64,000 nucleotides of DNA from Alphaproteobacteria bacterium (GTDB lineage Bacteria > Pseudomonadota > Alphaproteobacteria > Micavibrionales > UBA2020). The position numbers and the translations under genes were made by a program. How positions within the stretch are numbered: position 1 is the stretch's first letter; the number at the start of each line of letters is the position of its first letter. The notes beneath the pieces are model-generated. The model was not told the origin of the DNA and searched no databases. It saw only the letters and a list, made by a program, of their open reading frames with translations. Shown here piece after piece: positions 1-64,000 of this stretch. Location: assembly GCA_016124645.1 (NCBI GenBank), contig WGNE01000010.1, forward strand, positions 55,878 to 119,877, given 5' to 3'.

Positions 1-396
1 GTCGCGACCGAAAACGGGCTCATCACCCCCATCATCAAGGACGCGGCGAACAAGAGCCTGAAGGTCATCTCCAACGAGATGAAGGTTCTGGCCGCCAAGG
101 CCCGCGACGGCAAGCTGAAGCCCGAGGAATTCCAGGGCGGGACGATTTCCGTCTCCAACCTCGGCATGTTCGGCATCCGCGAATTCGCCGCCATCGTCAA
201 CCCGCCGCAGGGGGCCATCCTTGCCGTCGGCGCGGGCGAGCAGCGCGCGGTGGTGAAGGACGGCCATCTCGCCGTCGCCACGCAGATGACCGTGACCATG
301 TCCACCGACCACCGCTGCATCGACGGCGCGGTCGGCGCGGAATACCTGCAGGTCTTCAAGAAGCTGCTTGAAAGCCCGATGAGTTTGATCCTTTAA
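1..396 (+). CDS. pdhC: Dihydrolipoamide acetyltransferase (E2 of pyruvate dehydrogenase), C-terminal part
   Basis: The reading frame is open from base 1, so the gene is cut by the window edge and about 131 residues remain. This is the catalytic acyltransferase domain of a 2-oxoacid dehydrogenase E2, which moves the acetyl group from lipoate to CoA in the central metabolic complex. The active-site signature DHRCIDGAVGA is present near the end, and SNLGMFGI and NPPQGAILAVG are typical of pyruvate E2. The protein ends in SMSLIL-like sequence usual for PdhC. lpdA and lipA follow on the same strand, which supports pyruvate rather than 2-oxoglutarate dehydrogenase. The ORF-track start at 79 is only an internal Met. 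Confidence 0.95.
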   Translation, partial: VATENGLITPIIKDAANKSLKVISNEMKVLAAKARDGKLKPEEFQGGTISVSNLGMFGIREFAAIVNPPQGAILAVGAGEQRAVVKDGHLAVATQMTVTMSTDHRCIDGAVGAEYLQVFKKLLESPMSLIL

Positions 397-403
397 ATCG
401 CGC

Positions 404-472
404 CATCCCCGCGAAGGCGGGGATCCGGCCCGATGATTAAAATAAAAAAGTCCAGACCCGCGCCTGCGCGGG
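404..472. repeat. Pair of REP-like palindromes in the pdhC-lpdA gap
   Basis: Two GC-rich hairpins lie 30-50 bp apart. The first has stem ATCCCCGC/GCGGGGAT with a 4-nt loop (405-424). The second has stem CCCGCG/CGCGGG (457-472), preceded by CCAGA. They face each other in opposite orientation and resemble the palindromes at 1903 and 2236. The lpdA ribosome-binding site follows directly. They probably act as an mRNA-stabilising or attenuating element between pdhC and lpdA; this function is inferred. Confidence 0.7.
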
Positions 473-490
473 GGTGGCGGAGGAGGGAAA

Positions 491-1894
491 ATGTCCGAAC
501 AAACTTTTGACATCGTCGTCATCGGCGCCGGTCCCGGCGGGTACGTCGCTGCCATCCGCGCGGCGCAGCTGGGGATGAAGGTCGCCATCGTGGAGCGCGA
601 GCATCTGGGCGGCATCTGCCTGAACTGGGGCTGCATCCCGACCAAGGCGCTGCTGCGCTGCTCGGAGATCAACCACCTTTTGCACAACCTCGACGCCTTC
701 GGCTTCAAGGCTGAAAAAGTCAGCTTCGACTTCAAGAAAATCGTCGAGCGTTCGCGCAAGGTCGCGGCGCAGCTGTCGGGCGGCATCAAGCACCTGATGA
801 AGAAGAACAAGGTCACCGTGTTCGACGGTTCCGGCAAGCTGCTGGGCAAGGGCAAAATCGCCGTCACGGACAAGGACGGCAAGCCGGTCGCGGACCTGAA
901 ATCGCCGCATATCATCATCGCCACCGGCGCGCGCGCCCGCGTCCTGCCGGGGCTGGAGCCGGACGGCAAGCTGGTCTGGACCTACAAGGAAGCGATGACG
1001 CCGGAGGCCATGCCGAAATCACTGCTGGTCGTCGGCTCCGGCGCCATCGGCATCGAGTTCGCCAGCTTCTACCGCAACATGGGCGCGGAGGTCACGGTCG
1101 TGGAGGTCATGGACCGCGTGCTGCCCGTGGAAGACGCGGATATTTCCGCCTTCGCGCGCAAGGCCTTCGAGAAGCAGGGCATGAAGATCATGACCTCCGC
1201 CAAGGTCGTCAAGCTGGACAAATCCGCAGACAGCGTGACCGCGCATGTCGAGGTGGGGGGCAAGACGGAGAAGATCACCGTCGATCGCGTCATCTCCGCC
1301 GTCGGCATCGCCGCCAATACCGAAAACCTCGGCCTTGAAAACACCAAGGTCAAGCTGGACCGCGGGCATATCGTGGTGAACCAGTGGCTGGAAACGGGCG
1401 AGCCCGGCGTCTATGCCATCGGCGACGTCGTCGCGGGCCCGTGGCTGGCGCACAAGGCGAGCCACGAGGGAGTCATCTGCGTCGAGAAGATCAAGGGCGT
1501 GAACGACGTCCACCCGATGAAGACCGAGAACATTCCCGGCTGCACCTATTGCATGCCGCAGGTCGCCTCCGTTGGCCTGACCGAAGCGAAGGCGAAGGAG
1601 AAGGGCTATCAGGTCAAGGTCGGCAAGTTCCCCTTCATCGGCAACGGCAAGGCCAGCGCGCTGGGCGAACCGGAAGGTTTGGTCAAGACCGTCTTCGACG
1701 CCAAGACCGGCGAATTGCTGGGCGCACATATGGTCGGCGCGGAAGTGACGGAAATGATTCAGGGCTACGGCATCGCCAAGACGCTGGAGACGACCGAGGT
1801 CGAGCTGATGCACGCCATCTTCCCGCACCCCACGCTCTCGGAAATGATGCATGAATCCGTGCTGGACGCCTACGGCAAGGTCATCCATATGTGA
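491..1894 (+). CDS. lpdA: Dihydrolipoamide dehydrogenase (E3)
   Basis: This 467-residue FAD disulfide oxidoreductase re-oxidises dihydrolipoyl groups with NAD+. The FAD-binding motif GAGPGGYVAAIRAAQLG is at the N-terminus, followed by the redox-active disulfide in GGICLNWGCIPTK (about residues 40-52). A second Rossmann motif, VVGSGAIGIEFA, lies near residue 180, and the dimer-interface active-site histidine is in IFPHPTLSE near the end. Length is normal for the family. A strong ribosome-binding site (GGAGGG) precedes the ATG. It lies downstream of pdhC and upstream of lipA, so it most likely serves pyruvate dehydrogenase. Confidence 0.97.
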   Translation: MSEQTFDIVVIGAGPGGYVAAIRAAQLGMKVAIVEREHLGGICLNWGCIPTKALLRCSEINHLLHNLDAFGFKAEKVSFDFKKIVERSRKVAAQLSGGIKHLMKKNKVTVFDGSGKLLGKGKIAVTDKDGKPVADLKSPHIIIATGARARVLPGLEPDGKLVWTYKEAMTPEAMPKSLLVVGSGAIGIEFASFYRNMGAEVTVVEVMDRVLPVEDADISAFARKAFEKQGMKIMTSAKVVKLDKSADSVTAHVEVGGKTEKITVDRVISAVGIAANTENLGLENTKVKLDRGHIVVNQWLETGEPGVYAIGDVVAGPWLAHKASHEGVICVEKIKGVNDVHPMKTENIPGCTYCMPQVASVGLTEAKAKEKGYQVKVGKFPFIGNGKASALGEPEGLVKTVFDAKTGELLGAHMVGAEVTEMIQGYGIAKTLETTEVELMHAIFPHPTLSEMMHESVLDAYGKVIHM

Positions 1895-1902
1895 TGACCC
1901 CC

Positions 1903-1929
1903 GTCATTCCGGCGAAAGCCGGAATCCAG
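1903..1929. repeat. REP-like palindrome, left flank of GIY-YIG element
   Basis: A hairpin with stem ATTCCGGC/GCCGGAAT and loop GAAA, preceded by GTC and followed by CCAG. Translated in one frame it gives the familiar VIPAKAGIQ-type string of dispersed bacterial repeats. It begins 9 bp after the lpdA stop and ends 13 bp before the GIY-YIG start codon. Its inverted partner is at 2236-2262. Confidence 0.8.
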
Positions 1930-1942
1930 AAGGCCTAACTGC

Positions 1943-2235
1943 ATGGAAAAACAGTATTTTGTGTATATTCTGGCCAGCAAACGGAACGGTACCCTTTACG
2001 TGGGCGTGACGCGCGACCTTGTAAAAAGGGTCTATGAGCATAAAAATGGGCTGGTCGAAGGCTTCACAAAGAAATATGGTGTAAAGCAACTGGTGCATTA
2101 TGAAACATTCGGAGAGGCCGCGAACGCCATTCACCGCGAAAATGCCTCAAGGAATGGAAGCGCCGCTGGAAAACGGATTTGATCGAAAAAGGGAAACCGG
2201 ACTGGAAAGATTTGTACAGCGGCATAGCTATGTAA
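1943..2235 (+). pseudogene. Small GIY-YIG endonuclease-family gene, frameshifted near the 3' end
   Basis: The N-terminal two thirds are a clear GIY-YIG nuclease-family domain: YFVYILASK, then GTLYVGVTRDL, with an HKNGLVEGFTKKY segment. As read, the frame runs into a stop at 2182 and gives 79 residues with an atypical tail. Adding one A to the A-run at 2139-2142 restores the usual family ending (about REKCLKEWKRRWK, then LIEKGKPDWKDLY) and a stop at 2233-2235, giving about 97 residues, the usual family length. Palindromic repeats bound the gene on both sides. The frameshift may be a real mutation or a sequencing error. The function of these small single-domain proteins is not known to me. Confidence 0.8.
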
Positions 2236-2262
2236 CTGGATCCCGGCTTTCGCCGGGATGAC
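2236..2262. repeat. REP-like palindrome, right flank of GIY-YIG element
   Basis: A hairpin with stem ATCCCGGC/GCCGGGAT and loop TTTC, framed by CTGG and GAC. It is the inverted counterpart of the palindrome at 1903-1929 and starts immediately after the repaired stop codon of the GIY-YIG reading frame. Confidence 0.8.
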
Positions 2263-2304
2263 GCTGAAAAGACTTTCCAGCGCAGAACCGGAAGACAGGA
2301 CGAA

Positions 2305-3276
2305 ATGGAAGACATCAAACAACAACCCGCCGAAAAGAAAAAATCCGAGCACCGCCACCCGGAAAAACGCAACCGGCCCGATACGCCGATTTTGCGCAAG
2401 CCGGAATGGATCCGCGTGAAGGCGCCGGTTTCGCCGGAGTACCATGAAACGACCAAGCTGATGCGTCAGCTCAACCTCGCCACCGTATGCGAGGAGGCGG
2501 CCTGCCCGAACATCGGCGAATGCTGGAAGCAGCAGCACGCGACCTTCATGATTCTGGGCGCGACCTGCACGCGCGCCTGCTCGTTCTGCAACGTGGCGAC
2601 GGGCATCCCCGACAAGCTGGACCCCTTCGAGGCCGCGCGCGTCGCCATCGGCGTGCAGAAACTGGGCCTGAAGCACGTCGTCATCACCTCCGTCGATCGC
2701 GACGACCTCGACGACGGCGGGGCGCAGCAGTTCGTGAAGGTCATCAACGAAATCCGCCGCCTGTCGCCCGGCACGACCATCGAGATCCTGACGCCCGACT
2801 TCAAGGACAAGCAGGGCGCGATCGAGGCGATCGTGGAAGCGAAGCCCGACGTCTTCAACCACAACATGGAGACGATTCCGCGGCTCTATCCCACCATTCG
2901 CCCCGGCTCGCGCTATTTCACTTCGCTCGAGCTGCTGAGCCGCGTCAAGCGCCTCGACCCCACCATCTTCACCAAGTCGGGCCTGATGGTCGGCCTTGGC
3001 GAGAGCAAGACAGAGGTCATGCAGGTCATGGACGACTTGCGCGCCGCCGACGTCGATTTCCTGACCATGGGCCAGTACCTGCAGCCCACGACCAAGCACG
3101 CCGCGGTCGAGAAGTTCGTGACGCCGGAAGAATTCAAGACCTATGAAACCATCGCGCGCGGCAAGGGTTTCCTGATGGTCTCGGCCACGCCGCTGACCCG
3201 TTCCTCCTACCACGCCGACGCGGATTTCGAGAAGCTGCGCGCCGCGCGCGAAGCGAAACTGGCCGCCGCGCAATAA
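2305..3276 (+). CDS. lipA: Lipoyl synthase
   Basis: This 323-residue radical-SAM enzyme inserts two sulfurs into octanoyl groups on E2 and GcvH proteins to make lipoate. Both iron-sulfur motifs are visible: the auxiliary cluster in [13 protein letters not shown] and the radical-SAM CxxxCxxC in [29 protein letters not shown] and [11 protein letters not shown] are typical LipA segments. The N-terminus (first about 40 residues) is Lys/Glu-rich and probably disordered. It follows the PDH genes it serves, and the ratA/COQ10 homologue comes 25 bp later. Confidence 0.97.
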
Positions 3277-3301
3277 CCAGAGGGGAAGGGCGGCGCGCCA
3301 C

Positions 3302-3745
3302 ATGCCCACGCATCAGGAAAAACGCATCGTCCCCTATTCGCCGGAACAGCTTTTCGGCCTCGTCATGGATATCGAGAAATACCCGGAATTCCTGCCGTGG
3401 TGCATCGGCGCGCGCGTGAACGAGCGCAAGGACAACAACGTCAGCGCCGAGGTCATCGTGGGCTACAAGGTGCTGCGGGAAAAATTCGTCTCCCGCGTGC
3501 ATTTCGAGCCGAACAAGGAGATAGAGGTCGAATACCTGAAGGGACCCATGCGTCACCTGCACAACAAATGGGTCTTCCGCGCGCTGCGCGGCGGCCAGTG
3601 CGAGGTGGATTTCTACGTCGATTTTTCCCTGAACACGAAACTGCTGGAAAAGCTGGTCGATCAGTTCTTCCAGCGCGCGCTGGTCAAGATGATCAACGCC
3701 TTCGAGGCGCGCGCGCTCGCGCTTTACGGCGGCAACCGTCATTAA
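3302..3745 (+). CDS. ratA: SRPBCC-fold ubiquinone-binding protein, COQ10/RatA family
   Basis: The protein has 147 residues and the START/SRPBCC fold pattern of COQ10-like proteins: YSPEQLFGLVMDIEKYPEFL with PWC near the start, then alternating strands and a C-terminal amphipathic helix (LVDQFFQRALVKMINAFEA). Family members bind quinone and support respiratory electron transfer; E. coli RatA has also been described as a ribosome-association toxin. The position right after lipA is a common alphaproteobacterial arrangement and favours the COQ10-type role. The symbol follows annotation convention, not proof of toxin activity. Confidence 0.85.
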   Translation: MPTHQEKRIVPYSPEQLFGLVMDIEKYPEFLPWCIGARVNERKDNNVSAEVIVGYKVLREKFVSRVHFEPNKEIEVEYLKGPMRHLHNKWVFRALRGGQCEVDFYVDFSLNTKLLEKLVDQFFQRALVKMINAFEARALALYGGNRH

Positions 3746-3751
3746 AGAAAT

Positions 3752-4507
3752 CTAGAGCTTGAAGCCTTTATGGTCCGGCGTATCCGGTTTCCCTGGCGTT
3801 TTGCGCTCGGGCGGCGTGTGGCGGGGCTTGGGCGTGACGCCTTTTTGCCGCGCTTCCAGTTCTTCCGCCTCGCGCAGCAGTCTTGCGGCTTCCTCGCGCT
3901 TTTGCTTGGCGGCGGCGGCCAGTTCTTCTGCTTCCTTTGCGGCGCGGCGCGCCTGCAGGGGCTTCAGCCTGTCCTCGATCGCCTGCGCGACGTCTTCCAT
4001 GCCTTTCTCGCGGGCGAGGGCCAGCGGCTTTTTGACGAGGGCGTAAAGGCCGTCTTCGGGCGGCAGGTTGCGCAGGCTGCCCGGCTGCAAAATCTCGCCC
4101 GGACGTTCGACGTCGATCAGCGCGTGCTTCGCCAGCAGGATTGCGATGGCGGGCTTATCCTCCTCGATCGCGGCATAAAGGTAGGAGGGCAGGAAATAGG
4201 CCTGCTTGCCGGGGTCGGCGGGGTTGTTCAGCCGGCGGAAGTCCGTGTGCCAGAAATGGGCGGTCATGCCGCCTTCCTCGGTATTCAGCAGGGCTTCGAA
4301 GATACGGGCGTCGCCCGCTTTCAGCGCCTGGCAGAGCGGCTTTTTCTTGTGACTGGAGCCGGGCATGTAGCCGGGGTCCGCGCCCGCATCCAGCGCCGCC
4401 TTGACGCCGCCGAGGTCGCGCGACTTGATGGCCCGCGCCAGCGCATTGTATTTTTTGCGGGCTTCTCGTTTTTGGGCGATCTTGTTGAATATCGACTTGA
4501 TGTTCAT
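3752..4507 (-). CDS. Ankyrin-like protein with C-terminal charged coiled coil
   Basis: This 251-residue protein of unknown role is read toward ratA, with only 6 bp between the convergent stops. Residues about 23-90 fit one or two degenerate ankyrin repeats (LGGVKAALDAGADP, then PLCQALKAGDARIFEALL), and a third lies near IAILLAKHALIDVERPG. From about residue 175 it becomes an Ala/Glu/Lys/Arg-rich helix likely to form a coiled coil, then a Pro/Lys tail. There is no signal peptide or membrane segment, so it is probably cytoplasmic and binds a partner protein. An AT-rich stretch upstream (4508-4571) could hold its promoter. Confidence 0.75.
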   Translation of the reverse strand: MNIKSIFNKIAQKREARKKYNALARAIKSRDLGGVKAALDAGADPGYMPGSSHKKKPLCQALKAGDARIFEALLNTEEGGMTAHFWHTDFRRLNNPADPGKQAYFLPSYLYAAIEEDKPAIAILLAKHALIDVERPGEILQPGSLRNLPPEDGLYALVKKPLALAREKGMEDVAQAIEDRLKPLQARRAAKEAEELAAAAKQKREEAARLLREAEELEARQKGVTPKPRHTPPERKTPGKPDTPDHKGFKL

Positions 4508-4571
4508 GGGGCAGTTCTAGCATATTTATTAACCATAATCAAACAGCAAATAAATATTCTAAAACAGGTGG

Positions 4572-5084
4572 TTAGCCGCCTCGCGCTTCCTTCAGCAAGA
4601 TGTCCAGCGCGGTTTCGACCGTCTCCAGCCGCACGGTGGAACGGTCGCCGCCGAAGATGTTTTTCAGCGCGTAGCTCTGCCCCGTCTTCGCGTTGGCGAC
4701 GCCGAGATAGACGAGGCCGACCGGCTTGTTTTCCGTCGCGCCGCCCGGACCCGCGATGCCCGTGGCCGCCACGACGATATCCGCGCCCGAGGCTTTCAGC
4801 GCGCCCTGCGCCATTTGCAACGCGATCTCGCTGCTGACCGCGCCGGATTTTTCCAGCAGGTCGCGGTCCACGCCCAGCAGGGCGGTTTTGGAATCGTAGG
4901 AATAGGTGATGAAGCCGCGGTCCAGCACGTCGGAGGAACCGGGAATTTCCGTCAGGCAGCCCATGATGAGCCCGCCCGTGCAGGATTCCGCGGTGGCGAT
5001 GCGCAGGTTGTTCTTGCGCGCGGCGTCAAGGACGGCGGTGGCGAGCTCGGTGAGCGCCGGCGGATAAAGAGACATCGGGATCAT
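4572..5084 (-). CDS. CinA C-terminal domain protein (nicotinamide-nucleotide amidohydrolase type)
   Basis: The 170-residue protein consists only of the CinA C-terminal (PncC-type) domain, without the N-terminal molybdopterin-like domain. AESCTGGLIMGCLTEIPGSS and VVAATGIAGPGGATENKPVG are the hallmark segments. PncC enzymes deamidate nicotinamide mononucleotide in NAD recycling; this activity is known for E. coli relatives and inferred here. It sits 15 bp downstream of pgpA and is probably co-transcribed with ispDF and pgpA. Confidence 0.92.
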   Translation of the reverse strand: MIPMSLYPPALTELATAVLDAARKNNLRIATAESCTGGLIMGCLTEIPGSSDVLDRGFITYSYDSKTALLGVDRDLLEKSGAVSSEIALQMAQGALKASGADIVVAATGIAGPGGATENKPVGLVYLGVANAKTGQSYALKNIFGGDRSTVRLETVETALDILLKEARGG

Positions 5085-5099
5085 CCTTGCTGCTTGATC

Positions 5100-5615
5100 T
5101 TAGTTGAAATGCGCCAGCGCCATGGTCGCCACGCCGGGAAAAGCGTAGATGCCGGCGACGACGTCGTCCATCATCACGTCGAAGCCGCCGCGCGACTTCT
5201 TGTCGAAGTAGGAGGCGGGCCACGGCTTGTAAATGTCGAAGATGCGGAACAGGATGAAGGCCAGCAACCAGAGCTGCAGGTCCGTCCCCGCGGGAATGGC
5301 CGCGATCCAGACGCCGACCACCTCGTCCACGACGATGGACTGGTCGTCCTTCAGCCCCGAGTGCCTGCCGTAGTAGCTGGCCGCCACGGTGCCGATGAGC
5401 AGCATGACGACGGAGGCGATGAAGAGCCCCAGCGGGCCCGAAGCGGCGGCGATGGCGTAGCCGAAGGGCAGGGCGGCGATGGTGCCCATGGTGCCGGGCG
5501 CGGGCCGCAGCCGGCCGGAGCCGAACCATGTCGCGATGAGCGAGAGCGGGTGGGCGATTGTGGTGCCGTCCGGCAGGGGCTTGATGCCCGGCTTGCATTT
5601 ATCCTTGAAGCTCAT
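5100..5615 (-). CDS. pgpA: Phosphatidylglycerophosphatase A
   Basis: This 171-residue integral membrane phosphatase makes phosphatidylglycerol from its phosphate. Family features are visible: ATWFGSGRLRPAPGTMGT near the N-terminus and the acidic metal-binding motif DDQSIVVDEVVGVWIA in the middle, with three to four hydrophobic helices. Length is typical. It starts 4 bp after the ispDF stop and is followed by the CinA-C gene, so the three are probably translated from one message. Confidence 0.93.
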   Translation of the reverse strand: MSFKDKCKPGIKPLPDGTTIAHPLSLIATWFGSGRLRPAPGTMGTIAALPFGYAIAAASGPLGLFIASVVMLLIGTVAASYYGRHSGLKDDQSIVVDEVVGVWIAAIPAGTDLQLWLLAFILFRIFDIYKPWPASYFDKKSRGGFDVMMDDVVAGIYAFPGVATMALAHFN

Positions 5616-5619
5616 TTTT

Positions 5620-6867
5620 TCAAGTCCCCCATTTTCTGGTGTCGTCGTCCTCGGTCGCCGCAGCCATTTGAATAGCGGGCGTGAAGGGCAGGCGCACGGT
5701 GGCCACGGCCTGCGCCGCGATGCCCTCGCCCCTGCCGGTGAAGCCCAGCCCCTCGGTCGTCGTCGCTTTCAGGCTGATGCGGCTTTCGGGCAGGCAGAGG
5801 ATTTCTGCCATGCGCGCGCGCATCTTGTCGCGATGCGGTCCGATCTTCGGCGCCTCGCAGATGAGCGTCAGGTCCACATGGGTGACGACGCCGCCCCGCG
5901 CGGCGATAAGGTCCGCCGCGTGGCGCAGGAAGGCGGCGCTGTCCGCGTTTTTCCAGCGCGCGTCCTTCGGGCTGAAGTGCATGCCGATGTCGCCGTCGCA
6001 AATCGTGCCCAGCAGCGCGTCGGTCACCGCGTGCAGCCCGACGTCCGCATCCGAATGGCCTTCCAGCACCTTGTCGTGCGGGATGGCGATGCCGCAGATC
6101 ATCAGCCTGCGCAGGTCGTCCGGCGGCGGGATGAGACGGTGGACGTCATAGCCCGTGCCGGTGCGGATGTCGCCACAGCGGTTGGCCAGCGCCTGTTCCA
6201 TGCGGGCAAGATCGTCCGCCTCGGTGATCTTGAAATTGTCCTTTTCGCCCGCCACCAGCGTGACGGCATGGCCGGCTAGCTCGCAGAGCGCGGCGTCGTC
6301 CGTCACCACGGTATCGGCATGGCTTTGGTGCAGGCCGTGGATAAGCTCGAAACGGAAGCCCTGCGGCGTTTGCACGCTGTAAAGCTTCTCGCGGCTTTCG
6401 GTCTGCGTCCTGCCGTCCGGCTGCAGGCGGCGCAGCGTATCGGCGACGGGCAGGGCGGGGATGGCGGCATCCGATTCCGCCAGCGCGTCGCAGATACGGC
6501 GGATAAGATCGACGCTCAGGCCCGGCCGGGCGGCGTCGTGGATGAGCACGTAATCGGGTTTTGCAGCGTCGCTGGCGGCAATCGCCTCCAGCCCGCGGCG
6601 CACGGTTTCCTGCCGCGTTGCGCCGCCGGTGACGGGCGGCGGCAAATCCATGCCTTGCGTCGCATGAATGAAAAGCAGTTCGTGAAGCGGATTTATAACG
6701 ACATAAATATTATTTATATCAATAATTTGAGACAGTTTGTTAATGTTATACTTTAATACAGGAATCCCCAGCAAGGGCTGGTATTGCTTGGGCAGCGAAG
6801 CGCCAAAACGTTCTCCCGCACCGGCGGCGACGATCAAGGCTGCAATGACCGGCTTTTTGTTAGACAT
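5620..6867 (-). CDS. ispDF: Bifunctional MEP cytidylyltransferase / MEcPP synthase
   Basis: A fused enzyme of the non-mevalonate isoprenoid pathway. The IspD half (about residues 1-225) has the CTP-binding start LIVAAGAGERFGASLPKQY and HDAARPGLS. The IspF half starts at GTGYDVHRL and contains GHSDADVGLHAVTDALLG with its zinc ligands. I chose the ATG at 6867 (MSNKKPVIAAL, 415 residues) rather than the upstream GTG at 6915, because the extra 16 residues are outside the domain. The fusion is common in Alphaproteobacteria. Codons for residues around KYNINKLSQIIDINNIYVV are unusually AT-rich. Confidence 0.96.
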   Translation of the reverse strand: MSNKKPVIAALIVAAGAGERFGASLPKQYQPLLGIPVLKYNINKLSQIIDINNIYVVINPLHELLFIHATQGMDLPPPVTGGATRQETVRRGLEAIAASDAAKPDYVLIHDAARPGLSVDLIRRICDALAESDAAIPALPVADTLRRLQPDGRTQTESREKLYSVQTPQGFRFELIHGLHQSHADTVVTDDAALCELAGHAVTLVAGEKDNFKITEADDLARMEQALANRCGDIRTGTGYDVHRLIPPPDDLRRLMICGIAIPHDKVLEGHSDADVGLHAVTDALLGTICDGDIGMHFSPKDARWKNADSAAFLRHAADLIAARGGVVTHVDLTLICEAPKIGPHRDKMRARMAEILCLPESRISLKATTTEGLGFTGRGEGIAAQAVATVRLPFTPAIQMAAATEDDDTRKWGT

Positions 6868-6994
6868 AATGCCCGTAACTGTCCTGATGGGTTGATGGGG
6901 CGGCGGCTTTCGCACTTTCCTGAAAAATACTTTAGGGCGCGGGTTTCACGCGGTCAACGCTTGTTATTTGCCTAAAAATGGGGCAGATATATGC

Positions 6995-7040
6995 CGTGCA
7001 CAAAAAATAGGCGGTAACCTTGCGTGCACAAATAACAGGC
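6995..7040. promoter_or_regulatory. Near-perfect direct repeat upstream of ntrB
   Basis: Two copies of an 18-mer, CGTGCACAAAAAATAGGC (6995-7012) and CGTGCACAAATAACAGGC (7023-7040), match at 16 of 18 positions and are spaced 28 bp start to start. They lie between the divergent ispDF and ntrB starts. TGCAC is the half-site word of NtrC operators in enteric and rhizobial systems, so an autoregulatory site is possible. The direct rather than inverted arrangement argues for caution. Confidence 0.4.
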
Positions 7041-7063
7041 AACAACAAGAAACCAAATCGTTC

Positions 7064-8188
7064 ATGCGCCCTCTGAAACAAAACAGGCAAGCCGGTCCCT
7101 CCGGCGAAGTGCAGGATATGGCGCAGGATATGGCATCACCGGAAACGATGATGCCGGCCGTGCTGCACGCGCTGCCCGACGCCGTTTTCGTGACGGATGC
7201 GGCGGGGGCGGTTTTGTTCGCCAACCACAATGCGCAGGCCTTCGCGGGTCTGGGCGGCGCGCGGCTGATGGGGCGCGACATCCGCGCCGTGCTGGGTGTG
7301 GACAATGCGGCGACCAATACGCTGAAAACACCGCAGGACGGCAAAAGCGTCACCCTGCGCGACCTGACGCTGCAGGGCAGGGCGGTGGAAAGCCTTTGCG
7401 TGGTGCCGATGGAAGAACAGGGGCTGTTCCTCTGGTCGCTGCGCTGCGCGCCCGTGCCGGTCAAGAGCGCCTGGATGGCGAACGCAAGGCGCGCGCTGAA
7501 GCCCGCGCAGCACCTCGCGCGGATGCTGGCGCATGAAATCAAGAACCCCCTTTCGGGCATTCGCGGCGCGGCGCAGCTTTTGATGCGCGCGCCCTTGTCG
7601 GAGGACGACAAGGAGCTGGCCGCGCTCATCGACAGCGAGACGCAGCGCATCTTCCGCCTTATCGACAAGGTCAATATTTTCGACGACGCGCCGCAGGGCA
7701 GCTTCGCGCCCGTCAACCTGCATAGCGTGCTGGGGCATGTGATGCGGCTGGCGTCGTCCGGTTTCGCGGCGCATGCAAATATTTCCACGCAATACGACCC
7801 CTCGCTGCCCGACATCTGGGGGAACGAGGACCGGCTGGTGCAGGCGCTGCTCAACATGGTCAAGAACGCGGCGGAGGCCGTGGGTCCGGCAGGCGGCAAG
7901 ATCACCCTGCGCAGCTATTACGACACGGCGCCGGGCTTCCACCCCGAAAGCCACGCGCGCCTGCCGATTTGCATCAACATCGAGGACAATGGCGCGGGTC
8001 TTTCGGCGGAGGCGCAACGGCATCTCTTCGACCCCTATTACACCACCAAGGCTGCGGGCGAGGGGCTGGGGCTTTCCATCGTCTCCAAGATCATCGACGA
8101 CCACGGCGGGGCGATCGACGTTTCCAGCGTACCCGGCCGCACCGTTTTCAAGCTTTCATTTCCCATGCAAAAGGACATGCCGACATGA
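7064..8188 (+). CDS. ntrB: Nitrogen regulation sensor histidine kinase NtrB
   Basis: A soluble PAS-HisKA-HATPase kinase/phosphatase of NtrC. The PAS domain covers about residues 20-115 (VLHALPDAVFVTDAAGAVLF). The phospho-acceptor His is in LAHEIKNPLSGIRGAAQLL, and the ATP-binding boxes are NMVKNAAEAV, IEDNGAGLS and GEGLGLSIVSKI. I chose the ATG at 7064 (374 residues); the ORF-track start at 6968 would add 32 residues encoded by the direct-repeat region. The stop overlaps the ntrC start (ATGA). The dusB gene usually found just upstream in Alphaproteobacteria is absent here. Confidence 0.93.
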   Translation: MRPLKQNRQAGPSGEVQDMAQDMASPETMMPAVLHALPDAVFVTDAAGAVLFANHNAQAFAGLGGARLMGRDIRAVLGVDNAATNTLKTPQDGKSVTLRDLTLQGRAVESLCVVPMEEQGLFLWSLRCAPVPVKSAWMANARRALKPAQHLARMLAHEIKNPLSGIRGAAQLLMRAPLSEDDKELAALIDSETQRIFRLIDKVNIFDDAPQGSFAPVNLHSVLGHVMRLASSGFAAHANISTQYDPSLPDIWGNEDRLVQALLNMVKNAAEAVGPAGGKITLRSYYDTAPGFHPESHARLPICINIEDNGAGLSAEAQRHLFDPYYTTKAAGEGLGLSIVSKIIDDHGGAIDVSSVPGRTVFKLSFPMQKDMPT

Positions 8189-9645
8189 CCGCGCAGAATG
8201 CCGAAAAGACCGTGCTCATCGCGGATGACGACGCTTCCATCCGCACCGTGCTTTCGCAGGCGCTGAAGCGCGCGGGCTATGCCGTGAACGCGACCGACAA
8301 CGGCGCGACGCTTTTCCAGTGGGTCAGCGACGGGCAGGGTGACCTCGTCATCACCGACGTGATGATGCCGGGCGAGAACGGGCTCGACCTCATCCCGAAA
8401 ATCCACCAGCGCCGCCCGGGCATGAAGGTCATCGTCATGAGCGCGCAAAACGCCCTGACCACCGCCATTTCGGCGGCGGAGAAGGGGGCGCTCGACTACC
8501 TGCCCAAGCCCTTCGACATCGACGCGCTGCTCGTCACCGTGCGCAACGCCTTCCGCCAGCCCACCGTGAAGCAAACGCCGGATCAGGACAACGCGCTGAC
8601 GACGGCCGACGCGCTCGACAAATCCTTCGTCGTCGGCCAGTCCCGCGCGATGCGGGAGATTTACCGGACCATCGCCCGCCTGCGCACCTCGGACCTGACG
8701 GTGCTGATGACGGGCGAGTCGGGCACCGGCAAGGAAGTCATCGCCCGCGCGCTGCACCAGTTCAGCCGCTGGAAGGCGGGGCCCTTCGTCGCCATCAACA
8801 TGGCGGCCATCCCGCGCGAGCTGATCGAAAGCGAGCTGTTCGGCCATGAAAAAGGCGCCTTCACCGGCGCGACGCAAAAGACGGTGGGCCGGTTCGAGCA
8901 GGCGCAGGGCGGCACCCTGTTCCTCGACGAAATCGGCGACATGCCCTTCGAGGCGCAGACCCGCCTGCTGCGCGTGCTGCAGGAAGGCGAATTCACCAGC
9001 GTGGGCGGACGCAAGCCGGTCAAGACGCGGCTGCGCATCATCGCCGCCACCAACAAGAATCTTTCGGCGCTGGTCAAGGCGGGCAAGTTCCGCGAAGACC
9101 TTTATTACCGCCTCAACGTCATTCCGCTGCACATCCCGCCGCTGCGCGAGCGGGCGGAGGACATTCCCGCGCTGGTCCAGCATTTCATCGCCCGTGACGC
9201 GTCGTCAGCCGGAGTTAATGGCGTATCGCCCAAGGTCTTCGAGCCCGGCGCGATGCAGAGAATCCGCCAGCACCCGTGGCCGGGCAATATCCGCGAGCTG
9301 GAGAACTTCACCCGCCGCCTCGCCGCGCTTTGCCCGCAGGACATCATCGACGCCGAAACCGTCGGGGAGGAACTGGCGCGGCTGGGAGCTTCGCAGCCGG
9401 AAACCGCGCTTCCCGGCGACCGCGCGGGGCTGATCCGCGCCGTGCTGGACGATTTCTTCTGCATCCGCCCGCCGGAGGGCGAGGTCCATGCAAGGCTCGT
9501 CGCCGAGCTGGAAAAGCCGCTGGTCGAGCGCGTGCTGCAGATGACCAACGGCAACCAGATCCGCGCCGCGGAAATACTGGGGCTCAACCGCAACACGCTG
9601 CGCAAGAAAATCCGCGAGCTCGACATCGAAATCAGGAGAAGCTGA
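8185..9645 (+). CDS. ntrC: Sigma-54-dependent nitrogen response regulator NtrC
   Basis: 486 residues in three domains. The receiver has its phospho-acceptor Asp in DLVITDVMMPGENGLDL. The AAA+ sigma-54 activation domain has Walker A GESGTGKE, the sigma-54 contact loop GAFTGA, and Walker B GGTLFLDEIGD. A C-terminal Fis-type helix-turn-helix follows (NGNQIRAAEILGLNRNTLRKK). It begins inside the ntrB stop and overlaps the ntrY start, so ntrBC and ntrYX appear translationally coupled. It activates nitrogen-assimilation genes when phosphorylated by NtrB. The ORF track merges it with upstream out-of-frame sequence. Confidence 0.96.
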   Translation: MTAQNAEKTVLIADDDASIRTVLSQALKRAGYAVNATDNGATLFQWVSDGQGDLVITDVMMPGENGLDLIPKIHQRRPGMKVIVMSAQNALTTAISAAEKGALDYLPKPFDIDALLVTVRNAFRQPTVKQTPDQDNALTTADALDKSFVVGQSRAMREIYRTIARLRTSDLTVLMTGESGTGKEVIARALHQFSRWKAGPFVAINMAAIPRELIESELFGHEKGAFTGATQKTVGRFEQAQGGTLFLDEIGDMPFEAQTRLLRVLQEGEFTSVGGRKPVKTRLRIIAATNKNLSALVKAGKFREDLYYRLNVIPLHIPPLRERAEDIPALVQHFIARDASSAGVNGVSPKVFEPGAMQRIRQHPWPGNIRELENFTRRLAALCPQDIIDAETVGEELARLGASQPETALPGDRAGLIRAVLDDFFCIRPPEGEVHARLVAELEKPLVERVLQMTNGNQIRAAEILGLNRNTLRKKIRELDIEIRRS

Positions 9646-11861
9646 TGACGGCGCAATCCACCCTGACATCCGTGAAGAACATCGGCGAAGGCCGGCTGAT
9701 GCGCCTGCTGCGCTTCATCGACGGGCTGACGCAGTCGCGGCGCATGATGGCGCTGCTGGCGGCGGTCACGCTGTTTTCCTGCGCGCTCACCTACGGCGTC
9801 ATGGCGCACCGCACCGGCAACATCAATACCGCCTATTGGCTGCTCAACCTTGACCTCGTGCTGCTTCTGGGGCTGGGCACGCTGGTGGCGCGGCATATCG
9901 TGCGCATCTGGACGGAGCGCAAGCGCGGCATCGCGGGCTCGAGGCTGCACGTGCGGCTCGTCGCCGTCTTCAGCGTGCTGGCGACCGTTCCGGCGATCTT
10001 GATGGCGGTGTTTTCCTCCATCTTCCTCTATTTCGGCGTGCACGCGTGGTTCAACCACCACGTCAGCACGGCCATCCGCGAATCGCAGGCGGTGGCGCAG
10101 GCTTACCTGAAGGAGCACCAGCAGGTCATGCGCGCCGACGTGCTGGCCATGGCGAACGATTTGAACCGCGAGGCGATCGAGCTGATGCAGAACCCCCGGC
10201 TGTTCAGCCAGGTGGTGGATACGCAGTCGATGCTGCGCAACCTGTCCGAAGCCATCATCGTGCATTCGGACGGCAAGGTCGTCGCGCGCTCGCATCTTTC
10301 GTTCTCGCTCGAAATGGACACGATACCGGAAAAGCTGCTGCGCCAGGCCGACCAGGGCGACGTGGTGCTGCTGACGGACGAGGGCGACCGCATCCGCGCG
10401 CTCGTCAAGCTCGACCGCTTCTTTGACACATATCTTTACGTCGGCCGGCTGGTGGATGCCGCCGTGCTGCAGCACATGCGCACGACCCAGACGGCTGTGA
10501 GCGAGTACAATACGCTAGAACAGCGCCAGACGCAGATGCAGATTACGACGACGGCGATGTTCGTCGCGGTGGCGCTTTTGCTTTTGCTGGCGGCGGTCTG
10601 GTTCGGCCTCACGTTCTCCGAGCGGCTGGTCGCGCCCATCAGCGCGCTGATACTCGCGACCGAGAAAGTGCGCATGGGCGACATGGACGCAAGGGTGACG
10701 GATACGCAGTCCGACGATGAAATCGGCATGCTGGGCCGCGCCTTCAACCGCATGACGGACCAGATACAGTCGCAGCAGACCGCGCTCATCGCCGCCAACC
10801 GGATGCTGGACGAACGCCGCCGCTTCACCGAGGCGATTTTGTCCGGCGCGTCGTCGGGCGTCATCGGCCTCGACAACCACGGCAGGATCACGCTGGCCAA
10901 CGCCATGGCGGAAGAGCTGTTGCAGGGCGTGGCGGCGAACGACGACGGGCTTTCCGGCCTTTCGCTCGGCGATTTCATTCCTGAATCGGAGGAGGTGCTG
11001 CAAAAGGCGCTGGCGCAGACGGACCGCGCATGGCCCCTGCAGCTCGAATACGCCGTGGGCAGCGGCCCGCGCAAGACGCTGTTGCTGCGCATCACGGCGG
11101 AGCAGGGGGGGCACGGGGCCGTGGCCACCATCGACGATATTTCCGCCCTCGTCTCCGCGCAGCGCAAGGCGGCATGGGCGGACGTCGCGCGGCGCATCGC
11201 GCATGAGATCAAGAACCCGCTGACCCCCATCCAGCTTTCGGCGGAAAGGCTGCGGCGCAAATACCTGCCGCAAATCCACGACGACCCCGAAACCTTCGAG
11301 AAATGCACGGAGACCATCATCCGGCAGGTGGGCGACATCGGCCATATGGTCAGCGAGTTTTCGGCATACGCGCGCATGCCCGTGCCGGTCAAGAACACCG
11401 AGAACATCGTGGCCATCTGTCAGGACGCGCTGGTGCTGCAAAGACAGGCCTACCCGGACATCGGTTTCGGCTTCATCTCGTCCGAGCCGCTCATCGAGGC
11501 GGTCGTGGACCGGCTGCAGCTCACGCAGGTCATGACCAACCTGTTGCAAAACGCGATCGATTCCATTCACGACCGCCAGCAGGTCTCTCCCGGCGACGGG
11601 CGGGTAAAGGTGGTGCTGGACGCAAAAGATGGTAATATCATTATCTCCGTCGAGGATAACGGCACCGGTTTACCAGAAAAAGTTCGCGACCAGATACTCG
11701 AGCCCTATGTGACAACGAAAAAGAAAGGCTCCGGCCTTGGCCTCGCCATCGTCAAAAAGATTATGGAAGACCATGACGGAAGTGTGATATTGGAAGATAA
11801 CATTCCCGAAAACGCCAAATCCGGCGCAAAAGCTGTTATAGTATTTCCCAAGGACGCGTAG
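9645..11861 (+). CDS. ntrY: Membrane sensor histidine kinase NtrY
   Basis: 738 residues. Three hydrophobic segments lie in the first about 135 residues, then a periplasmic loop, then a further membrane helix near 302-325 (FVAVALLLLLAAVWFGLTF). A HAMP linker, a PAS domain, HisKA with the acceptor His in RRIAHEIKNPLTPIQLS, and a HATPase (VEDNGTGLP, GSGLGLAIVKKI) follow. It is the partner kinase of NtrX. I took the ATG at 9645, which overlaps the ntrC stop (TGATG); the longer ORF-track start is out of context. The last about 200 bp are notably less GC-rich than the rest. Confidence 0.95.
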   Translation: MTAQSTLTSVKNIGEGRLMRLLRFIDGLTQSRRMMALLAAVTLFSCALTYGVMAHRTGNINTAYWLLNLDLVLLLGLGTLVARHIVRIWTERKRGIAGSRLHVRLVAVFSVLATVPAILMAVFSSIFLYFGVHAWFNHHVSTAIRESQAVAQAYLKEHQQVMRADVLAMANDLNREAIELMQNPRLFSQVVDTQSMLRNLSEAIIVHSDGKVVARSHLSFSLEMDTIPEKLLRQADQGDVVLLTDEGDRIRALVKLDRFFDTYLYVGRLVDAAVLQHMRTTQTAVSEYNTLEQRQTQMQITTTAMFVAVALLLLLAAVWFGLTFSERLVAPISALILATEKVRMGDMDARVTDTQSDDEIGMLGRAFNRMTDQIQSQQTALIAANRMLDERRRFTEAILSGASSGVIGLDNHGRITLANAMAEELLQGVAANDDGLSGLSLGDFIPESEEVLQKALAQTDRAWPLQLEYAVGSGPRKTLLLRITAEQGGHGAVATIDDISALVSAQRKAAWADVARRIAHEIKNPLTPIQLSAERLRRKYLPQIHDDPETFEKCTETIIRQVGDIGHMVSEFSAYARMPVPVKNTENIVAICQDALVLQRQAYPDIGFGFISSEPLIEAVVDRLQLTQVMTNLLQNAIDSIHDRQQVSPGDGRVKVVLDAKDGNIIISVEDNGTGLPEKVRDQILEPYVTTKKKGSGLGLAIVKKIMEDHDGSVILEDNIPENAKSGAKAVIVFPKDA

Positions 11862-11870
11862 GTTACGGAC

Positions 11871-13271
11871 ATGAATATGAATTCAGACATACTTATCGTT
11901 GACGATCAGGACGACATTCGGATGCTGATCGAGGGCATTCTGGAGGACGAAGGCTTCGCCACGCGCTCGGCCAAGGATTCCCAGTCGGCCCTCAAGCTCA
12001 TCGCGGAGAAGGAGCCGAACCTGCTGGTGCTCGACATCTGGCTGGAAAACAGCGAGATGGACGGGATGGAGCTTTTGAAGAAACTGGTCAAGAGCCACCC
12101 GTACCTGCCCGTCATCATGATCAGCGGCCACGGCAATATCGAGACCGCGGTCTCCGCCATCCAGCTCGGCGCCTATGACTTCATCGAAAAACCCTTCAAG
12201 GCCGACCGCCTGCTGGTGCTGGCGCAGCGCGCGCTCGAGGCCGCGCGGCTGAAGAAGGAAAACCAGGAACTGCGCCTGACGGCGCTCGGCAGCGTTTCCG
12301 AGCTGCACGGCAAGTCGCAGGCGATGCAGCAGATCCGCCAGTCGCTGGAGCGCGTCGCGCCGACCAACAGCCGCGTGCTCATCACCGGCCAGCCCGGCAC
12401 GGGCAAGAGCGTGGCGGCCCGCATGATCCACACGCTGTCCAAGCGCGCGGACAAGAGCTATGTCGTGCTCAACTGCGCCATTCTGTCGCCCGACCGCATC
12501 GAGGCCGAGTTGTTCGGCGTGGAAGCCAACGGCACGGGGCCCAAGACCGGCGTTCTGGAACAGGCCGACGGCGGCACGCTGGTGCTGGACGAAGTGGCCG
12601 ACATGCCGCTGGAAACGCAGGCGAAAATCGTCCGCGTGCTGCAGGAGCAGAATTTCACCCGCATCAAGGGCACCCGCCGCATCGACGTGGACGTGCGCGT
12701 CATCGCCTCCAGCAACCAGAACCTGCAGGAGCTGATGGACGCCGGCAAGTTCAGGCAAGACCTGTACTACCGCCTCAACGTCGTGCCCATCGAAATTCCC
12801 GCGCTGCAGGAACGGCTGGAGGATATTCCCGTGCTGGCCCAGTTCTTCATGGACCTTGCCGCCCGCGCCGCCAACGCGCAGCCGCGCACCTTCGCCGATG
12901 ACGCGATGGCGCTGATGCAGTCCTATGAATGGCCGGGCAACGTGCGCCAGCTGCGCAACATCATCGAATGGCTGCTCATCATGGCCCCCGGCGCGACCGG
13001 CGCGACCATCACGGCCGATATGCTGCCGCCCGACCTGAAGCAGCAGGCGGTGGACATGATCCGCGGGCGCGAGGGCGTGGAGCTGATGTCCAAGCCGCTG
13101 CGCGAGGCGCGCGAGATCTTCGAACGCGAATACCTGCTCTCGCAGGTCAACCGCTTCGGCGGCAATATCTCCAAGACCGCGGGGTTCATCGGCATGGAAC
13201 GCTCGGCCCTGCACCGCAAGCTGAAATCTCTTGGCATACAAACGAACGAAAAAGAACGCGCAGAGGGTTAA
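11871..13271 (+). CDS. ntrX: Response regulator NtrX
   Basis: 466 residues: receiver (ILIVDDQDDIRML, Asp in LLVLDIWLENSEMDGMEL), AAA+ domain with Walker A TGQPGTGKS and Walker B GGTLVLDEVAD, and a Fis-type helix-turn-helix (NRFGGNISKTAGFIGMERSAL). The sigma-54 contact motif GAFTGA seen in NtrC is replaced by NGTGPKTGV, so canonical sigma-54 activation is unlikely; NtrX proteins lacking GAFTGA are known in some Alphaproteobacteria. It lies 9 bp after ntrY. ATG at 11871 or 11877 could start it. Confidence 0.95.
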   Translation: MNMNSDILIVDDQDDIRMLIEGILEDEGFATRSAKDSQSALKLIAEKEPNLLVLDIWLENSEMDGMELLKKLVKSHPYLPVIMISGHGNIETAVSAIQLGAYDFIEKPFKADRLLVLAQRALEAARLKKENQELRLTALGSVSELHGKSQAMQQIRQSLERVAPTNSRVLITGQPGTGKSVAARMIHTLSKRADKSYVVLNCAILSPDRIEAELFGVEANGTGPKTGVLEQADGGTLVLDEVADMPLETQAKIVRVLQEQNFTRIKGTRRIDVDVRVIASSNQNLQELMDAGKFRQDLYYRLNVVPIEIPALQERLEDIPVLAQFFMDLAARAANAQPRTFADDAMALMQSYEWPGNVRQLRNIIEWLLIMAPGATGATITADMLPPDLKQQAVDMIRGREGVELMSKPLREAREIFEREYLLSQVNRFGGNISKTAGFIGMERSALHRKLKSLGIQTNEKERAEG

Positions 13272-13277
13272 CCATCA

Positions 13278-14654
13278 ATGAAAGTCGTTATTTGTGGCGC
13301 AGGGCAGGTCGGCTCCGCGATTGCCGCCTATCTGTCCGAGGAAGGCAACAACGTCTCGCTCATCGACCAGGACCCCGCGCTCATCGCGGAGGTGAATGAG
13401 AACCTCGACGTGACCGGCATCGTCGGCCATGCCTCCAACCCCGACGTGTTGAAGCAGGCGGGCACGGCGGACGCCGAAATGCTCATCGCCGCGACCTATG
13501 CGGACGAGGTCAACATGGTCGCCTGCCAGGTGGCGCATTCCCTGTTCAAGGTGCCGATGAAGATCGCCCGCGTGCGCGACCACAGCTACCTCAACCCGCA
13601 TTGGGCCGCGCTTTACAGCCGCGACCACATGCCGATCGACGTCGTCATCTCGCCGGAGCTGGAGGTGGCGAAATCCATCGCCAACCGCATCCGCGTACCG
13701 GGCGCCTTCAACATCATTCCCATGGCTGACGGCATGGTGCAGATGCTCAGCGTCATCTGCAAGCCGAACTGCCCGCTGGTCAACACGCCGCTCAAGCACC
13801 TGACCTCGCTGTTCCCGGACCTGACGCTGGAAATCGTCGCCATCGTCCGCGGGCACGAGCGCATCATCCCCACGCAGGAAGACGAGCTGGTGACGGGGGA
13901 CGAGGTTTATTTCGTGACCTCGACCGAGCACCTTTCCCGCGCCATGTCCGCCTTCGGCTACGACGACCAGCAGACCCGCCGCGTGCTCATCGTCGGCGCG
14001 GGCAAGATCGGCACGCGCCTCGCGCAGGACATCTTCGGCACCATGAAGGACATCTCCGTGCGCATGATCGAGGCGGATATCGTCAAGGCCCGGCAGGCTT
14101 CCGAAGCGCTGACCGGCGTCACCGTCGTCCACGGCGACGGGCTGAACAAGGAAATCCTCGAGGAAGTCAGCGTCGGCACGACCGAGGCCGTCATCGCCGT
14201 CATGAACCACGACGAGAGCAACATCCTCGTTTCCATGCTGGCCAAGCAGCACGGCTGCGAGCGGGCGATCACCCTCATCAACAACCACAGCTTCACCCCG
14301 CTGGTCACCAGCCTCGGAGTCGATGCGGTGGTGAACCCGCGCGCCATCACGGTTTCGACCATCCTGCAGCACGTGCGCCGCGGGCGCATCAAGGCCGCGC
14401 ACTCGCTGCGCGACGGTTTCGCGGAAATCCTCGAAATGGAGGCGCTCGACACCTCGGCCATCGTCAACACGCCGCTGAAGGAAATCAAGAAGCCGCCCAA
14501 CATGATCATCGGCCTCATCGTGCGCGGGGAGAAAATCGTGACTCCCAAGCCGAATACGGTCATCAAGCCCGACGACCGCGTCATCATCCTCGCCGCCCAC
14601 GATCAGGTGAAGAAGGTGGAGCAGATGTTCTCCGTCCGGCCGGAGTATTTTTAA
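13278..14654 (+). CDS. trkA: Trk potassium uptake regulatory NAD-binding subunit TrkA
   Basis: 458 residues with two RCK modules, each a Rossmann NAD-binding part (KVVICGAGQVGSAIAAYL and RVLIVGAGKIGTRLAQ) followed by a TrkA-C domain. TrkA is a cytoplasmic gating subunit of the TrkH/TrkG potassium channel. No trkH gene is in the window. It starts 6 bp after ntrX, so potassium control appears to be part of the ntr operon, which is a conserved alphaproteobacterial arrangement. Confidence 0.95.
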   Translation: MKVVICGAGQVGSAIAAYLSEEGNNVSLIDQDPALIAEVNENLDVTGIVGHASNPDVLKQAGTADAEMLIAATYADEVNMVACQVAHSLFKVPMKIARVRDHSYLNPHWAALYSRDHMPIDVVISPELEVAKSIANRIRVPGAFNIIPMADGMVQMLSVICKPNCPLVNTPLKHLTSLFPDLTLEIVAIVRGHERIIPTQEDELVTGDEVYFVTSTEHLSRAMSAFGYDDQQTRRVLIVGAGKIGTRLAQDIFGTMKDISVRMIEADIVKARQASEALTGVTVVHGDGLNKEILEEVSVGTTEAVIAVMNHDESNILVSMLAKQHGCERAITLINNHSFTPLVTSLGVDAVVNPRAITVSTILQHVRRGRIKAAHSLRDGFAEILEMEALDTSAIVNTPLKEIKKPPNMIIGLIVRGEKIVTPKPNTVIKPDDRVIILAAHDQVKKVEQMFSVRPEYF

Positions 14655-14657
14655 ACC

Positions 14658-15545
14658 ATGCCGCGCATCGCCTATGTCAACGGCCGCTATGTACCGCACG
14701 CGCAGGCCAGCGTGCATGTGGAAGACCGCGGCTTCCAGTTCGCCGACAGCATCTACGAGGTCATCGCCCTGATGAACGGCCGGCTGGCGGACGAGGAGGG
14801 GCATCTGGACCGCCTTGAACGCTCGCTTTCCGAGCTGCGCATTGCCCTGCCCATGCCGCGCAAGTCCATCCGCATCGTCATGCGCGAGCTGGTGCGCCGC
14901 AACCGGCTGAAAAACGGCTCGATCTACATGCAGGTCACCCGCGGGCAGGCCCAGCGCGACTTCAAGTTCCCCAAGGGCATCTCGCCCAGCTTCGTCATGA
15001 TCGTCTATAACGCGACCTACGACACGGAGGCGCGCAAGAAAGCGGTCAAGAAAGTCGTGACGGTGCCCGACCTTCGCTGGAAGCGGCGCGACATCAAGTC
15101 CACCGCGCTTTTGCCGCAGGTGCTGGCCAAGCAGGCGGCGGCGGACAAGGGCGCCTATGAGGCCTGGATGATCGACGACGACGGCTATATCTCCGAAGGC
15201 TCCTCCAGCAACGCGTGGATCGTGGACGGCAAGGGCAATCTCGTCACCCGCCCGACGGCGAACAACCGCATCCTGAAAGGCGTGACGCGCAACGCGCTGC
15301 AGGCCTTGTGCAAGCGCGAAAAGATCAAGATCATCGAGCGCGCCTTCACCGCCAAGGAAGCTTACAAGGCGAAGGAAGCCTTCACGTCTTCCGCCACCGC
15401 CCTCATCGCGCCGGTCGGCGAGATCGACGGCCATAAAATCGGCAATGGCAAATGCGGGAAGATCACCGCCAAGCTGTTCGATCTCTACATGGATTACGCG
15501 CGCGACAACCCGCCGCCGCAGCAGGAAAGATGGAACCCGAAATGA
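14658..15545 (+). CDS. dat: Class IV PLP aminotransferase (D-amino-acid transaminase type)
   Basis: 295 residues of fold-type IV aminotransferase: YVNGRYVPHAQASVHVEDRG at the start, the PLP lysine probably in RDIKSTALLPQVLAKQAA, and the cofactor-loop segment YISEGSSSNAWIVDGKGNL. Such enzymes interconvert D-alanine and D-glutamate with oxoacids, and branched-chain aminotransferases share the fold. The position between trkA and hfq matches the alphaproteobacterial dat gene. It ends inside the start of the HAD gene (ATGA). Confidence 0.88.
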   Translation: MPRIAYVNGRYVPHAQASVHVEDRGFQFADSIYEVIALMNGRLADEEGHLDRLERSLSELRIALPMPRKSIRIVMRELVRRNRLKNGSIYMQVTRGQAQRDFKFPKGISPSFVMIVYNATYDTEARKKAVKKVVTVPDLRWKRRDIKSTALLPQVLAKQAAADKGAYEAWMIDDDGYISEGSSSNAWIVDGKGNLVTRPTANNRILKGVTRNALQALCKREKIKIIERAFTAKEAYKAKEAFTSSATALIAPVGEIDGHKIGNGKCGKITAKLFDLYMDYARDNPPPQQERWNPK

Positions 15546-16240
15546 CCACGACCGCAAAAAAAACGCCCCCCGGAACCCTGCCCAAGCCGCTGGCCGTGGT
15601 TTTCGACTGGGACGACACGCTGGTCGATAACTGGGCGACCGCGCTGACATCCATGAATGCGACCCTGACCCATATGGGCATGCAGCCGTGGTCGGACGAG
15701 GAAGCGCGCCGCCATTCCGGCCCCTCCGCCCGCGACATGTTCCAGAAGCTTTTCGGCGCGCGCTGGGAAGAGGCGGACAAGGTCTATTACGACACCTTTT
15801 GCAGCCTCGTCCTGAAAAACGTCCGCGTGCATGATAACGCGCTGCAGATGCTGCAGGTTCTGGCTGACAACGGCGTCTATCTCGCCGTCGTCAGCAACAA
15901 GCGCGGCCCGCTGCTGCGGCAGGAGGTCGGGCACCTCGGCTTCGACAAGTATTTCGCCAAGGTCATCGGCGCGGGGGATGCCGCGGCCGACAAGCCGGAT
16001 CCGGCGCCGCTCATCATGGCCCTCGACGACAGCGGCGTCGCCGCCGGGCCGGAGGTCTGGTTCATGGGCGACAGCCATACGGACATGCGCTGCGCGCTCG
16101 ACGCCGGCTGCACGCCGGTGCTTATCGAGACCAAGACGCCGCCGGAAGATCTGCTGATCAAAAATCCGCCCGCCGCGCGTTTTCAAAATCACGCCCAAAT
16201 TATGGAATTATTGGCCGGATATTTCGCCCAACAGGACTGA
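15542..16240 (+). CDS. HAD-superfamily hydrolase (phosphoglycolate-phosphatase-like)
   Basis: 232 residues. Motif I is VFDWDDTLVDNW, with both nucleophile and acid Asp. Motif II is VVSNKRGPLL, the motif III lysine is in ADKPDPAPLI, and motif IV is FMGDSHTDMRCALDAG. A helical cap sits between motifs I and II, as in Gph-like phosphatases. The substrate cannot be read from sequence. The ATG at 15542 overlaps the dat stop; a second ATG 12 bp upstream is possible. Gene order suggests co-transcription with dat. Confidence 0.88.
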   Translation: MTTTAKKTPPGTLPKPLAVVFDWDDTLVDNWATALTSMNATLTHMGMQPWSDEEARRHSGPSARDMFQKLFGARWEEADKVYYDTFCSLVLKNVRVHDNALQMLQVLADNGVYLAVVSNKRGPLLRQEVGHLGFDKYFAKVIGAGDAAADKPDPAPLIMALDDSGVAAGPEVWFMGDSHTDMRCALDAGCTPVLIETKTPPEDLLIKNPPAARFQNHAQIMELLAGYFAQQD

Positions 16241-16267
16241 AAACCGCCCATTTCCCTTGTGATATGG

Positions 16268-16296
16268 GTGATTCATGATTATTAATGCTATATAAT
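16268..16296 (+). promoter_or_regulatory. Probable hfq promoter
   Basis: A perfect TATAAT box (16291-16296) lies in an AT-rich 118-bp gap between the HAD gene and hfq. The -35 region at 17-bp spacing (GTGATT) is weak. The -10 box is 62 bp upstream of the hfq ATG. hfq may therefore be transcribed independently of the ntr operon. Confidence 0.45.
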
Positions 16297-16358
16297 AGGC
16301 AGGCTTAAAAATGCCTCACGTCATTCATTTATAAATATATCGCCGAGGGTCACCTGAT

Positions 16359-16622
16359 ATGTCCGACAAAAGCCAGAACCTGCAGGACAAGTTTTTAAAC
16401 AAAATCCGCAAGGAAAAAATGTCCGTCACCGTATTTCTGGTGAACGGCGTCAAGCTTCAGGGAATTATCACCTGGTTTGACAATTTTTCGATGCTGCTGC
16501 GCCGCGATTCCCATTCGCAGCTGATCTACAAGCACGCCATCTCCACCATCATGCCCGCATCTCCCGTGCGCCTGCATGACGACGACAACGGGGACGGCGG
16601 CGCGGGTGACAGCGCGGATTAA
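16359..16622 (+). CDS. hfq: RNA chaperone Hfq
   Basis: 87 residues of an Sm-like hexameric RNA chaperone that pairs small RNAs with mRNAs. The Sm1 core is [21 protein letters not shown] and the Sm2 segment is [10 protein letters not shown], carrying the usual YKHA. The N-terminal [14 protein letters not shown] helix is typical. The C-terminal tail is short, acidic and Gly/Asp-rich. hflX follows after 51 bp, as in most proteobacteria. Confidence 0.97.
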
Positions 16623-16673
16623 GGAAGAAAAAGGCAGCGGAAACGACAACAAGAAAAACCGCCCGTATCCACA

Positions 16674-18047
16674 ATGACCGAAAAAACCATCGTTCTACAC
16701 CCTGAGCTTCTCCACCAACGGGCCGGGGAAGGGCAGCCGCGCCGTTATGCGCGCGACCCGGACGCCGCGCTCGAGGAAGCCGTCGGCCTTGCCGCCGCCA
16801 TCGACCTCGAGGTCGTCCATGCCGAGGTCGTGCGGCTGCAGCGCGTCACGCCCGCCACGCTCATGGGCTCGGGCGTGGTCAACAGGCTGAAGGAAGTGGC
16901 GGAGGAAGAGGGGGCGGGGCTCGTCTTCGTCGATCACGCGCTTTCCCCCGTGCAGCAGCGCAACCTTGAAAAGGCCTGGCAGTGCAAGGTCATCGACCGC
17001 ACCGGGCTCATCCTCGAAATTTTCGGCGCCCGCGCGCGCACCAAGGAAGGCCAATTGCAGGTCGAGCTGGCGGCGCTCAGCTTCCAGCGCTCGCGCCTCG
17101 TGCGGTCGTGGACCCACCTTGAACGCCAGCGCGGCGGCTTCGGCTTCATGGGCGGCCCCGGCGAGACGCAGATCGAGATCGACCGCCGCCTCATCGACGA
17201 GCGCATCCGCAAGCTGCGCGGCGAGCTGGACCACGTGCGCGCCAACCGCAAGCTGCAAAGGGAATCGCGCAAGCGCGAGCCCTATCCCATCGTCGCCATC
17301 GTCGGTTATACCAACGCCGGCAAATCCACCCTGTTCAACCGCGCGACGGGGGCGGAGGTCTTCGCGAAAGACCTTCTCTTCGCCACGCTGGATACGACCA
17401 TGCGCGGGCTGAAGCTGCCCTCCGGCCGCAACGCGATTTTGTCCGATACGGTCGGGTTCATTTCCGACCTGCCGACGCATCTCGTCGCCGCCTTCCGCGC
17501 GACGCTGGAGGAGGTGCAGGAAGCCGCCGTCATCCTGCACGTGCGCGATGTGGCGCACGAGAACACAGAGGCAGAAAGGGAAGACGTGCTTTCCATCCTG
17601 CGCGACCTCGGCATCGACCCCGATACGGACGTGCGGCTCATCGAGGTCATGAACAAGATCGACTGCCTGCCCGCGCGCGAGCGCAAGGCGCTGCTGAACC
17701 GCACGAAGCGGGTGGACAACGTCTGCGCCGTTTCCGCGCTGACGGGCGAGGGGCTCGACGGGCTGCTGGAAAAGATCGACGCGCGCATCAACCGCGACCG
17801 CAAACAGAAATTCGTTGATATCGACATCGCCGACGGCAAGGCCATCGCATGGCTCTACCGCCGCGGCGAAGTGCTGGAGCGCAAGGACGACGAGACGCTG
17901 GCGCATATGAAGGTCGGGCTGGACGACGCCGATTACGAGCGCTTCACGACCCTGTTCCCCTACAAGTTCACCGAAAAGAAACCCCGCGGCAAGTCAAAAG
18001 CGGGGACGAAGAAAACCGAAAAAACCAAGCGAAAGGCGAAAGCGTGA
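16674..18047 (+). CDS. hflX: Ribosome-associated GTPase HflX
   Basis: 457 residues. The N-terminal HflX domain contains VNRLKEVAEEEGAGLVFVDH, then a glycine-rich linker (RQRGGFGFMGGPGETQIE). The GTPase domain has the P-loop GYTNAGKSTLFN, switch II DTVGFI and the base motif NKID. HflX rescues or splits stalled ribosomes under heat stress. The last 25 residues are a Lys-rich tail. Its stop shares one base with the next gene's start (TGATG). The conserved hfq-hflX pair supports the call. Confidence 0.96.
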   Translation: MTEKTIVLHPELLHQRAGEGQPRRYARDPDAALEEAVGLAAAIDLEVVHAEVVRLQRVTPATLMGSGVVNRLKEVAEEEGAGLVFVDHALSPVQQRNLEKAWQCKVIDRTGLILEIFGARARTKEGQLQVELAALSFQRSRLVRSWTHLERQRGGFGFMGGPGETQIEIDRRLIDERIRKLRGELDHVRANRKLQRESRKREPYPIVAIVGYTNAGKSTLFNRATGAEVFAKDLLFATLDTTMRGLKLPSGRNAILSDTVGFISDLPTHLVAAFRATLEEVQEAAVILHVRDVAHENTEAEREDVLSILRDLGIDPDTDVRLIEVMNKIDCLPARERKALLNRTKRVDNVCAVSALTGEGLDGLLEKIDARINRDRKQKFVDIDIADGKAIAWLYRRGEVLERKDDETLAHMKVGLDDADYERFTTLFPYKFTEKKPRGKSKAGTKKTEKTKRKAKA

Positions 18048-18868
18048 TGATAGAGATCGATGTTGAAAAGGTTGCGGATATCCTGCGCCATGTGGCGGCG
18101 ACGGAAGTCATGCCGCGCTTCAAGAACCTCGCCGAGGGCGAGATACGCGAGAAAAACCCCGGCGATTTCGTGACCGTGGCGGACGAGGCCTCGGAAAAGG
18201 CGCTGGCCGCGGCATTGCGCGAATACCTGCCCGGCTCCGACGTGGTGGGGGAGGAAGCCGTCGCCAAGGATATCTCCGTGCTGGAAAAGCTGAAAGGCGA
18301 CCAGCCGGTCTGGATCATCGACCCCATCGACGGCACCTATAACTTCGCGCATAACCGTAGCCACTTCGGCATCCTGCTGGCGCTGGTGCAGAACGGCGAG
18401 ACGCAATACGGCTGGGTCTATGACGCGCCCGGCGACCGCATGGCGATCGCGGTGAAGGGGCAGGGCGCCACCATCGACGGCGAGAAAGTCACCATCCGCG
18501 ACACCGCGCAGGAGCTTTCCGACATGGTCGGCATGGGCGGCGGCGGGCAAGCCTGGCACTTCGAGCAGATCAACGGCATCATCAAGGAGATCATCAACGT
18601 GCGCAGCTCGCTGCATGACTTCCTGAACCTTGCGGCGGGCGAGGTGGATTTCGTCGTCCACATCAGCCAGGTCACGCCTTGGGACCATTCGGCCACGGTG
18701 CTGCTGGCGCAGGAGGCGGGCGGCTACGTCGCGCTGGCGGGCGAGAAAACCCCCTTCAATCCGACCATGTACCAGTCCTGCGTCCTCATCGCCGCGCGCG
18801 ACGAGGCGCGCTGGCAGATGCTCTCGGACGCGCTTTACCCGAAGCTCTCGAAAAAGAAGTCGGCCTGA
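18047..18868 (+). CDS. Inositol monophosphatase family phosphatase
   Basis: 273 residues with the metal-dependent phosphatase signature: EEAV (metal ligand), WIIDPIDGTYNFAHN (main motif) and a later TPWDHSATVLLAQEAGG motif. Relatives hydrolyse inositol phosphate, histidinol phosphate or 3'-phosphoadenosine 5'-phosphate, and the sequence alone does not choose. The ATG at 18047 overlaps the hflX stop; the longer ORF-track start is the hflX coding region read in another frame. It converges on the class V aminotransferase with a 6-bp gap. Confidence 0.9.
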   Translation: MIEIDVEKVADILRHVAATEVMPRFKNLAEGEIREKNPGDFVTVADEASEKALAAALREYLPGSDVVGEEAVAKDISVLEKLKGDQPVWIIDPIDGTYNFAHNRSHFGILLALVQNGETQYGWVYDAPGDRMAIAVKGQGATIDGEKVTIRDTAQELSDMVGMGGGGQAWHFEQINGIIKEIINVRSSLHDFLNLAAGEVDFVVHISQVTPWDHSATVLLAQEAGGYVALAGEKTPFNPTMYQSCVLIAARDEARWQMLSDALYPKLSKKKSA

Positions 18869-18874
18869 CGGTTC

Positions 18875-20044
18875 CTATCCGGCGAGGGACAAGACGGCCT
18901 TGGCCAGCTTCTTGTAATCGGCGGCTGAGTTGTATATCTGCGCCGCGATGCGGATGTAATGCCGTCCCTTGTGCGCGAGGGGCACGCTGGCCGTTATCTT
19001 TTTCTCGCGGATAAGGATTTTCTGGATTTTCAGGCAGCCCGCGAGATCGGCGGCGAAATGCTTCGTCAGCCCAGCTGGCAGGGGCAGGGTGGTCATGCTG
19101 CCGTACATGGCGGGCGGTGTCTGCGCCTTGACCTTCCATGCGTCCGACAGAATGCCGATAGCCTGCGTGAGCAGCTCGTGATTGTGGCGGATGACGTTTT
19201 CCTCGCCATAGCCGTCCATGAAACGGAAAGCGTCGGGCACGGACATGATGCCGGTGACGTCCCGCGTGCCCGTCCAGCCGAAGCGCAGGGCGTATGACGG
19301 GTCGTTCGTGTTCCACGACATGACCGTGGGCCGCATCTTTTCGAAATGCTTGTCCGCCGTCCACATGATGCCGCAGCTGCGCGGCACGAAATACCACTTG
19401 TGCAGGTTGGCGACGTACCAGTCGGGGTTTATGTCCGCAATATCGAAGGCGACCTGTCCCGGGACGTGGGCGGCGTCCACCAGCACGGGCACGTTCTTTT
19501 TCCTGCAAGCCGCCACCATCTCGCGCACGGGCAGCACCATGCCGGTGGCGGAGGTGATATGGTCGATGATGACGAGTTTCGTGCGCTTGCCGATCGATTT
19601 TTCAAGAGCCCCCGCGTAATCCGCCGCCTTCGCGCGGCTGGTGGCGGGGAAGGGAAGCTGGGCGCGAACGATGCTTGCCCCCGCCTTTCGCGCCGTCGCT
19701 TCCGCCGCGATGTCGATGCCGCCGTAGGTCAGGTTGGTGGTGAGGATCTCGTCCTTCTCGCCAAGGTCGAGGATCTGCAAGACGGCGTTGATGCCGTCCG
19801 ACGCGTTCTGGACGAAGGTCAGGTTGTCCTTTTCCACGCGAAAGCGCGCGGCGGTTGCTGCCAGAACCTCGTGCCAGATGTCGGGGTAATCATAGGTGAA
19901 GAAAGCCTTGGGGTTTTGCTCGATGCGCCGCCGGTGTTTTTGCTGCGCCTTCGATACCGGCGCGGGCGTCACGCCGAAGCCGCCGTGGTCGAGATAGGTC
20001 ACGCCTTTTTCAAAGGTGAAATGAAAGCCGGCTTTCCTGAGCAT
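18875..20044 (-). CDS. Class V PLP aminotransferase, isopenicillin-N-epimerase-like
   Basis: 389 residues of fold-type I. TYLDHGGFGVTP is the family start; DHITSATGMVLPVREM precedes VDAAHVPGQVAFDIADI with the cofactor-binding Asp; the PLP lysine is in VANLHKWYFVPRSCG. Family members include cysteine desulfurase-like, epimerase and lyase enzymes acting on amino acids or small peptides. The substrate is unknown here. No operon partner is close upstream; the next gene, an orphan, starts 94 bp away on the same strand. Confidence 0.88.
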   Translation of the reverse strand: MLRKAGFHFTFEKGVTYLDHGGFGVTPAPVSKAQQKHRRRIEQNPKAFFTYDYPDIWHEVLAATAARFRVEKDNLTFVQNASDGINAVLQILDLGEKDEILTTNLTYGGIDIAAEATARKAGASIVRAQLPFPATSRAKAADYAGALEKSIGKRTKLVIIDHITSATGMVLPVREMVAACRKKNVPVLVDAAHVPGQVAFDIADINPDWYVANLHKWYFVPRSCGIMWTADKHFEKMRPTVMSWNTNDPSYALRFGWTGTRDVTGIMSVPDAFRFMDGYGEENVIRHNHELLTQAIGILSDAWKVKAQTPPAMYGSMTTLPLPAGLTKHFAADLAGCLKIQKILIREKKITASVPLAHKGRHYIRIAAQIYNSAADYKKLAKAVLSLAG

Positions 20045-20138
20045 CTGATCCCCCGTCGCGTCGCTGCCTTGCGTGCGAAATCATAGCACAGCCGTGCCCG
20101 CGGGGGCCACAGTTCGCGGGCAGTACGGAAATAAAGGC

Positions 20139-20540
20139 TCAGGAAAAGCGGGGGTAGCCGGGCTTGTTGTCCTTGGGCGCGGCGGCGGGCAGGGCGGGCA
20201 GGGCGGCGCGCATGTATTCCTGCACGGTCTTGAATTCCAGCGAGTTAATGTGGTCCATCGGCGTGTCCAGCTCGGACATCGGGCCGCGGTGGATGAGCGG
20301 CGGCAGGGCGCGGTTGTCCTCCGACGCGCGGTTGTAGCGCAGCACGACGAATTCATCCGCCGCGTCGTTGACGTAGATGCCGTAGATTTCCTGGCCGAAC
20401 ATGTCGCCGCCACGGAACTCGAAGCCGGACGCCGTCAGCGGGCGCAGGACGGAATCCAGCAGCTGCATTTCTGCATCGGCGGCTTTCGTGGCAACGGAAC
20501 CAAAGGCGCCCGTGAGAGCGCCGTCATTGTAGCTAGACAT
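20139..20540 (-). CDS. Conserved-looking hypothetical protein
   Basis: 133 residues, not recognised. It has no signal peptide or membrane helix and reads as a compact globular domain with a central strand-rich region (EIYGIYVNDAADEFVVLRYN) followed by a helix (SLEFKTVQEYMRAAL) and a short Pro-rich tail. Codon use matches neighbours. It lies between the class V aminotransferase and mazG on the same strand, separated by gaps of about 95 and 170 bp, so it may have its own promoter. Confidence 0.65.
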   Translation of the reverse strand: MSSYNDGALTGAFGSVATKAADAEMQLLDSVLRPLTASGFEFRGGDMFGQEIYGIYVNDAADEFVVLRYNRASEDNRALPPLIHRGPMSELDTPMDHINSLEFKTVQEYMRAALPALPAAAPKDNKPGYPRFS

Positions 20541-20709
20541 CGTGAAACACCTCAGGAAATCAATAGGTCGGATAAAAGAATCGATCCAAACGAATCAGAT
20601 TTATAGACTCATGGTCCCCATGGGTCAACAGGCGATTTCAATTAAGTTTTATCTGTCGGAAAGGGGGATTCCGGCGAAAGAATTGTGCGTTTGCGGGGGC
20701 TTTTTCGCC

Positions 20710-21576
20710 TTATTCTTTTGCTTCCTTTTCCAGCCGCTTCGCCTCGTCCCACAGGGCGCGGCGTTCTTCGCGGCTGGCGGTTTTGAAATCCTTGCCCTGT
20801 TTCTTCAGCCCCTGTTCAAGGTGGCGAAAGCGGCGCTCGAAACGGATGTTGGTGCTGCGCAGGGCGTCTTCGGCGTCGAAGCCGTACCAGCGGGCGAAAT
20901 CGACCATCATGAACATCAGGTCGCCGAATTCGGCCTGCACCCTCTCCATGTCGCGGTTTTCGGCCTCGATCTCCTCGCGCAGCTCGGCGGCTTCCTCGGC
21001 GATCTTGTCGAGCAGCATGGAGACGTCCGGCCATTCCCAGCCGGCCTTGGCCGCGCGGCCCTTCAGCTTGGCCGAACGCACCAGTGCGGGCAGGGCGTGG
21101 GAAATCTCGTCGAGGATGCTGGCGTCTTTTTCGACGATGCCTTTCTTGCGGCGTTCCTCGGCCTTGATCTCCTCCCACCGGCGGTCGATTTCCTCGGGTG
21201 TTTTCAGCGTGTTCGGCTCGTCGCCGAGGATGGTGGGATAGCGCCGCTCCAGCTTGTCGGCAATGGCCTGCGCCACGTCGTCGAAGGTGAAGGCGCCGCG
21301 CGCCTTGGCGATTTCGGCATGGAAGACGATTTGCAGCAAAAGATCGCCCAGCTCGTCGCGCAGCGCGTCGCCGTGCTGGTCCTTGTCCAGCGTCTCGGCG
21401 GTTTCATAGGCTTCCTCGATGAGGTAGGGGGTGAGGGACTTGTGGGTCTGCGCCTTGGTCCAGGCGCAGCCTTCCTCGTGCCCGCGCAGGTGAGCCATGA
21501 TGTCGAGCAGCCGGTCCATCGGCTTTTCGGCGTTGGAAATATTGCGCTTTCGGCTTTTTTCGGGCGTGGCGGTCAT
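20710..21576 (-). CDS. mazG: Nucleoside triphosphate pyrophosphohydrolase MazG
   Basis: 288 residues with two MazG folds, hydrolysing NTPs or dNTPs to NMP and pyrophosphate. The first catalytic helix pair EEAYETAETLD ... DELGDLLLQIVFHAE matches EExxE...ExxD, and the second copy has EEAAELREEIEAEN ... EFGDLMFMMV. I chose the ATG at 21576, 7 bp after an AGGAG ribosome-binding site; the track start at 21636 adds 20 unrelated residues. The proximity to hflX follows alphaproteobacterial order. Confidence 0.94.
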   Translation of the reverse strand: MTATPEKSRKRNISNAEKPMDRLLDIMAHLRGHEEGCAWTKAQTHKSLTPYLIEEAYETAETLDKDQHGDALRDELGDLLLQIVFHAEIAKARGAFTFDDVAQAIADKLERRYPTILGDEPNTLKTPEEIDRRWEEIKAEERRKKGIVEKDASILDEISHALPALVRSAKLKGRAAKAGWEWPDVSMLLDKIAEEAAELREEIEAENRDMERVQAEFGDLMFMMVDFARWYGFDAEDALRSTNIRFERRFRHLEQGLKKQGKDFKTASREERRALWDEAKRLEKEAKE

Positions 21577-21649
21577 GTCTTTCTCCTGCTTCAAGGACAC
21601 AGGCATAGCAGAAAGCGGCGTTTGACGTAACCACAAAAATTTCCGCCGA

Positions 21650-21679
21650 TTGCCGCCGCGCCTATAAAATGCCTATACT
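21650..21679 (+). promoter_or_regulatory. Possible promoter of the GGDEF-family gene
   Basis: TTGCCG (-35-like, 4 of 6) and TATACT (-10-like, 5 of 6) are separated by 18 bp in the gap between mazG and the GGDEF-family gene, 67 bp before its ATG. It is suggestive only. Confidence 0.3.
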
Positions 21680-21745
21680 GGGAACGAAGAGGGGCAGTCC
21701 CGTCATCGAAGCAATTTCAAGGACCGGGTATATATTTTATAAGTC

Positions 21746-22996
21746 ATGAGCACGCAGAAATCCGACAACTATAACGTGAAAAGCGTTTCCGGCGCCTATA
21801 CCCGGATTGTCCTCGTCCTCTTCGTGCTGCTGCTGGGCGCGGGGGGGCTGCATGCCGAGACGATGCAGCTGCAGAAAAAGCTGCGCGACAACAGCGCGGC
21901 GGTCCAGCGGCTTTTCGCCATGACCCAGCGCGTCGCCATGCTGGCCCAGCTTTACCCCGTCACGCGCGACGATGCCATCATCGAGCGCATCAAGAGCACG
22001 GCCAACGACCTGATCGGCGTCAACAACATGCTGGCGCCGCAAATCGTCGCGGCGTCCGGCGGCGACGTCGCGACGGCGAAGGCGGCCATTTCCGGCATCC
22101 GCAGGTATATCGATCAGGGACTCGTCTTCGCCGCCACGGCCCAGAGCCGCGACGCGAGCAATACGGGCGGGCAGGACATCGCCGTTGCGGCGCAGGATAT
22201 CGTGACCGGCAGCTGGATACCGCTGGCGCAAAACCTGCTGGACGGCGAGGCGAAGCAGGTCCGCTACATGGATTACGGCACGCTGGCGCTGGTCGCGCTG
22301 GCGCTGCTGGCCGTGTTCTTCGAGATGAGCCGCATCACGCGGCCCGCGCTGGCGAAAATCGCGCAGCAGCAGGACGACCTCGAGCATATGTCGGCGACGG
22401 ACATGCTGACCCAGCTTTACAACCGCGGCACCCTGTTCAAGGTCGCCTCGATGCTGATGAGCGGCGCGCTGCGCCACAAGCGGGGACTGGCGGTGCTCGT
22501 CATCGACATCGACAACTTCAAGGAAATCAACGATACCTACGGCCGCACCATGGGGGATGCGACCATCCGCACCGTGGCGGCGACGCTGGACAGCATGCTG
22601 CGCACCAGCGACGTCATCGGGCGCGTCGGCGGCACCGAGTTCGCGGCCTTCCTGCCCTCGACAGACGAATACCGCGCTACCTTCGTCGCCGAAAAGCTGC
22701 GCGCCGCGATCGAGAAGCTGCCCTATGCCATCAAGGACCGCAACGTGCTTTTGCACGTCAGCATCGGCATTGCCGAAATGCAGCCCCAGCACAAGAACCC
22801 CGCGCAAATGCTCATCTCCGCCGAGGCCGCCGTGCAGCACGCCAAGCAAAGCGGCCGCAACTGCATCGTCACCCAGAGCAACATGGAAGTCGTGAAAGTG
22901 CAATTGCCCGCGGAGAGCGGCGGTCAGGCCAACGACGACGGTGCGGCGGAATACGCGGAGCCCTACGAACAATTCGAGGAGGAGGGGGCGAGCTGA
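21746..22996 (+). CDS. Membrane-bound GGDEF-family protein with a variant GGTEF site
   Basis: 416 residues. A membrane helix near 18-37 (IVLVLFVLLLGAGGLHAE) is followed by an extracytoplasmic helical region of about 150 residues resembling PilJ-type sensor domains (DNSAAVQRLFAMTQRVAMLAQL), and a second helix near 173-193. The cytoplasmic GGDEF domain starts at DMLTQLYNRG. The signature reads GRVGGTEFAAFLPS: the third position, normally Asp or Glu and needed for metal binding, is Thr. The protein may thus be a degenerate or GTP/c-di-GMP-binding relative rather than an active diguanylate cyclase. The C-terminal 40 residues are acidic. Confidence 0.88.
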   Translation: MSTQKSDNYNVKSVSGAYTRIVLVLFVLLLGAGGLHAETMQLQKKLRDNSAAVQRLFAMTQRVAMLAQLYPVTRDDAIIERIKSTANDLIGVNNMLAPQIVAASGGDVATAKAAISGIRRYIDQGLVFAATAQSRDASNTGGQDIAVAAQDIVTGSWIPLAQNLLDGEAKQVRYMDYGTLALVALALLAVFFEMSRITRPALAKIAQQQDDLEHMSATDMLTQLYNRGTLFKVASMLMSGALRHKRGLAVLVIDIDNFKEINDTYGRTMGDATIRTVAATLDSMLRTSDVIGRVGGTEFAAFLPSTDEYRATFVAEKLRAAIEKLPYAIKDRNVLLHVSIGIAEMQPQHKNPAQMLISAEAAVQHAKQSGRNCIVTQSNMEVVKVQLPAESGGQANDDGAAEYAEPYEQFEEEGAS

Positions 22997-23033
22997 CGCG
23001 CGCCCCTCTTCGCCGTTTCCTTATCCTGAAATT

Positions 23034-23522
23034 CTAGCGTGTCTTGATTTTGAACTGCAGCATGACGCCGCCGTGCTTGGGGCGCAGGGTGACATGGCTG
23101 TTGTCCGACTGCCAGACGTTGATCTCGGGCTTGATGCGCAGGGGATGCGGCTTGGCCCAGTCCATGTTGGCGAAGGCGGCGTCCATATGCGCGGAACGCC
23201 AGCCGTCCCTGTCCTTCTGCGCGCGGATTTCCTTGCCGAGGTCGAATTTGTCAGCCGTTGCATCCTTGATGGTGATGCGGTTGAACGGCCCCGCCAGCGC
23301 AAGCTTGTCGCCTGAAGGGGGGGTGACGGTCGTCGCATCCGCAGGCGTTTTTACCTTCCAGTCGATAACCGGCGGCATGACGACGGTCTTGGGCGCCTTG
23401 TCCAGCTGCTCAACCTTGGCAGGGACGACAGTCGTCGTCGTCTGCGCGAACGCGAGGTTGCCGCCGCCCAGAGCGGCAACGGCCATGAAAGCGGGCACGA
23501 TGAATCTTCTTGCTTTTTTCAT
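23034..23522 (-). CDS. Exported hypothetical protein
   Basis: 162 residues from the ATG at 23522 (MKKARRFIVPAF), which starts a clear signal peptide ending near LAFAQ; the track start at 23687 lies 55 codons upstream and would bury it. The mature part is Thr/Val/Pro-rich and then strand-rich, ending in HGGVMLQFKIKTR. The family is not recognised. It converges on the GGDEF-family gene with a 37-bp gap and diverges from the exported pair to its right. Confidence 0.65.
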   Translation of the reverse strand: MKKARRFIVPAFMAVAALGGGNLAFAQTTTTVVPAKVEQLDKAPKTVVMPPVIDWKVKTPADATTVTPPSGDKLALAGPFNRITIKDATADKFDLGKEIRAQKDRDGWRSAHMDAAFANMDWAKPHPLRIKPEINVWQSDNSHVTLRPKHGGVMLQFKIKTR

Positions 23523-23962
23523 AACCGCGAATATAGGCGAGAACGGGCCGAAGGTAAAGCGGAAAATAAGCCGTTCCTGCCTTTGGGGCATGTGGGTGGT
23601 TTTTGCTATCTCCGCTGCGGCAGGATTTTCGCCGGAAAGCCTGACACCTGGTTGTGGTTCTCGCGGATGAAAAGACACCCATGCCAAGGAGCCGCGATGC
23701 AGGCATATTTGTACAGAAGGATTTAAGGGTGAGGAGACGGTTTATGCATTCTAGAAAATGACGCGACTATTATCATGATAACCTATTGAAAAATATATAT
23801 CCTATTTAGTTACATTTTGTGTGATAATGTATATTATGGAAAATAATATACCAGTCCAGTCAATACCATTTATCCATTCCATACGGCATAAATCTATAAC
23901 AAAATGAAGTCTCTAGGCTTATGCTGTCTTTTTCCGCCCCTCCAGATGAAAGTCTTTTCCAC
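23523..23962. other. 440-bp divergent intergenic region, AT-rich in its right half
   Basis: I see no gene here. The right half (23750-23920) is strongly AT-rich and contains a perfect 12-bp palindrome TTATCATGATAA (23770-23781) and an imperfect inverted repeat ATAATGTATATTAT. It separates divergent genes for exported proteins and probably carries their promoters and an operator. No binding factor can be named. Confidence 0.55.
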
Positions 23963-24607
23963 ATGCACCGGCATATCCTTTCCGTTATCAGCGTTCTCGT
24001 CCTTATCTGCGCGTTTCTTTTCGCGCCGCCGTCCTTCGCGCAACAGCCGGATGCACAGGACCGAAAGCTGGCCGCGCAAGAAGTCGCGGTTTCCGCCGAG
24101 ATGACCGATGCCATCAACAAGGCCGCCGCGATCATCAACCAGCCGGTCGCGCCCGTGGCTTACGATCCGTCGTTCCATGTGGGCTATTATTCGCCCGGCT
24201 GGTTCCACAAGGGCGCGATCAAGCCGAATTTCGATGCGGTGGACGTCCGAAAGACGCAGGAATTGCCCTATGCGAAGTTCGACTACGTGCGGTCGGACCT
24301 GAACCCGGATATCATGTTTCCGGGCGCGCAGCTCGAATTCAACCGCATGACCAAGTATTTCTATGCCGACCGCTCGGTGCCCAAGAAGCGCCTGACGCAG
24401 AAAGAAATGATCGAAATCAACGCGTTGTATCGCATCATCGGCAAGGATGAAAAACGGCTGACCGACATTAAAAAGGAACGGGTCGAAGGCCCGGCCGTTG
24501 GGAGTATTGACGGCGGGCCGCTAAAATCGCCCGTCGCCATCATCTGCCTGATCGGCGCAGTTCTGGTGGCGGGGTATTTTCTGGCACGCGGAAAGAAAAA
24601 TGCCTGA
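23963..24607 (+). CDS. Exported, C-terminally membrane-anchored hypothetical protein
   Basis: 214 residues from the ATG at 23963 (MHRHILSVISVLVLICAF), with a signal peptide ending near PPSFAQQ. The middle is mixed and contains Tyr/Phe/Pro-rich segments (YDPSFHVGYYSPGWFHKG). The last 25 residues form a membrane helix followed by Arg/Lys (LIGAVLVAGYFLARGKKNA), which implies periplasmic exposure with an inner-membrane anchor. The family is not recognised. Only 11 bp separate it from the next exported gene, so the two probably form an operon. Confidence 0.65.
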   Translation: MHRHILSVISVLVLICAFLFAPPSFAQQPDAQDRKLAAQEVAVSAEMTDAINKAAAIINQPVAPVAYDPSFHVGYYSPGWFHKGAIKPNFDAVDVRKTQELPYAKFDYVRSDLNPDIMFPGAQLEFNRMTKYFYADRSVPKKRLTQKEMIEINALYRIIGKDEKRLTDIKKERVEGPAVGSIDGGPLKSPVAIICLIGAVLVAGYFLARGKKNA

Positions 24608-24618
24608 AAGATATGTAA

Positions 24619-25254
24619 ATGAAAAAGCCGTTTTTCATCGCGGCTCTGATAGTTGCCGCCCTTGCCGCCATGGCCGTCCTCCCGGCGCCCGCGCAAGGCT
24701 ATACGCCCAGCGCACAGATGATTTTCGACTGTGCGAACGGCAGGCCTTCCGCCACCAATGAAATGAAACGCAACTGCCGCGCGCTTATAGTCGGTGCCTT
24801 CCGCAGCGAGGCCGAGGGCTATGCCGGCGGCTTGTGCGTGCCGCCTGTCCTGACGGATGAATCGATATATCTTTCCATGCGCGATTTCTACAACCGTCAG
24901 CCGCGTGCCGCACATGACGCGGATTATACGCGGTTCGTGCGCGACGGATTGTATGCCACCTTTGCCTGCAGCGCTAACGATAGAAAAAATTACATCAATA
25001 AAACAAAACAAGCAGATGAAAAAACAGAATTTATTCGGTTTGCGGAACATGATTTCAATAATCTTGCCTACCACAGTCAGCAGTCCGGCATAAACTTCTG
25101 CGTTCCACTGAGTCAGGAAGGTACCGATTTTTTCAACTTTCTGCGCCGCCACCCGGTATCCACGCCGCAGCAGTGGCGCCAGCTCAACCTGCCGGCCTTG
25201 CTGCGTGCCGATTACCCCTGCCGTCGCGGCATTGCGGGACATCGCCCTGAATAA
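24619..25254 (+). CDS. Exported protein with two tandem Rap1a/Tai-like halves
   Basis: 211 residues with a signal peptide (MKKPFFIAALIVAAL ... APAQG). Residues about 30-120 follow the Rap1a/Tai immunity-protein pattern: a Cys, an RALIVGAFRSEAEG helix, then LCVPPVLTDESI, a helix with P, and a closing AC. The second half repeats it: FCVPLSQEGTDFFNFLRRHP ... LLRADYPC. Rap1a and Tai proteins protect against type VI effectors, and many homologues have unknown roles. The assignment is pattern-based. Codons in the linker (about 24970-25090) are AT-rich compared with the rest. It ends about 120 bp upstream of the graspetide-like precursor. Confidence 0.6.
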   Translation: MKKPFFIAALIVAALAAMAVLPAPAQGYTPSAQMIFDCANGRPSATNEMKRNCRALIVGAFRSEAEGYAGGLCVPPVLTDESIYLSMRDFYNRQPRAAHDADYTRFVRDGLYATFACSANDRKNYINKTKQADEKTEFIRFAEHDFNNLAYHSQQSGINFCVPLSQEGTDFFNFLRRHPVSTPQQWRQLNLPALLRADYPCRRGIAGHRPE

Positions 25255-25273
25255 TCGTTGTGATCTGCAATCG

Positions 25274-25298
25274 CGTCATAAAACTTCGTCATAAAACT
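25274..25298 (+). repeat. Tandem CGTCATAAAACT repeat before the precursor gene
   Basis: The 12-mer CGTCATAAAACT occurs twice in tandem with a 13-bp period (25274-25285 and 25287-25298), followed by a partial third copy (TTGTCATA). Placed about 80 bp upstream of the precursor start, it could be an operator for a repeat-binding activator or repressor. The function is inferred from position only. Confidence 0.5.
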
Positions 25299-25306
25299 CT
25301 ATTGTC

Positions 25307-25351
25307 ATATGCCGGGCAAGCTGCTAGCTTGCCCGCAGTTTCCCGGCATAT
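25307..25351 (+). promoter_or_regulatory. Structured leader with two competing hairpins
   Basis: The inner stem GGGCAAGCT/AGCTTGCCC (9 bp, 3-nt loop, 25314-25334) and outer stem ATATGCCGGG/CCCGGCATAT (25307-25316 with 25342-25351) share the same GGG, so full pairing of one shortens the other. There is no T-run, so it is not a simple terminator. It ends 10 bp before the AAGG ribosome-binding site of the precursor gene, consistent with RNA-level control or a protein-binding site. Confidence 0.55.
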
Positions 25352-25373
25352 TTCAACAAAAAGGATTATTGCG

Positions 25374-25772
25374 ATGTCCAAACCCTCCATGAACGATTTC
25401 ATCAAGGCGCTGCGCAGCGACGCTTCCCTCAGCGACGATTTCGCGAAAGCCGTCAGCGCGCTGGCGAAGAAATCGGGCTTCGACGTGACCGAGGAAGACG
25501 TCAGGAACTTCGTCGATGAGCAACCCGTCCGCCGCCCCCTTCCCGGCCACGGCGGCGCGACCACGATGGCCCTCGGCGAAGAAGGCAAGCCGCCGCGCTT
25601 TGACAACGACGACATGCCCAGCGTCACCCTTGCCATCGGCGAGGAAGACGGCCGCAAGAAAGACCCCAAGCCGCAGCCGCCGAAAGACGACGACTGGCGC
25701 CGCCGCGTCACCACGCTGGCCATGGGCGAGGAAGGCAAGCGTCCGCAGCCGCCGAAAGGCCCGGGCAAGTAA
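25374..25772 (+). CDS. Putative graspetide (omega-ester RiPP) precursor with Nif11-like leader
   Basis: 132 residues from the ATG at 25374, 8 bp after AAGGA; the track start is 38 codons too far upstream. Residues 6-48 fit a Nif11-like leader (FIKALRSDASLSDDF, then LAKKSGFDVTEEDV). Three copies of a core motif follow: TTMALGEE (63-70), VTLAIGEE (84-91, preceded by Ser) and TTLAMGEE (113-120), separated by Lys/Pro/Asp-rich spacers. From memory this is the TTxxxxEE pattern of plesiocin-type graspetides, where Thr side chains are esterified to Glu. The ATP-grasp gene starts 6 bp after its stop. The role is inferred from motif plus partner. Confidence 0.85.
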   Translation: MSKPSMNDFIKALRSDASLSDDFAKAVSALAKKSGFDVTEEDVRNFVDEQPVRRPLPGHGGATTMALGEEGKPPRFDNDDMPSVTLAIGEEDGRKKDPKPQPPKDDDWRRRVTTLAMGEEGKRPQPPKGPGK

Positions 25773-25778
25773 GCCGCC

Positions 25779-26660
25779 ATGCTGCTCATCGTCGGCGACA
25801 GCCGTGACCACAACATCCGCAGGCTCGAGGATGCCGCGCAATGGCGCGGCGCGGAATATCGCGTCATCCATACCGACGGCGACCCCGCGCCCGCCGTCAG
25901 CTGGCGGCCCGGCAGCGACGCGCTGACCGTGAACGGCGAAACCTTCCGCGCGAAAGACACCGCGCTGTTCCTGCGCTACGACGTGTTCAGCGAGCAGGCG
26001 CAGGAAACGAAGGCCGCGCTGTTCGACGCCTTCGCCGGCTGGGCGCAGGCGAACCGCGGCGTGGGCATGCTCAACCGCGGCAACGAGACGCTGGAGGTCA
26101 ACAAGCCGCGCGCGCTGGCGCTGGCGAAGGAATGCGGCTTCGAGATTCCCGAGACATGGATCACCGCCGACTTCAACCGCTTCGCCGACAAGGAAGCCTA
26201 TATCGCCAAGCCCGTTGCGGGCGGCGCCTTCACGCGCAAGCTTTCGGACATGCCGGAGACTGCCGAGAAGCCCTATATCGTGCAGGAAAAGCTGGACTAC
26301 CCGGAAATGCGGCTGTTTCGCGTGGGCGGGCATTACTTCGCCTTCCGCATCGAAAGCGGCGCGATAGATTACCGCGCGACGGATGATTTCACGCTGGTGG
26401 AAGTCGAGCCGCCCAAGGCGCTGGTGACCGCCATGGAAAAGCTGAGCGACCGGCTGGGGCTGGACTACGCGGCGGCGGACCTGAAGACCGATCCGAAAAC
26501 CGGCGCGCTGCGCTTTCTTGAGATCAATTCCATGCCCATGTTCACGGGCTATGACGACGCGGCGCAGGGCCGCCTGTCTGACGCGCTGTTCCTGACTTTG
26601 AAGAAGCTTGCCGCCGGCGGGAAAAAGCCGGGGCCGGGATTCAAAGCGGCATCTCCATGA
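25779..26660 (+). CDS. ATP-grasp ligase, MvdD/PsnB-like graspetide-modifying enzyme
   Basis: 293 residues. An N-terminal pre-ATP-grasp region (MLLIVGDSRD, FLRYDVF near 64-70) is followed by the ATP-grasp core: NKPRALALAKE (108-118), IAKPVAGGAF (142-151), IVQEKL (167-172), EMRLFRVGGHYFAF (176-189), and the metal-binding end FLEINSMPMF (246-255). The DYR triad at 197-199 matches the DxR motif that marks peptide macrolactone/lactam ligases of the microviridin type. It would use ATP to activate Glu side chains of the precursor. The 3' end overlaps the convergent GNAT gene by 20 bp. Confidence 0.88.
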   Translation: MLLIVGDSRDHNIRRLEDAAQWRGAEYRVIHTDGDPAPAVSWRPGSDALTVNGETFRAKDTALFLRYDVFSEQAQETKAALFDAFAGWAQANRGVGMLNRGNETLEVNKPRALALAKECGFEIPETWITADFNRFADKEAYIAKPVAGGAFTRKLSDMPETAEKPYIVQEKLDYPEMRLFRVGGHYFAFRIESGAIDYRATDDFTLVEVEPPKALVTAMEKLSDRLGLDYAAADLKTDPKTGALRFLEINSMPMFTGYDDAAQGRLSDALFLTLKKLAAGGKKPGPGFKAASP

Positions 26661-27162
26661 ACACCGTATCGAAGCTCTGGCCCGCGACGTCGAAGGTCTG
26701 GCGCTTCGTTTCGAGGAAGCCGAGACGCTTGTAAAGGCCGATGGCAGCCTGCTGCGTCACGGTCACGTGCAGCTCCAGAAAATCGTATTTGAACATCTTC
26801 GCATCGTCGATGAGCGCATAGGCCATGCGCTTGCCCATCCCCTGCCCTTGGTATTCGGGCAGCAGGTGCAGGTTGCAAAGCTCCACGCGCACGGGGTCCT
26901 TGGGCTTCAACCCGCCCATGCCGATCATTTTGCCGTCATGCGTGAACAGCCCCAGCATCTCGCCGCCGGTGGTCTGGTATTCGCGCGCGCGTTCGGCGAT
27001 GTCGCCGTGGTGCGTCGGGTTCTGGATGAAGCCGTCGGGGTTGAGTTCCAGCGATTTGGCGTAAAGCGCGCGCAGCTGCGCGTCGTCATCCGGCCCCACC
27101 GGGCGCAGGACCGGGCTGAGGCGCGGGTCGTTTTGAAGCGGGTTTTCGCTGCTGCTGGCCAT
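26641..27162 (-). CDS. GNAT-family N-acetyltransferase
   Basis: 173 residues. The GNAT fold starts at LRPVGPDDDAQLRALYAKSL. Motif A is visible: VELCNLHLLPEYQGQGMGK, with the QxxGxG acetyl-CoA loop, then LELHVTVTQQAAIGLYKRLGF. The acceptor is unknown. The start lies inside the upstream M20 gene, giving a 77-bp same-strand overlap, so it is the third cistron of the nicotianamine-synthase-like operon. Its 3' end overlaps the convergent ATP-grasp gene. Confidence 0.85.
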   Translation of the reverse strand: MASSSENPLQNDPRLSPVLRPVGPDDDAQLRALYAKSLELNPDGFIQNPTHHGDIAERAREYQTTGGEMLGLFTHDGKMIGMGGLKPKDPVRVELCNLHLLPEYQGQGMGKRMAYALIDDAKMFKYDFLELHVTVTQQAAIGLYKRLGFLETKRQTFDVAGQSFDTVFMEMPL

Positions 27163-28522
27163 AGTTTTTCACCGTTTCCTTGAAGATTTCACGAAGGTTG
27201 ACGAGGTCGTCAAGCGCGGCGCGCTCGTCAATCTGGTGCATGCCGCCGCGGGAAAGATAATCTTCGGGCTTGTGCTTTTCGCAGGCGATGCCGCCGCGCT
27301 CGGGCAGGCCCAGCTCGATGATTTCGGCCTTCGGGAAGACCTGCGCGGCGAAGCGCCCGTCGGTCGTGCCGCCGCTGCCGTCCAGTTCGGCGTCCTTGCC
27401 CAGCACGGTCTTCACCGCCTTCTGCGCGGAAAGCGCGAGGTCGGCGGGTTCGCTGTAATACGGCACCGATGCCGTGTCCTTGTTTGCGGTCACGGTGATG
27501 TTCTTCAGCAAGGGCGCGTCCGGGTGGTTCTTCGCCCAGTCGGGCGGATTGGCGAGCGCGTCCTTGATCCATTTCTCGAGCCCGTCCGGCGTCTGGTCGG
27601 GCGTGAAGCGGATGTTCCACATCATCTCCGCCTTGCCGGGGATGATGGCGCTGGCGTTGAAGTCGCCGGATTTCAGCGCGACGGCCTCGAAATTCGTGTT
27701 CGGGAAGTGCTCGTTCCCGTCCTTCCATTCGTGGCTGTTCAGGATGGCGATAGCAAGCGCGAGGGCGCGGTTCGGATTCTCGAAAAGTTCCTGATAGGCC
27801 GCGTGGCCCTGCACGCCCGCGACGTTGAAGGTGCCGACAAGGCTGCCGCGGCGGCCGATTTTGATATGGCTGCCAAGTTCGTCCTGCGAGCTGGGCTCGC
27901 CCACGATGAAGGCGTCGGGCGCCTCGCCTTTTTGCTTGAGCCATTGCAGGACTTTGTTGGTGCCGTTGACGGCGGCCCATTCCTCGTCTGTCGTCAGGAT
28001 CATGCTGATCTTGACCTTGCCGCCGGCTTTGAGTTCTTTTTGCAGGTCTTCGACGGCGGTGATGAAGGCGGCGACGCTGCCCTTCATGTCGGTCACGCCG
28101 CGGCCGTGCAGATAGCCGTCCTTGATCGTGCCGCTGAACGGGTCTTGCGTCCACTTGGCGGCATCGCCCGGCGGCACCACGTCGAGGTGGCCGATGTAGC
28201 AGATGTGCCTGACGGGTTCGCCGTCGTCATCGTTTGCGGGGCCGAGGTTCCATTCCAGATAGACGTTTTCGACCGGGTAATCCCATTTCGGGTGGTCGCC
28301 TTCGAATTCCATGCGGGTCGCGGTCGCGCCGGATTTCTCCGCCGCCTCGACGGCAAGGTCGATGCTGCGGCGCGATTCAGGCTGGTCTTCCGCCTTCAGC
28401 GCGGTCACGCTGGCCACGCGCACCAGTTCCTGCGCCAGTTTCACCGTCGCGTCCTGCGCGTGGCGGTCATGGTCGTGCCGGGCGTGGTCGTGCTTCGCGG
28501 TTTTTTTGTCAGGCTGCGGCAT
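27086..28522 (-). CDS. M20 zinc metallohydrolase, DapE/ArgE type
   Basis: 478 residues. Metal-binding and catalytic segments are clear: YIGHLDVVPPGD, GRGVTDMKGSVAAF, the catalytic TTDEEW, the later GEPSS and a C-terminal metal-ligand region. The dimerisation domain includes GRRGSLVGTFNVAGVQGHAAY. DapE removes succinate in diaminopimelate synthesis and ArgE removes acetate from ornithine; DapE-like features dominate. The N-terminus has five His in eleven residues (HDHARHDHDRH), unusual for the family, and the C-terminal 25 residues are a Pro/Lys tail. It overlaps the preceding NAS-like gene by 14 bp, so it may act in the same pathway. Confidence 0.88.
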   Translation of the reverse strand: MPQPDKKTAKHDHARHDHDRHAQDATVKLAQELVRVASVTALKAEDQPESRRSIDLAVEAAEKSGATATRMEFEGDHPKWDYPVENVYLEWNLGPANDDDGEPVRHICYIGHLDVVPPGDAAKWTQDPFSGTIKDGYLHGRGVTDMKGSVAAFITAVEDLQKELKAGGKVKISMILTTDEEWAAVNGTNKVLQWLKQKGEAPDAFIVGEPSSQDELGSHIKIGRRGSLVGTFNVAGVQGHAAYQELFENPNRALALAIAILNSHEWKDGNEHFPNTNFEAVALKSGDFNASAIIPGKAEMMWNIRFTPDQTPDGLEKWIKDALANPPDWAKNHPDAPLLKNITVTANKDTASVPYYSEPADLALSAQKAVKTVLGKDAELDGSGGTTDGRFAAQVFPKAEIIELGLPERGGIACEKHKPEDYLSRGGMHQIDERAALDDLVNLREIFKETVKNYGQQQRKPASKRPAPQPGPAPGGAG

Positions 28523-29366
28523 TCATCGTATCCGGTTCGTAATAGCGGGTGGTGTTGATGCGGCGCGGGTCCATCGCCGTCTTAGCGATTTGGCGGAAGC
28601 CGGAGGTCGGCAGCTCCGCCGCTTTATACAGGAACTGGTAGGCGCCCTCGGAATCGCGCACCATGAGCGCGCCCTGATGGTGGCGGCGCAGCCGGCTATA
28701 GACCTGCTCCCTGCCCTGCAGCAGGCTGGCGCAGATCACCAGCTCGTTGTCGCGCGGGTCGTATTGCAGCGCGTCCATACAGCGGACATCGACGCGGTCG
28801 GACAGGTCGAGCTTTTGGCCCAGCTGGCGGGCGAGGTCGCAGGCCTCGCTGTCGTAATCGACGCAGACGATCTGCGCGTCCGGCACGCTGTAGGCCAGCA
28901 GGAAAGCGGTGATGGGCAGCGCGCCCGCGCCAAGGAAGCTGATGGTCGAAAAGCTGCGGTTTTCGAACAGCTCTTTTTCCGCGCGGCAGAGCTCGCGGTA
29001 TTCGGGGTAGTACCAGAATTCGTCAAGGTGGCAGTCCGCGCGGGAGATCAGGTTGCGTGCCCAGAATTTCTCCATCTCGCATTCCGCCTGCCCGCAAAGG
29101 CCGGGCAGGGTTTCGCGCTCCTCCGACAGCTCGGGGGTCTGCAGCAGGTAGCCCGAAACATCCGGCGACTGGCAGCGCGTCAGGGTGCGCACAAGGTGGG
29201 TGAGCGAGCGGTTCACGCGCTCGTTCTGCGGCGAGAGGTTTTGCTCTGCCGACAGCAGCGCGTAGCTTTCACGAATGGCCTGTTCGGCTTCTTTGCGGAG
29301 TTCCATGGGCGTCACACTCTTGAGTACCGTTTGGGGCGTTAACATATTGTCAGAAAAATCTGTCAT
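28509..29366 (-). CDS. Nicotianamine synthase / CntL-like aminobutanoyl transferase
   Basis: 285 residues. The central Rossmann part fits nicotianamine synthases: HLDEFWYYPEYRELCRAEKE, then ISFLGAGALPITAFLLA (about 142-158), IVCVDYDSEACDLARQL, the active-site-like NELVICASLLQGRE, RDSEGAYQFLY, and MDPRRINTTRYY near the end. NAS and CntL enzymes transfer the aminobutanoyl part of SAM to amino acids and make nicotianamine, staphylopine or pseudopaline precursors. No opine dehydrogenase (CntM) or racemase (CntK) gene is nearby. It is first in an overlapping operon with the M20 and GNAT genes. The substrate is inferred. Confidence 0.78.
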   Translation of the reverse strand: MTDFSDNMLTPQTVLKSVTPMELRKEAEQAIRESYALLSAEQNLSPQNERVNRSLTHLVRTLTRCQSPDVSGYLLQTPELSEERETLPGLCGQAECEMEKFWARNLISRADCHLDEFWYYPEYRELCRAEKELFENRSFSTISFLGAGALPITAFLLAYSVPDAQIVCVDYDSEACDLARQLGQKLDLSDRVDVRCMDALQYDPRDNELVICASLLQGREQVYSRLRRHHQGALMVRDSEGAYQFLYKAAELPTSGFRQIAKTAMDPRRINTTRYYEPDTMNAAA

Positions 29367-29408
29367 ATTCCAGCTTTAAAACCGGCGTTTCCGGTCGGGC
29401 ATCCCTCT

Positions 29409-29455
29409 CCTGCCGCCACCGTGTTTCACGAAGCTGAAAACATGATGGCGGCAGG
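29409..29455. repeat. Hairpin in the 5' leader of the NAS-like operon
   Basis: A perfect 10-bp stem CCTGCCGCCA/TGGCGGCAGG encloses 27 nt, with additional ATCCC/GGGAT pairing outside it. It lies 43 bp upstream of the NAS-like start codon. It could be a dispersed palindrome or an RNA leader structure; there is no T-run on either strand. The rest of the 393-bp gap (29367-29759) holds the promoter described next and an AT-rich tract at 29560-29640, with no gene. Confidence 0.5.
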
Positions 29456-29531
29456 GGGATCTTCACTTACACGACGAAGCTCGGTTTGAATCTGCCGGTC
29501 GGCACGCGTCCAGACGTCCGACCTTGAGTAA

Positions 29532-29561
29532 TTGATATTGCAAATCATTCTCATTTGTAAA
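29532..29561 (-). promoter_or_regulatory. Promoter with overlapping Fur-box-like palindrome for the NAS-like operon
   Basis: On the minus strand, TTTACA (29556-29561) and TATCAA (29532-29537) are spaced 18 bp apart, 5 of 6 and 4 of 6 matches to a housekeeping promoter. The spacer holds CAAATCATTCTCATTTG on the plus strand (29541-29557), a near-palindrome that looks like the iron repressor Fur box. A repressor there would block polymerase, so the operon is expected to be induced by metal starvation. The match is by eye; Zur or a related repressor is possible. Confidence 0.65.
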
Positions 29562-29759
29562 GTGTTTTATTGAGTTAAATAAAATATAATATAATTCATA
29601 TATTTATTTTGTTTTATTAAAGTAATTTTAAGTGTCGGAATTGCGCCGTCGCGGACGATTTGGCCAATTCCTTGCCCTGCCCCGCTATCGCCCCATATAC
29701 TTGGGTATCAGATTTTTTACCCGCATTTCATTTTCACAAATCCCCAAAGGAGAATAGCC

Positions 29760-30725
29760 ATGCATAAACGCAAACTCGGAAACTCGGGCCTCGAGGTCAT
29801 GCCCGTCTGCTTCGGCGGCAACGTCTTCGGCTGGACGATCGACGAGGCGACGTCCTTCACCATCCTCGACGCCTTCGTCGGCGAAGGGCTGGATTTCATC
29901 GACACGGCGGACGTCTATTCCCGCTGGATCGAGGGCAACAAGGGCGGCGAGTCCGAAACCATCCTCGGCAACTGGTTCGCGAAAAGCGGCAAGCGCAAGG
30001 ACGTCGTGCTGGCCACCAAGGTCGGCATGGAGACCGAGCTTGGCACGGGGCTGCGCAAGGAGCACATCATGGCCTCGGTCGAGGCCTCGCTGAAGCGGCT
30101 GCAAACGGATTACATCGACCTCTACCAGTCCCACAAGGACGACGAGAACGCGCCGATGGAAGAAACGCTGGCGGCCTACCAGCAGCTCATCAAGGACGGC
30201 AAGGTGCGCGCCATCGGCGCTTCCAACTTTTCGGCCGAGCGCCTTGCGAAGTCGCTGGAAGTCAGCAAGGAGCACGGGTTGCCCCGCTACGAAAGCCTGC
30301 AGCCCGGCTATAACCTTTACGACCGCGAGGGCTACGAAAAGGCGCTCGAGCCGCTGTGCCGCAAGGAAAACATCGGCGTCATCAGCTATTACTCCCTCGC
30401 CCGCGGCTTCCTTTCCGGCAAGTACCGGTCGGAAGCGGACCTGAACAAGAGCCCGCGCGGCAAGTCGGTCGGGGAGAATTACCTGAACGAGCGCGGCTTC
30501 GCCATCCTCGAGGCGCTCGACAACGTGGCGGGCAACCTGAACGCCACGCCCGCGCAGGTCGCCCTCGCCTGGCTCATCGCCCGGCCCGGCATCACCGCCC
30601 CCATCGTCTCGGCCACCAGCCTCGAACAGCTCAAAGACATCACGCATTCCGTGAAGATCACCCTGAGCGACGCGGATATCGCCGAGCTCGACATGGCCAG
30701 CGCGTGGCAGAAAAAAGCGGCGTAA
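29760..30725 (+). CDS. Aldo/keto reductase
   Basis: 321 residues of an NADPH-dependent TIM-barrel reductase. The catalytic Asp and Tyr are in DFIDTADVYS, the Lys in VVLATKVGM, and the His in IDLYQSHKDD. GASNFSAERL and the cofactor-binding LAWLIARPGITAPIVSAT follow. It resembles YajO/Tas-type general aldehyde reductases; the substrate is unknown. A good AGGAG site precedes the ATG. It is divergent from the NAS-like operon and could share control elements with it. Confidence 0.92.
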   Translation: MHKRKLGNSGLEVMPVCFGGNVFGWTIDEATSFTILDAFVGEGLDFIDTADVYSRWIEGNKGGESETILGNWFAKSGKRKDVVLATKVGMETELGTGLRKEHIMASVEASLKRLQTDYIDLYQSHKDDENAPMEETLAAYQQLIKDGKVRAIGASNFSAERLAKSLEVSKEHGLPRYESLQPGYNLYDREGYEKALEPLCRKENIGVISYYSLARGFLSGKYRSEADLNKSPRGKSVGENYLNERGFAILEALDNVAGNLNATPAQVALAWLIARPGITAPIVSATSLEQLKDITHSVKITLSDADIAELDMASAWQKKAA

Positions 30726-30742
30726 CTTTTTTGACGGCTTAA

Positions 30743-30865
30743 TCCCCTCTCCCGCTCGCGGGAGAGGGAGGGACCCAACCGCAAGGTTGGGAGGGAGAGG
30801 GTTTGTGCGCGTATTTGGCGCTTAAGTCCCCTCTCCCCGGCCCTCTCCCGCAGGCGGGAGAGGGA
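30743..30865. repeat. Cluster of GC-rich palindromic repeats
   Basis: Three hairpins: CCCTCTCCCGC/GCGGGAGAGGG (30745-30768), CCCAACC-GCAA-GGTTGGG (30774-30791), and a second copy of the 11-bp stem (30841-30864). Such CCCTCTCCC repeats are common between genes in proteobacteria. The cluster lies between convergent genes and may act as a bidirectional transcript end. Confidence 0.8.
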
Positions 30866-30875
30866 GTCAGCGGGT

Positions 30876-31754
30876 TTACTTGCCCGGCGGTTTCGGTTTC
30901 TGCGGGTCCGCGGCGGGGCGCGGCTTCATGCCCAGCTTGTCGTAGGGGACTTTCATGGCGTAATCGCCGAGCTTCAGCGGCAGGTCGGCGTCCGGTTCCT
31001 GCCCGATGGTCGGGATGACGATTGAGTAGTCATGCGGCACGCGGCGGTAAGCACGCTTGGGGATGCCGAAGCCGTAGCCGATATGCCCCTCGCCCGCGAT
31101 GACGACGAGTTTCTTGTCCGCGTTGTCGGGGTTGGAGAGGAAGTCGGCGACCGTCTCGGCCATCGCCTCGTCCCAGAGCACCATCATCTTGTAACGTCCC
31201 TCGGCCGCTTCGGGCGGAATGCCGGGGCCGCTGAAGAACGGCAGGTAGCGGCCGCGGTGGTAAGGGTCGTCCATGTCGAGTTCCGGCACCTCGGGGCTCG
31301 TCCCGCCGGAGCGCACGACGGCCTCGATCTCCTTCGTCGGCTTCAGCCCGACGAGGGGGATGGAATTGTCCTGAATGAAGTCCAGCACCGGCTGATAAGC
31401 CTCGCGCCAGTCGGGGGTCCATTGTTCGTCGAACAGGGCGTTCAGCTCGTCCTTGGTCATCTTGCCCTGCTCCAGCTTGTCCAGCGCGGGCTGGGCGGAG
31501 CGGCGGAACATCTCCATGCCCACGGCGACCTTGCCGGGGTTTTTCGCGAAAAGCTCCTCGATGATCTCCAGCTGGGCCTGATGCGCGGCGATATTGTCGT
31601 GCAGCTCGCTGACGTAGATGACGCGCGCGCTTGAAATCGCATCCATCATCTGCTCCTTCGTCACTTCCGTGCCGGTTTGCAGGTGAACGATGTCACCGTC
31701 CTTCATCTTGTCGATGTTCGTATAGGGCGCGGACGCATTGAATTTTTTGCGCAT
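30876..31754 (-). CDS. ChaN/Tiki-superfamily protein (haem-binding uptake type)
   Basis: 292 residues from ATG 31754 (or 304 from 31790). ChaN-like motifs are present: VIYVSELHDNIAAHQAQLEI, VGMEMFRR, and VVIAGEGHIGYGFGIPKR. Family members bind haem or act as putative metalloproteases; the family is often lipoprotein-anchored, but here I see no lipobox or clear signal peptide. The C-terminus is Pro/Lys-rich. The track ORF to 32174 overlaps mgtE and is not real in its N-terminal part. It lies 54 to 90 bp downstream of mgtE and may be co-transcribed. Confidence 0.82.
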   Translation of the reverse strand: MRKKFNASAPYTNIDKMKDGDIVHLQTGTEVTKEQMMDAISSARVIYVSELHDNIAAHQAQLEIIEELFAKNPGKVAVGMEMFRRSAQPALDKLEQGKMTKDELNALFDEQWTPDWREAYQPVLDFIQDNSIPLVGLKPTKEIEAVVRSGGTSPEVPELDMDDPYHRGRYLPFFSGPGIPPEAAEGRYKMMVLWDEAMAETVADFLSNPDNADKKLVVIAGEGHIGYGFGIPKRAYRRVPHDYSIVIPTIGQEPDADLPLKLGDYAMKVPYDKLGMKPRPAADPQKPKPPGK

Positions 31755-31843
31755 GGGACTCACGGCGAAATTCCTTCTCAAAAACGGCATTATAAAAAGA
31801 GGTGATGTAAAATACCCGCCTCTCCCGCCTTTGGCAAGGGGGG

Positions 31844-33202
31844 CTAAAGCAACGTCCCCTTCAGCAGCATACTGGCCACGCTGAAATAGATGACCAGCCC
31901 CGTCACGTCCACCAGCGTGGCGACGAAGGGGGCGGAGGCGATGGCCGGATCGACGCCGACGCGGCGCAGCAGCATGGGCAGCATGGAGCCCATGAGCGAA
32001 CCCCAGAGGACGATGCCCACCAGCGTGCCGCCCACGGCCAGCGCGATGAGCGGGTAATGCGGCCCGTAAAGCGTCGCGTGCCCGGGCCAGAGGTAGATGC
32101 GGATGATGCCGACCACGCCGAGGATGAGCCCGAGCAGCAGGCCCGACAGGCACTCCCTCAGGAACACCCGCCACCAGTCGCGCAGGCGGATCTCGCCCAG
32201 CGCCATGGCGCGGATGACCAGCGTGGTCGCCTGCGAGCCCGAGTTGCCGCCCGATGACATGATGAGCGGCACGAAAAGCGCGAGCACCACGGCCTTGGCG
32301 ATTTCGTTCTGGTAGTGGCCCATGGCGGTGGCGGTGAACATCTCGCCGATGAACAGGGCGAGCAGCCAGCCCGCGCGCTTTTTCACCATGTCGAGAATGC
32401 TGATCTTGAAATACGGCTCGTCGAAGGCCTCCATGCCGCCCATTTTCTGGATGTCCTCGGTCGCCTCCTCCTCCACGATCTGGACGATGTCATCGACGGT
32501 GACGATGCCCTTCATGTGGAACTCGTCGTCCACCACGGGCATGACGCGGTATTCGCGGTGACCGAAGATGCGGGCGATTTCCTCCTGGTCCTGATCCTCG
32601 CGGATGAAGGCCATGTCGTCGCCCGTGGTCATGATGTCGCGCACCAGCGCGAAGGGATCGGCGCTGAACAGGTCGCGCAGCGAGACGGTGCCGAGCAGCT
32701 TCTGGTTCTGGTCCAGCACATAGGCGTAGTAAATCGTTTCCACCTGCTGGCGGGTCTGGGCGCGCAGGTAGCGCAGCGCCTCCTCCACCGTGGCGTCGGG
32801 GCGCAGGCGCGCGAAACGCGGGCTCATCAACCCGCCGGCCTCGTCCTCGTGATAGGCGAGCAGCCCCTGCACTTCCATGCGCGTGGGCGTGTCCAGAAGG
32901 TCGAGCGCGGCGGGGCGTTCTTCCTCCTCCAGCTCCTGAATCAGGTCGGCGGCGTCGTCGGGCGGCAGGATGCGAATCCACGACTTGCGGCCCAGCGGGG
33001 GCAGCAGCATGAAAAGCTCGGCCTGGTCATAGGGCAGGATGCGCAGGAAAAGCTCTTCGGCCGTGCGGCGGTCGAGCGCGCGGAAAATCTGGCCGTGCTC
33101 CTCGCCGGGCATGGAGCCCCATTCGGCCAGCAGCTTGTCGAGCCGGCGCTCAGTGAGCGCGACGTGGGTCTTGCGGAAATCGTCCTTGAGCGTTTTCATC
33201 AT
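31844..33202 (-). CDS. mgtE: Magnesium transporter MgtE
   Basis: 452 residues. The N-terminal MgtE domain (ILPPDDAADLIQELEEEERPAALDLL) is followed by a pair of CBS domains (IMTTGDDMAFI, VTVDDIVQIVEEEATED) that sense magnesium. Five membrane helices form the channel, including the conserved SSGGNSGSQATTLVIRAMALGE segment. It imports Mg2+ when cytosolic levels fall. The tRNA-Pro gene lies just upstream. A second Mg transporter, CorA, is 700 bp further on. Confidence 0.95.
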   Translation of the reverse strand: MMKTLKDDFRKTHVALTERRLDKLLAEWGSMPGEEHGQIFRALDRRTAEELFLRILPYDQAELFMLLPPLGRKSWIRILPPDDAADLIQELEEEERPAALDLLDTPTRMEVQGLLAYHEDEAGGLMSPRFARLRPDATVEEALRYLRAQTRQQVETIYYAYVLDQNQKLLGTVSLRDLFSADPFALVRDIMTTGDDMAFIREDQDQEEIARIFGHREYRVMPVVDDEFHMKGIVTVDDIVQIVEEEATEDIQKMGGMEAFDEPYFKISILDMVKKRAGWLLALFIGEMFTATAMGHYQNEIAKAVVLALFVPLIMSSGGNSGSQATTLVIRAMALGEIRLRDWWRVFLRECLSGLLLGLILGVVGIIRIYLWPGHATLYGPHYPLIALAVGGTLVGIVLWGSLMGSMLPMLLRRVGVDPAIASAPFVATLVDVTGLVIYFSVASMLLKGTLL

Positions 33203-33277
33203 AGCGATTCTTTCCCATGGGCGTCGGCTGGGCCTTTCAGGCGTCTGGTTAAAAGCGGTTGATGAAAACGGGCGAAA

Positions 33278-33354
33278 TGGTCGGAGTGCGGGGACTCGAA
33301 CCCCGGGCCTCTTGCTCCCGAAGCAAGCACTCTACCAGGCTGAGCTACACTCCG
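33278..33354 (-). tRNA. tRNA-Pro (anticodon CGG)
   Basis: Read on the minus strand, the cloverleaf is complete: acceptor CGGAGTG/CACTCCG, D-arm with GCTCAG, anticodon stem CTTGC/GCAAG around TTCGGGA (anticodon CGG), and the T-arm GGGGTTCGAGTCCCC. The discriminator base is A and CCA is encoded in the DNA, giving 77 nt. It decodes CCG, a codon frequent in the surrounding genes. Confidence 0.95.
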
Positions 33355-33545
33355 ATTTTCGGGGAACAAAACAGACCGCTTGTTTCGCATATTTTGCGCA
33401 ATGAAGCAATCAGTTTTCGCGCCGCCGTCCTTGCCGTGCCTCGCAAGCGGCTGCAATGGCTGGGAAATCGGCGCGCGATACGGTTCGTATTGACATGAAA
33501 AGGTTAATGTTTTATTATGAAAATATTAAAGAACAATAAAAAGAC

Positions 33546-33857
33546 ATGAACGAAGAGGCACAGATGATTCCCACCCGCGAACAAAAGTTCGTGAACGATT
33601 TCAAGGCGCTGTTCAACATTGTACGCGAGCGCGACGATGCGCCCGTCTCCTCCGTCTTCGGGCGGAACATGCAATGGGACGGCATTGTGGCCACCGAATG
33701 CCGCAACGATATCCAGCTTCTGGAAGCGGACGGCATCAGCGCGCTTTTCGACGCGCGCGCGGGCCGGCTGCAATTCACCGAGGGCACGCCGAACGAGCTC
33801 AAGGCCGTGTTGACCCGTCAGTCCCGCAAGCCCGCCCCGGCCATGCAAGGCAAATAA
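33546..33857 (+). CDS. Small hypothetical protein
   Basis: 103 residues (or 97 from the second Met, 33564). Not recognised. It looks like one small globular domain: a helix (REQKFVNDFKALFNIVRER), a segment with two hydrophobic strands (NDIQLLEADGISALFDARA) and a basic tail. There is no export signal. It has an AT-rich upstream region, lies next to the tRNA, and converges on corA. Confidence 0.6.
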   Translation: MNEEAQMIPTREQKFVNDFKALFNIVRERDDAPVSSVFGRNMQWDGIVATECRNDIQLLEADGISALFDARAGRLQFTEGTPNELKAVLTRQSRKPAPAMQGK

Positions 33858-33893
33858 ACAACAACAGTTCGGGATTTTCTTGAGGTACGGGCG

Positions 33894-33909
33894 GCCCGCC
33901 TGCGCGGGC
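33894..33909. terminator. Hairpin between convergent genes
   Basis: GCCCGC-CTGC-GCGGGC, a 6-bp GC stem with a tetraloop, lies between the small hypothetical gene and corA, which face each other. It has no T-run and may be a weak bidirectional terminator or a dispersed palindrome. Confidence 0.35.
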
Positions 33910-33916
33910 TGATCCC

Positions 33917-35059
33917 TTACGTCTGCCCGTCGCCCAGCCAGCCCTTGCGCCGGAACCAGATGAGCAAGGCGAAGGCGATGACGAACATGGCCGCCAGCGC
34001 GGCCGGGTAGCCGTAGCGCAAGTGCAGTTCCGGCATATCCTCGAAGTTCATGCCGTAGATGCCGGAAATGAAGGTCAGCGGAATGAAGATGGTGGCGATG
34101 ATGGTCAGCACCTTCATGACCTCGTTCATCTTGTTGCTGACGCTGGAAAGCTGGATATCGATGAGGCCGGAGGCGATTTCGCGGTAGGTCTCGATCATGT
34201 CGATGAGCTGGATGGTGTGGTCGTAGCAGTCGCGGAAGAACAGCTTCGTTTCATGGCCGATGAAGGGCGATTCATCGCGGATGACGGCGTTCAACATTTC
34301 GCGCTGTGGCCAGACCGCGCGGCGCGCCGTCAACAGGTCGCGCTTGAGGTCGTGGATATAGGCGATATGGCCGAACTCCGGCTTTTGCACCACGTTCTGC
34401 TCGAGGTCTTCCACCTTTTCGCCATAGACTTCCATGAGCGGGAAGAAGGAGTCCACCGCCGCGTCGATGAGCGCATAGGCCAGGTAATCCGCGCCGTTCG
34501 CGCGCAGCCTTCCGCCTTCGGCCTGCAGCCGCTTGCGCACCGGGTCGAAAACGTCGCCGGGGCGTTCCTGAAACGTGAGCACGAAATCCTTGCCGAGGCA
34601 GATCGCCACCTGCTCGGTTTCCAGCTGGCCCGTGTGGGTGGCCCAGGGGGTGTCGGTGTTCGGCGTGGCCTCCCCCGTCCCCTCGTCCGGCGGCGGGTTG
34701 ACGGGCATGCGGGTGACGATGAAAAGGTATTCGGGGTACGCTTCCAGCTTGGGCCGCTGGTGGGTGTTGACGATGTCCTCCATCGCCAGCGGGTGCAGGT
34801 TGAATTTCCTGCCGATGGACTGGATGAGCTCCGCATCGCGCAGGCCCGTCACGTTGATCCAGAGCACACGGTGCGCGCCGGCGCGCGCGGGCATTTCCTC
34901 GATGGTGTTTATTTTGTTCTGGTGCAGCGCGTCCGGCCCGTAGGCGATGACCTCTATGCTCGACTGCTGCGCGTCGGGATCGGCCGTGATGGTGCCGGGG
35001 GCCGCGCCAGGCGGTGAGCGGTGGTGTTTTTTGCGCTTATGCTTTTTGAATTGCTTCAT
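33917..35059 (-). CDS. corA: CorA-family magnesium/cobalt transporter
   Basis: 380 residues. A long cytoplasmic domain is followed by two C-terminal membrane helices bracketing the YGMNF signature (TFISGIYGMNFEDMPEL). A basic His/Lys-rich N-terminus (KQFKKHKRKKHHR) and a variable insert near residue 130 are noted. CorA pentamers carry Mg2+, Co2+ or Ni2+; ZntB relatives carry Zn2+. Its start is 6 bp from the ispB stop on the same strand, so they may be co-transcribed. Confidence 0.93.
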   Translation of the reverse strand: MKQFKKHKRKKHHRSPPGAAPGTITADPDAQQSSIEVIAYGPDALHQNKINTIEEMPARAGAHRVLWINVTGLRDAELIQSIGRKFNLHPLAMEDIVNTHQRPKLEAYPEYLFIVTRMPVNPPPDEGTGEATPNTDTPWATHTGQLETEQVAICLGKDFVLTFQERPGDVFDPVRKRLQAEGGRLRANGADYLAYALIDAAVDSFFPLMEVYGEKVEDLEQNVVQKPEFGHIAYIHDLKRDLLTARRAVWPQREMLNAVIRDESPFIGHETKLFFRDCYDHTIQLIDMIETYREIASGLIDIQLSSVSNKMNEVMKVLTIIATIFIPLTFISGIYGMNFEDMPELHLRYGYPAALAAMFVIAFALLIWFRRKGWLGDGQT

Positions 35060-35065
35060 GAGTCT

Positions 35066-36103
35066 TTAGTATTGCCGTTCCACCGCGAAGACGATGAGGT
35101 CTTCGAGATCCTTGCGGAGGGCGTTCTGCGGCAGGTCTTTCAACAGCTGGATGCCTTTTTTGGCGTAGCCCCGCGCCTGCTCCAGCGACCGGCCGATGGC
35201 ATTGTGACGCTCGAAAAGGCGCACGGCCTGCGCGAGGTCGCCGTCTTTTTGTTCGAGCGCGCCCATGCAGCGCTCCCAGAAGGCCTTTTCCTCGGGCGTG
35301 GCGTTTTTCAGCGCCTTGATGACGGGCAGCGTCATCTTGCCTTCCTTGAAATCGTCGCCCAGCGATTTGCCCAGCAGCTCTTCGGAGGCGGCGTAATCCA
35401 GCACGTCGTCCGAGATCTGGAAGGCGAGGCCGAGGTAGGCGCCGTATTCGCGCATCGCGCGGCATTCGGCGGGGTCGCGCCCGGCCACCACCGCGCCCAC
35501 TTCGCAGGCGGCGGCGAAAAGCTCCGCCGTCTTGGCGGAGATGACGTCGAGGTATTGCTCTTCCGTCGTCTCGATGTTGTTGGCGGTGGAAAGCTGCAGA
35601 ACCTCCCCTTCCGCGATGACGGCGGCGGCGTTGGAAAGGATGCGCAGCACGTCGAGCGAGCCGTCCTCCACCATCAGCTGGAACGAACGGCTGAAAAGGA
35701 AATCGCCCACCAGCACCGCGGCCTCGTTGCCGAAGAGCGCGTTGGCCGAGGCCTTGCCCCGGCGCTGGTCGCTTTCGTCCACCACGTCGTCGTGCAGCAG
35801 GGTGGCGGTATGGATGAACTCGACGCAGGCGGCGAGCTTGTGCTGCCTGCCGCCGTCGTAGCCGAAGAGCGCGGCGGAAGCCAGCGTCATGACCGGGCGG
35901 ATGCGCTTGCCCCCGGCGGCGATGAGGTGGCCGGCCAGCTGCGGGATGAGCGGAATGTCGGACTGCATGCGGTCGAGGATGATGGCGTTGACCGAGGCAA
36001 GGTCGCCTTTCAGCGCCTGGGAGAGCCTTTCCAGCGGGCTGGTCTGGGCCGCGCGCGGCGGCGGGGCGGCTTTTGTGCCGGAAACGGTCTGGAGCTGTTT
36101 CAT
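35066..36103 (-). CDS. ispB: Long-chain polyprenyl diphosphate synthase
   Basis: 345 residues of a trans-isoprenyl synthase. The first aspartate-rich motif is LLHDDVVDESDQRRG and the second is FQISDDVLDY. GGKRIRPVMTLASA carries the usual substrate-binding Lys/Arg. Such enzymes make the octa- to decaprenyl side chain of ubiquinone; chain length cannot be set from sequence. It is divergent from the DUF2007/trmN6 pair, an order common in Alphaproteobacteria. Confidence 0.93.
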   Translation of the reverse strand: MKQLQTVSGTKAAPPPRAAQTSPLERLSQALKGDLASVNAIILDRMQSDIPLIPQLAGHLIAAGGKRIRPVMTLASAALFGYDGGRQHKLAACVEFIHTATLLHDDVVDESDQRRGKASANALFGNEAAVLVGDFLFSRSFQLMVEDGSLDVLRILSNAAAVIAEGEVLQLSTANNIETTEEQYLDVISAKTAELFAAACEVGAVVAGRDPAECRAMREYGAYLGLAFQISDDVLDYAASEELLGKSLGDDFKEGKMTLPVIKALKNATPEEKAFWERCMGALEQKDGDLAQAVRLFERHNAIGRSLEQARGYAKKGIQLLKDLPQNALRKDLEDLIVFAVERQY

Positions 36104-36189
36104 GCCGGATCATCTTTATTGTTTGCGAACAACTGAGCATATTGATATAGCAAAACGGCGTAACAAAAAAGCCATATAAAGGCCACGAT

Positions 36190-36417
36190 ATGCAGGAAGT
36201 TTTCAGAACGCAGGATATCCTCGAGGTCGCGTGGCTCAAGCATGTGCTGAACGAGGCCGATATCCCCTACCACATCTTCGGCGAGCATATGAACGCCATG
36301 GGCGCGGGCATGTTCGGCATGGATGCCGCCTGCTGCCGCTTCATGGTGGAAGAGGACGATTATGACGAGGCCTGCGCCCTGCTGCGCGAAGGCGGGCTGG
36401 ACCCCTATGAGCCGTGA
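36190..36417 (+). CDS. DUF2007-domain protein
   Basis: 75 residues matching the small DUF2007 domain, thought to act as a regulatory or signal-transducing module: MQEVFRTQDILEVAWLKHVLNEADIPYHI, then CRFMVEEDDYDEACALL. The fold resembles PII/ACT-like small domains and the exact function is unknown. Its last 11 bp overlap the trmN6 start, which indicates translational coupling. Confidence 0.85.
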   Translation: MQEVFRTQDILEVAWLKHVLNEADIPYHIFGEHMNAMGAGMFGMDAACCRFMVEEDDYDEACALLREGGLDPYEP

Positions 36418-37180
36418 AGCGCAAGACGAAATGGAAGTTATCGAAACCACCCTGCTGGACGGGCGGGTCAGCCTGCTGCAGCCCAAGGAAGGCTTCCATG
36501 CCTCGCTCGATACGGTCCTGCTGGCCGCCGCGGTGACAGTCAAGCCGCAGGGGCAGCTGCTGGACGTGGGCTGCGGCGTGGGGTCGGCAGGCTTGTGCGC
36601 TACTTTAAGAAATAAAAATATCTATTTGACTGGAATAGATATTCAACAGGAGCTCATTGACCTTGCCATGCAAAACGCCGCGATGAACAAGATGAGCGAG
36701 CGGGCGCGGTTTTTTCAGGGCGACCTGATGAAGGAAAAGATCATCGAAGACAATGCCTTCGACGCTGTCATGATGAACCCGCCTTATCAGGAGGCGGGAA
36801 CCCATACCCCCTCGCCGCGCAAGATAAAGGCCTTTTCGCATGGCGAGGACGCCTCGGGCACCAGACTGCAGGACTGGGTGAAATACGCCCACCGCAAGCT
36901 GAAACAGGGCGGCGGGCTGACCATGATCCACCGCGCGGACCGTCTGGACGATGTGATTGCCGCCCTCACCGCCCGGCGCTGGTTCGGCAGCCTCGCGATC
37001 TGTCCCCTCTGGCCCCGCGCCGGAGAAAACGCCAAGCGCGCGATTGTTACGGCGAGAAAAGAGAGATATAAACCAATTGCTTTGCTTAATGGCTTAATAA
37101 TTCACAAGAAAAACGGTGATTATACGACTGAAGCAAATAAAATTTTGCGCGGCGGAGGAAGCCTCGACGCCGCGCAATAA
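36407..37180 (+). CDS. trmN6: tRNA1(Val) N6-adenine methyltransferase-type enzyme
   Basis: 257 residues from ATG 36407 (a later Met at 36431 is possible). The SAM-binding motif is LLDVGCGVGSAGLCATL. FDAVMMNPPYQEAGTHTPSP carries the NPPY catalytic motif of N6-adenine and N5-glutamine methyltransferases. The DGRVSLLQPKEGFHASLDTVLLAA start is characteristic of TrmN6/YfiC. Two short stretches (about 36598-36660 and 37035-37145) use AT-rich codons unlike the rest. Confidence 0.88.
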   Translation: MSREAQDEMEVIETTLLDGRVSLLQPKEGFHASLDTVLLAAAVTVKPQGQLLDVGCGVGSAGLCATLRNKNIYLTGIDIQQELIDLAMQNAAMNKMSERARFFQGDLMKEKIIEDNAFDAVMMNPPYQEAGTHTPSPRKIKAFSHGEDASGTRLQDWVKYAHRKLKQGGGLTMIHRADRLDDVIAALTARRWFGSLAICPLWPRAGENAKRAIVTARKERYKPIALLNGLIIHKKNGDYTTEANKILRGGGSLDAAQ

Positions 37181-37208
37181 CTCCGATACTTTACTTTAAA
37201 GATCCCCC

Positions 37209-37559
37209 TTAAAGTAATGCAGGCTTTGAATTGTTGTTCATCGTAACGCTCTGCTTGCGTTCCGGCCCTTTGTTCGCCAGATCCTCGGCCAGTTCGAAGG
37301 CGCCGATGATCATGCTTTCGGCCACCAGCGTGCGGAACAGGTCGCCGCGCGTATTGCCGACGACTTCGCCCCTGTTGCCCGTGACGTCCAGAATGGAACT
37401 GCCGACGCGCATTCTCGGGCCGGAGAGGTCTTCGATCAGCGCGAGGGTCGCGCCCGCCAGCATCAGCCCCTCGACCGTGCGCATCAGCTTGGAGCCGTCG
37501 CGCCCCGCGACCTCGGCCTTGTCCCCGACGGTTTGATCTACTGGTTTGCCTACATCCAT
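37209..37559 (-). CDS. Small hypothetical protein
   Basis: 116 residues, not recognised. It contains two hydrophobic helical stretches (TVEGLMLAGATLALIEDL and TLVAESMIIGAFELAEDLA), either amphipathic or weakly membrane-associated, and a Gly/Val-rich segment between them. An AGGAACACAGGG region precedes the ATG. It is 25 bp downstream of the 91-residue orphan on the same strand and both are probably transcribed from the promoter at 37909. Confidence 0.6.
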   Translation of the reverse strand: MDVGKPVDQTVGDKAEVAGRDGSKLMRTVEGLMLAGATLALIEDLSGPRMRVGSSILDVTGNRGEVVGNTRGDLFRTLVAESMIIGAFELAEDLANKGPERKQSVTMNNNSKPALL

Positions 37560-37584
37560 CCCCTGTGTTCCTTTGTTCTTTTTA

Positions 37585-37860
37585 TTACGATGCCGCCTGA
37601 TAAGCGATATTTGTCAAATGCTTGGGCGGGTTATCCGAATCCATCACTTCAACGAGACCGATCTCGTTCTGCTCCCTTAGCCGGGTGCAGATATAGGGGC
37701 TCAGCCCCTCTTCGGCGTAGATGGTGTCCTCGTCGCTCATCAGCTCTATCTGGCTCTCGCCGATCTTGAACATGATGGGCACGTTTTTCGGCAGTTCGCC
37801 GTTGATGATCATCACCACGTTACCGGTCGAGCCGAAAACAATCACGCTTTCCGAAATCAT
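37585..37860 (-). CDS. Small hypothetical protein
   Basis: 91 residues, not recognised. Strand-rich start (SVIVFGSTGNVVMIINGEL), then PIMFKIGESQIELMSDEDTIYAEEG and a helix. No signal peptide or membrane segment. It is the first gene of a two-gene unit with the 116-residue protein. Confidence 0.6.
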   Translation of the reverse strand: MISESVIVFGSTGNVVMIINGELPKNVPIMFKIGESQIELMSDEDTIYAEEGLSPYICTRLREQNEIGLVEVMDSDNPPKHLTNIAYQAAS

Positions 37861-37908
37861 TCAAATATCCTCTTCAAATCCCACACAGCACACGTCAAAG
37901 CTCACCTG

Positions 37909-37937
37909 ACTAAAATTATATCAACATCATATGTCAA
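37909..37937 (-). promoter_or_regulatory. Promoter of the two-orphan unit
   Basis: On the minus strand a perfect TTGACA (37932-37937) is followed after 17 bp by TTTAGT (37909-37914), about 49 bp before the start codon of the 91-residue gene. Spacing and the -35 box support a housekeeping promoter. Confidence 0.5.
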
Positions 37938-37944
37938 AACGGTT

Positions 37945-37968
37945 AACACAGCGTTAAAACGCCGTGTT
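37945..37968. terminator. Hairpin after the chagasin-like gene
   Basis: An imperfect inverted repeat (AACACAGCGT/ACGCCGTGTT with one mismatch or wobble) lies 30 bp past the stop of the chagasin-like gene. On the plus strand it is followed by TTATTT, but the gene lies on the minus strand, so termination there is uncertain. Confidence 0.35.
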
Positions 37969-37998
37969 TTATTTAAGATGCTGAATATAAAGGGTATC

Positions 37999-38325
37999 TT
38001 ATCCGGCTTTGACAGTGAAGGTCAGGCTTTTGGCCGGCGGCGTGCCCTTCTCCCACGGGCGGCGGTATTCGGCTTTCAGCTCGATGACGCCGTCGGACTG
38101 GGCCTGCCAGATGGTGCGCTCGACGTTGCCGCCGCCGATGGGCATCTCCCCGTTCGGCCCCGGGCGGCTGACGGGCAGCGCGTCGCGGCGCACGGCTTCC
38201 GCCTGCCCCTTGGTCACCGAAACCTCCCACAGGTAGCCGGTGGAGGCGTTGCCGGACAGCTCCACGGCGAAGAAGTCGCCCTTGCGCACGGCGATGGTGT
38301 TGAACTGTTCGGTCAGGGTCTTCAT
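37999..38325 (-). CDS. Chagasin-family (I42) cysteine-protease inhibitor
   Basis: 108 residues. The I42 hallmarks are present in order: VELSGNASTGYLWEV (BC loop with the NxTGYxW pattern), a Gly-rich DE loop (PIGGGNVERTIWQA) and the FG-loop segment LKAEYRRPWEKG. Chagasin-like proteins inhibit papain-type proteases. Bacterial copies are usually exported, but this one has no signal peptide (MKTLTEQFNTIAVRKGD). It may act on a cytoplasmic protease or use another export route. Confidence 0.82.
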   Translation of the reverse strand: MKTLTEQFNTIAVRKGDFFAVELSGNASTGYLWEVSVTKGQAEAVRRDALPVSRPGPNGEMPIGGGNVERTIWQAQSDGVIELKAEYRRPWEKGTPPAKSLTFTVKAG

Positions 38326-38455
38326 CTGCGGCTTTCCGGGTCGCGGGAAGTTTCAAAAAATTCGGGATTTGAACGAAAATAGACCAATACAGTAGCTTTG
38401 AAAACAGCAATTTTGCTGCTAGTCTGTTGCATTGCAAAAACATGGAATTATAGCA

Positions 38456-39379
38456 ATGGCCGACGCGAAAAAGGGACTTAGCTTCCAGAAACTCATCCTC
38501 ACGCTGCACGAGTTCTGGTCGGATCAGGGGTGCCTCATCCTGCAGCCCTACGATATGGAAGTCGGCGCGGGCACTTTCCACCCCGCCACCACCCTGCGCG
38601 CGCTGGGCAAGGAGCCTTGGAACGCGGCCTATGTGCAGCCCTCCCGCCGCCCGACCGACGGGCGCTATGGCGAGAACCCGAACCGGCTGCAGCATTACTA
38701 CCAGTACCAGGTCATCATGAAGCCCTCGCCGGAGAATATCCAGCAGCTCTACCTCGACAGCCTGAAGAAGATCGGGCTGGATTCAAAATACCACGACATC
38801 CGCTTCGTCGAGGACGACTGGGAAAGCCCGACGCTGGGCGCCTGGGGTCTTGGCTGGGAAGTCTGGTGCGACGGGATGGAAGTGACGCAGTTCACCTATT
38901 TCCAGCAGGTCGGCGGCATCGAATGCAACCCCGTCTCGGCCGAGATCACCTACGGGCTCGAACGCCTCGCCATGTACATTCAGGACGTGGACAACGTCTA
39001 TGACCTCGACTTCAACGGCAAGGGCGTGAGCTACGGCGAGGTTTTCCTGCGCGCTGAGCAGGAATACACCGCCTATAACTTCGAGTTCGCGAATACCGAC
39101 GCGCTGCATCGCCATTTCGAGGACGCGGAGGCCGAATGCAAGGCCTTGCTGAACGCGACCTCCAGCCACGCCGCGCTGAAGGGCCGCAAGGGGCTCGCCC
39201 TGCCCGCCTACGACCAGTGCCTGAAGGCCAGCCACCTGTTCAACCTCATGGACGCGCGCGGCGTCATCAGCGTGGTGGAACGGCAGGCCTATATCGCAAG
39301 GGTGCGCGCGCTGGCCAAGGGCTGCTGCGAGGCATGGGCCGGCATCGATGGCGAAGAACAAAAGAAAGAGGCTGCATAA
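38456..39379 (+). CDS. glyQ: Glycyl-tRNA synthetase alpha subunit
   Basis: 307 residues from ATG 38456 ([15 protein letters not shown]); the track start adds eight residues. This is the catalytic subunit of the alpha2-beta2 bacterial Gly[44 protein letters not shown] and [19 protein letters not shown] are class II core segments. glyS starts 1 bp after its stop. Length is normal. Confidence 0.96.
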
Positions 39380-39380
39380 G

Positions 39381-41507
39381 ATGGCCGAGTTTTTGCTTGA
39401 ACTGTTTTCCGAAGAAATCCCCGCCCGCATGCAGGCGAAAGCGGCGGAGGATTTGAAGAACCTCGTCACCAAGGGGCTTGCCGAAAAAGGCCTGAACTTC
39501 GATTCCGCCGTGGCCCATTCCACCCCGCGCCGCCTCGCCCTTTCTATCGACGGCCTGCCCGAGCAGCAGCCGGACCAGCAGATCGAGAAAAAAGGCCCGC
39601 GCGTGGACGCGCCCGAACAGGCAACGCAGGGCTTTTTGAAATCCATCGGCAAGACGGATTTCGATGACAGCTGCGTGAAGGAAGAAACGCCCAAGGGAAC
39701 GTTCTGGTTTTACCGGGAGACGGTGGCGGGAGTGAGTACCGCAGCCATTTTGACAGATATAATCAGCGATATTATAAGGCGTGATTTTAAGTGGCCTAAG
39801 TCCATGAAATGGGGAAGTTACGATGTCAACTGGGTGAGGCCTCTGCACTCCGTCTTGGCAATCTTTAATGGCAAGCCATTCGCTTCAATGTCTTTTGCAG
39901 ACCATTCAGGCAATCACGAAACCTTCGTGGTTGTTTGTAGGGATAAAACAAAAGGTCATCGGTTCCTTTCACCTGAAGAATTCACGGTTATCAACTTCGC
40001 CGACTACATGGACAAGCTAAAACAACACCATGTGCTGCTGGCCCGCGCCGAGCGCAAACAGATTATCTCCGCGCAGGCGCAAAAGCTGGCCGCGGGTGCG
40101 GGGCTCGCCGTCAAGGAAGACGACGCGCTGCTGGAGGAAATCGTCGGCCTCGTCGAATGGCCGGTGCCGCTGATGGGCGAATTCGAAAAAGAATATCTGG
40201 AAGTTCCACACGAGGTGCTTGTCTCCACCATGCGCGGCAACCAGAAATACATCGCCCTGCTGGATGGCGACGGCAAGCTGGCCAACAAGTTCATCCTCGT
40301 CGCGAATACCGAGACGGAGGACGGCGGCAAGGAAGTCATCGCGGGGAACGAAAAGGTGCTGCGCGCCCGCCTGTCGGACGCGAAATTCTACTGGGATCAG
40401 GACCGCCGCCACAAGCTGGAAAGCCGCCTGCCCGCGCTCGAGCAGATCACCTTCCACCAGAAGCTGGGCACCCTGCGCCAGCGCGTGGACCGGCTGAAAG
40501 TCCTCGCCCGCGAAATCGCCGAAATGCTGGGCACGGACGCCGCCGCCGCCGAACGCGCGGCCGAGCTTTGCAAGGCCGACCTCGTTTCCGGCGTCGTCTT
40601 CCAATTCCCCGAGGTACAGGGCATCATCGGCCGTTACTACGCGCTGCACGACAAGGAAAAGCCCGAGGTCGCGCAGGCGATAGAAGACCATTACAAGCCC
40701 GCGGGCGCGAACGACGACTGCCCCGGCGCCCCCGTCAGCATCGCCGTCGCGCTGGCCGACAAGGTGGACGCGCTGGTCGGCTTCTTCGGCATCGACGAAA
40801 AGCCCACGGGATCGAAAGACCCCTTCGCCCTGCGCCGCGCCGCGCTCGGCGTCATCCGCATCATCCTCGAAAACGGGCTGAAGCTTTCATTGAACAAGCT
40901 CTTCGCCGCGGGCTGGAACCTTTACAAGATGGAAGGGCTGAAAGACCTGCGCGCCGAAAAAGACGTCTGCGACGACCTGCTCGCCTTCTTCCGCGACCGC
41001 CTGAAGGTCGCGCTGAAGGACAAGGGCGTGCGTTTCGACATCGTGGACGCCGTCTTCGCCGCCAACGGGGAGAACGACGACGTGGCCCAGACGCAGGCGC
41101 TTGCCCTCGCCCTGCAGGAGTTCATCTCGACCGAGAACGGCGCGAACCTGCTGACCGCCTACAAGCGCGCGGCCAACATCATCCGCATCGAGGAGAAAAA
41201 GGACGGCAGGGAATACAGCGGCGACGAGAAGACCATCAACGAAGGCCTGCTGAAGGAACAGCAGGAAATCGACCTCGTCAAGGCGCTGGCCAATACCTCG
41301 AACGCGATGCAGGGACTGTTCGACAAGGAAGACTTCACCGGCTGCATGACGGAAATGTCGAAACTGCGTGGCCCGGTGGATGCCTTCTTCGACAAGATCC
41401 TCGTCAACGCCGATGACGCGGCCCTGCGCGAAAACCGCCTGCACCTGCTGGCGCGGCTGCGCGATACGATGAACCCCATTGCAGACTTCTCAAAAATAGA
41501 AGGATAA
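39381..41507 (+). CDS. glyS: Glycyl-tRNA synthetase beta subunit
   Basis: 708 residues from ATG 39381 (MAEFLLELFSEEIPARM); the track start at 39348 overlaps glyQ. Beta-subunit features include HSTPRRLAL, KSMKWG with WVRPL, GNEKVLRARLSDAKFYWDQD, and a C-terminal anticodon-binding domain. It is needed for tRNA binding by GlyRS. An internal block (about 39715-40030) has much lower GC and different codon choice from both sides, though the encoded residues are normal for the family. Confidence 0.95.
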   Translation: MAEFLLELFSEEIPARMQAKAAEDLKNLVTKGLAEKGLNFDSAVAHSTPRRLALSIDGLPEQQPDQQIEKKGPRVDAPEQATQGFLKSIGKTDFDDSCVKEETPKGTFWFYRETVAGVSTAAILTDIISDIIRRDFKWPKSMKWGSYDVNWVRPLHSVLAIFNGKPFASMSFADHSGNHETFVVVCRDKTKGHRFLSPEEFTVINFADYMDKLKQHHVLLARAERKQIISAQAQKLAAGAGLAVKEDDALLEEIVGLVEWPVPLMGEFEKEYLEVPHEVLVSTMRGNQKYIALLDGDGKLANKFILVANTETEDGGKEVIAGNEKVLRARLSDAKFYWDQDRRHKLESRLPALEQITFHQKLGTLRQRVDRLKVLAREIAEMLGTDAAAAERAAELCKADLVSGVVFQFPEVQGIIGRYYALHDKEKPEVAQAIEDHYKPAGANDDCPGAPVSIAVALADKVDALVGFFGIDEKPTGSKDPFALRRAALGVIRIILENGLKLSLNKLFAAGWNLYKMEGLKDLRAEKDVCDDLLAFFRDRLKVALKDKGVRFDIVDAVFAANGENDDVAQTQALALALQEFISTENGANLLTAYKRAANIIRIEEKKDGREYSGDEKTINEGLLKEQQEIDLVKALANTSNAMQGLFDKEDFTGCMTEMSKLRGPVDAFFDKILVNADDAALRENRLHLLARLRDTMNPIADFSKIEG

Positions 41508-41511
41508 AACA

Positions 41512-44160
41512 ATGTCAACCAACGCAAAGCTTAAAACCATGCAACAGCAAGACGGAAAATGGGTCTATAGTTTCGGCAAGCAGCTTTGCGAGGGCGACGC
41601 CTCGATGAAGAACCTGCTGGGCGGCAAGGGCGCGAACCTTGCGGAGATGAGCCGCATCGGCCTTCCCGTCCCCCCCGGCTTCAGCATCCCGACCGAGGTC
41701 TGCACATGGTTCTACGCGCATGAAAACACCTACCCCGCCGATATCGAGCAACAGGTGGACGCGGGCCTGAAGCAGGTGGAAAAGGAAATGGACGCGCTGT
41801 TCGGCGACGCGAAAAAGCCGCTGCTGCTCTCCGTGCGCTCCGGCGCGCGGGTTTCCATGCCGGGCATGATGGACACGATCTTGAACATCGGCCTGAACGA
41901 CGAGACCGTGGCTGGCCTTGCCGGCACGGGCAACAACGAGCGTTTCGCCTATGACTGCTACCGCCGCCTGATCCAGATGTACGGCGACGTGGTGCTGGGC
42001 GTGGACCACGACCATTTCGAGGATATCCTCGACACCCACAAGCGCCGCAACGGCTACCGGCAGGACACCGACATTCCCGCCGAAGGCCTGAAGGAGATCG
42101 TGGACGCCTTCAAGGGGCTGGTCGAAAAGGAAACCGGCAAGCCCTTCCCGCAGGACCCGCGCGGCCAGCTCTGGGGCGCCATCGGCGCGGTCTTCAAGTC
42201 GTGGATGACGCCGCGCGCCGTGACCTACCGCAAGATCAACGGCATCCCCGGCGAATGGGGCACGGCGGTCAACGTGCAGGCCGTCGTCTTCGGCAACATG
42301 GGCGATGATTGCGGCACGGGCGTGGCCTTCACCCGCAACCCCTCGACCGGCGAAAACGCCTTCTACGGCGAATACCTCATCAACGCGCAGGGCGAGGACG
42401 TGGTGGCGGGCATCCGCACGCCCCAGACCATCGACCACCTGCAGCAAACCATGCCGGAGGTTTATAAAGAGCTCATCGACATCCGCCACCAGCTCGAAGC
42501 GCATTACAAGGACATGCAGGACATCGAGTTCACCATCCAGAACAAGACGCTCTACATGCTCCAGACCCGCACGGGCAAGCGCACGGCGCAGGCCGCGCTG
42601 AAAATCGCGGTCGATATGGTGGAGGAAAAGCTGATTTCCAAGGAACAGGCGATCAAGCGCATCAACCCGCAGTCGCTCGACCAGCTTTTGCACCCGACCA
42701 TCGACGCCAAGGCGAAAAAGACCGTGCTGGCGCGCGGCTTGCCCGCCTCCCCCGGCGCGGCGACGGGCGAGATCGTCTTCGATTCAGACGTGGCCGAGGC
42801 GCGCGGCAAGGACGGGCATAAAGTCATCCTGTGCCGCACCGAAACCAGCCCCGAGGACATTCACGGCATGCACGCGGCGCAGGGCATCCTGACCTCCCGC
42901 GGCGGCATGACCAGCCACGCCGCCGTCGTCGCGCGCGGCATGGGCAAGCCCTGCGTTTCCGGCGCGGGCGACGTGATGATCGACTACAAGGCCAAGACCA
43001 TGACCATAGGGGAGCGCACGCTTTCCGAGGGCGACGTCGTAACGCTGGACGGTTCGACCGGGGAGCTCATCCTCGGCGAAGTGAAAATGCTGCAGCCCGC
43101 CCTGACCGGCGATTTCTCCACGCTGATGGAATGGGCCGACGCCACGCGCCGCCTGAAGGTGCGTGCCAACGCGGAAACCGCGCTTGACGCCGAAACCGCC
43201 CGCAAGTTCGGCGCGGAAGGCATCGGGCTTTGCCGCACGGAGCATATGTTCTTCGATCCCGCGCGCATCCTCTACGTGCGCCAGATGATTTTGGCGGAAA
43301 CGCAGGCCGAGCGCCGCGCGGCCCTCGCCCATATCGAGCCGGAGCAGCAAAAGGACTTCGTGAAGCTGTTCCAGATCATGAAGGGGCTGCCCGTCACCAT
43401 CCGCCTGCTCGACCCGCCGCTGCACGAGTTCCTGCCCCATGCGGAAGAGGAAATCGCCGCGCTGGCGCAGTCGCTTTCGGTGAGCACGGAGAAGATCAAG
43501 CAGCGCATCGCTCGCCTGCATGAAACCAACCCCATGCTGGGCCTGCGCGGTTCGCGCCTCGGCATCGTCTATCCCGAAATCTACGAAACGCAGGTGCGCG
43601 CCATTTTCAACGCCGCGCTCGACGTGAAGAAGGAAACCGGGGAAACGGTGACGCCCGAGGTCATGGTCCCCCTCATCGCCACCAAGGCGGAGATGGATAT
43701 CCTGAAAGCGCTGGTTGACAGGCTGGCGGCGGAGACAGGCATCAAGGGCTACCTCACCGGCACGATGATCGAGCTGCCGCGCGCCGCCCTGCAGGCTGGC
43801 GTGATTGCCGAGACGGCGGAGTTCTTCAGCTTCGGCACCAATGACCTGACCCAGACGACCTACGGCATCAGCCGCGACGATGCGGGCACCTTCCTGCCCG
43901 ACTACCAGAAAGCGGGCATCTTCCCCGCCGACCCCTTCGCCTCCATCGACGTGGCGGGCGTGGGCGAGCTGGTGAAAATCGCCGCCGAGCGCGGCCGCGA
44001 AACGCGGGCGGACATCAAGCTCGGCATCTGCGGGGAGCACGGGGGCGACCCCGCCTCCATCAACTTCTTCGAAAGCGTGGGGCTGGATTACATTTCCTGC
44101 TCGCCCTACCGCGTGCCCATTGCGCGGCTCGCCGCCGCGCAGGCCGCGCTGAAGGACTGA
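41512..44160 (+). CDS. ppdK: Pyruvate, phosphate dikinase
   Basis: 882 residues. The N-terminal nucleotide-binding domain contains LLGGKGANLAEMSRIGLPVP. The phosphohistidine domain contains GGMTSHAAVVARGMGKPCV. The C-terminal PEP/pyruvate barrel has EGIGLCRTEHMFF and SFGTNDLTQTTYGISRDD. It interconverts pyruvate and phosphoenolpyruvate with ATP, AMP and pyrophosphate. Length is normal. It starts 4 bp after glyS, an order seen in other Alphaproteobacteria. Confidence 0.96.
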   Translation: MSTNAKLKTMQQQDGKWVYSFGKQLCEGDASMKNLLGGKGANLAEMSRIGLPVPPGFSIPTEVCTWFYAHENTYPADIEQQVDAGLKQVEKEMDALFGDAKKPLLLSVRSGARVSMPGMMDTILNIGLNDETVAGLAGTGNNERFAYDCYRRLIQMYGDVVLGVDHDHFEDILDTHKRRNGYRQDTDIPAEGLKEIVDAFKGLVEKETGKPFPQDPRGQLWGAIGAVFKSWMTPRAVTYRKINGIPGEWGTAVNVQAVVFGNMGDDCGTGVAFTRNPSTGENAFYGEYLINAQGEDVVAGIRTPQTIDHLQQTMPEVYKELIDIRHQLEAHYKDMQDIEFTIQNKTLYMLQTRTGKRTAQAALKIAVDMVEEKLISKEQAIKRINPQSLDQLLHPTIDAKAKKTVLARGLPASPGAATGEIVFDSDVAEARGKDGHKVILCRTETSPEDIHGMHAAQGILTSRGGMTSHAAVVARGMGKPCVSGAGDVMIDYKAKTMTIGERTLSEGDVVTLDGSTGELILGEVKMLQPALTGDFSTLMEWADATRRLKVRANAETALDAETARKFGAEGIGLCRTEHMFFDPARILYVRQMILAETQAERRAALAHIEPEQQKDFVKLFQIMKGLPVTIRLLDPPLHEFLPHAEEEIAALAQSLSVSTEKIKQRIARLHETNPMLGLRGSRLGIVYPEIYETQVRAIFNAALDVKKETGETVTPEVMVPLIATKAEMDILKALVDRLAAETGIKGYLTGTMIELPRAALQAGVIAETAEFFSFGTNDLTQTTYGISRDDAGTFLPDYQKAGIFPADPFASIDVAGVGELVKIAAERGRETRADIKLGICGEHGGDPASINFFESVGLDYISCSPYRVPIARLAAAQAALKD

Positions 44161-44184
44161 GACGCCGGTCTTCGTGATTTCTGA

Positions 44185-44646
44185 TTAAAGCTTCTGCGTC
44201 CAGGAGGTGCTGACGGTCGGCATGGGTTTTTGCGGCGGCTTTTTGGCTTCCGCATTGGCTTCGGCCAGCCTTTCCTCGACGAAGCTGGTGACGTTTTCGC
44301 AGAAGGTCTTGTATTCCTGCGATTCCTTGTCCGTTTCCAGACGGCGCAGCGTATCCTTGGTAAATTCGCGGATATAGCCGTCGCGCGTCGCTTGCGACAC
44401 CTTGCCCGTCTCGTCGAATTCGCGCGCCACGTTCAGCGAGGCGCCGATGAAAGGCTTGTGCTCTTCGGGATAGAAATAAAGGCGGTCCTTGATGGGGGTG
44501 ACGAGGTTGTTGCGGGCGATGAAGTTGAAGCCGGGCGCTTTCAGGTCATAGGCGGCCAGCGCCATGACGACGGTGCGGGCAAAATCGTCGTCCGGTATCC
44601 CCTTCATCACGGCGACATCGGGAATATTCGCTTGCAGATCGCTCAT
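44185..44646 (-). CDS. Hypothetical protein
   Basis: 153 residues from ATG 44646, chosen because GGAGGG lies 5 bp before it; the track start is 16 codons upstream. Not recognised. It is mostly helical, with DDDFARTVVMALAAYDLKAPG, then YFYPEEHKPFIGASLNVAREFDE and a C-terminal helix (FVEERLAEANAEAKKPP). No export signal. It converges on ppdK with a 24-bp gap. Confidence 0.65.
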   Translation of the reverse strand: MSDLQANIPDVAVMKGIPDDDFARTVVMALAAYDLKAPGFNFIARNNLVTPIKDRLYFYPEEHKPFIGASLNVAREFDETGKVSQATRDGYIREFTKDTLRRLETDKESQEYKTFCENVTSFVEERLAEANAEAKKPPQKPMPTVSTSWTQKL

Positions 44647-44770
44647 GGAACCCTCCTCAACAAATCCGGCCCCGGCCGGAAAATCCAACGTCATTTATGA
44701 TACGCCGGCGTTATTATTATGTCAAACTATACCGGCGCAAATCATCCTTACCCGCAACTTTTTGAAAAGA

Positions 44771-45859
44771 CTAGAAAATATGTTCCTGAGAGAGGCCGAT
44801 ATGCTTGCGGGCCTCGTTTTCCATGGCCTTGAGCTGTTCCAGCCCCGGCTCCATCTCCGTCAGCACGTATTGCGCGCGCGTCGCGGGCCCCCCGCCCTTG
44901 CTGTTGTCGGGAAATTCATGCGACCAGTTGCGCACCTTGACCACCAGACCGCAGAGCACCGCGCCCATGCCGACGTGGTTTTCCTCGATCTCCTTGCGCA
45001 GCTGGGCGAAGCTTTCGCGGTTGATGTCGGTCCAGAAGCTGTCGAAACCCGCCTGGAACTTTGACAGCCGCTCGCGGATGGAGGAAGAGACGAAACGCAA
45101 CGATTCCTCGACCTTGCGGCAGCTCGTCATCGTCCGCGCAGAGCCCAGCGCGTCGCGCTGCTGGCGCAATTCGCCCAGCCAGAGCCACAGGCGGTTGATG
45201 TCGGGCACGACGGAATGGAAGGTGTGGCGGTAATAGGCGACGGACAGGAACACGTCGTTGTATTCCTCCAGAAATGCGGGGATCTCCGCCAGCGGCACGC
45301 CGGTCTTTTCGGCCATGGTGCGCAGGCGGCTTTGCACCAGCGCCTTGTCGGGGTCGCTGAACATGTTGCGCAGCGTATCCGGCCCGCGGCTGCCGTCGGT
45401 CGGCGCGGCTTCGGGGCCGAAGATGTGCTCGATGATCGGGCGGGTGAATTCCAGCGTGTACTTGTGCAGCACGCCCTTCATGTCCTCGGAAAGTTCCAGC
45501 ACCGTTTCATCCACCGGAATGCCGAGGTTTTTCAGCCCGCTGCGCAGCGAATAAACGTCATAGCTTCCGAGCGTGGCGAGCTTGCTGATGATCTTCTGGT
45601 CGCCCTCGCTGTTGGCGAAGGTCTTGCTGATGTCCTCCGGCGAGATCTGCAGGCTGCCCGAAACCGGGTCGTTGTGCAGCTCCACCGTCGTTTCAAGGCG
45701 GGAATTCTTGATGAGCTTGGCCGTGCGCAGCGCGCTGCTGCTCAGGGGAATGATCGACAACGGCAGCGTGTCTATCGCATCGCTGTCGCTAATGACGGCT
45801 TTTTTGCCGGCATCTTTATTGCCCCCGGCCGTTGTACTGTCTTTCGTGCTGTCCGCCAT
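44771..45859 (-). CDS. Hypothetical protein, helical
   Basis: 362 residues, not recognised. The N-terminal 35 residues are polar and disordered; the rest is almost entirely helical with conserved-looking aromatic positions (YYRHTFHSVVPDINRLWLWLGE, and FQAGFDSFWTDINRESFAQLR). No signal peptide, membrane helix or nucleotide-binding motif. The adjacent orphan at 44185 is on the same strand 124 bp downstream and could be functionally related. Codon use is ordinary for the region. Confidence 0.68.
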   Translation of the reverse strand: MADSTKDSTTAGGNKDAGKKAVISDSDAIDTLPLSIIPLSSSALRTAKLIKNSRLETTVELHNDPVSGSLQISPEDISKTFANSEGDQKIISKLATLGSYDVYSLRSGLKNLGIPVDETVLELSEDMKGVLHKYTLEFTRPIIEHIFGPEAAPTDGSRGPDTLRNMFSDPDKALVQSRLRTMAEKTGVPLAEIPAFLEEYNDVFLSVAYYRHTFHSVVPDINRLWLWLGELRQQRDALGSARTMTSCRKVEESLRFVSSSIRERLSKFQAGFDSFWTDINRESFAQLRKEIEENHVGMGAVLCGLVVKVRNWSHEFPDNSKGGGPATRAQYVLTEMEPGLEQLKAMENEARKHIGLSQEHIF

Positions 45860-45907
45860 CCCCGCAACCGTCTTATAAACCTGAGTAACATTCTAACAGA
45901 AAAATGG

Positions 45908-46762
45908 TTAATGATTAACTAGGGATAAATAAGCAGGCACATGAATTTTCACGGTTTTTCCGTCAGGCAGGCATGGCTCCGGCCCGGAATGGCTCAAAAC
46001 CGCGGTTTTGAACAGGGCCAGCGCATGGCGCCTGTCGCCGGAAACATGGCGGATCCGGCCGGCTTCGGCCTCTCCCGCGCGCAGGACGGCGCCCGTTTCA
46101 AGGTTTTCGCCTTCCAGCAGCACAAGGCGCTTTTTGGCGAGATTCCGGTGGTGCATGCGCGCCGCCACCTCCTGCCCGATGAAGCAGCCCTTGTCCCATG
46201 CGACCGCATTCAGCAGGTCGAGGTTTGCATCCGCCATCACGTCCCGGCCCCTCTCGATCGCCTTGCCGGCGCAGGGCACGCCGAGGGAAATGCAGTAATC
46301 GTCATAAGCCTGCGTCGCGGCAGGCGTTACGTCGTCTTGCGCCAGCTTGCCGTAAAGCCGCCTTCCCAGTTCCGGCAGGCGCGGATCGGGGTATGCCGCC
46401 ATATCCGCCGGGCGCGTGACCTCGCCGATAGCGGCATACGCGTGCATGGCGTCTTCCGCCGAGATCGTGACCTTCGCGCGCAGTTTGAAAATCGTCAGGC
46501 GGCGCAGCAAATCGTCATGGCCTTCCTTTTCGACATCCAGCAGGTAGCCGCCTTCCGGCGCGGTGAAGATGAAGAAATCATGCAGCCATTGCCCCTGCGG
46601 GGACAGCAGGCAGGCATAGAGCAATCCGCCCGGCGCCAGCCGGTTCATGTCGTTGGTGATGATATTCTGCAGGAAATCAAACGCATCCTCGCCCGTCACG
46701 CGCAACAGGCGGCGGTCGTCGAGCGCGGCGATGAAATCATGCGGCGGATTTTGATTCGTCAT
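45908..46762 (-). CDS. ygfZ: YgfZ/GcvT-like folate-dependent iron-sulfur protein
   Basis: 284 residues. The YgfZ signature is WDKGCFIGQEVAARMHHRN, matching KGCxxGQE with the functional Cys. The N-terminal GcvT-like folate domain contains LRVTGEDAFDFLQNIITNDM. YgfZ supports repair or assembly of Fe-S enzymes such as MiaB. It starts 26 bp inside the phrB coding region on the same strand, so it is the last gene of the kynA-phrB-ygfZ operon. Confidence 0.92.
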   Translation of the reverse strand: MTNQNPPHDFIAALDDRRLLRVTGEDAFDFLQNIITNDMNRLAPGGLLYACLLSPQGQWLHDFFIFTAPEGGYLLDVEKEGHDDLLRRLTIFKLRAKVTISAEDAMHAYAAIGEVTRPADMAAYPDPRLPELGRRLYGKLAQDDVTPAATQAYDDYCISLGVPCAGKAIERGRDVMADANLDLLNAVAWDKGCFIGQEVAARMHHRNLAKKRLVLLEGENLETGAVLRAGEAEAGRIRHVSGDRRHALALFKTAVLSHSGPEPCLPDGKTVKIHVPAYLSLVNH

Positions 46763-48197
46763 AGGCCCTCAATGCCCGGTTCCGGGCTTCACTGTGATCG
46801 ACGATCGGGTGCGGATAGGTTTCGCCCAGCGTGACCCGCGCCTCGGCAAGAACATCGGGCGGCGCTTCCCAGGGCGCGTGCAGGTATTTGGCGGGCATGT
46901 CTTTCAGCTCCGGCACATAGGCGCGGATGTAATCCCCCTCCGCATCGAACTTGCGGCTTTGCAGGACGGGGTTGAAAATGCGGAAATAAGGCGCGGCATC
47001 CGCCCCGCAGCCGGCGATCCACTGCCAGCCCGCGGCGTTGTTGGCAAGGTCGGCGTCCACCAGCGTATCCCAGAACCAGTCCTCCCCCGCGCGCCAGTGC
47101 AGCAGTAGGTTCTTGACGAGGAAGGAACCGACGATCATCCGCACGCGGTTGTGCATCCAGCCCGTCCGCCAGAGCTGGCGCATGCCGGCATCGACGATGG
47201 GATAGCCGGTTTGCCCGCGCTGCCAGCGGCGCAGCAGGTCTTCGTCCTCCATCCACGGGAAGTTCGCGAATTGCTTGTTCCACGGCTGCTCGGGGAAATC
47301 TGGCGCATGATAGAGCAGATGCCACGAAAACTCCCGCCAGATAAGCTGGCGCAGGTAGGCCTGCGCATTGGCGATGAACCGTCCGTCTTTCGACTTGGCG
47401 ATGCGCGCGCTGACGGCGTGCCAGACGGTATGCGGGCTGACCTCGCCGAAATGCAGGTGCGGCGAAAGGCGCGAGACGCCTTCGCGCCCGGGAAAGTCGC
47501 GCTCCGCCTTGTATTGGCCGACGCCGCCGTCGAGAAATTCGTTCAGGCGCTTTTTGGCGCCCGCCTCGCCCGGCTGCCATTGCGCGGCCATGCCTTCATA
47601 CCATTTTATTTCCGGCATCAGGCCCAGCGCTTCCAGCGGCCGTCCTTCGGCCAGGGGTTTTGCGGGTTTTGTTCCCTTGACCGCGTCTTGCAACGGCGGG
47701 CGGATGGCGCCGCTTTTCTCCAGCAACGCCTTTGAAAACGGGGTGAAGACGCGGTAGGGCTGGCCGCTCTTGTTCTGGATTTCCCAAGGCTCGAACAACA
47801 GCGCGGCGGCGAAGCTGTGGACCGCCACGCCGCTTTCTTTCAAATCCTGCTTCAAGGCCTTGTCGCGGGCGATGGCATAGGGCGCGTAGCAGCGGTTCCA
47901 GTAAACCTCCGTGGCCGACGTCGCTTTGACGAGTTTTTTCAGTTCCTCATCCGCCGCGCCTTTCAAAAAGACCAGCGGGTGCAGCCCCGCGGCCTTGATG
48001 TCTTTCGCCAGCGCGCCGAGGCTCCGGTGCAGCCACCAGCGGCTCGCCCCGCCGGGCTTCCAGATGCCGGGAGTTTTTTCGTCGTGGATATAGACGGGGA
48101 CCACGGCGCGGCCCGTTTGCAGGGCGGCCCGCAGCGCGGGGTTGTCTTTCAGCCGCAAATCGCCGCGAAACCAGAAGAGGACCGGCGCATTGCTCAT
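46737..48197 (-). CDS. phrB: Deoxyribodipyrimidine photolyase
   Basis: 486 residues of the cryptochrome/photolyase family. The N-terminal antenna domain is VLFWFRGDLRLKDNPALRAAL. The FAD-binding domain has EFSWHLLYHAPDFPEQPWNK, DAGMRQLWRTGWMHNRVRM and LVDADLANNAAGWQWIAG, fitting CPD photolyases. It repairs UV-induced cyclobutane dimers with blue light. It overlaps kynA by 4 bp upstream and ygfZ by 26 bp downstream. Confidence 0.95.
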   Translation of the reverse strand: MSNAPVLFWFRGDLRLKDNPALRAALQTGRAVVPVYIHDEKTPGIWKPGGASRWWLHRSLGALAKDIKAAGLHPLVFLKGAADEELKKLVKATSATEVYWNRCYAPYAIARDKALKQDLKESGVAVHSFAAALLFEPWEIQNKSGQPYRVFTPFSKALLEKSGAIRPPLQDAVKGTKPAKPLAEGRPLEALGLMPEIKWYEGMAAQWQPGEAGAKKRLNEFLDGGVGQYKAERDFPGREGVSRLSPHLHFGEVSPHTVWHAVSARIAKSKDGRFIANAQAYLRQLIWREFSWHLLYHAPDFPEQPWNKQFANFPWMEDEDLLRRWQRGQTGYPIVDAGMRQLWRTGWMHNRVRMIVGSFLVKNLLLHWRAGEDWFWDTLVDADLANNAAGWQWIAGCGADAAPYFRIFNPVLQSRKFDAEGDYIRAYVPELKDMPAKYLHAPWEAPPDVLAEARVTLGETYPHPIVDHSEARNRALRAYDESKSAA

Positions 48198-49327
48198 TCG
48201 GCCTTGTCCCAGTAGCGAAAGCCCATTTTGTCGCGCACGTTCCTGGGCAGCTTCGGCAGCTTGGAGCGCGGGATGAGGAAGGTGGACAGCATGAACAGAT
48301 CCTTGAAGATGCGGTGCTTGCTGGCCGTGGCGGCAAGGTAGTCATGCCCGGTGGAACCGCCGCTGCCCATCTTGGTGCCCAGCATCCGCTGCGCCATGAG
48401 GGCGTGGCGGTAACGCCAGAGCGCCAGCAGCTCGTCCATGTCCATCAGGTCGTTCAGGATGCGGAACGGCAGTTGCAGCGCGGGCTGGTCGCGGTAGAGG
48501 TTGATGAGCAGGGCGGCCTGCAGGGCTTCCTGCGAAAAGCGCCAGTGCCGCGCCTCCCCTTCCTTTTCGTCGAACAGCAGGGCGAATTGCGCGCCCATGT
48601 TGTCGAGCTTTTCAAGTTCCATCTTGCGCGCCTGCGCCGTCATCTTGCGGCTTTTCCTCACCGTGTCGCGGTCGCCCTCGATCATGTCGGCCACGGCCTT
48701 GCGGTAGGACTTCCAGAAGCTGAAGCCGCTCATCTCCACGAAGGGCGTGCGCGACAGCCATTTGTCCAGCTGGTCGATGAGCGCGGGCTTTTTCATGGCG
48801 GCGTGCAGCGCGGCGCGGTCGTCGGCCGCAAGATAGTTTTCGAAGGACTGGCCGTTGTAGCCGATGCGGTCGTCGCGGCGCAGGCCGAGGCGCACTTCCA
48901 GCTCCCTGAACTGCATGCTCTGGAAGCCCGAGGCGGAGCGGAAGACGTGGCGGAAATCGAGGAAGTCGAGCGGCGTCATGGTCTCCATGATGTCGAGCTG
49001 GCGCACCAGCAGCTTCAGGATATCCACGATGCGCGTCAGGCTGGCCGAAACGACGCGCATGTCCGCATCCGCCACCACGCGCTTGCCGAAGACGGACTGG
49101 ATGCGGTCGAGCTCGAAGAGGACGAGCTTGAACCACAATTCATACGTCTGGTGGACGACGATGAACATCATCTCGTCATGCGCGTGCCGCCCGCCGCCCA
49201 CGTCGCTGATGGGATGTTGCGCGTCCAGCAGGGCCGGCAGTTGCAGGTAGGATTTATAGGTGATGTCGTCCCCGGCCCCGCCCTTTTTTTTCGCGGGTGT
49301 TTTCTTCTTTGCTGCGCTTTTCGCCAT
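48194..49327 (-). CDS. kynA: Tryptophan 2,3-dioxygenase
   Basis: 377 residues from ATG 49327, 5 bp after GAGGG (49330 is also an ATG). The haem dioxygenase signatures are present: HDEMMFIVVHQTYELWFKLVLFE, then SASGFQSMQFRELEVRLGLR. It opens tryptophan to N-formylkynurenine. It is longer than most bacterial copies, with a Lys/Ala-rich N-terminal tail (KSAAKKKTPAKKKGGAG) before the catalytic core. Later kynurenine-pathway genes are not in the window. Confidence 0.94.
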   Translation of the reverse strand: MAKSAAKKKTPAKKKGGAGDDITYKSYLQLPALLDAQHPISDVGGGRHAHDEMMFIVVHQTYELWFKLVLFELDRIQSVFGKRVVADADMRVVSASLTRIVDILKLLVRQLDIMETMTPLDFLDFRHVFRSASGFQSMQFRELEVRLGLRRDDRIGYNGQSFENYLAADDRAALHAAMKKPALIDQLDKWLSRTPFVEMSGFSFWKSYRKAVADMIEGDRDTVRKSRKMTAQARKMELEKLDNMGAQFALLFDEKEGEARHWRFSQEALQAALLINLYRDQPALQLPFRILNDLMDMDELLALWRYRHALMAQRMLGTKMGSGGSTGHDYLAATASKHRIFKDLFMLSTFLIPRSKLPKLPRNVRDKMGFRYWDKAE

Positions 49328-49439
49328 CATGCCCTCGCTGGTTCTTCTGCCGCAAAATAGCATCTTTTTCCCGCGTCATAAACAAGGCATATGGGCAAGG
49401 ATTGCTGCAGCGCAATGTTTTCATGCTGCGGCGCATGAT

Positions 49440-49467
49440 TTGTTTTTTACGGAAAAAATGCTATAAT
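49440..49467 (+). promoter_or_regulatory. Promoter of the GNAT gene
   Basis: TTGTTT (49440-49445) and a perfect TATAAT (49462-49467) are spaced 16 bp apart, 25 bp upstream of the GTG start at 49493. The transcript would begin near 49474, just before the GAGGA ribosome-binding site, which supports that start codon. Confidence 0.6.
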
Positions 49468-49492
49468 CACTTTAAGCATTCATGAGGACACT

Positions 49493-49993
49493 GTGACAGC
49501 AACACTGACAGAACAGTACCGTGAAGCCAGCACCCGCAATCCCATTGCGGGAGACGGGGAGATGAGTATCCACATAGCCACGATTGACGACGCGCCCTTC
49601 ATGTTCGAATGGCGCAAGGATACCGACCCCGAGGCAGGAACGGATTACACGCAAGAGCAACACCTGGGCTGGATGGCGCAGATGTTGCTCGATGAAAAGC
49701 GCGTGATGCTTATCGGCTCCATGCACGACCGTCCCGTCGGCGTGATGACCCTGCGCGACGACAACAACGCGCTCGACGTCACCATCGCCATGGTCAGCGG
49801 CGAGCGCGGCAAGGGTCTTGGCACGCGCATGCTGGTCCTCGCCAGCGGCACGATGCAGGAATACGACCTTTCGGCCGAGATCTGGCGCAAGAACATGGCT
49901 TCGGTCAAGCTGTTCCGCCATGCGGGTTTCGAACCCGACAAAGCCAGGCAAAGCAACGGCGTCACCTACTGGAGCCGCCCGGCCAAGAAGTAA
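49493..49993 (+). CDS. GNAT-family acetyltransferase
   Basis: 166 residues, starting with GTG behind GAGGA; an internal Met at 49562 (MSIHIATIDDAP) would give 143. The pattern IDDAPFMFEWRKDTD, then YTQEQHLGWMAQMLLDEKR, VGVMTLRDDNNALDVTIAMV and GKGLGTRMLV is that of acetyltransferases related to PseH/RimJ. It lacks strong substrate clues. The final YWSRPAKK is typical of an end to the fold. It stands alone and is divergent from kynA. Confidence 0.8.
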   Translation: MTATLTEQYREASTRNPIAGDGEMSIHIATIDDAPFMFEWRKDTDPEAGTDYTQEQHLGWMAQMLLDEKRVMLIGSMHDRPVGVMTLRDDNNALDVTIAMVSGERGKGLGTRMLVLASGTMQEYDLSAEIWRKNMASVKLFRHAGFEPDKARQSNGVTYWSRPAKK

Positions 49994-50003
49994 ACTTCCC
50001 TTA

Positions 50004-50573
50004 TCAGTATATGAACGGATAGAGCGCTTTCGTGCGCTTCATGTAGTCGGCGTAGGCCGTGCCGAATTCGCCCAGCATCAGCTTTTCCTCCCGCTTCAGC
50101 TTGACGATATAGCCCGCCACCAGAAGGACGACGGCCACGAAAGCCTCGCGCCGCGCCGCCGCCATGGCCGTGCCCAGCGCGGCGGTGAGCAACGCGGTAT
50201 AGATGGGGTGGCGCACATAGCGGTACGGCCCCGTGTCGATGATCTTGTGTTCCTTTTTCAGCGTGACCGTGCCGCTCCAATACTTGCCGATGTGCAGCCG
50301 CGCCCAGACACCGAAGGCGAGCGAGAGCGCGGTCACCGCCACCCCCGCCCAGCCGATGAAAGCGTTGTGGTAGAAAATTCCCCAGTCGAGCGGCTTGAAG
50401 CCGCCGCGGTGAAACAGCATGATGAGCCCCAGCGTGGTCGGCACCGTATGCTGCAGCCGCGCAAGACCTTCCACCCAGCGCGTCTTGTAGGCGAATTGCG
50501 CCGCGACGACCCAGTAAAAGGCGATGGCCATCCACAGCCAGCCGCAGACGTCGAGGGGGGTGATGCCGCTCAT
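50004..50573 (-). CDS. Isoprenylcysteine carboxyl methyltransferase (ICMT) family membrane protein
   Basis: 189 residues with four to five membrane helices and the C-terminal ICMT/PEMT signature GPYRYVRHPIYTALL followed by REEKLMLGEFGTAYADYMKRT. In bacteria such proteins methylate lipids or small molecules with SAM; the protein-prenylation role of the eukaryotic enzyme is not expected. It converges on the GNAT gene with a 10-bp gap. The giant barrel gene ends 17 bp upstream of its start on the same strand. Confidence 0.85.
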   Translation of the reverse strand: MSGITPLDVCGWLWMAIAFYWVVAAQFAYKTRWVEGLARLQHTVPTTLGLIMLFHRGGFKPLDWGIFYHNAFIGWAGVAVTALSLAFGVWARLHIGKYWSGTVTLKKEHKIIDTGPYRYVRHPIYTALLTAALGTAMAAARREAFVAVVLLVAGYIVKLKREEKLMLGEFGTAYADYMKRTKALYPFIY

Positions 50574-50590
50574 CCTGCCGCCGCCCTTCC

Positions 50591-53500
50591 CTACATCGAG
50601 CCGACGAGGTTCACGAAAAAGCCCCGGCTGGTGTAGTTCAGGTTGGTGATGTCGTCCGAATAATCGGTGAAGTTATAGCCGACGCCGAATTTCACGTTGT
50701 CGGTGACATGGCGATAGACGCCCAGCAGCACGCCCGCCTTGCCGTCTTTCGCCGCCTCGGCGCTTAAGTAGCGGATTTCGCCGTGCGCGTCCCATTCGTT
50801 GACGATGTGCAGGTCGGTGCGGAAAATGCCGAGCCACGCCGCGCTGTCGAACCACGGGCTGCCGGGAATGCTGGTGTCGCGCAGCTGGCCGAGGCGGTAG
50901 GCGAATTTGCCGCCGACGGAAACCTTGGGTGTCACGTCATAGATGCCGTCCATGTTCAGCACGTGACTGCGCTGCTCGTAGGGATTGGCGACGCCCGCGG
51001 CCACCTGCCCCGGGCTGGAAAGGTCGGAGAGATAGCTGTATTTGAACAGCCCGTTGAAACGGTCGTTCTTCACCGGGCGATAGGCGAAACCGGCGGAAAG
51101 CTCGGTGTAGTTCGCATCCGTCGTGATGCCGCCGGAACCGTTGCTGATGCCGATTTCCGCGCCGCCCAGAAAGCGCCAGTCCGGCGTGGTCTGGTAGGCC
51201 AGCGTGTTCTTGGTCAGCCACGAATTGCGCTCGCCCGTGGTATTGCCCTTTTCATGGCGGAATTCCAGCGTGCCGCCGTATTTGACCTTGTCGTGGTTGT
51301 ACCCGGCGGAAAGCGAGGCGGCGTCGCGCTTCAAATCGCCCGTCGAAGGGTCGGAGGTCGTGCCGTCCTCCAGCTTCGCGCCCCATGTCCAGCGGTCGTT
51401 GGGCGCAAGATCCAGCCCGTAGGCATGGACGATGCCCGAGGGGCCGGCCTGCGCGAAGAGGAAGCGGTTTTCCGAATAAGTGGAAAGCGTGTCGCTGTAG
51501 CGCGTCTTGGTGCCGGTGGCGATGCTGTTGCTGCGCCCGGCGAAGCCCTGGTCCGTGCGCTCGGTATCGGCGACGTAGTTGATGTACATGCTCTTGCGGT
51601 CGGAGACGGAATAATCGAGCCCCGCCTTGCCGCCCCATCCTTCGTTGCCGCCCGTCACTTCGCCGTTCAGGGTCATGCGGTCGTTTATGCGGTATTCCGC
51701 GCCGCCGCCGTAGCGGTTGTTGGGCTCGCGCGTGTCGGCGCGCTCGAGCGTGCCTTGGGTCAGGCCATAGACCTTGTAGCGTCCGGCCATGTCGCCGTCC
51801 GCGCGCGGGGCGTAGGTCAGCTTGGCCAGCATGTCGGTGCGCTGGCCGGTCTCCGCCAGAATCGCGCTGCTGCCCGCCGCCAGCGCCGTATCGCGGTCAT
51901 CGTGGCGCAGCCCCAGCGACAGCGCGGTGGTGGGGATGATCTGGTAGCTGCCGCCCGCTTCCGCGCTGACGGTCTTGCCCGAAAGCGCGCCGTCCTTGTA
52001 ATCCGCCGTGCCGTAGAGCGACAGGTCTTGCGTGACCGGCAGTGTCAGCTTGCTGCCTGCCTGCTGGACGCCCTCGTTCGTCAGCTCCCCGGGCGCGGAA
52101 TAGCCGTTTTCACGCTTCATCCAGTAGCTTGTCAGCCTGCCCTGCCGGCGGCCGTCCGTCAGTTCTGCGAAGTCGATCGCGGTTTCGGCGCGGTAGGCAT
52201 GGGCGTTGATGTTGGGCGTGGTCGTCTGCGGCACCGCGCCGAAGTCGAAGCCGCCGTTCTGCGAGGACAGCGCGCCCGTGCCCTTCCCGTCCGATTTCGC
52301 GGCCTCCATCTTCAGGTAGGTGCCGGGCTTGTAGCGCAGGATGACGTCGCCGCCGCCGATGCTCTGGCCGACGCTGCTGCCCTTCTGGCTATAGCCCGTC
52401 GCGCCGAGGCGCAGGTGGTCGCCGAACCAGTGGCTGACGCGCCCGCCCTTGGTGAAATTGTCGATGGCGGTGACGGAGGGCGTGTATTCGTATGACGCGA
52501 CGAGGAAGACCTGATTGCCCGTGGTGGTGCCCTGCTGCACCAGCGACGAAGAATCCGAAGTCGAGGACAGGGGCTGCGTCAGCACCACGCGGCCCTGAAT
52601 GTAGTTGATGTCGTAATCTTCGCCGTAGGTCAGCGTCTTGGTCGAAAGGACGATGCCCGAGTTCTGGTCGCGCACCTCGATGCGCAGGCGTTCGGAGCCC
52701 GTCACGACGTCCTGGTTGTGCAGGTAATAGAGCGAGCCGCCCGTGCCGCGGAACTGCTCGATTGAATCGAGGGTGCCGGGGTCGGCGGCGAAAACCTCGG
52801 CCTCGGTCTTGTGCTCGCCGTAGGTGGTGGTCTTCTGGCTGTCGAAGCGCGCATCGCCGCCGTAAAGGCTGCGGCGGTAGTCCATGAGGTCCGTGCCGGT
52901 GATTTTCGTCTGGAAGTTGCCCCACATCACCTGCGCGCCCTTGCGCTGCGCCTTGACGTAGAAACGGCCTTCCGTCGGCGCGTCTTCCACGGCGGTCGAG
53001 TCATCGCCATAGACGGGGTAGTAATTCTTCGCGTCCAGCCGTTTCAGCAGGCTTTGCGGATCCTTGCGGCCGAAGTTGGAGAACAGGTCTTCCAGCTCGT
53101 ATTCCTGCGTATCCGCGCTCGAGGTCAGCTGCCAGTCGTCCTTCACCTTGCCCTTGAAGTAATAGGCGAGACGGCCGGCGGCGTAGTAATCCCCGCCGGT
53201 GCGGTGGCTGTTTTCCTGCGTGACCAGCGCCTCGGGCCCGGAAACGTAGTTGCGTCCCAGCGTCAGGTCGGCGATGCCGACGTAGAACCAGTCGTTCTTC
53301 GGAATGTTCACGTCGCGCGTATAGCTGCGGTGTCCGCCGTCTTTCGTTCCCGTCTCGATCTCGACCAACTGGTCGCCGGGCGGCAATATCTGGCGGGTGG
53401 CGAATTTGCCGTTGGCGTCAACCGGCACTTTCTGGCCCATGACGGTCACCGAGCGGCCCGGCGGCACGTTCGCGCCGTTCACGCTGATCATGCCGCCGTG

Positions 53501-54277
53501 CAGCGGGATGTTCTGCATGCCAAGGTGGTTTTCGCCGTAGCCGATGAGCTCCTCGCGCGTTTTCGTGTCCGGCTTTTCCGCCGGGCGGCGCGCATCAAGG
53601 ACATCAAGCTTCTTGGGCGTGGTTTCGTCGAAATTGCCGTGCTTGCCATAGACGCGCAGCACATAGGCGAGCGGCGCGCCGTCGAGGTTTTCCGGCGCCT
53701 TCCATCCCGCGCTGCCGTCCAGCCGCTTGACGGGAATGACGGCCAGCGGCTCTTTTTGCGTGGAGGCGCCGAATTTGAAGATGCGCACCTCGGCATGGTC
53801 GATGAAGGCGGCGTAGTTGCTGTAGGGCGTGAAGGTCTCGACCTCGCCCCTCACCGCGCCTTCGGGATAGACGGTGACGTTCAGCGCGGGCTCCGCCTTC
53901 AGCCCGTCGAAGCGCACCTGTATGTCGTCGTCGGCCAGCGCGGCATCCGTGCAGCGCGTGACGTCGGCCGAATTGGGCGCGCTCCCGGCGCCCTGCGGTT
54001 CACCATCGATGGAGATGCTGAAGGGGGAGTCATCCGCCGCTGGAACGGCGTCCTTGCAGGCGGCCTTGTTCCCTTTTTTCTTCTCGGGGGATTTTTCCTT
54101 GTCCGTCCGGCGCTGCTCGGTATTGGGCGCGGGCGTCGTTTGCGTCACGCGGGAGACATAGGCGACAGCCCCCTTGCCGCTGTCGTCGCCCTGTGCCAGC
54201 GCGGTGGAGCTGAGCAACGCGAGCCCTGCCGTCAGCGCGCCGCAAAGGAAGATATATTTGCCCCCTGCCCTCATCAT
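50591..54277 (-). CDS. Large outer-membrane beta-barrel protein paired with the DUF11 protein
   Basis: 1,228 residues. A signal peptide (LCGALTAGLALLSSTALAQ) is followed by a Pro/Lys-rich segment. Immunoglobulin-like beta regions near 150-330 include GMISVNGANVPPGRSVTVMG. From about residue 330 the protein is a long series of amphipathic strands of alternating hydrophobic and polar residues, ending in FTDYSDDITNLNYTSRGFF, as in outer-membrane barrels. No TonB box or plug is evident. Its start overlaps the 2,591-residue gene's stop (ATGA), so the two are translated together and it may display or export the partner. Confidence 0.75.
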   Translation of the reverse strand: MMRAGGKYIFLCGALTAGLALLSSTALAQGDDSGKGAVAYVSRVTQTTPAPNTEQRRTDKEKSPEKKKGNKAACKDAVPAADDSPFSISIDGEPQGAGSAPNSADVTRCTDAALADDDIQVRFDGLKAEPALNVTVYPEGAVRGEVETFTPYSNYAAFIDHAEVRIFKFGASTQKEPLAVIPVKRLDGSAGWKAPENLDGAPLAYVLRVYGKHGNFDETTPKKLDVLDARRPAEKPDTKTREELIGYGENHLGMQNIPLHGGMISVNGANVPPGRSVTVMGQKVPVDANGKFATRQILPPGDQLVEIETGTKDGGHRSYTRDVNIPKNDWFYVGIADLTLGRNYVSGPEALVTQENSHRTGGDYYAAGRLAYYFKGKVKDDWQLTSSADTQEYELEDLFSNFGRKDPQSLLKRLDAKNYYPVYGDDSTAVEDAPTEGRFYVKAQRKGAQVMWGNFQTKITGTDLMDYRRSLYGGDARFDSQKTTTYGEHKTEAEVFAADPGTLDSIEQFRGTGGSLYYLHNQDVVTGSERLRIEVRDQNSGIVLSTKTLTYGEDYDINYIQGRVVLTQPLSSTSDSSSLVQQGTTTGNQVFLVASYEYTPSVTAIDNFTKGGRVSHWFGDHLRLGATGYSQKGSSVGQSIGGGDVILRYKPGTYLKMEAAKSDGKGTGALSSQNGGFDFGAVPQTTTPNINAHAYRAETAIDFAELTDGRRQGRLTSYWMKRENGYSAPGELTNEGVQQAGSKLTLPVTQDLSLYGTADYKDGALSGKTVSAEAGGSYQIIPTTALSLGLRHDDRDTALAAGSSAILAETGQRTDMLAKLTYAPRADGDMAGRYKVYGLTQGTLERADTREPNNRYGGGAEYRINDRMTLNGEVTGGNEGWGGKAGLDYSVSDRKSMYINYVADTERTDQGFAGRSNSIATGTKTRYSDTLSTYSENRFLFAQAGPSGIVHAYGLDLAPNDRWTWGAKLEDGTTSDPSTGDLKRDAASLSAGYNHDKVKYGGTLEFRHEKGNTTGERNSWLTKNTLAYQTTPDWRFLGGAEIGISNGSGGITTDANYTELSAGFAYRPVKNDRFNGLFKYSYLSDLSSPGQVAAGVANPYEQRSHVLNMDGIYDVTPKVSVGGKFAYRLGQLRDTSIPGSPWFDSAAWLGIFRTDLHIVNEWDAHGEIRYLSAEAAKDGKAGVLLGVYRHVTDNVKFGVGYNFTDYSDDITNLNYTSRGFFVNLVGSM

Positions 54278-57200
54278 CGGCTACCCGCTTTGCCCTTGGT
54301 GAGCAGTTCTTCTTCGATCTGCAGTTCATGCCTGCCGGATGATTTTTTCCACAGCTTGCGCAGCCGGTCGGCCACGGCCTTCAGGCGTTTGCGCGCCAGC
54401 TTCTCGCCCTCGCCCGTCTCGACGTAGCCGAGGCGCAGGATGGAGGGCGTCTCTTTCAGCTTCGCGGGCAGCGCGTCGAATTGTTTCGCGTAACCCGGCT
54501 TCAGCTCGGTCGAGCCCGGCAGGAAAGCGTCGTCGCGCATGTTGACCCGCACCACGCGGCGCAGGGCCGCGCCGAAGTTCAGCTTCACCATCTTGCCGCG
54601 CGTGGCGCGGACGATGCGCGGGTTTTCCGTGGTGACGCGGAAGCCGGTGGGCAGCGTGCGCGTGTCCAGCTTCATGATGAAGTTGCTGCCGCGCTCGGAA
54701 TCGGGTATCGCGGCGCAGGCGATGTGGAAGCGGCCATCGGCGTCCGTCGTGACCAGCAGGCCGTTGACCGTCGCCACGCGCACGGCGGGAATGCCGGGCT
54801 CGCCCTCGTCCTCGTAGCCGTTGGCGTTCTTGTCGTTGAAGACCTTGCCGATGATGTCGGTGCAGTCGAACAGCGGGTCGGGCGTCACGTTCACCGTCGC
54901 CGTGGCCGTATTGGAAACGGCGGTGGTCACGATGTTGTTGATGGCCTGCGCCGCGTTCACGTATTTGCCCGGCTGCACGCCCGCGCCCACCACCAGCAGC
55001 ATTTTCAGCGTGCGCGTCGCGCCGATGGCGAGGGTCAGGTTCGGCACCGTCAGCGTGCGGCCCGAGACGGTGGGCGTGACGGCCACGCCGTCCAGCGTCG
55101 CGCTGCCGGTCTTGTACTTGAAGCCGGGCGGCAGCGTATCCACGATGTCGATGTTGCTGAGCGCGGCGGAAAGCGTGTTATGCGCCGTAATCGTATAAGG
55201 CACCAGCTGGCCCGTCGTCACGTTGACCAGCGGCGTCGTCTTGGTCAGCTGCACCGCGCCGCCCAGAATGGGGTCGAGCGGGATGTGGTTGTTGACCACG
55301 TCGCCCGAGGTCGCGGGGTCGATGGTGAAGCTCATGTAATATTGCGTCGTCGCCTGGTTCGCGGGCGCGAGCGCGGCGGTGCTGGCCGGGCAGGTCGTCG
55401 GGTCGTGTATCGTGGCGCCGGAGGTCGGCGCGGGCGCGGCGGACTGGATCAGCGCGGGGTCGGGCGCCGCGCCCACGGCCAGCGTGTTGTTGCACACCGC
55501 AATGAAAGTCGAAGGCACGGGCAGGTAGCCGCCGGGATAGGTGGAAACGGTGATGGTATAGGTGCCCGAAGGCGCCGCCGGGGTCAGCAGGAACTGGTAG
55601 GAACCGTCCGCCGGCGTCGTCACCGTCGCGGAGCCGCCGACGAGCTGGGTCGCGGGGTTGAAGCCCGCGGGGCCCGTCAGGGTGAGCTGCGCGCCCTGCA
55701 CCGGCGCGCGGGTGATCGCGTCATAGACCACGCCCGAGGGGTCGAGCGGCAGGCTCTGCTGGATGATGTTGTCGCCCGCCAGCAGGTTCATGCTGGGCAG
55801 CGTGCCGTTCGCGGACGACAAATCCGCCCCCGCCGGGTTGCCGGTATTCGTGCCGCTGTTGACGGTGGTGCTGCCCGTATCGCGCACGCCGTTGGTGGGT
55901 GTGATGCCCTGCTCGTTCGTGACCGCGTTGCCGAAGACGATGCCGGTCGTGGGCTCGACGAAGAGCAATTGATAACCCGAGCCCGGCGAGATGCCGGTGA
56001 AACTGTAGGCGCCGCTGGCGTCGGTCGTCGTGGTGTCAACGGTGACGCCGGAAAGCTTCAGCTGCACTTCCCATCCCTGCACCAGTTCCTCGCCGCTGTC
56101 GATCTGGCGGTTGTGGTTGGTGTCGCGCCAGACCGTGCCGCTGACGCTGGCCGTGGTGGTGATGGCGACGGTGTCGCTGGCCGAATTGTTGCCGCCGAAG
56201 CCGGGCGGCTCCCCGCCGCCGGAAATGGTGACGTTGTTGACCAGCAGCATGCCCGCATAGCCCGAACCGACCGTGACCGGCAGGGTGATGACGTTGCCCG
56301 TGCCGCTGGCGGAGATGACGTCGGTCGAGGTGCAGGTGGAAGTGCTGTCGCCCGCCACGCCCGTGCAGGTCCAGCCCGTGCCGGTGGGGGTGGACTTCAG
56401 CGTCATGCCCGTCGGCAGCGTATCGACCACCGTGATGGCGCCCGAGGTATCCTGCGCGCCGACGTTGGAGGGCGTGATGGTGAAATAGCCGGTGCTCGAC
56501 CCCTCCCCGAAGCTGGCGGGCGTGTGGGTCTTGGCGATGGTCAGGTCGGGCGCGGCGCCCGGCACCTCGGCGAAGAGGTTGGCGGTGGAAACGCTGCCCG
56601 CGGTCGTCAGGTCGATGTTCGCGATGCGGCTGGTCGTGCCCGTGGGGTTGCTTGGGGTGCCGCCCGCGCTGCCCGCCGTCGTGGTGCCGTTAGTGGTGCC
56701 CGTCGGCTGGGCGGGCTGGTCGATGGTATAGGTGCCGCTGGGCAGTGCGGTGAAGGTGAAATCGCCGTTCGTATCGGTCGTCGTCGTAGCGCTGACGGGG
56801 TTGCTGCTGACGTCCGTGCCGGTCAGGTTGACGGTCTGGCCGGAAATGCCATAGTCGGAGCCGTTCTTGGTCCCGTCGTTGGCGTAATCGAGGAAGACCG
56901 TGCCCGAAAGCGTGTGACCGTTCGGCAGCTCGGCGAAGTTATTGCCCGATGCCGTGGTGTCGGGCGGCAGGATGATGGCGCTGATCTGGCTGGGCACCGT
57001 CGTCGTGCCGGTCACGGAACCCGCCGTGCCGCCGTTGGGCACGCTGCCCGCCACCGTCAGCCCGTTGGAGGTATTGGCGGGCTGCGTCGGCTCGGTCACC
57101 GTATAGGTGCCGGGCTGCAGGCTGGCGAAGCTGTAGCTGCCGTCGCTGGCGGTGGTGGTCGATGTGCTGACGGCATTGCTGTTCACGTCCGTACCGGTCA

Positions 57201-60200
57201 GGTTCACGGTCACGCCGGAAAGGCCGGTGTCCGACCCGTTCTGCACGCCGTTGTTGTTCTGGTCCTCGAACACCGTGCCCGAAATGGTGGAGGGAATGAT
57301 CTCGGCGAAGTCGTTGCCGCCGGAACCGCTGACCTCGCTGCCGCTGCCGTCGGCGTTCAGCACGATGGTGACGATCTGGCTGGTGGTGGATGTGGGGTTG
57401 GATGCTGCGCCCGCCGTGCCGGTCGAACCGGAAACGGAGGTGATGGCGCCCGCCGTCGTCGTGCCGTTGGTGGTGCCTGTGGGCTGCGTCGGCTCGCAGA
57501 CCGAATAGGTGCCGCCCGCAAGCCCGCTGAATGTATAGTTGCCCGCCGCATCCGTCGTCTGGGAAGTCAAGAGCCCGCTCGAGCAGCTCGACCCGCTGTG
57601 CAGCTCGATGGAAACGCCGGACAAGGCGCTGTCCGTCCCGCTTTCAAAGGTGCCGTTGGGCGTCACGTTGTTGTCGGCGAAGACGCGGCCCGAAATGTAG
57701 CCCAGCGTGCTGATGGTCAGCCCCGCGTTGGCGGGCTGCTGGTTGTTGCCGAAGGTCGTCGTCAGCGCGCCCGCCGGAATGTTGTTGGTGTAATCGCCGG
57801 AAACGCTGCCCGTCACGTCCACGGTATAGGAGCAACCGCCCGCCGGCACGCTCGCGCCGTTCGCATAGGTGACGGTGCCCGAGCTTGCTGCCGCCGTCAC
57901 CGTGCCCGGGCAGGTCTTGGTGATGTTCGGCGTCGATGCCACCACGATGTTGCCGGGCGCGGTCGGCAGCGTGTCCGTCAGCGCCGAGGTCAGCGTGAAG
58001 GCCGAGGTATTGTCGTTGCTGATGAAGACCGTCATGTGCGAGATGCCCGAGGGCGGAATGACGGCGGGATCGAACTGCTTGGTCACGACCGGTGGCGTCG
58101 AAACGGCCAGCGCGGCGGAAGTCGGCTCGTCGTTCGTCACGCCCTCGAAGGTGGTGAGCGCGCTCGCCGGAATGGTGTTGGTATAGGTCGCGGAGACGTT
58201 GGAGAGCACGTTCACCGTCACCGTGCAGGAGCCGCTGGCCGGGATCGTCGCCCCGGTCAGGGAGATTTGCGTGGCAGATGCCGGGGCCGTCACCGTGCCG
58301 CCCGAACAGGTCGTGGAGGCCGAAGGCGTCGTCGCCACGGCAAGGCCGGAGGGGAACGTGTCGGTAAAGGCGGCTTCGGTCAGCGCGGCGCTGTTGGGGT
58401 TGGTCAGCTTGATGGTCATGGTGGCGGCGCTGCCGGGCGTGCGCGTGGCCGTGCCGGTGGTGAAGCCCGCGGGGTTGCCGCTGTCCAGCGTATCGCCGTC
58501 AATCGCCTTGTTGATGGTGACGGGCGTCTTGACGTGCAGCGTGTCGCTGGCCGGCTGCGAGTTCTTGGCGGGCGCGCCGCCGATGGTCGCCGTGACGCCG
58601 TTGGCGGGAATGGTGTTGACGTAGTCTCCCTCGCTCGAAGACGTCACGTCGATCTCCGCATAGCACGAAGCCGGCGTGCTGCCGGATGCGGCGGGAATGT
58701 TGCCGCCGGAAACTTCGACCTGATTGGAGGCGGGAGAGGAAACCGTCGCCCCCGCGCAGGTCGTCACCGCGTTCGGGCCGGAGGGCACCGTCACGCCCGA
58801 GGGCAGCGTATCCGTCACCGCCACGCCGGAGGCCGGCTGCGCCGTCGGGTTGAAGAAGGTGATGCGCAGGCGCGAGCGGTCGCCCGGCTCGATGATGTTG
58901 GGCGTGAACTGCTTGGTCACGCCAAGGTTGCTCTGGGTCGTCAGACTGGTCGAGGCCTGCCCGCTGTTGGTGATGCCCTGATCGGTGGAGATGGAGCCCG
59001 CCGGGATGAAGTTGGTGATGCCGCCCACCTTCGTCGCGCTGACGTTGACGCTGACGGTGCAGGTCGCGTTCGCGGCGAGGCTGGCCCCGGACAATTGCAC
59101 TTGCGTGCCACCCGCGCTGGCCGTGACCGCGCCGCCCGGACAGGTCGTGGAGGCGGCGGGCGTGGGCGCGATGACCATGCCGTTCGCGCTGCCGCCAGAG
59201 GTGCCGTCGGCCGTGAAATAATCCGTAAAGCCGAGGTTGGTCGTCGCCAGCGTGCCGTTCATGACGGTGATGGTGAGCTGGCTCACCTGCCCCGGGAAGG
59301 TCAGGGTCGAGGGGCTGGTCGCCTTGGCCACGGTGATGTCCGTCGGCGGGTCATAGGTCAGCGTGCCTGTCACGGCCGTCTGGTTGGAAACGCCGCTGTC
59401 CGCGGTGATGTTGCCGATGGGGATGGTGTTGATCCAGTCGGCGCTGCCGGTCGCCACGACGTCGAACTGCAAATCGCAGGTGCCGCCGCCCGCCAGCGAG
59501 CCGCCGGTCATGGAGATGGAGGACGCCCCCGCCGCGCCTGTGATGACGGGCGAGCCCGCGCAGGTGGTATGGGAATTGACCGGGCTGGCCAGCACCATGC
59601 CCGAGGGCAGCGGGTCCGTCGCGCTGACGTTTGTCAGGCCGCCGGACCCGCTGTTCGTCAGCCGCAGCGTCACGGTGGACAGGCCGCCGGAAGAGACGCT
59701 CGCCGGGCTGAAGCTCTTGGTGGCCGAGAGCGCGGAGTTATAGGTGATGGAGGCATTCGCATTGACCGGGCCGACCGAGGTCGTCGATCCGTCGCCCTGC
59801 GTTTCCGTCCCTGCCGCCGTGCCGGTGTTGGTGTAGCTGCCCGCGGGGCCGACGACATCGACCTGCAGGATACAGGTGCCGTTGCTGCCCGTGCCGCTGG
59901 AAGCGCGCGCGGGCACGGTCGCCCCGTTCATGGAGACGGAGGTGGAGCCTGCCGTGGCGGTTATCGTCGGCGTGCCGCAGGTGCTGGCGGCGTTCGCCGG
60001 GCTCGCCACGCGCAATTGCCCGCCGCTGCCCGCCACCGGCAGCGTGTCGGAAAGCGATACGGCGGTCAGGGCGTTGGCCGAGCGGTTGGTGAAGGTGAAG
60101 GTCATCCGCGTGATCGTGCCCTCGGACAGCGGCCCGGCCGGGCTGAAAGCCTTGGCAAGGCTGAGGACGGCGGTCGTGATCGTGCCGCTGACGGTGTTGG

Positions 60201-62049
60201 ACGAGCCGCCGTTGCAGGTCGCGCCGCTGTTGTAGCAGACGTCGCCCGCGGAAATCACGTTGCTGTAGCTCGACCCGTTGCTCGCGGAAGGATTGGTCAT
60301 GGCCCAGAAGGTGATGGTGCAGGCGCTGGGCGTGTTGGTATCGACGCGGGCGGGTATGGTGGTGACGGTGAAGGCCGGGTCCGTATCCCCCGTCGCGGCG
60401 GAGCTCGAAAGCCCGCTGCAGCCCGTGCCGGAAAGCGAGGGGGAGAAGTCCAGCCCGTTGATGGTGCCGGTCAGATAGGTCTGGCTGTTCGTCAGGTGGT
60501 CCGTCACCGCCGTGTCGGACAGCGCGGAACCCGAATAGTTCTGCACCGTCACCGTATATTTCACCGGGTTGCCGGGCGCGGCCGAGGTGGGGCTGATGGT
60601 CTTGGTGACGCGCAGGTTGTCCGCGACCAGCACGGAGGCCGAGGCGTTCTGGCTCACGACCCCCGCCGTGGCTGTGCCCACCGCCCCCGCCGCGATGCTG
60701 TTGGTGTAGCTGACGGGGGTATTGGCCGTCTGCACCGTTGCCGTGAAGGGCACGGTGATGACGCAGTTGCCGCCGCCCGCAATCGTCGTGTCCGCCGTCT
60801 GGGTCACGCCGGTATTGCCCGCCGTCGCCGCATAGGTGCCCGCCGTGCCCGCGCCGGAACAGACGACGGAAGGCGAACCCGACACCTTGAGGCCGTAGCC
60901 GGCATTGCCGATGCCGTCGATGGGGTCGTCGGTGAAGGAATTGACGGTCAGCGCGCTGGTGCCCGTATTGCTCAGGGTGATGGACAGCGTGTCGGACTGC
61001 CCGTCCGAGACGGAGGAATGCGCGAAGGATTTGGAAACGTTGAGCGGCGAGCGCGTGCGGATGTTTGCGCTTGCGTTGGCGGGCACGATGCCGATGTCGC
61101 TGCTGAAGTCGCTGGCGCCGTTGATGGTATTGCTTGAAAAGCCGGTCAGGTACGCGCCGTTGGTATGGTTGGCGACGACGGCGACGGTGATGGTGCAGCT
61201 GCCGTTCGCCTCCACCGTGCCCCCCGTCGCGCTCAGGCTGACGTCGTCAGCGGAGGGCGAGAAAGCCGGGGCCGTGCCCGAGCCCGTACAGGTCGAGGTC
61301 GCCGCGGGCGCGGAAGCGACCTTGATGAGCGGCGTGCCGCCCTGCAGCGGGAAAGTGTCGGATATGTCGAAATTCGGCAGGGCGACGGGGTTGCTGTTGG
61401 TGACCTTCAAGGTCAGCGTCACCGCAGAGCCGCCCAGAACGGCGGTCGAGTTGCTGAAGGTCTTGGTGATGACGGGCTTGGTAAGGGCGCGGATGTTCAC
61501 GCTCTGGCTCACTGCGCCCGAGTTGGCGACGGCCGTGCCGTCATCCCCCGTCACGCTCCCGTCGGGTATCGTATAGGTATAGGTCGTTGCGTTGCCCGTG
61601 CTGGTGCCGGCCGTGACGGGGATGGTGATGGTGCAGGTGCCGTCCGTGCTGTTGGCGCGCGCGGGAATAATCCCGCCGGACAGGCTGATGGCCTGGGTGC
61701 CGTCCGCCGCCGTCAGCGTACCGGCACCCGCCCCCGTCGTCGGTCCCGAAGGGTCCGTGCAGGTATAGGTCGCCGCGCCGGAAATCTTCAGCCCGTTGGG
61801 CAATGTCCCCGGCAGGCTGGCGCTGAAGGCGACGTTGCTGACCGACGCGCTGGTGTTGTTGTTCGACAGCGTGATCTGTATCTGCGTGATTTCACTGGGG
61901 TAGATCGTCGTCGGCTGCCCGCTGGCCAGCGTAACGGACGCGCCCAAGGCTGCGAAAGCCGCATGGCTCGACAGTAAAAGGAACAGCCCCAGCACGAAAC
62001 CGGCAAAACGGGCATATCTGCCGGAAAATTTGGCCCCTGACGAATGCAA
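54274..62049 (-). CDS. Giant DUF11/SdrD-B repeat surface protein with OmpA-like C-terminus
   Basis: 2,591 residues. The first codon is TTG (62049), chosen since the frame closes 50 bp upstream without a better start; a signal peptide follows (FVLGLFLLLSSHAAFA). About ten DUF11-like Ig domains of roughly 125-150 residues fill residues 35-1440, most with a Cys pair (a C near TTCSG and one near GSCTVTV). SdrD-B-like domains lie near 1450, 1586, 1710, 1966 and 2396 (for example NDKNANGYEDEGEPGIPAV, a calcium-site pattern), with two more DUF11 units near 1833 and 2263. The last about 100 residues resemble an OmpA peptidoglycan-binding domain (FLPGSTELKPG, TGEGEKLARKRLKAV). A surface or envelope adhesin is the likely role. 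Confidence 0.82.
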   Translation of the reverse strand: MHSSGAKFSGRYARFAGFVLGLFLLLSSHAAFAALGASVTLASGQPTTIYPSEITQIQITLSNNNTSASVSNVAFSASLPGTLPNGLKISGAATYTCTDPSGPTTGAGAGTLTAADGTQAISLSGGIIPARANSTDGTCTITIPVTAGTSTGNATTYTYTIPDGSVTGDDGTAVANSGAVSQSVNIRALTKPVITKTFSNSTAVLGGSAVTLTLKVTNSNPVALPNFDISDTFPLQGGTPLIKVASAPAATSTCTGSGTAPAFSPSADDVSLSATGGTVEANGSCTITVAVVANHTNGAYLTGFSSNTINGASDFSSDIGIVPANASANIRTRSPLNVSKSFAHSSVSDGQSDTLSITLSNTGTSALTVNSFTDDPIDGIGNAGYGLKVSGSPSVVCSGAGTAGTYAATAGNTGVTQTADTTIAGGGNCVITVPFTATVQTANTPVSYTNSIAAGAVGTATAGVVSQNASASVLVADNLRVTKTISPTSAAPGNPVKYTVTVQNYSGSALSDTAVTDHLTNSQTYLTGTINGLDFSPSLSGTGCSGLSSSAATGDTDPAFTVTTIPARVDTNTPSACTITFWAMTNPSASNGSSYSNVISAGDVCYNSGATCNGGSSNTVSGTITTAVLSLAKAFSPAGPLSEGTITRMTFTFTNRSANALTAVSLSDTLPVAGSGGQLRVASPANAASTCGTPTITATAGSTSVSMNGATVPARASSGTGSNGTCILQVDVVGPAGSYTNTGTAAGTETQGDGSTTSVGPVNANASITYNSALSATKSFSPASVSSGGLSTVTLRLTNSGSGGLTNVSATDPLPSGMVLASPVNSHTTCAGSPVITGAAGASSISMTGGSLAGGGTCDLQFDVVATGSADWINTIPIGNITADSGVSNQTAVTGTLTYDPPTDITVAKATSPSTLTFPGQVSQLTITVMNGTLATTNLGFTDYFTADGTSGGSANGMVIAPTPAASTTCPGGAVTASAGGTQVQLSGASLAANATCTVSVNVSATKVGGITNFIPAGSISTDQGITNSGQASTSLTTQSNLGVTKQFTPNIIEPGDRSRLRITFFNPTAQPASGVAVTDTLPSGVTVPSGPNAVTTCAGATVSSPASNQVEVSGGNIPAASGSTPASCYAEIDVTSSSEGDYVNTIPANGVTATIGGAPAKNSQPASDTLHVKTPVTINKAIDGDTLDSGNPAGFTTGTATRTPGSAATMTIKLTNPNSAALTEAAFTDTFPSGLAVATTPSASTTCSGGTVTAPASATQISLTGATIPASGSCTVTVNVLSNVSATYTNTIPASALTTFEGVTNDEPTSAALAVSTPPVVTKQFDPAVIPPSGISHMTVFISNDNTSAFTLTSALTDTLPTAPGNIVVASTPNITKTCPGTVTAAASSGTVTYANGASVPAGGCSYTVDVTGSVSGDYTNNIPAGALTTTFGNNQQPANAGLTISTLGYISGRVFADNNVTPNGTFESGTDSALSGVSIELHSGSSCSSGLLTSQTTDAAGNYTFSGLAGGTYSVCEPTQPTGTTNGTTTAGAITSVSGSTGTAGAASNPTSTTSQIVTIVLNADGSGSEVSGSGGNDFAEIIPSTISGTVFEDQNNNGVQNGSDTGLSGVTVNLTGTDVNSNAVSTSTTTASDGSYSFASLQPGTYTVTEPTQPANTSNGLTVAGSVPNGGTAGSVTGTTTVPSQISAIILPPDTTASGNNFAELPNGHTLSGTVFLDYANDGTKNGSDYGISGQTVNLTGTDVSSNPVSATTTTDTNGDFTFTALPSGTYTIDQPAQPTGTTNGTTTAGSAGGTPSNPTGTTSRIANIDLTTAGSVSTANLFAEVPGAAPDLTIAKTHTPASFGEGSSTGYFTITPSNVGAQDTSGAITVVDTLPTGMTLKSTPTGTGWTCTGVAGDSTSTCTSTDVISASGTGNVITLPVTVGSGYAGMLLVNNVTISGGGEPPGFGGNNSASDTVAITTTASVSGTVWRDTNHNRQIDSGEELVQGWEVQLKLSGVTVDTTTTDASGAYSFTGISPGSGYQLLFVEPTTGIVFGNAVTNEQGITPTNGVRDTGSTTVNSGTNTGNPAGADLSSANGTLPSMNLLAGDNIIQQSLPLDPSGVVYDAITRAPVQGAQLTLTGPAGFNPATQLVGGSATVTTPADGSYQFLLTPAAPSGTYTITVSTYPGGYLPVPSTFIAVCNNTLAVGAAPDPALIQSAAPAPTSGATIHDPTTCPASTAALAPANQATTQYYMSFTIDPATSGDVVNNHIPLDPILGGAVQLTKTTPLVNVTTGQLVPYTITAHNTLSAALSNIDIVDTLPPGFKYKTGSATLDGVAVTPTVSGRTLTVPNLTLAIGATRTLKMLLVVGAGVQPGKYVNAAQAINNIVTTAVSNTATATVNVTPDPLFDCTDIIGKVFNDKNANGYEDEGEPGIPAVRVATVNGLLVTTDADGRFHIACAAIPDSERGSNFIMKLDTRTLPTGFRVTTENPRIVRATRGKMVKLNFGAALRRVVRVNMRDDAFLPGSTELKPGYAKQFDALPAKLKETPSILRLGYVETGEGEKLARKRLKAVADRLRKLWKKSSGRHELQIEEELLTKGKAGSR

Positions 62050-62405
62050 TTGCGAATCTTCTTCGGATTCTTGTGAATAGCAAGTGATTGGAAGAGGTTA
62101 TTGGAGATGACAGGCTTAATCAAGGCCGCAGCGCGGTACTTAAGTAAATCTTTTGCTTGATTTTCGCGGTTTGCAGGCCTACCGCGAGTTGTTTTCGGGG
62201 GCGATTCTCGCAACTGCCCGGCGGAACAGGCGCATTTGAATTTTTGAAGGTGCATGAATACCGGAAAAATCAGGTTTTTTTTAAAAGAATTAGTATTAAA
62301 AACAAATAGTTAGACTTTTTATATTGAACCGCGCGGCTTCAGCACGTAAAATTTACATAAATATTTTTGCCATTTAAGCATCTGTATATAAGGTACAAAA
62401 CTTCA
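62050..62405. other. 356-bp intergenic region between divergent genes
   Basis: No gene is seen. It contains a perfect palindrome TACTTAAGTA (62137-62146), a CGCGGT/ACCGCG inverted repeat (62165-62186) and an AT-rich tract (62270-62400) that should carry promoters for the giant envelope operon (minus) and the amine oxidase (plus). I could not fix a convincing -35/-10 pair. Confidence 0.5.
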
Positions 62406-63755
62406 GTGACAGCGTCCGGCAACAGATCGCAAACAAACAAAACGACAGGCGCGAAGAACGCCGCAATCTGCGATATCGCCGTCGTGGGCGCGGGCATGGC
62501 CGGCATGGCCGCTGCGCTGCGGCTGCAGGACGAGGCCGATGCGCCCCTCTCCATCCTCCTGCTCGAAGCCTGTGATGCGGTCGGCGGGCGCATGAAAACG
62601 CGCGAGATCGGCGGCGTGCCTTGCGATACCGGCGCGCACTGGTTTCACGGCGGCCATGAGAACCCCCTCTTCCGCTGGATGACGCAAAGATACCCGCAGC
62701 TGGAAACCGCCTTTGATGATGTTTCGAGGCAGTTCAGCGTTGAAAAGGGACAGGTTCACGGGCCTGCCTTCCGTTCCGGCAATCTCGAGATGATGGATGC
62801 CGCCTATACGGCTTTCAAAAAGGAAAACCCCGGCAAGGATACTTCGCTTGCCGACATCGCGCGGCGCACGGGCGATGGCGGCGCGCTTGAAACGGCGGCT
62901 TTCTTCGCCCGCTGCTGGATGGCGGAGGACGATGCGGAAAAAGTCTCCGCCGATGAATTCTTCGGCTGCCCCTATTCCGTGGGCGGCGGCGTCGTCAAGG
63001 GCGGCGTGTCGCGGCTTATCGACGCCATGAAGGAAGAACTTGAGGCGCGCGGCGCGCGGATCCTGACGGGCTGCGCCATATCTTCCATCGAACAGGATGC
63101 ATCGAAGGTCACGCTGGCGGATGCGCAGGGCGGCATATATGAAGCGGCCCATGCCATCGTGGCCCTTCCTCTCGGCGTGCTGAAGGCGGGCAAGGTCCGT
63201 TTCGCCCCCGCCCTGTCGCGCGGAACGCAGGAATACATTGACGCCACCAGCATCGCCTGCTTTACGAAGATCGTCATTCCCGTCGATGCGGGGTTTTTTG
63301 CCGCGCAAAACATCGCACCCGATACGCATATCGACATTCTGGACGAAAAGACCTTTTGCCACTGCCATACCGGCGGCGCGCCTTTCATCACCCTGATGGC
63401 GGGCGGACGCGACGCGCGGGCCGTCGAAAAGATGGACGAAAAGGATTTGCAGGCCTTCATCGCGAAAAGCCTTGATGCCGTGCCACCGCTGTCCGGCTGG
63501 CGCGATGCCCTGCGCGGAACGCCCGTCGTCACGGGCTGGAACAATGCCCCCGAAACGCTGGGCGCTTATACGGCGGTGAAGATCAGCGGCAAACGGCGCG
63601 ACGCGCAACGCGAAGGCCGGATCATTCTATGCGGCGAGGCTTTCGCCGGCGAAAAAGACGAAGCGGAGGGCGCCAGCATGACTGTGGGCGCATGGTTTTC
63701 CGGCCGCAGGGCGGCGGATATGACGATGGCGGAACGGATGAGGGAGGCTGCATGA
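62406..63755 (+). CDS. FAD-dependent amine oxidase / oxidoreductase
   Basis: 449 residues from GTG 62406, behind AAGG; a TTG start at 62367 (462 residues) is the track alternative. The FAD-binding motif is VVGAGMAGMAAALRLQ, followed by GGRMKTREIGGVPCDTGAHWFHGG and the C-terminal flavin segment GRIILCGEAFAGEKDEAEG. It resembles the monoamine/polyamine oxidase and carotenoid-desaturase-like fold, probably soluble. Substrate unknown. Its stop overlaps the next gene's start. Confidence 0.85.
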   Translation: MTASGNRSQTNKTTGAKNAAICDIAVVGAGMAGMAAALRLQDEADAPLSILLLEACDAVGGRMKTREIGGVPCDTGAHWFHGGHENPLFRWMTQRYPQLETAFDDVSRQFSVEKGQVHGPAFRSGNLEMMDAAYTAFKKENPGKDTSLADIARRTGDGGALETAAFFARCWMAEDDAEKVSADEFFGCPYSVGGGVVKGGVSRLIDAMKEELEARGARILTGCAISSIEQDASKVTLADAQGGIYEAAHAIVALPLGVLKAGKVRFAPALSRGTQEYIDATSIACFTKIVIPVDAGFFAAQNIAPDTHIDILDEKTFCHCHTGGAPFITLMAGGRDARAVEKMDEKDLQAFIAKSLDAVPPLSGWRDALRGTPVVTGWNNAPETLGAYTAVKISGKRRDAQREGRIILCGEAFAGEKDEAEGASMTVGAWFSGRRAADMTMAERMREAA

Positions 63756-64000
63756 CAGTCAAGGACGCGGACACGAAAAAAGCGGCGGGCGAGATGCTGC
63801 AAAACGCGCGGAACGCGATGGAGGAGATGACCCGCCAGCTTGCCGAAGCCAAGGACGTGCTGCACCGCTACGTCGAGGACGAAGAACTCGACGTCGATAA
63901 CGAGGCCGATGTGCAAGAGGCCAAGAGACGCTACCAGTCCTCGCTGAGGGTCACCGTCATCGAGGACCCGGCCGTGCGCGGCGCGAAGGCGCTGATGGAG
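63752..64000 (+). CDS. Hypothetical protein, N-terminal part (cut by window end)
   Basis: The frame opens at ATG 63752 inside the amine oxidase stop (ATGA) and is open to the last base, giving 83 residues. It is missing from the ORF track because no stop is present. The visible part is highly charged and helical (AAGEMLQNARNAMEEMTRQL, then RYVEDEELDVDNEADVQEAK), consistent with a coiled coil. Function unknown; coupling to the oxidase suggests a shared role. Confidence 0.75.
   Translation, partial: MTVKDADTKKAAGEMLQNARNAMEEMTRQLAEAKDVLHRYVEDEELDVDNEADVQEAKRRYQSSLRVTVIEDPAVRGAKALME

Follow-up and report, generated by a model that had tools for sequence, protein, structure and literature searches.

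Nicotianamine is a metal-binding molecule by which plants handle and buffer iron. Among bacteria, the characterised metallophores of the nicotianamine synthase (NAS) type require the opine dehydrogenase CntM and are mostly tied to zinc, and a published survey which used CntM as its handle could find only CntM-requiring zincophores (PMC7438024). Within the window analysed here, a stretch of alphaproteobacterial DNA of 64,000 nucleotides, ORF calling delineated three overlapping minus-strand genes in the order NAS, M20 amidohydrolase and GNAT N-acetyltransferase (Table 1). The host is a relative of the predatory Micavibrio bacteria. As predicted from its genes, the operon shares with the CntL- and CntM-dependent pathways of staphylopine, pseudopaline, yersinopine and bacillopaline a NAS-fold enzyme, the transfer of aminobutyrate from S-adenosylmethionine (SAM) to an amine, a metal chelator as product and metal-responsive control. 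It differs from them in the absence of an adjoining CntM and of dedicated transporters, in a NAS which is not CntL, in its partners, a DapE-type M20 protein and a GNAT, and in its Fur-box-like operator. It is proposed, at what we regard as even chances, that the operon specifies an iron-responsive, CntM-independent route to a nicotianamine-like chelator with reversible N-acylation.

Table 1. Features of the NAS operon and its divergent neighbour (window coordinates)
Feature	Position	Strand	Basis
GNAT N-acetyltransferase, 173 aa	26641..27162	-	PF00583; nearest solved relative HP0935
DapE-derived M20 amidohydrolase, 478 aa, His-rich N-terminus	27086..28522	-	PF01546; own clade; zinc ligands
NAS-family 3-amino-3-carboxypropyl (aminobutyrate) transferase, 285 aa	28509..29366	-	PF03059; fold; catalytic residues
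Fur-box-like operator TGAGAATGATTTGCA	29539..29553	-	187 bp upstream of NAS start; similar sites before relatives' NAS operons
Divergent aldo/keto reductase (AKR)	29760..30725	+	PF00248 (3.8e-73)

A preliminary description of this DNA had reported three minus-strand genes with overlaps of 14 bp (NAS/M20) and 77 bp (M20/GNAT), which match the ORF coordinates exactly, and had proposed to look for these overlaps in relatives, where both are indeed kept. Of ten relatives possessing NAS, nine keep the NAS-M20-GNAT arrangement, overlaps included, with 11 to 17 bp shared at the first junction, 38 to 68 bp at the second and protein identities of 55 to 75%. This recurrence confirms that the gene order and both overlaps are above chance, and the protein family assignments and the conservation of the operon are considered solid. 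One relative, G017, harbors NAS without M20 or GNAT, and thus the two partners are not strictly needed. The same description had remarked on a missing opine dehydrogenase, with an M20 amide hydrolase and a GNAT in its place; none is encoded in the operon or its neighbourhood, and both proteins emerged as constant partners of NAS. A search with PF10100 (staphylopine dehydrogenase), run without a positive control, returned no match in any of the 18 family genomes, the host included, and no transporter gene is located within the operon of the window. The Fur-box-like site, an operon version with an iron permease, the DapE origin of the M20 protein and the recurrence in other lineages go beyond that description.

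One or both of the M20 and GNAT genes lie beside NAS in five further lineages, in varying arrangements: NAS-M20-GNAT in RI_95, NAS divergent from a Fur-family regulator-M20-GNAT cluster in Azospirillum CAG:239, NAS divergent from M20 in SZUA-500, NAS facing M20-GNAT-M20 in G338, and adjacent NAS and GNAT without M20 in SP2989. Across 385 alphaproteobacterial genomes, the NAS-linked M20 type was detected in 3, every time beside NAS, which is itself present in 11 (chance, 1.7e-5); at the level of the family, the co-occurrence of NAS and its partners represents one phylogenetic split.

The first gene of the operon encodes a genuine NAS-family enzyme, for which aminobutyrate transfer is predicted. 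In a profile search, residues 29 to 267 matched PF03059 (E=1e-24, 87.8 bits versus a curated cut-off of 27.1), and the NAS pattern FLGAGALPITAF and the INTTRYY end pointed out previously are both found in this protein. Its AlphaFold model (pLDDT 91.8) retrieved MtNAS (3fpe) as the top PDB match in Foldseek (TM 0.78/0.84, rmsd 2.6), with CntL next. The NAS catalytic residues, whose inspection had been suggested, are present: E99 and Y123, which are invariant in relatives, align with the catalytic E81 and Y107 of MtNAS, the E99 pairing being taken from a wider alignment with an invariant Glu column (an ungapped HMM alignment would give E97 for MtNAS E81). The archaeal enzyme, which is associated with thermonicotianamine, is therefore the closest solved structure and has both catalytic residues in common with the window protein, but it shares only 18% identity, carries Gly at the position of E95 and occurs in a different gene context. 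The earlier label, "nicotianamine-synthase/CntL-like", held in its first part, by virtue of PF03059, fold and residues, and failed in its second. In the phylogeny which had been proposed as a check, the protein groups with NAS and away from CntL, the CntL-type rows splitting off at 100/100, and the CntL model NF033601 gives 17.1 bits versus a cut-off of 350; membership of CntL is ruled out by this score and the tree.

Plant and fungal NAS belong to the same family, and their catalytic Glu and Tyr, as well as an additional Glu (E73 of AtNAS1), are conserved in the window enzyme, which nevertheless falls in a different clade. In the alignment, whose AtNAS1 row was checked at the positions named in PMC10248798, E95 occupies the place of E73, whereas no VGMD loop is present. 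AtNAS1 requires this Glu as well as its VGMD loop (PMC10248798), and the two were taken as marks of nicotianamine producers. E95 is thus a point in favor of free nicotianamine, or a molecule resembling thermonicotianamine, as the final chelator, with GNAT and M20 handling side products, for example by N-acetylating and recycling azetidine-2-carboxylate or excess aminobutyrate, and the partnerless NAS of G017 is a second such point. The missing loop argues against this reading, as does the failure of HP0935, the closest solved structure to the window GNAT, to acetylate proline (PMC12273574), a cyclic secondary amine like azetidine-2-carboxylate. It also leaves the tight M20 linkage unexplained. 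We regard this reading as quite improbable.

The second gene encodes a PF01546 protein (1.6e-34, profile search) which retains the zinc ligands and catalytic Glu of its family (H112, D145, E180/E181, E209 and H429) and looks like an active DapE-type deacylase, with activity predicted from these residues. DapE (succinyl-diaminopimelate desuccinylase) is its nearest solved and annotated relative, with zinc ligands in common, yet the NAS-linked M20 proteins form a clade of their own (support 97/99), apart from the canonical DapE of the same genomes, and are distinguished by extra loops, an altered substrate contact and pocket, and the linkage to NAS. The DapE models PRK13009 and TIGR01246 score 332 bits (cut-off, 284) and 271 (cut-off, 362), respectively, on the NAS-linked M20, versus 521 and 438 on the canonical DapE of the same genome. 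Because a canonical dapD-dapE pair is located elsewhere in the host genome (G000:C25), a role for the M20 protein as the DapE of the cell is ruled out, and the NAS-linked, DapE-derived subfamily probably serves NAS products rather than lysine biosynthesis.

DapE and ArgE usually operate in a context of acyl protection, as in lysine and arginine synthesis. This context, the DapE ancestry of the M20 protein and the overlap of all three genes, which implies joint expression, would also fit a role of both partners in synthesis, whereby GNAT guards one amine, aminobutyrate is placed by NAS on the second amine, and M20 then deprotects the intermediate to yield an unacylated final product. The adjacency of NAS and GNAT without M20 in SP2989 counts against such a scheme, and known NAS starters (SAM-derived aminobutyrate, Glu and His) need no protection (PMC10248798); it is considered a rather doubtful alternative.

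The GNAT protein matches PF00583 (1.9e-16, profile search), and its closest solved structure (8iym, E=7e-17), HP0935 of Helicobacter pylori, is an amino-acid/protein acetyltransferase which acetylates free amino acids (PMC12273574). The paper describing HP0935 reports no linkage to NAS (PMC12273574), whereas the window GNAT is so linked. The acetyl protection of a chelator and its release by M20, put forward in the preliminary description, appear chemically reasonable, given that HP0935 uses free amino acids as acceptors and that the M20 protein resembles an active DapE-type deacylase.

Control of the NAS operon by iron via Fur is well supported by sequence. The window box TGAGAATGATTTGCA is an imperfect palindrome (12 of 14 informative positions), a box of the same type precedes feoA in the host genome, and each of the 16 exact Fur-box sites detected across 302 kb of locus sequence falls within the 300 bp upstream of NAS or of the head gene of its operon, several of the 16 being syntenic copies and hence not independent cases. 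No Fur box was found before NAS in RI_95 or G017. In two relatives the operon reads cupredoxin-FTR1-NAS-M20-GNAT behind the same box type. We infer that iron is the metal handled, and deem unlikely a pathway for zinc, manganese or a broad range of metals in which a regulator responding to something other than iron recognises the Fur-type sites. The latter would accord with the zinc link of most known bacterial NAS-type metallophores (PMC7438024) and with the MntP-type manganese exporter gene that precedes the RI_95 operon, from which it follows that the metal may differ between hosts; it is at odds with the box before feoA, with the FTR1 iron permease inside the operon of the two relatives and with the single Fur-family gene found by a search of the host genome.

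The 10 family genomes that carry the NAS-M20 pair also encode an orthologue of the divergent AKR, which is conserved next to NAS in this family alone and is possibly a co-regulated neighbour of the operon. In grasses, deoxymugineic acid synthase acts after NAS, and the position and distribution of the AKR could suggest a comparable, mugineic-acid-like route in which it acts on the NAS product. We give this reading very little credence, as the AKR resembles other AKR subfamilies rather than deoxymugineic acid synthase in model comparison and does not accompany the NAS-M20 loci found in other lineages, and the only nearby aminotransferase, of class V, is not conserved near NAS in relatives; a phytosiderophore route via these two window genes was rejected on the latter two grounds. 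The neighbouring graspetide genes were likewise dismissed as members of the system, none being found beside NAS among the relatives examined.

For the proposed CntM-independent pathway, we infer the product and the acylation cycle as follows. At low iron, Fur would leave the promoter, and NAS would transfer one or more aminobutyrate units from SAM to the amine of a starter, either a further aminobutyrate unit or an amino acid. GNAT is presumed to N-acylate a free amine of the NAS product or its precursor, and the DapE-derived M20 would hydrolyse the acyl amide, so that the acyl group would constitute a removable cap which may set metal affinity or location and permit metal release. Because the same kind of box precedes cupredoxin and FTR1 genes ahead of NAS in two relatives, a probable role of the chelator is to accept or buffer iron on its entry into the cytosol, in the manner of plant nicotianamine, or else to serve as a secreted metallophore. 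A literature search combining nicotianamine with desuccinylase or with ATP-grasp returned nothing relevant.

It is conceivable, at somewhat less than even confidence, that these loci belong to a widespread and unrecognised class of Fur-regulated, opine-dehydrogenase-independent NAS pathways in Alphaproteobacteria which yield new iron-handling nicotianamine-like molecules, with branches based on reversible N-acylation by GNAT and M20, on the joining of the NAS product to a further unit by an ATP-grasp ligase (Micavibrionales, G186) and on pairing with a small methyltransferase. Independence of the module from CntM would account for the failure of CntM-based genome mining to recover such clusters. 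The NAS-linked M20 subfamily, which matches lysine-biosynthesis models, would receive a lysine-biosynthesis annotation. The enzymes of the module are three in number, small and soluble, and the order in which they act is open to reconstitution from SAM, acetyl-CoA and a choice of amino acids. If the module does work without CntM and, as is probable, under Fur, it would extend bacterial nicotianamine-type chemistry to iron homeostasis, as in plants.

The genome carrying the operon (2.85 Mb, 71 contigs, 91% complete) belongs to a Micavibrio-related alphaproteobacterium, and its three overlapping minus-strand genes have exactly the coordinates and overlaps (NAS/M20, 14 bp; M20/GNAT, 77 bp) claimed in the preliminary description. 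The first product matches the Pfam nicotianamine synthase (NAS) profile PF03059 (E=1e-24), and its AlphaFold model (pLDDT 91.8) has archaeal MtNAS (3fpe; TM 0.78/0.84, rmsd 2.6) as best solved neighbor, with CntL second. When approximately 50 relatives were aligned with MtNAS and plant AtNAS1, E99 aligned with the catalytic Glu (MtNAS E81, AtNAS1 E77), Y123 with the catalytic Tyr (MtNAS Y107, AtNAS1 Y106), and E95 with AtNAS1 E73; the VGMD loop, needed by AtNAS1, was not present in the NAS-like protein (residue roles per PMC10248798 and PMC10491745). The proposed "CntL-like" label was not borne out, as the NCBIfam CntL model yields only 17 bits and the protein lies inside a 14-member clade (100/99) among NAS, with CntL-type enzymes splitting off at a node (100/100) where long branches also meet. 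Based on profile, model, catalytic residues, tree, and low CntL score, an aminobutyrate transferase of the NAS type is predicted. Some bacterial NAS, from actinobacteria, Pyxidicoccus, and two alphaproteobacteria (loci L169/L170 of genomes G338 and G507, L104, L110, L120, L133, and L137), carry a loop of plant type where AtNAS1 has VGMD; these cluster with AtNAS1 and may be true nicotianamine producers.

The M20 enzyme is DapE-derived, yet distinct from the DapE of the cell. Identity with the latter was ruled out by a canonical dapD-dapE pair on a different contig of the same genome, by lower scores against two DapE models (332/271 versus 521/438 bits for canonical DapE), and by the grouping of operon-type M20s in a single clade (97/99) apart from same-genome DapEs. 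In operon-type M20s the zinc ligands are retained, the DapE "NVIP" motif has its Asn substituted, and an extra LPERGG...GGMHQ loop adjoins the last zinc ligand, features that predict a functional amidohydrolase whose substrate is new. The GNAT protein retains the acetyl-CoA-binding QGxGxG motif. Its target may plausibly be a small molecule bearing a primary amine.

The NAS-M20-GNAT order with both overlaps recurs in nine further genomes of the host family, a tenth NAS-bearing member having NAS alone; seven members without NAS also lack M20 and, all being of one genus, represent one event. Outside the family, the order is found in RI_95, while in Azospirillum CAG:239 genes for a Fur-family regulator, M20, and GNAT run divergently from NAS; SZUA-500 has M20 divergent from NAS, and SP2989 a NAS-GNAT pair. 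M20, GNAT (only marginally related), and a second M20 adjoin the plant-like NAS of G338. Among 385 alphaproteobacterial genomes, NAS occurs in 11 and operon-type M20 in 3, adjoining NAS in all three (probability of co-occurrence by chance, 1.7e-5). In host-family relative G017, which has NAS without M20/GNAT, ABC-transporter ATPase and permease-like genes lie directly 3' of NAS, which may serve another metal there.

Features of the window and of related NAS loci
Feature	Location	Strand	Remark
NAS-like	window 28509-29366	-	operon gene 1
M20	window 27086-28522	-	operon gene 2
GNAT	window 26641-27162	-	operon gene 3
Fur-box-like site	window 29539-29553		TGAGAATGATTTGCA
Nif11-leader peptide, then ATP-grasp peptide maturase	window 25374-26660	+	PF07862 3e-6; TIGR04187 9e-16
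ChaN-like haem-binding protein	window 30876-32174	-	PF04187 2e-41
ATP-grasp-like ligases beside NAS	L066 5123-6004; L067 5454-6644; L068 5976-7055; L174 2412-3281		Fur-box-like site upstream of each NAS
Region with methyltransferase-like gene directly 5' of NAS	L070 8017-9566; L172 593-3522		two lineages
ABC-transporter ATPase and permease-like genes	L060 7172-9282		G017
FTR1	L053 8734-10263		residues 275-507 match L070
Stretch matching FTR1	L070 10177-10875		34% identity
Palindromic Fur-box-like sites	G000:C21:15085 (L152); G000:C45:14323 (L154)		host genome

A Fur-box-like site precedes the operon, and one Fur-family gene was found in the host genome. The assembly contains four matches to TGANAATNATTNNCA, one of them 5' of feoA. 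For all 16 exact sites in the window and twenty related loci (302 kb), NAS or the leading gene of its operon begins no more than 300 bp downstream; several are syntenic copies, but separate NAS lineages are included. The box is also present in CAG:239 (one mismatch), SZUA-500, and G186; the site scan found none in the loci of RI_95, where an MntP-type gene precedes the operon, or G017. In relatives G004 and G014, the box lies 5' of a five-gene operon specifying a cupredoxin, an FTR1 iron permease with two REXXE motifs, NAS, M20, and GNAT. The C-terminal half of this FTR1 matches a stretch upstream of a methyltransferase-NAS pair in another family and is a possible further shared component. Two perfect palindromic Fur-box-like sites elsewhere in the host genome lie near genes for a small membrane protein and a probable membrane permease. 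Just past an aldo/keto reductase, the window encodes a ChaN-like protein, possibly iron related, which was not found at the same place in relatives.

Characterized bacterial systems pair CntL with CntM, and a CntM-based survey states that it could find only CntM-requiring zincophores (PMC7438024). The first enzyme of the window operon belongs to the NAS family and does not qualify as CntL, and no CntM was found in the neighborhood. No description of a NAS-M20-GNAT operon was found in the open-licence literature searched, and an earlier one may exist elsewhere. In G136, G119, G134, and G186, an ATP-grasp ligase adjoins boxed NAS in place of M20/GNAT, by gene content a second CntM-free variant; the L066 and L174 ligases resemble DcsG well under its cut-off, and that of L068, without a Pfam match, was assigned by sequence resemblance. 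A small methyltransferase adjoins NAS in G109 and G358. With such partners elsewhere, M20/GNAT is, on sequence grounds, one of several CntM-free NAS variants. A second NAS-like gene follows the G358 pair, and tandem NAS matches also occur in G205 and G324.

Convergent with GNAT, and overlapping its 3' end by 20 bp, is a likely graspetide cluster, whose leader peptide contains three repeats (TTMALGEE / VTLAIGEE / TTLAMGEE), a core resembling the plesiocin TTxxxxEE motif; its genes were not found beside NAS in relatives.

The analysis establishes the enzyme families, catalytic residues, conservation, linkage, and operator-like sites; the metal, starter, acyl group, and direction of the cycle are what we infer. 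Under low iron, NAS would most likely build an aminobutyrate-based chelator, with GNAT most likely adding an N-acyl cap and M20 removing it; acyl protection during synthesis is the main rival. The chelator proposed under the capping cycle may be intracellular, handling iron from FTR1-type permeases, or may be secreted.
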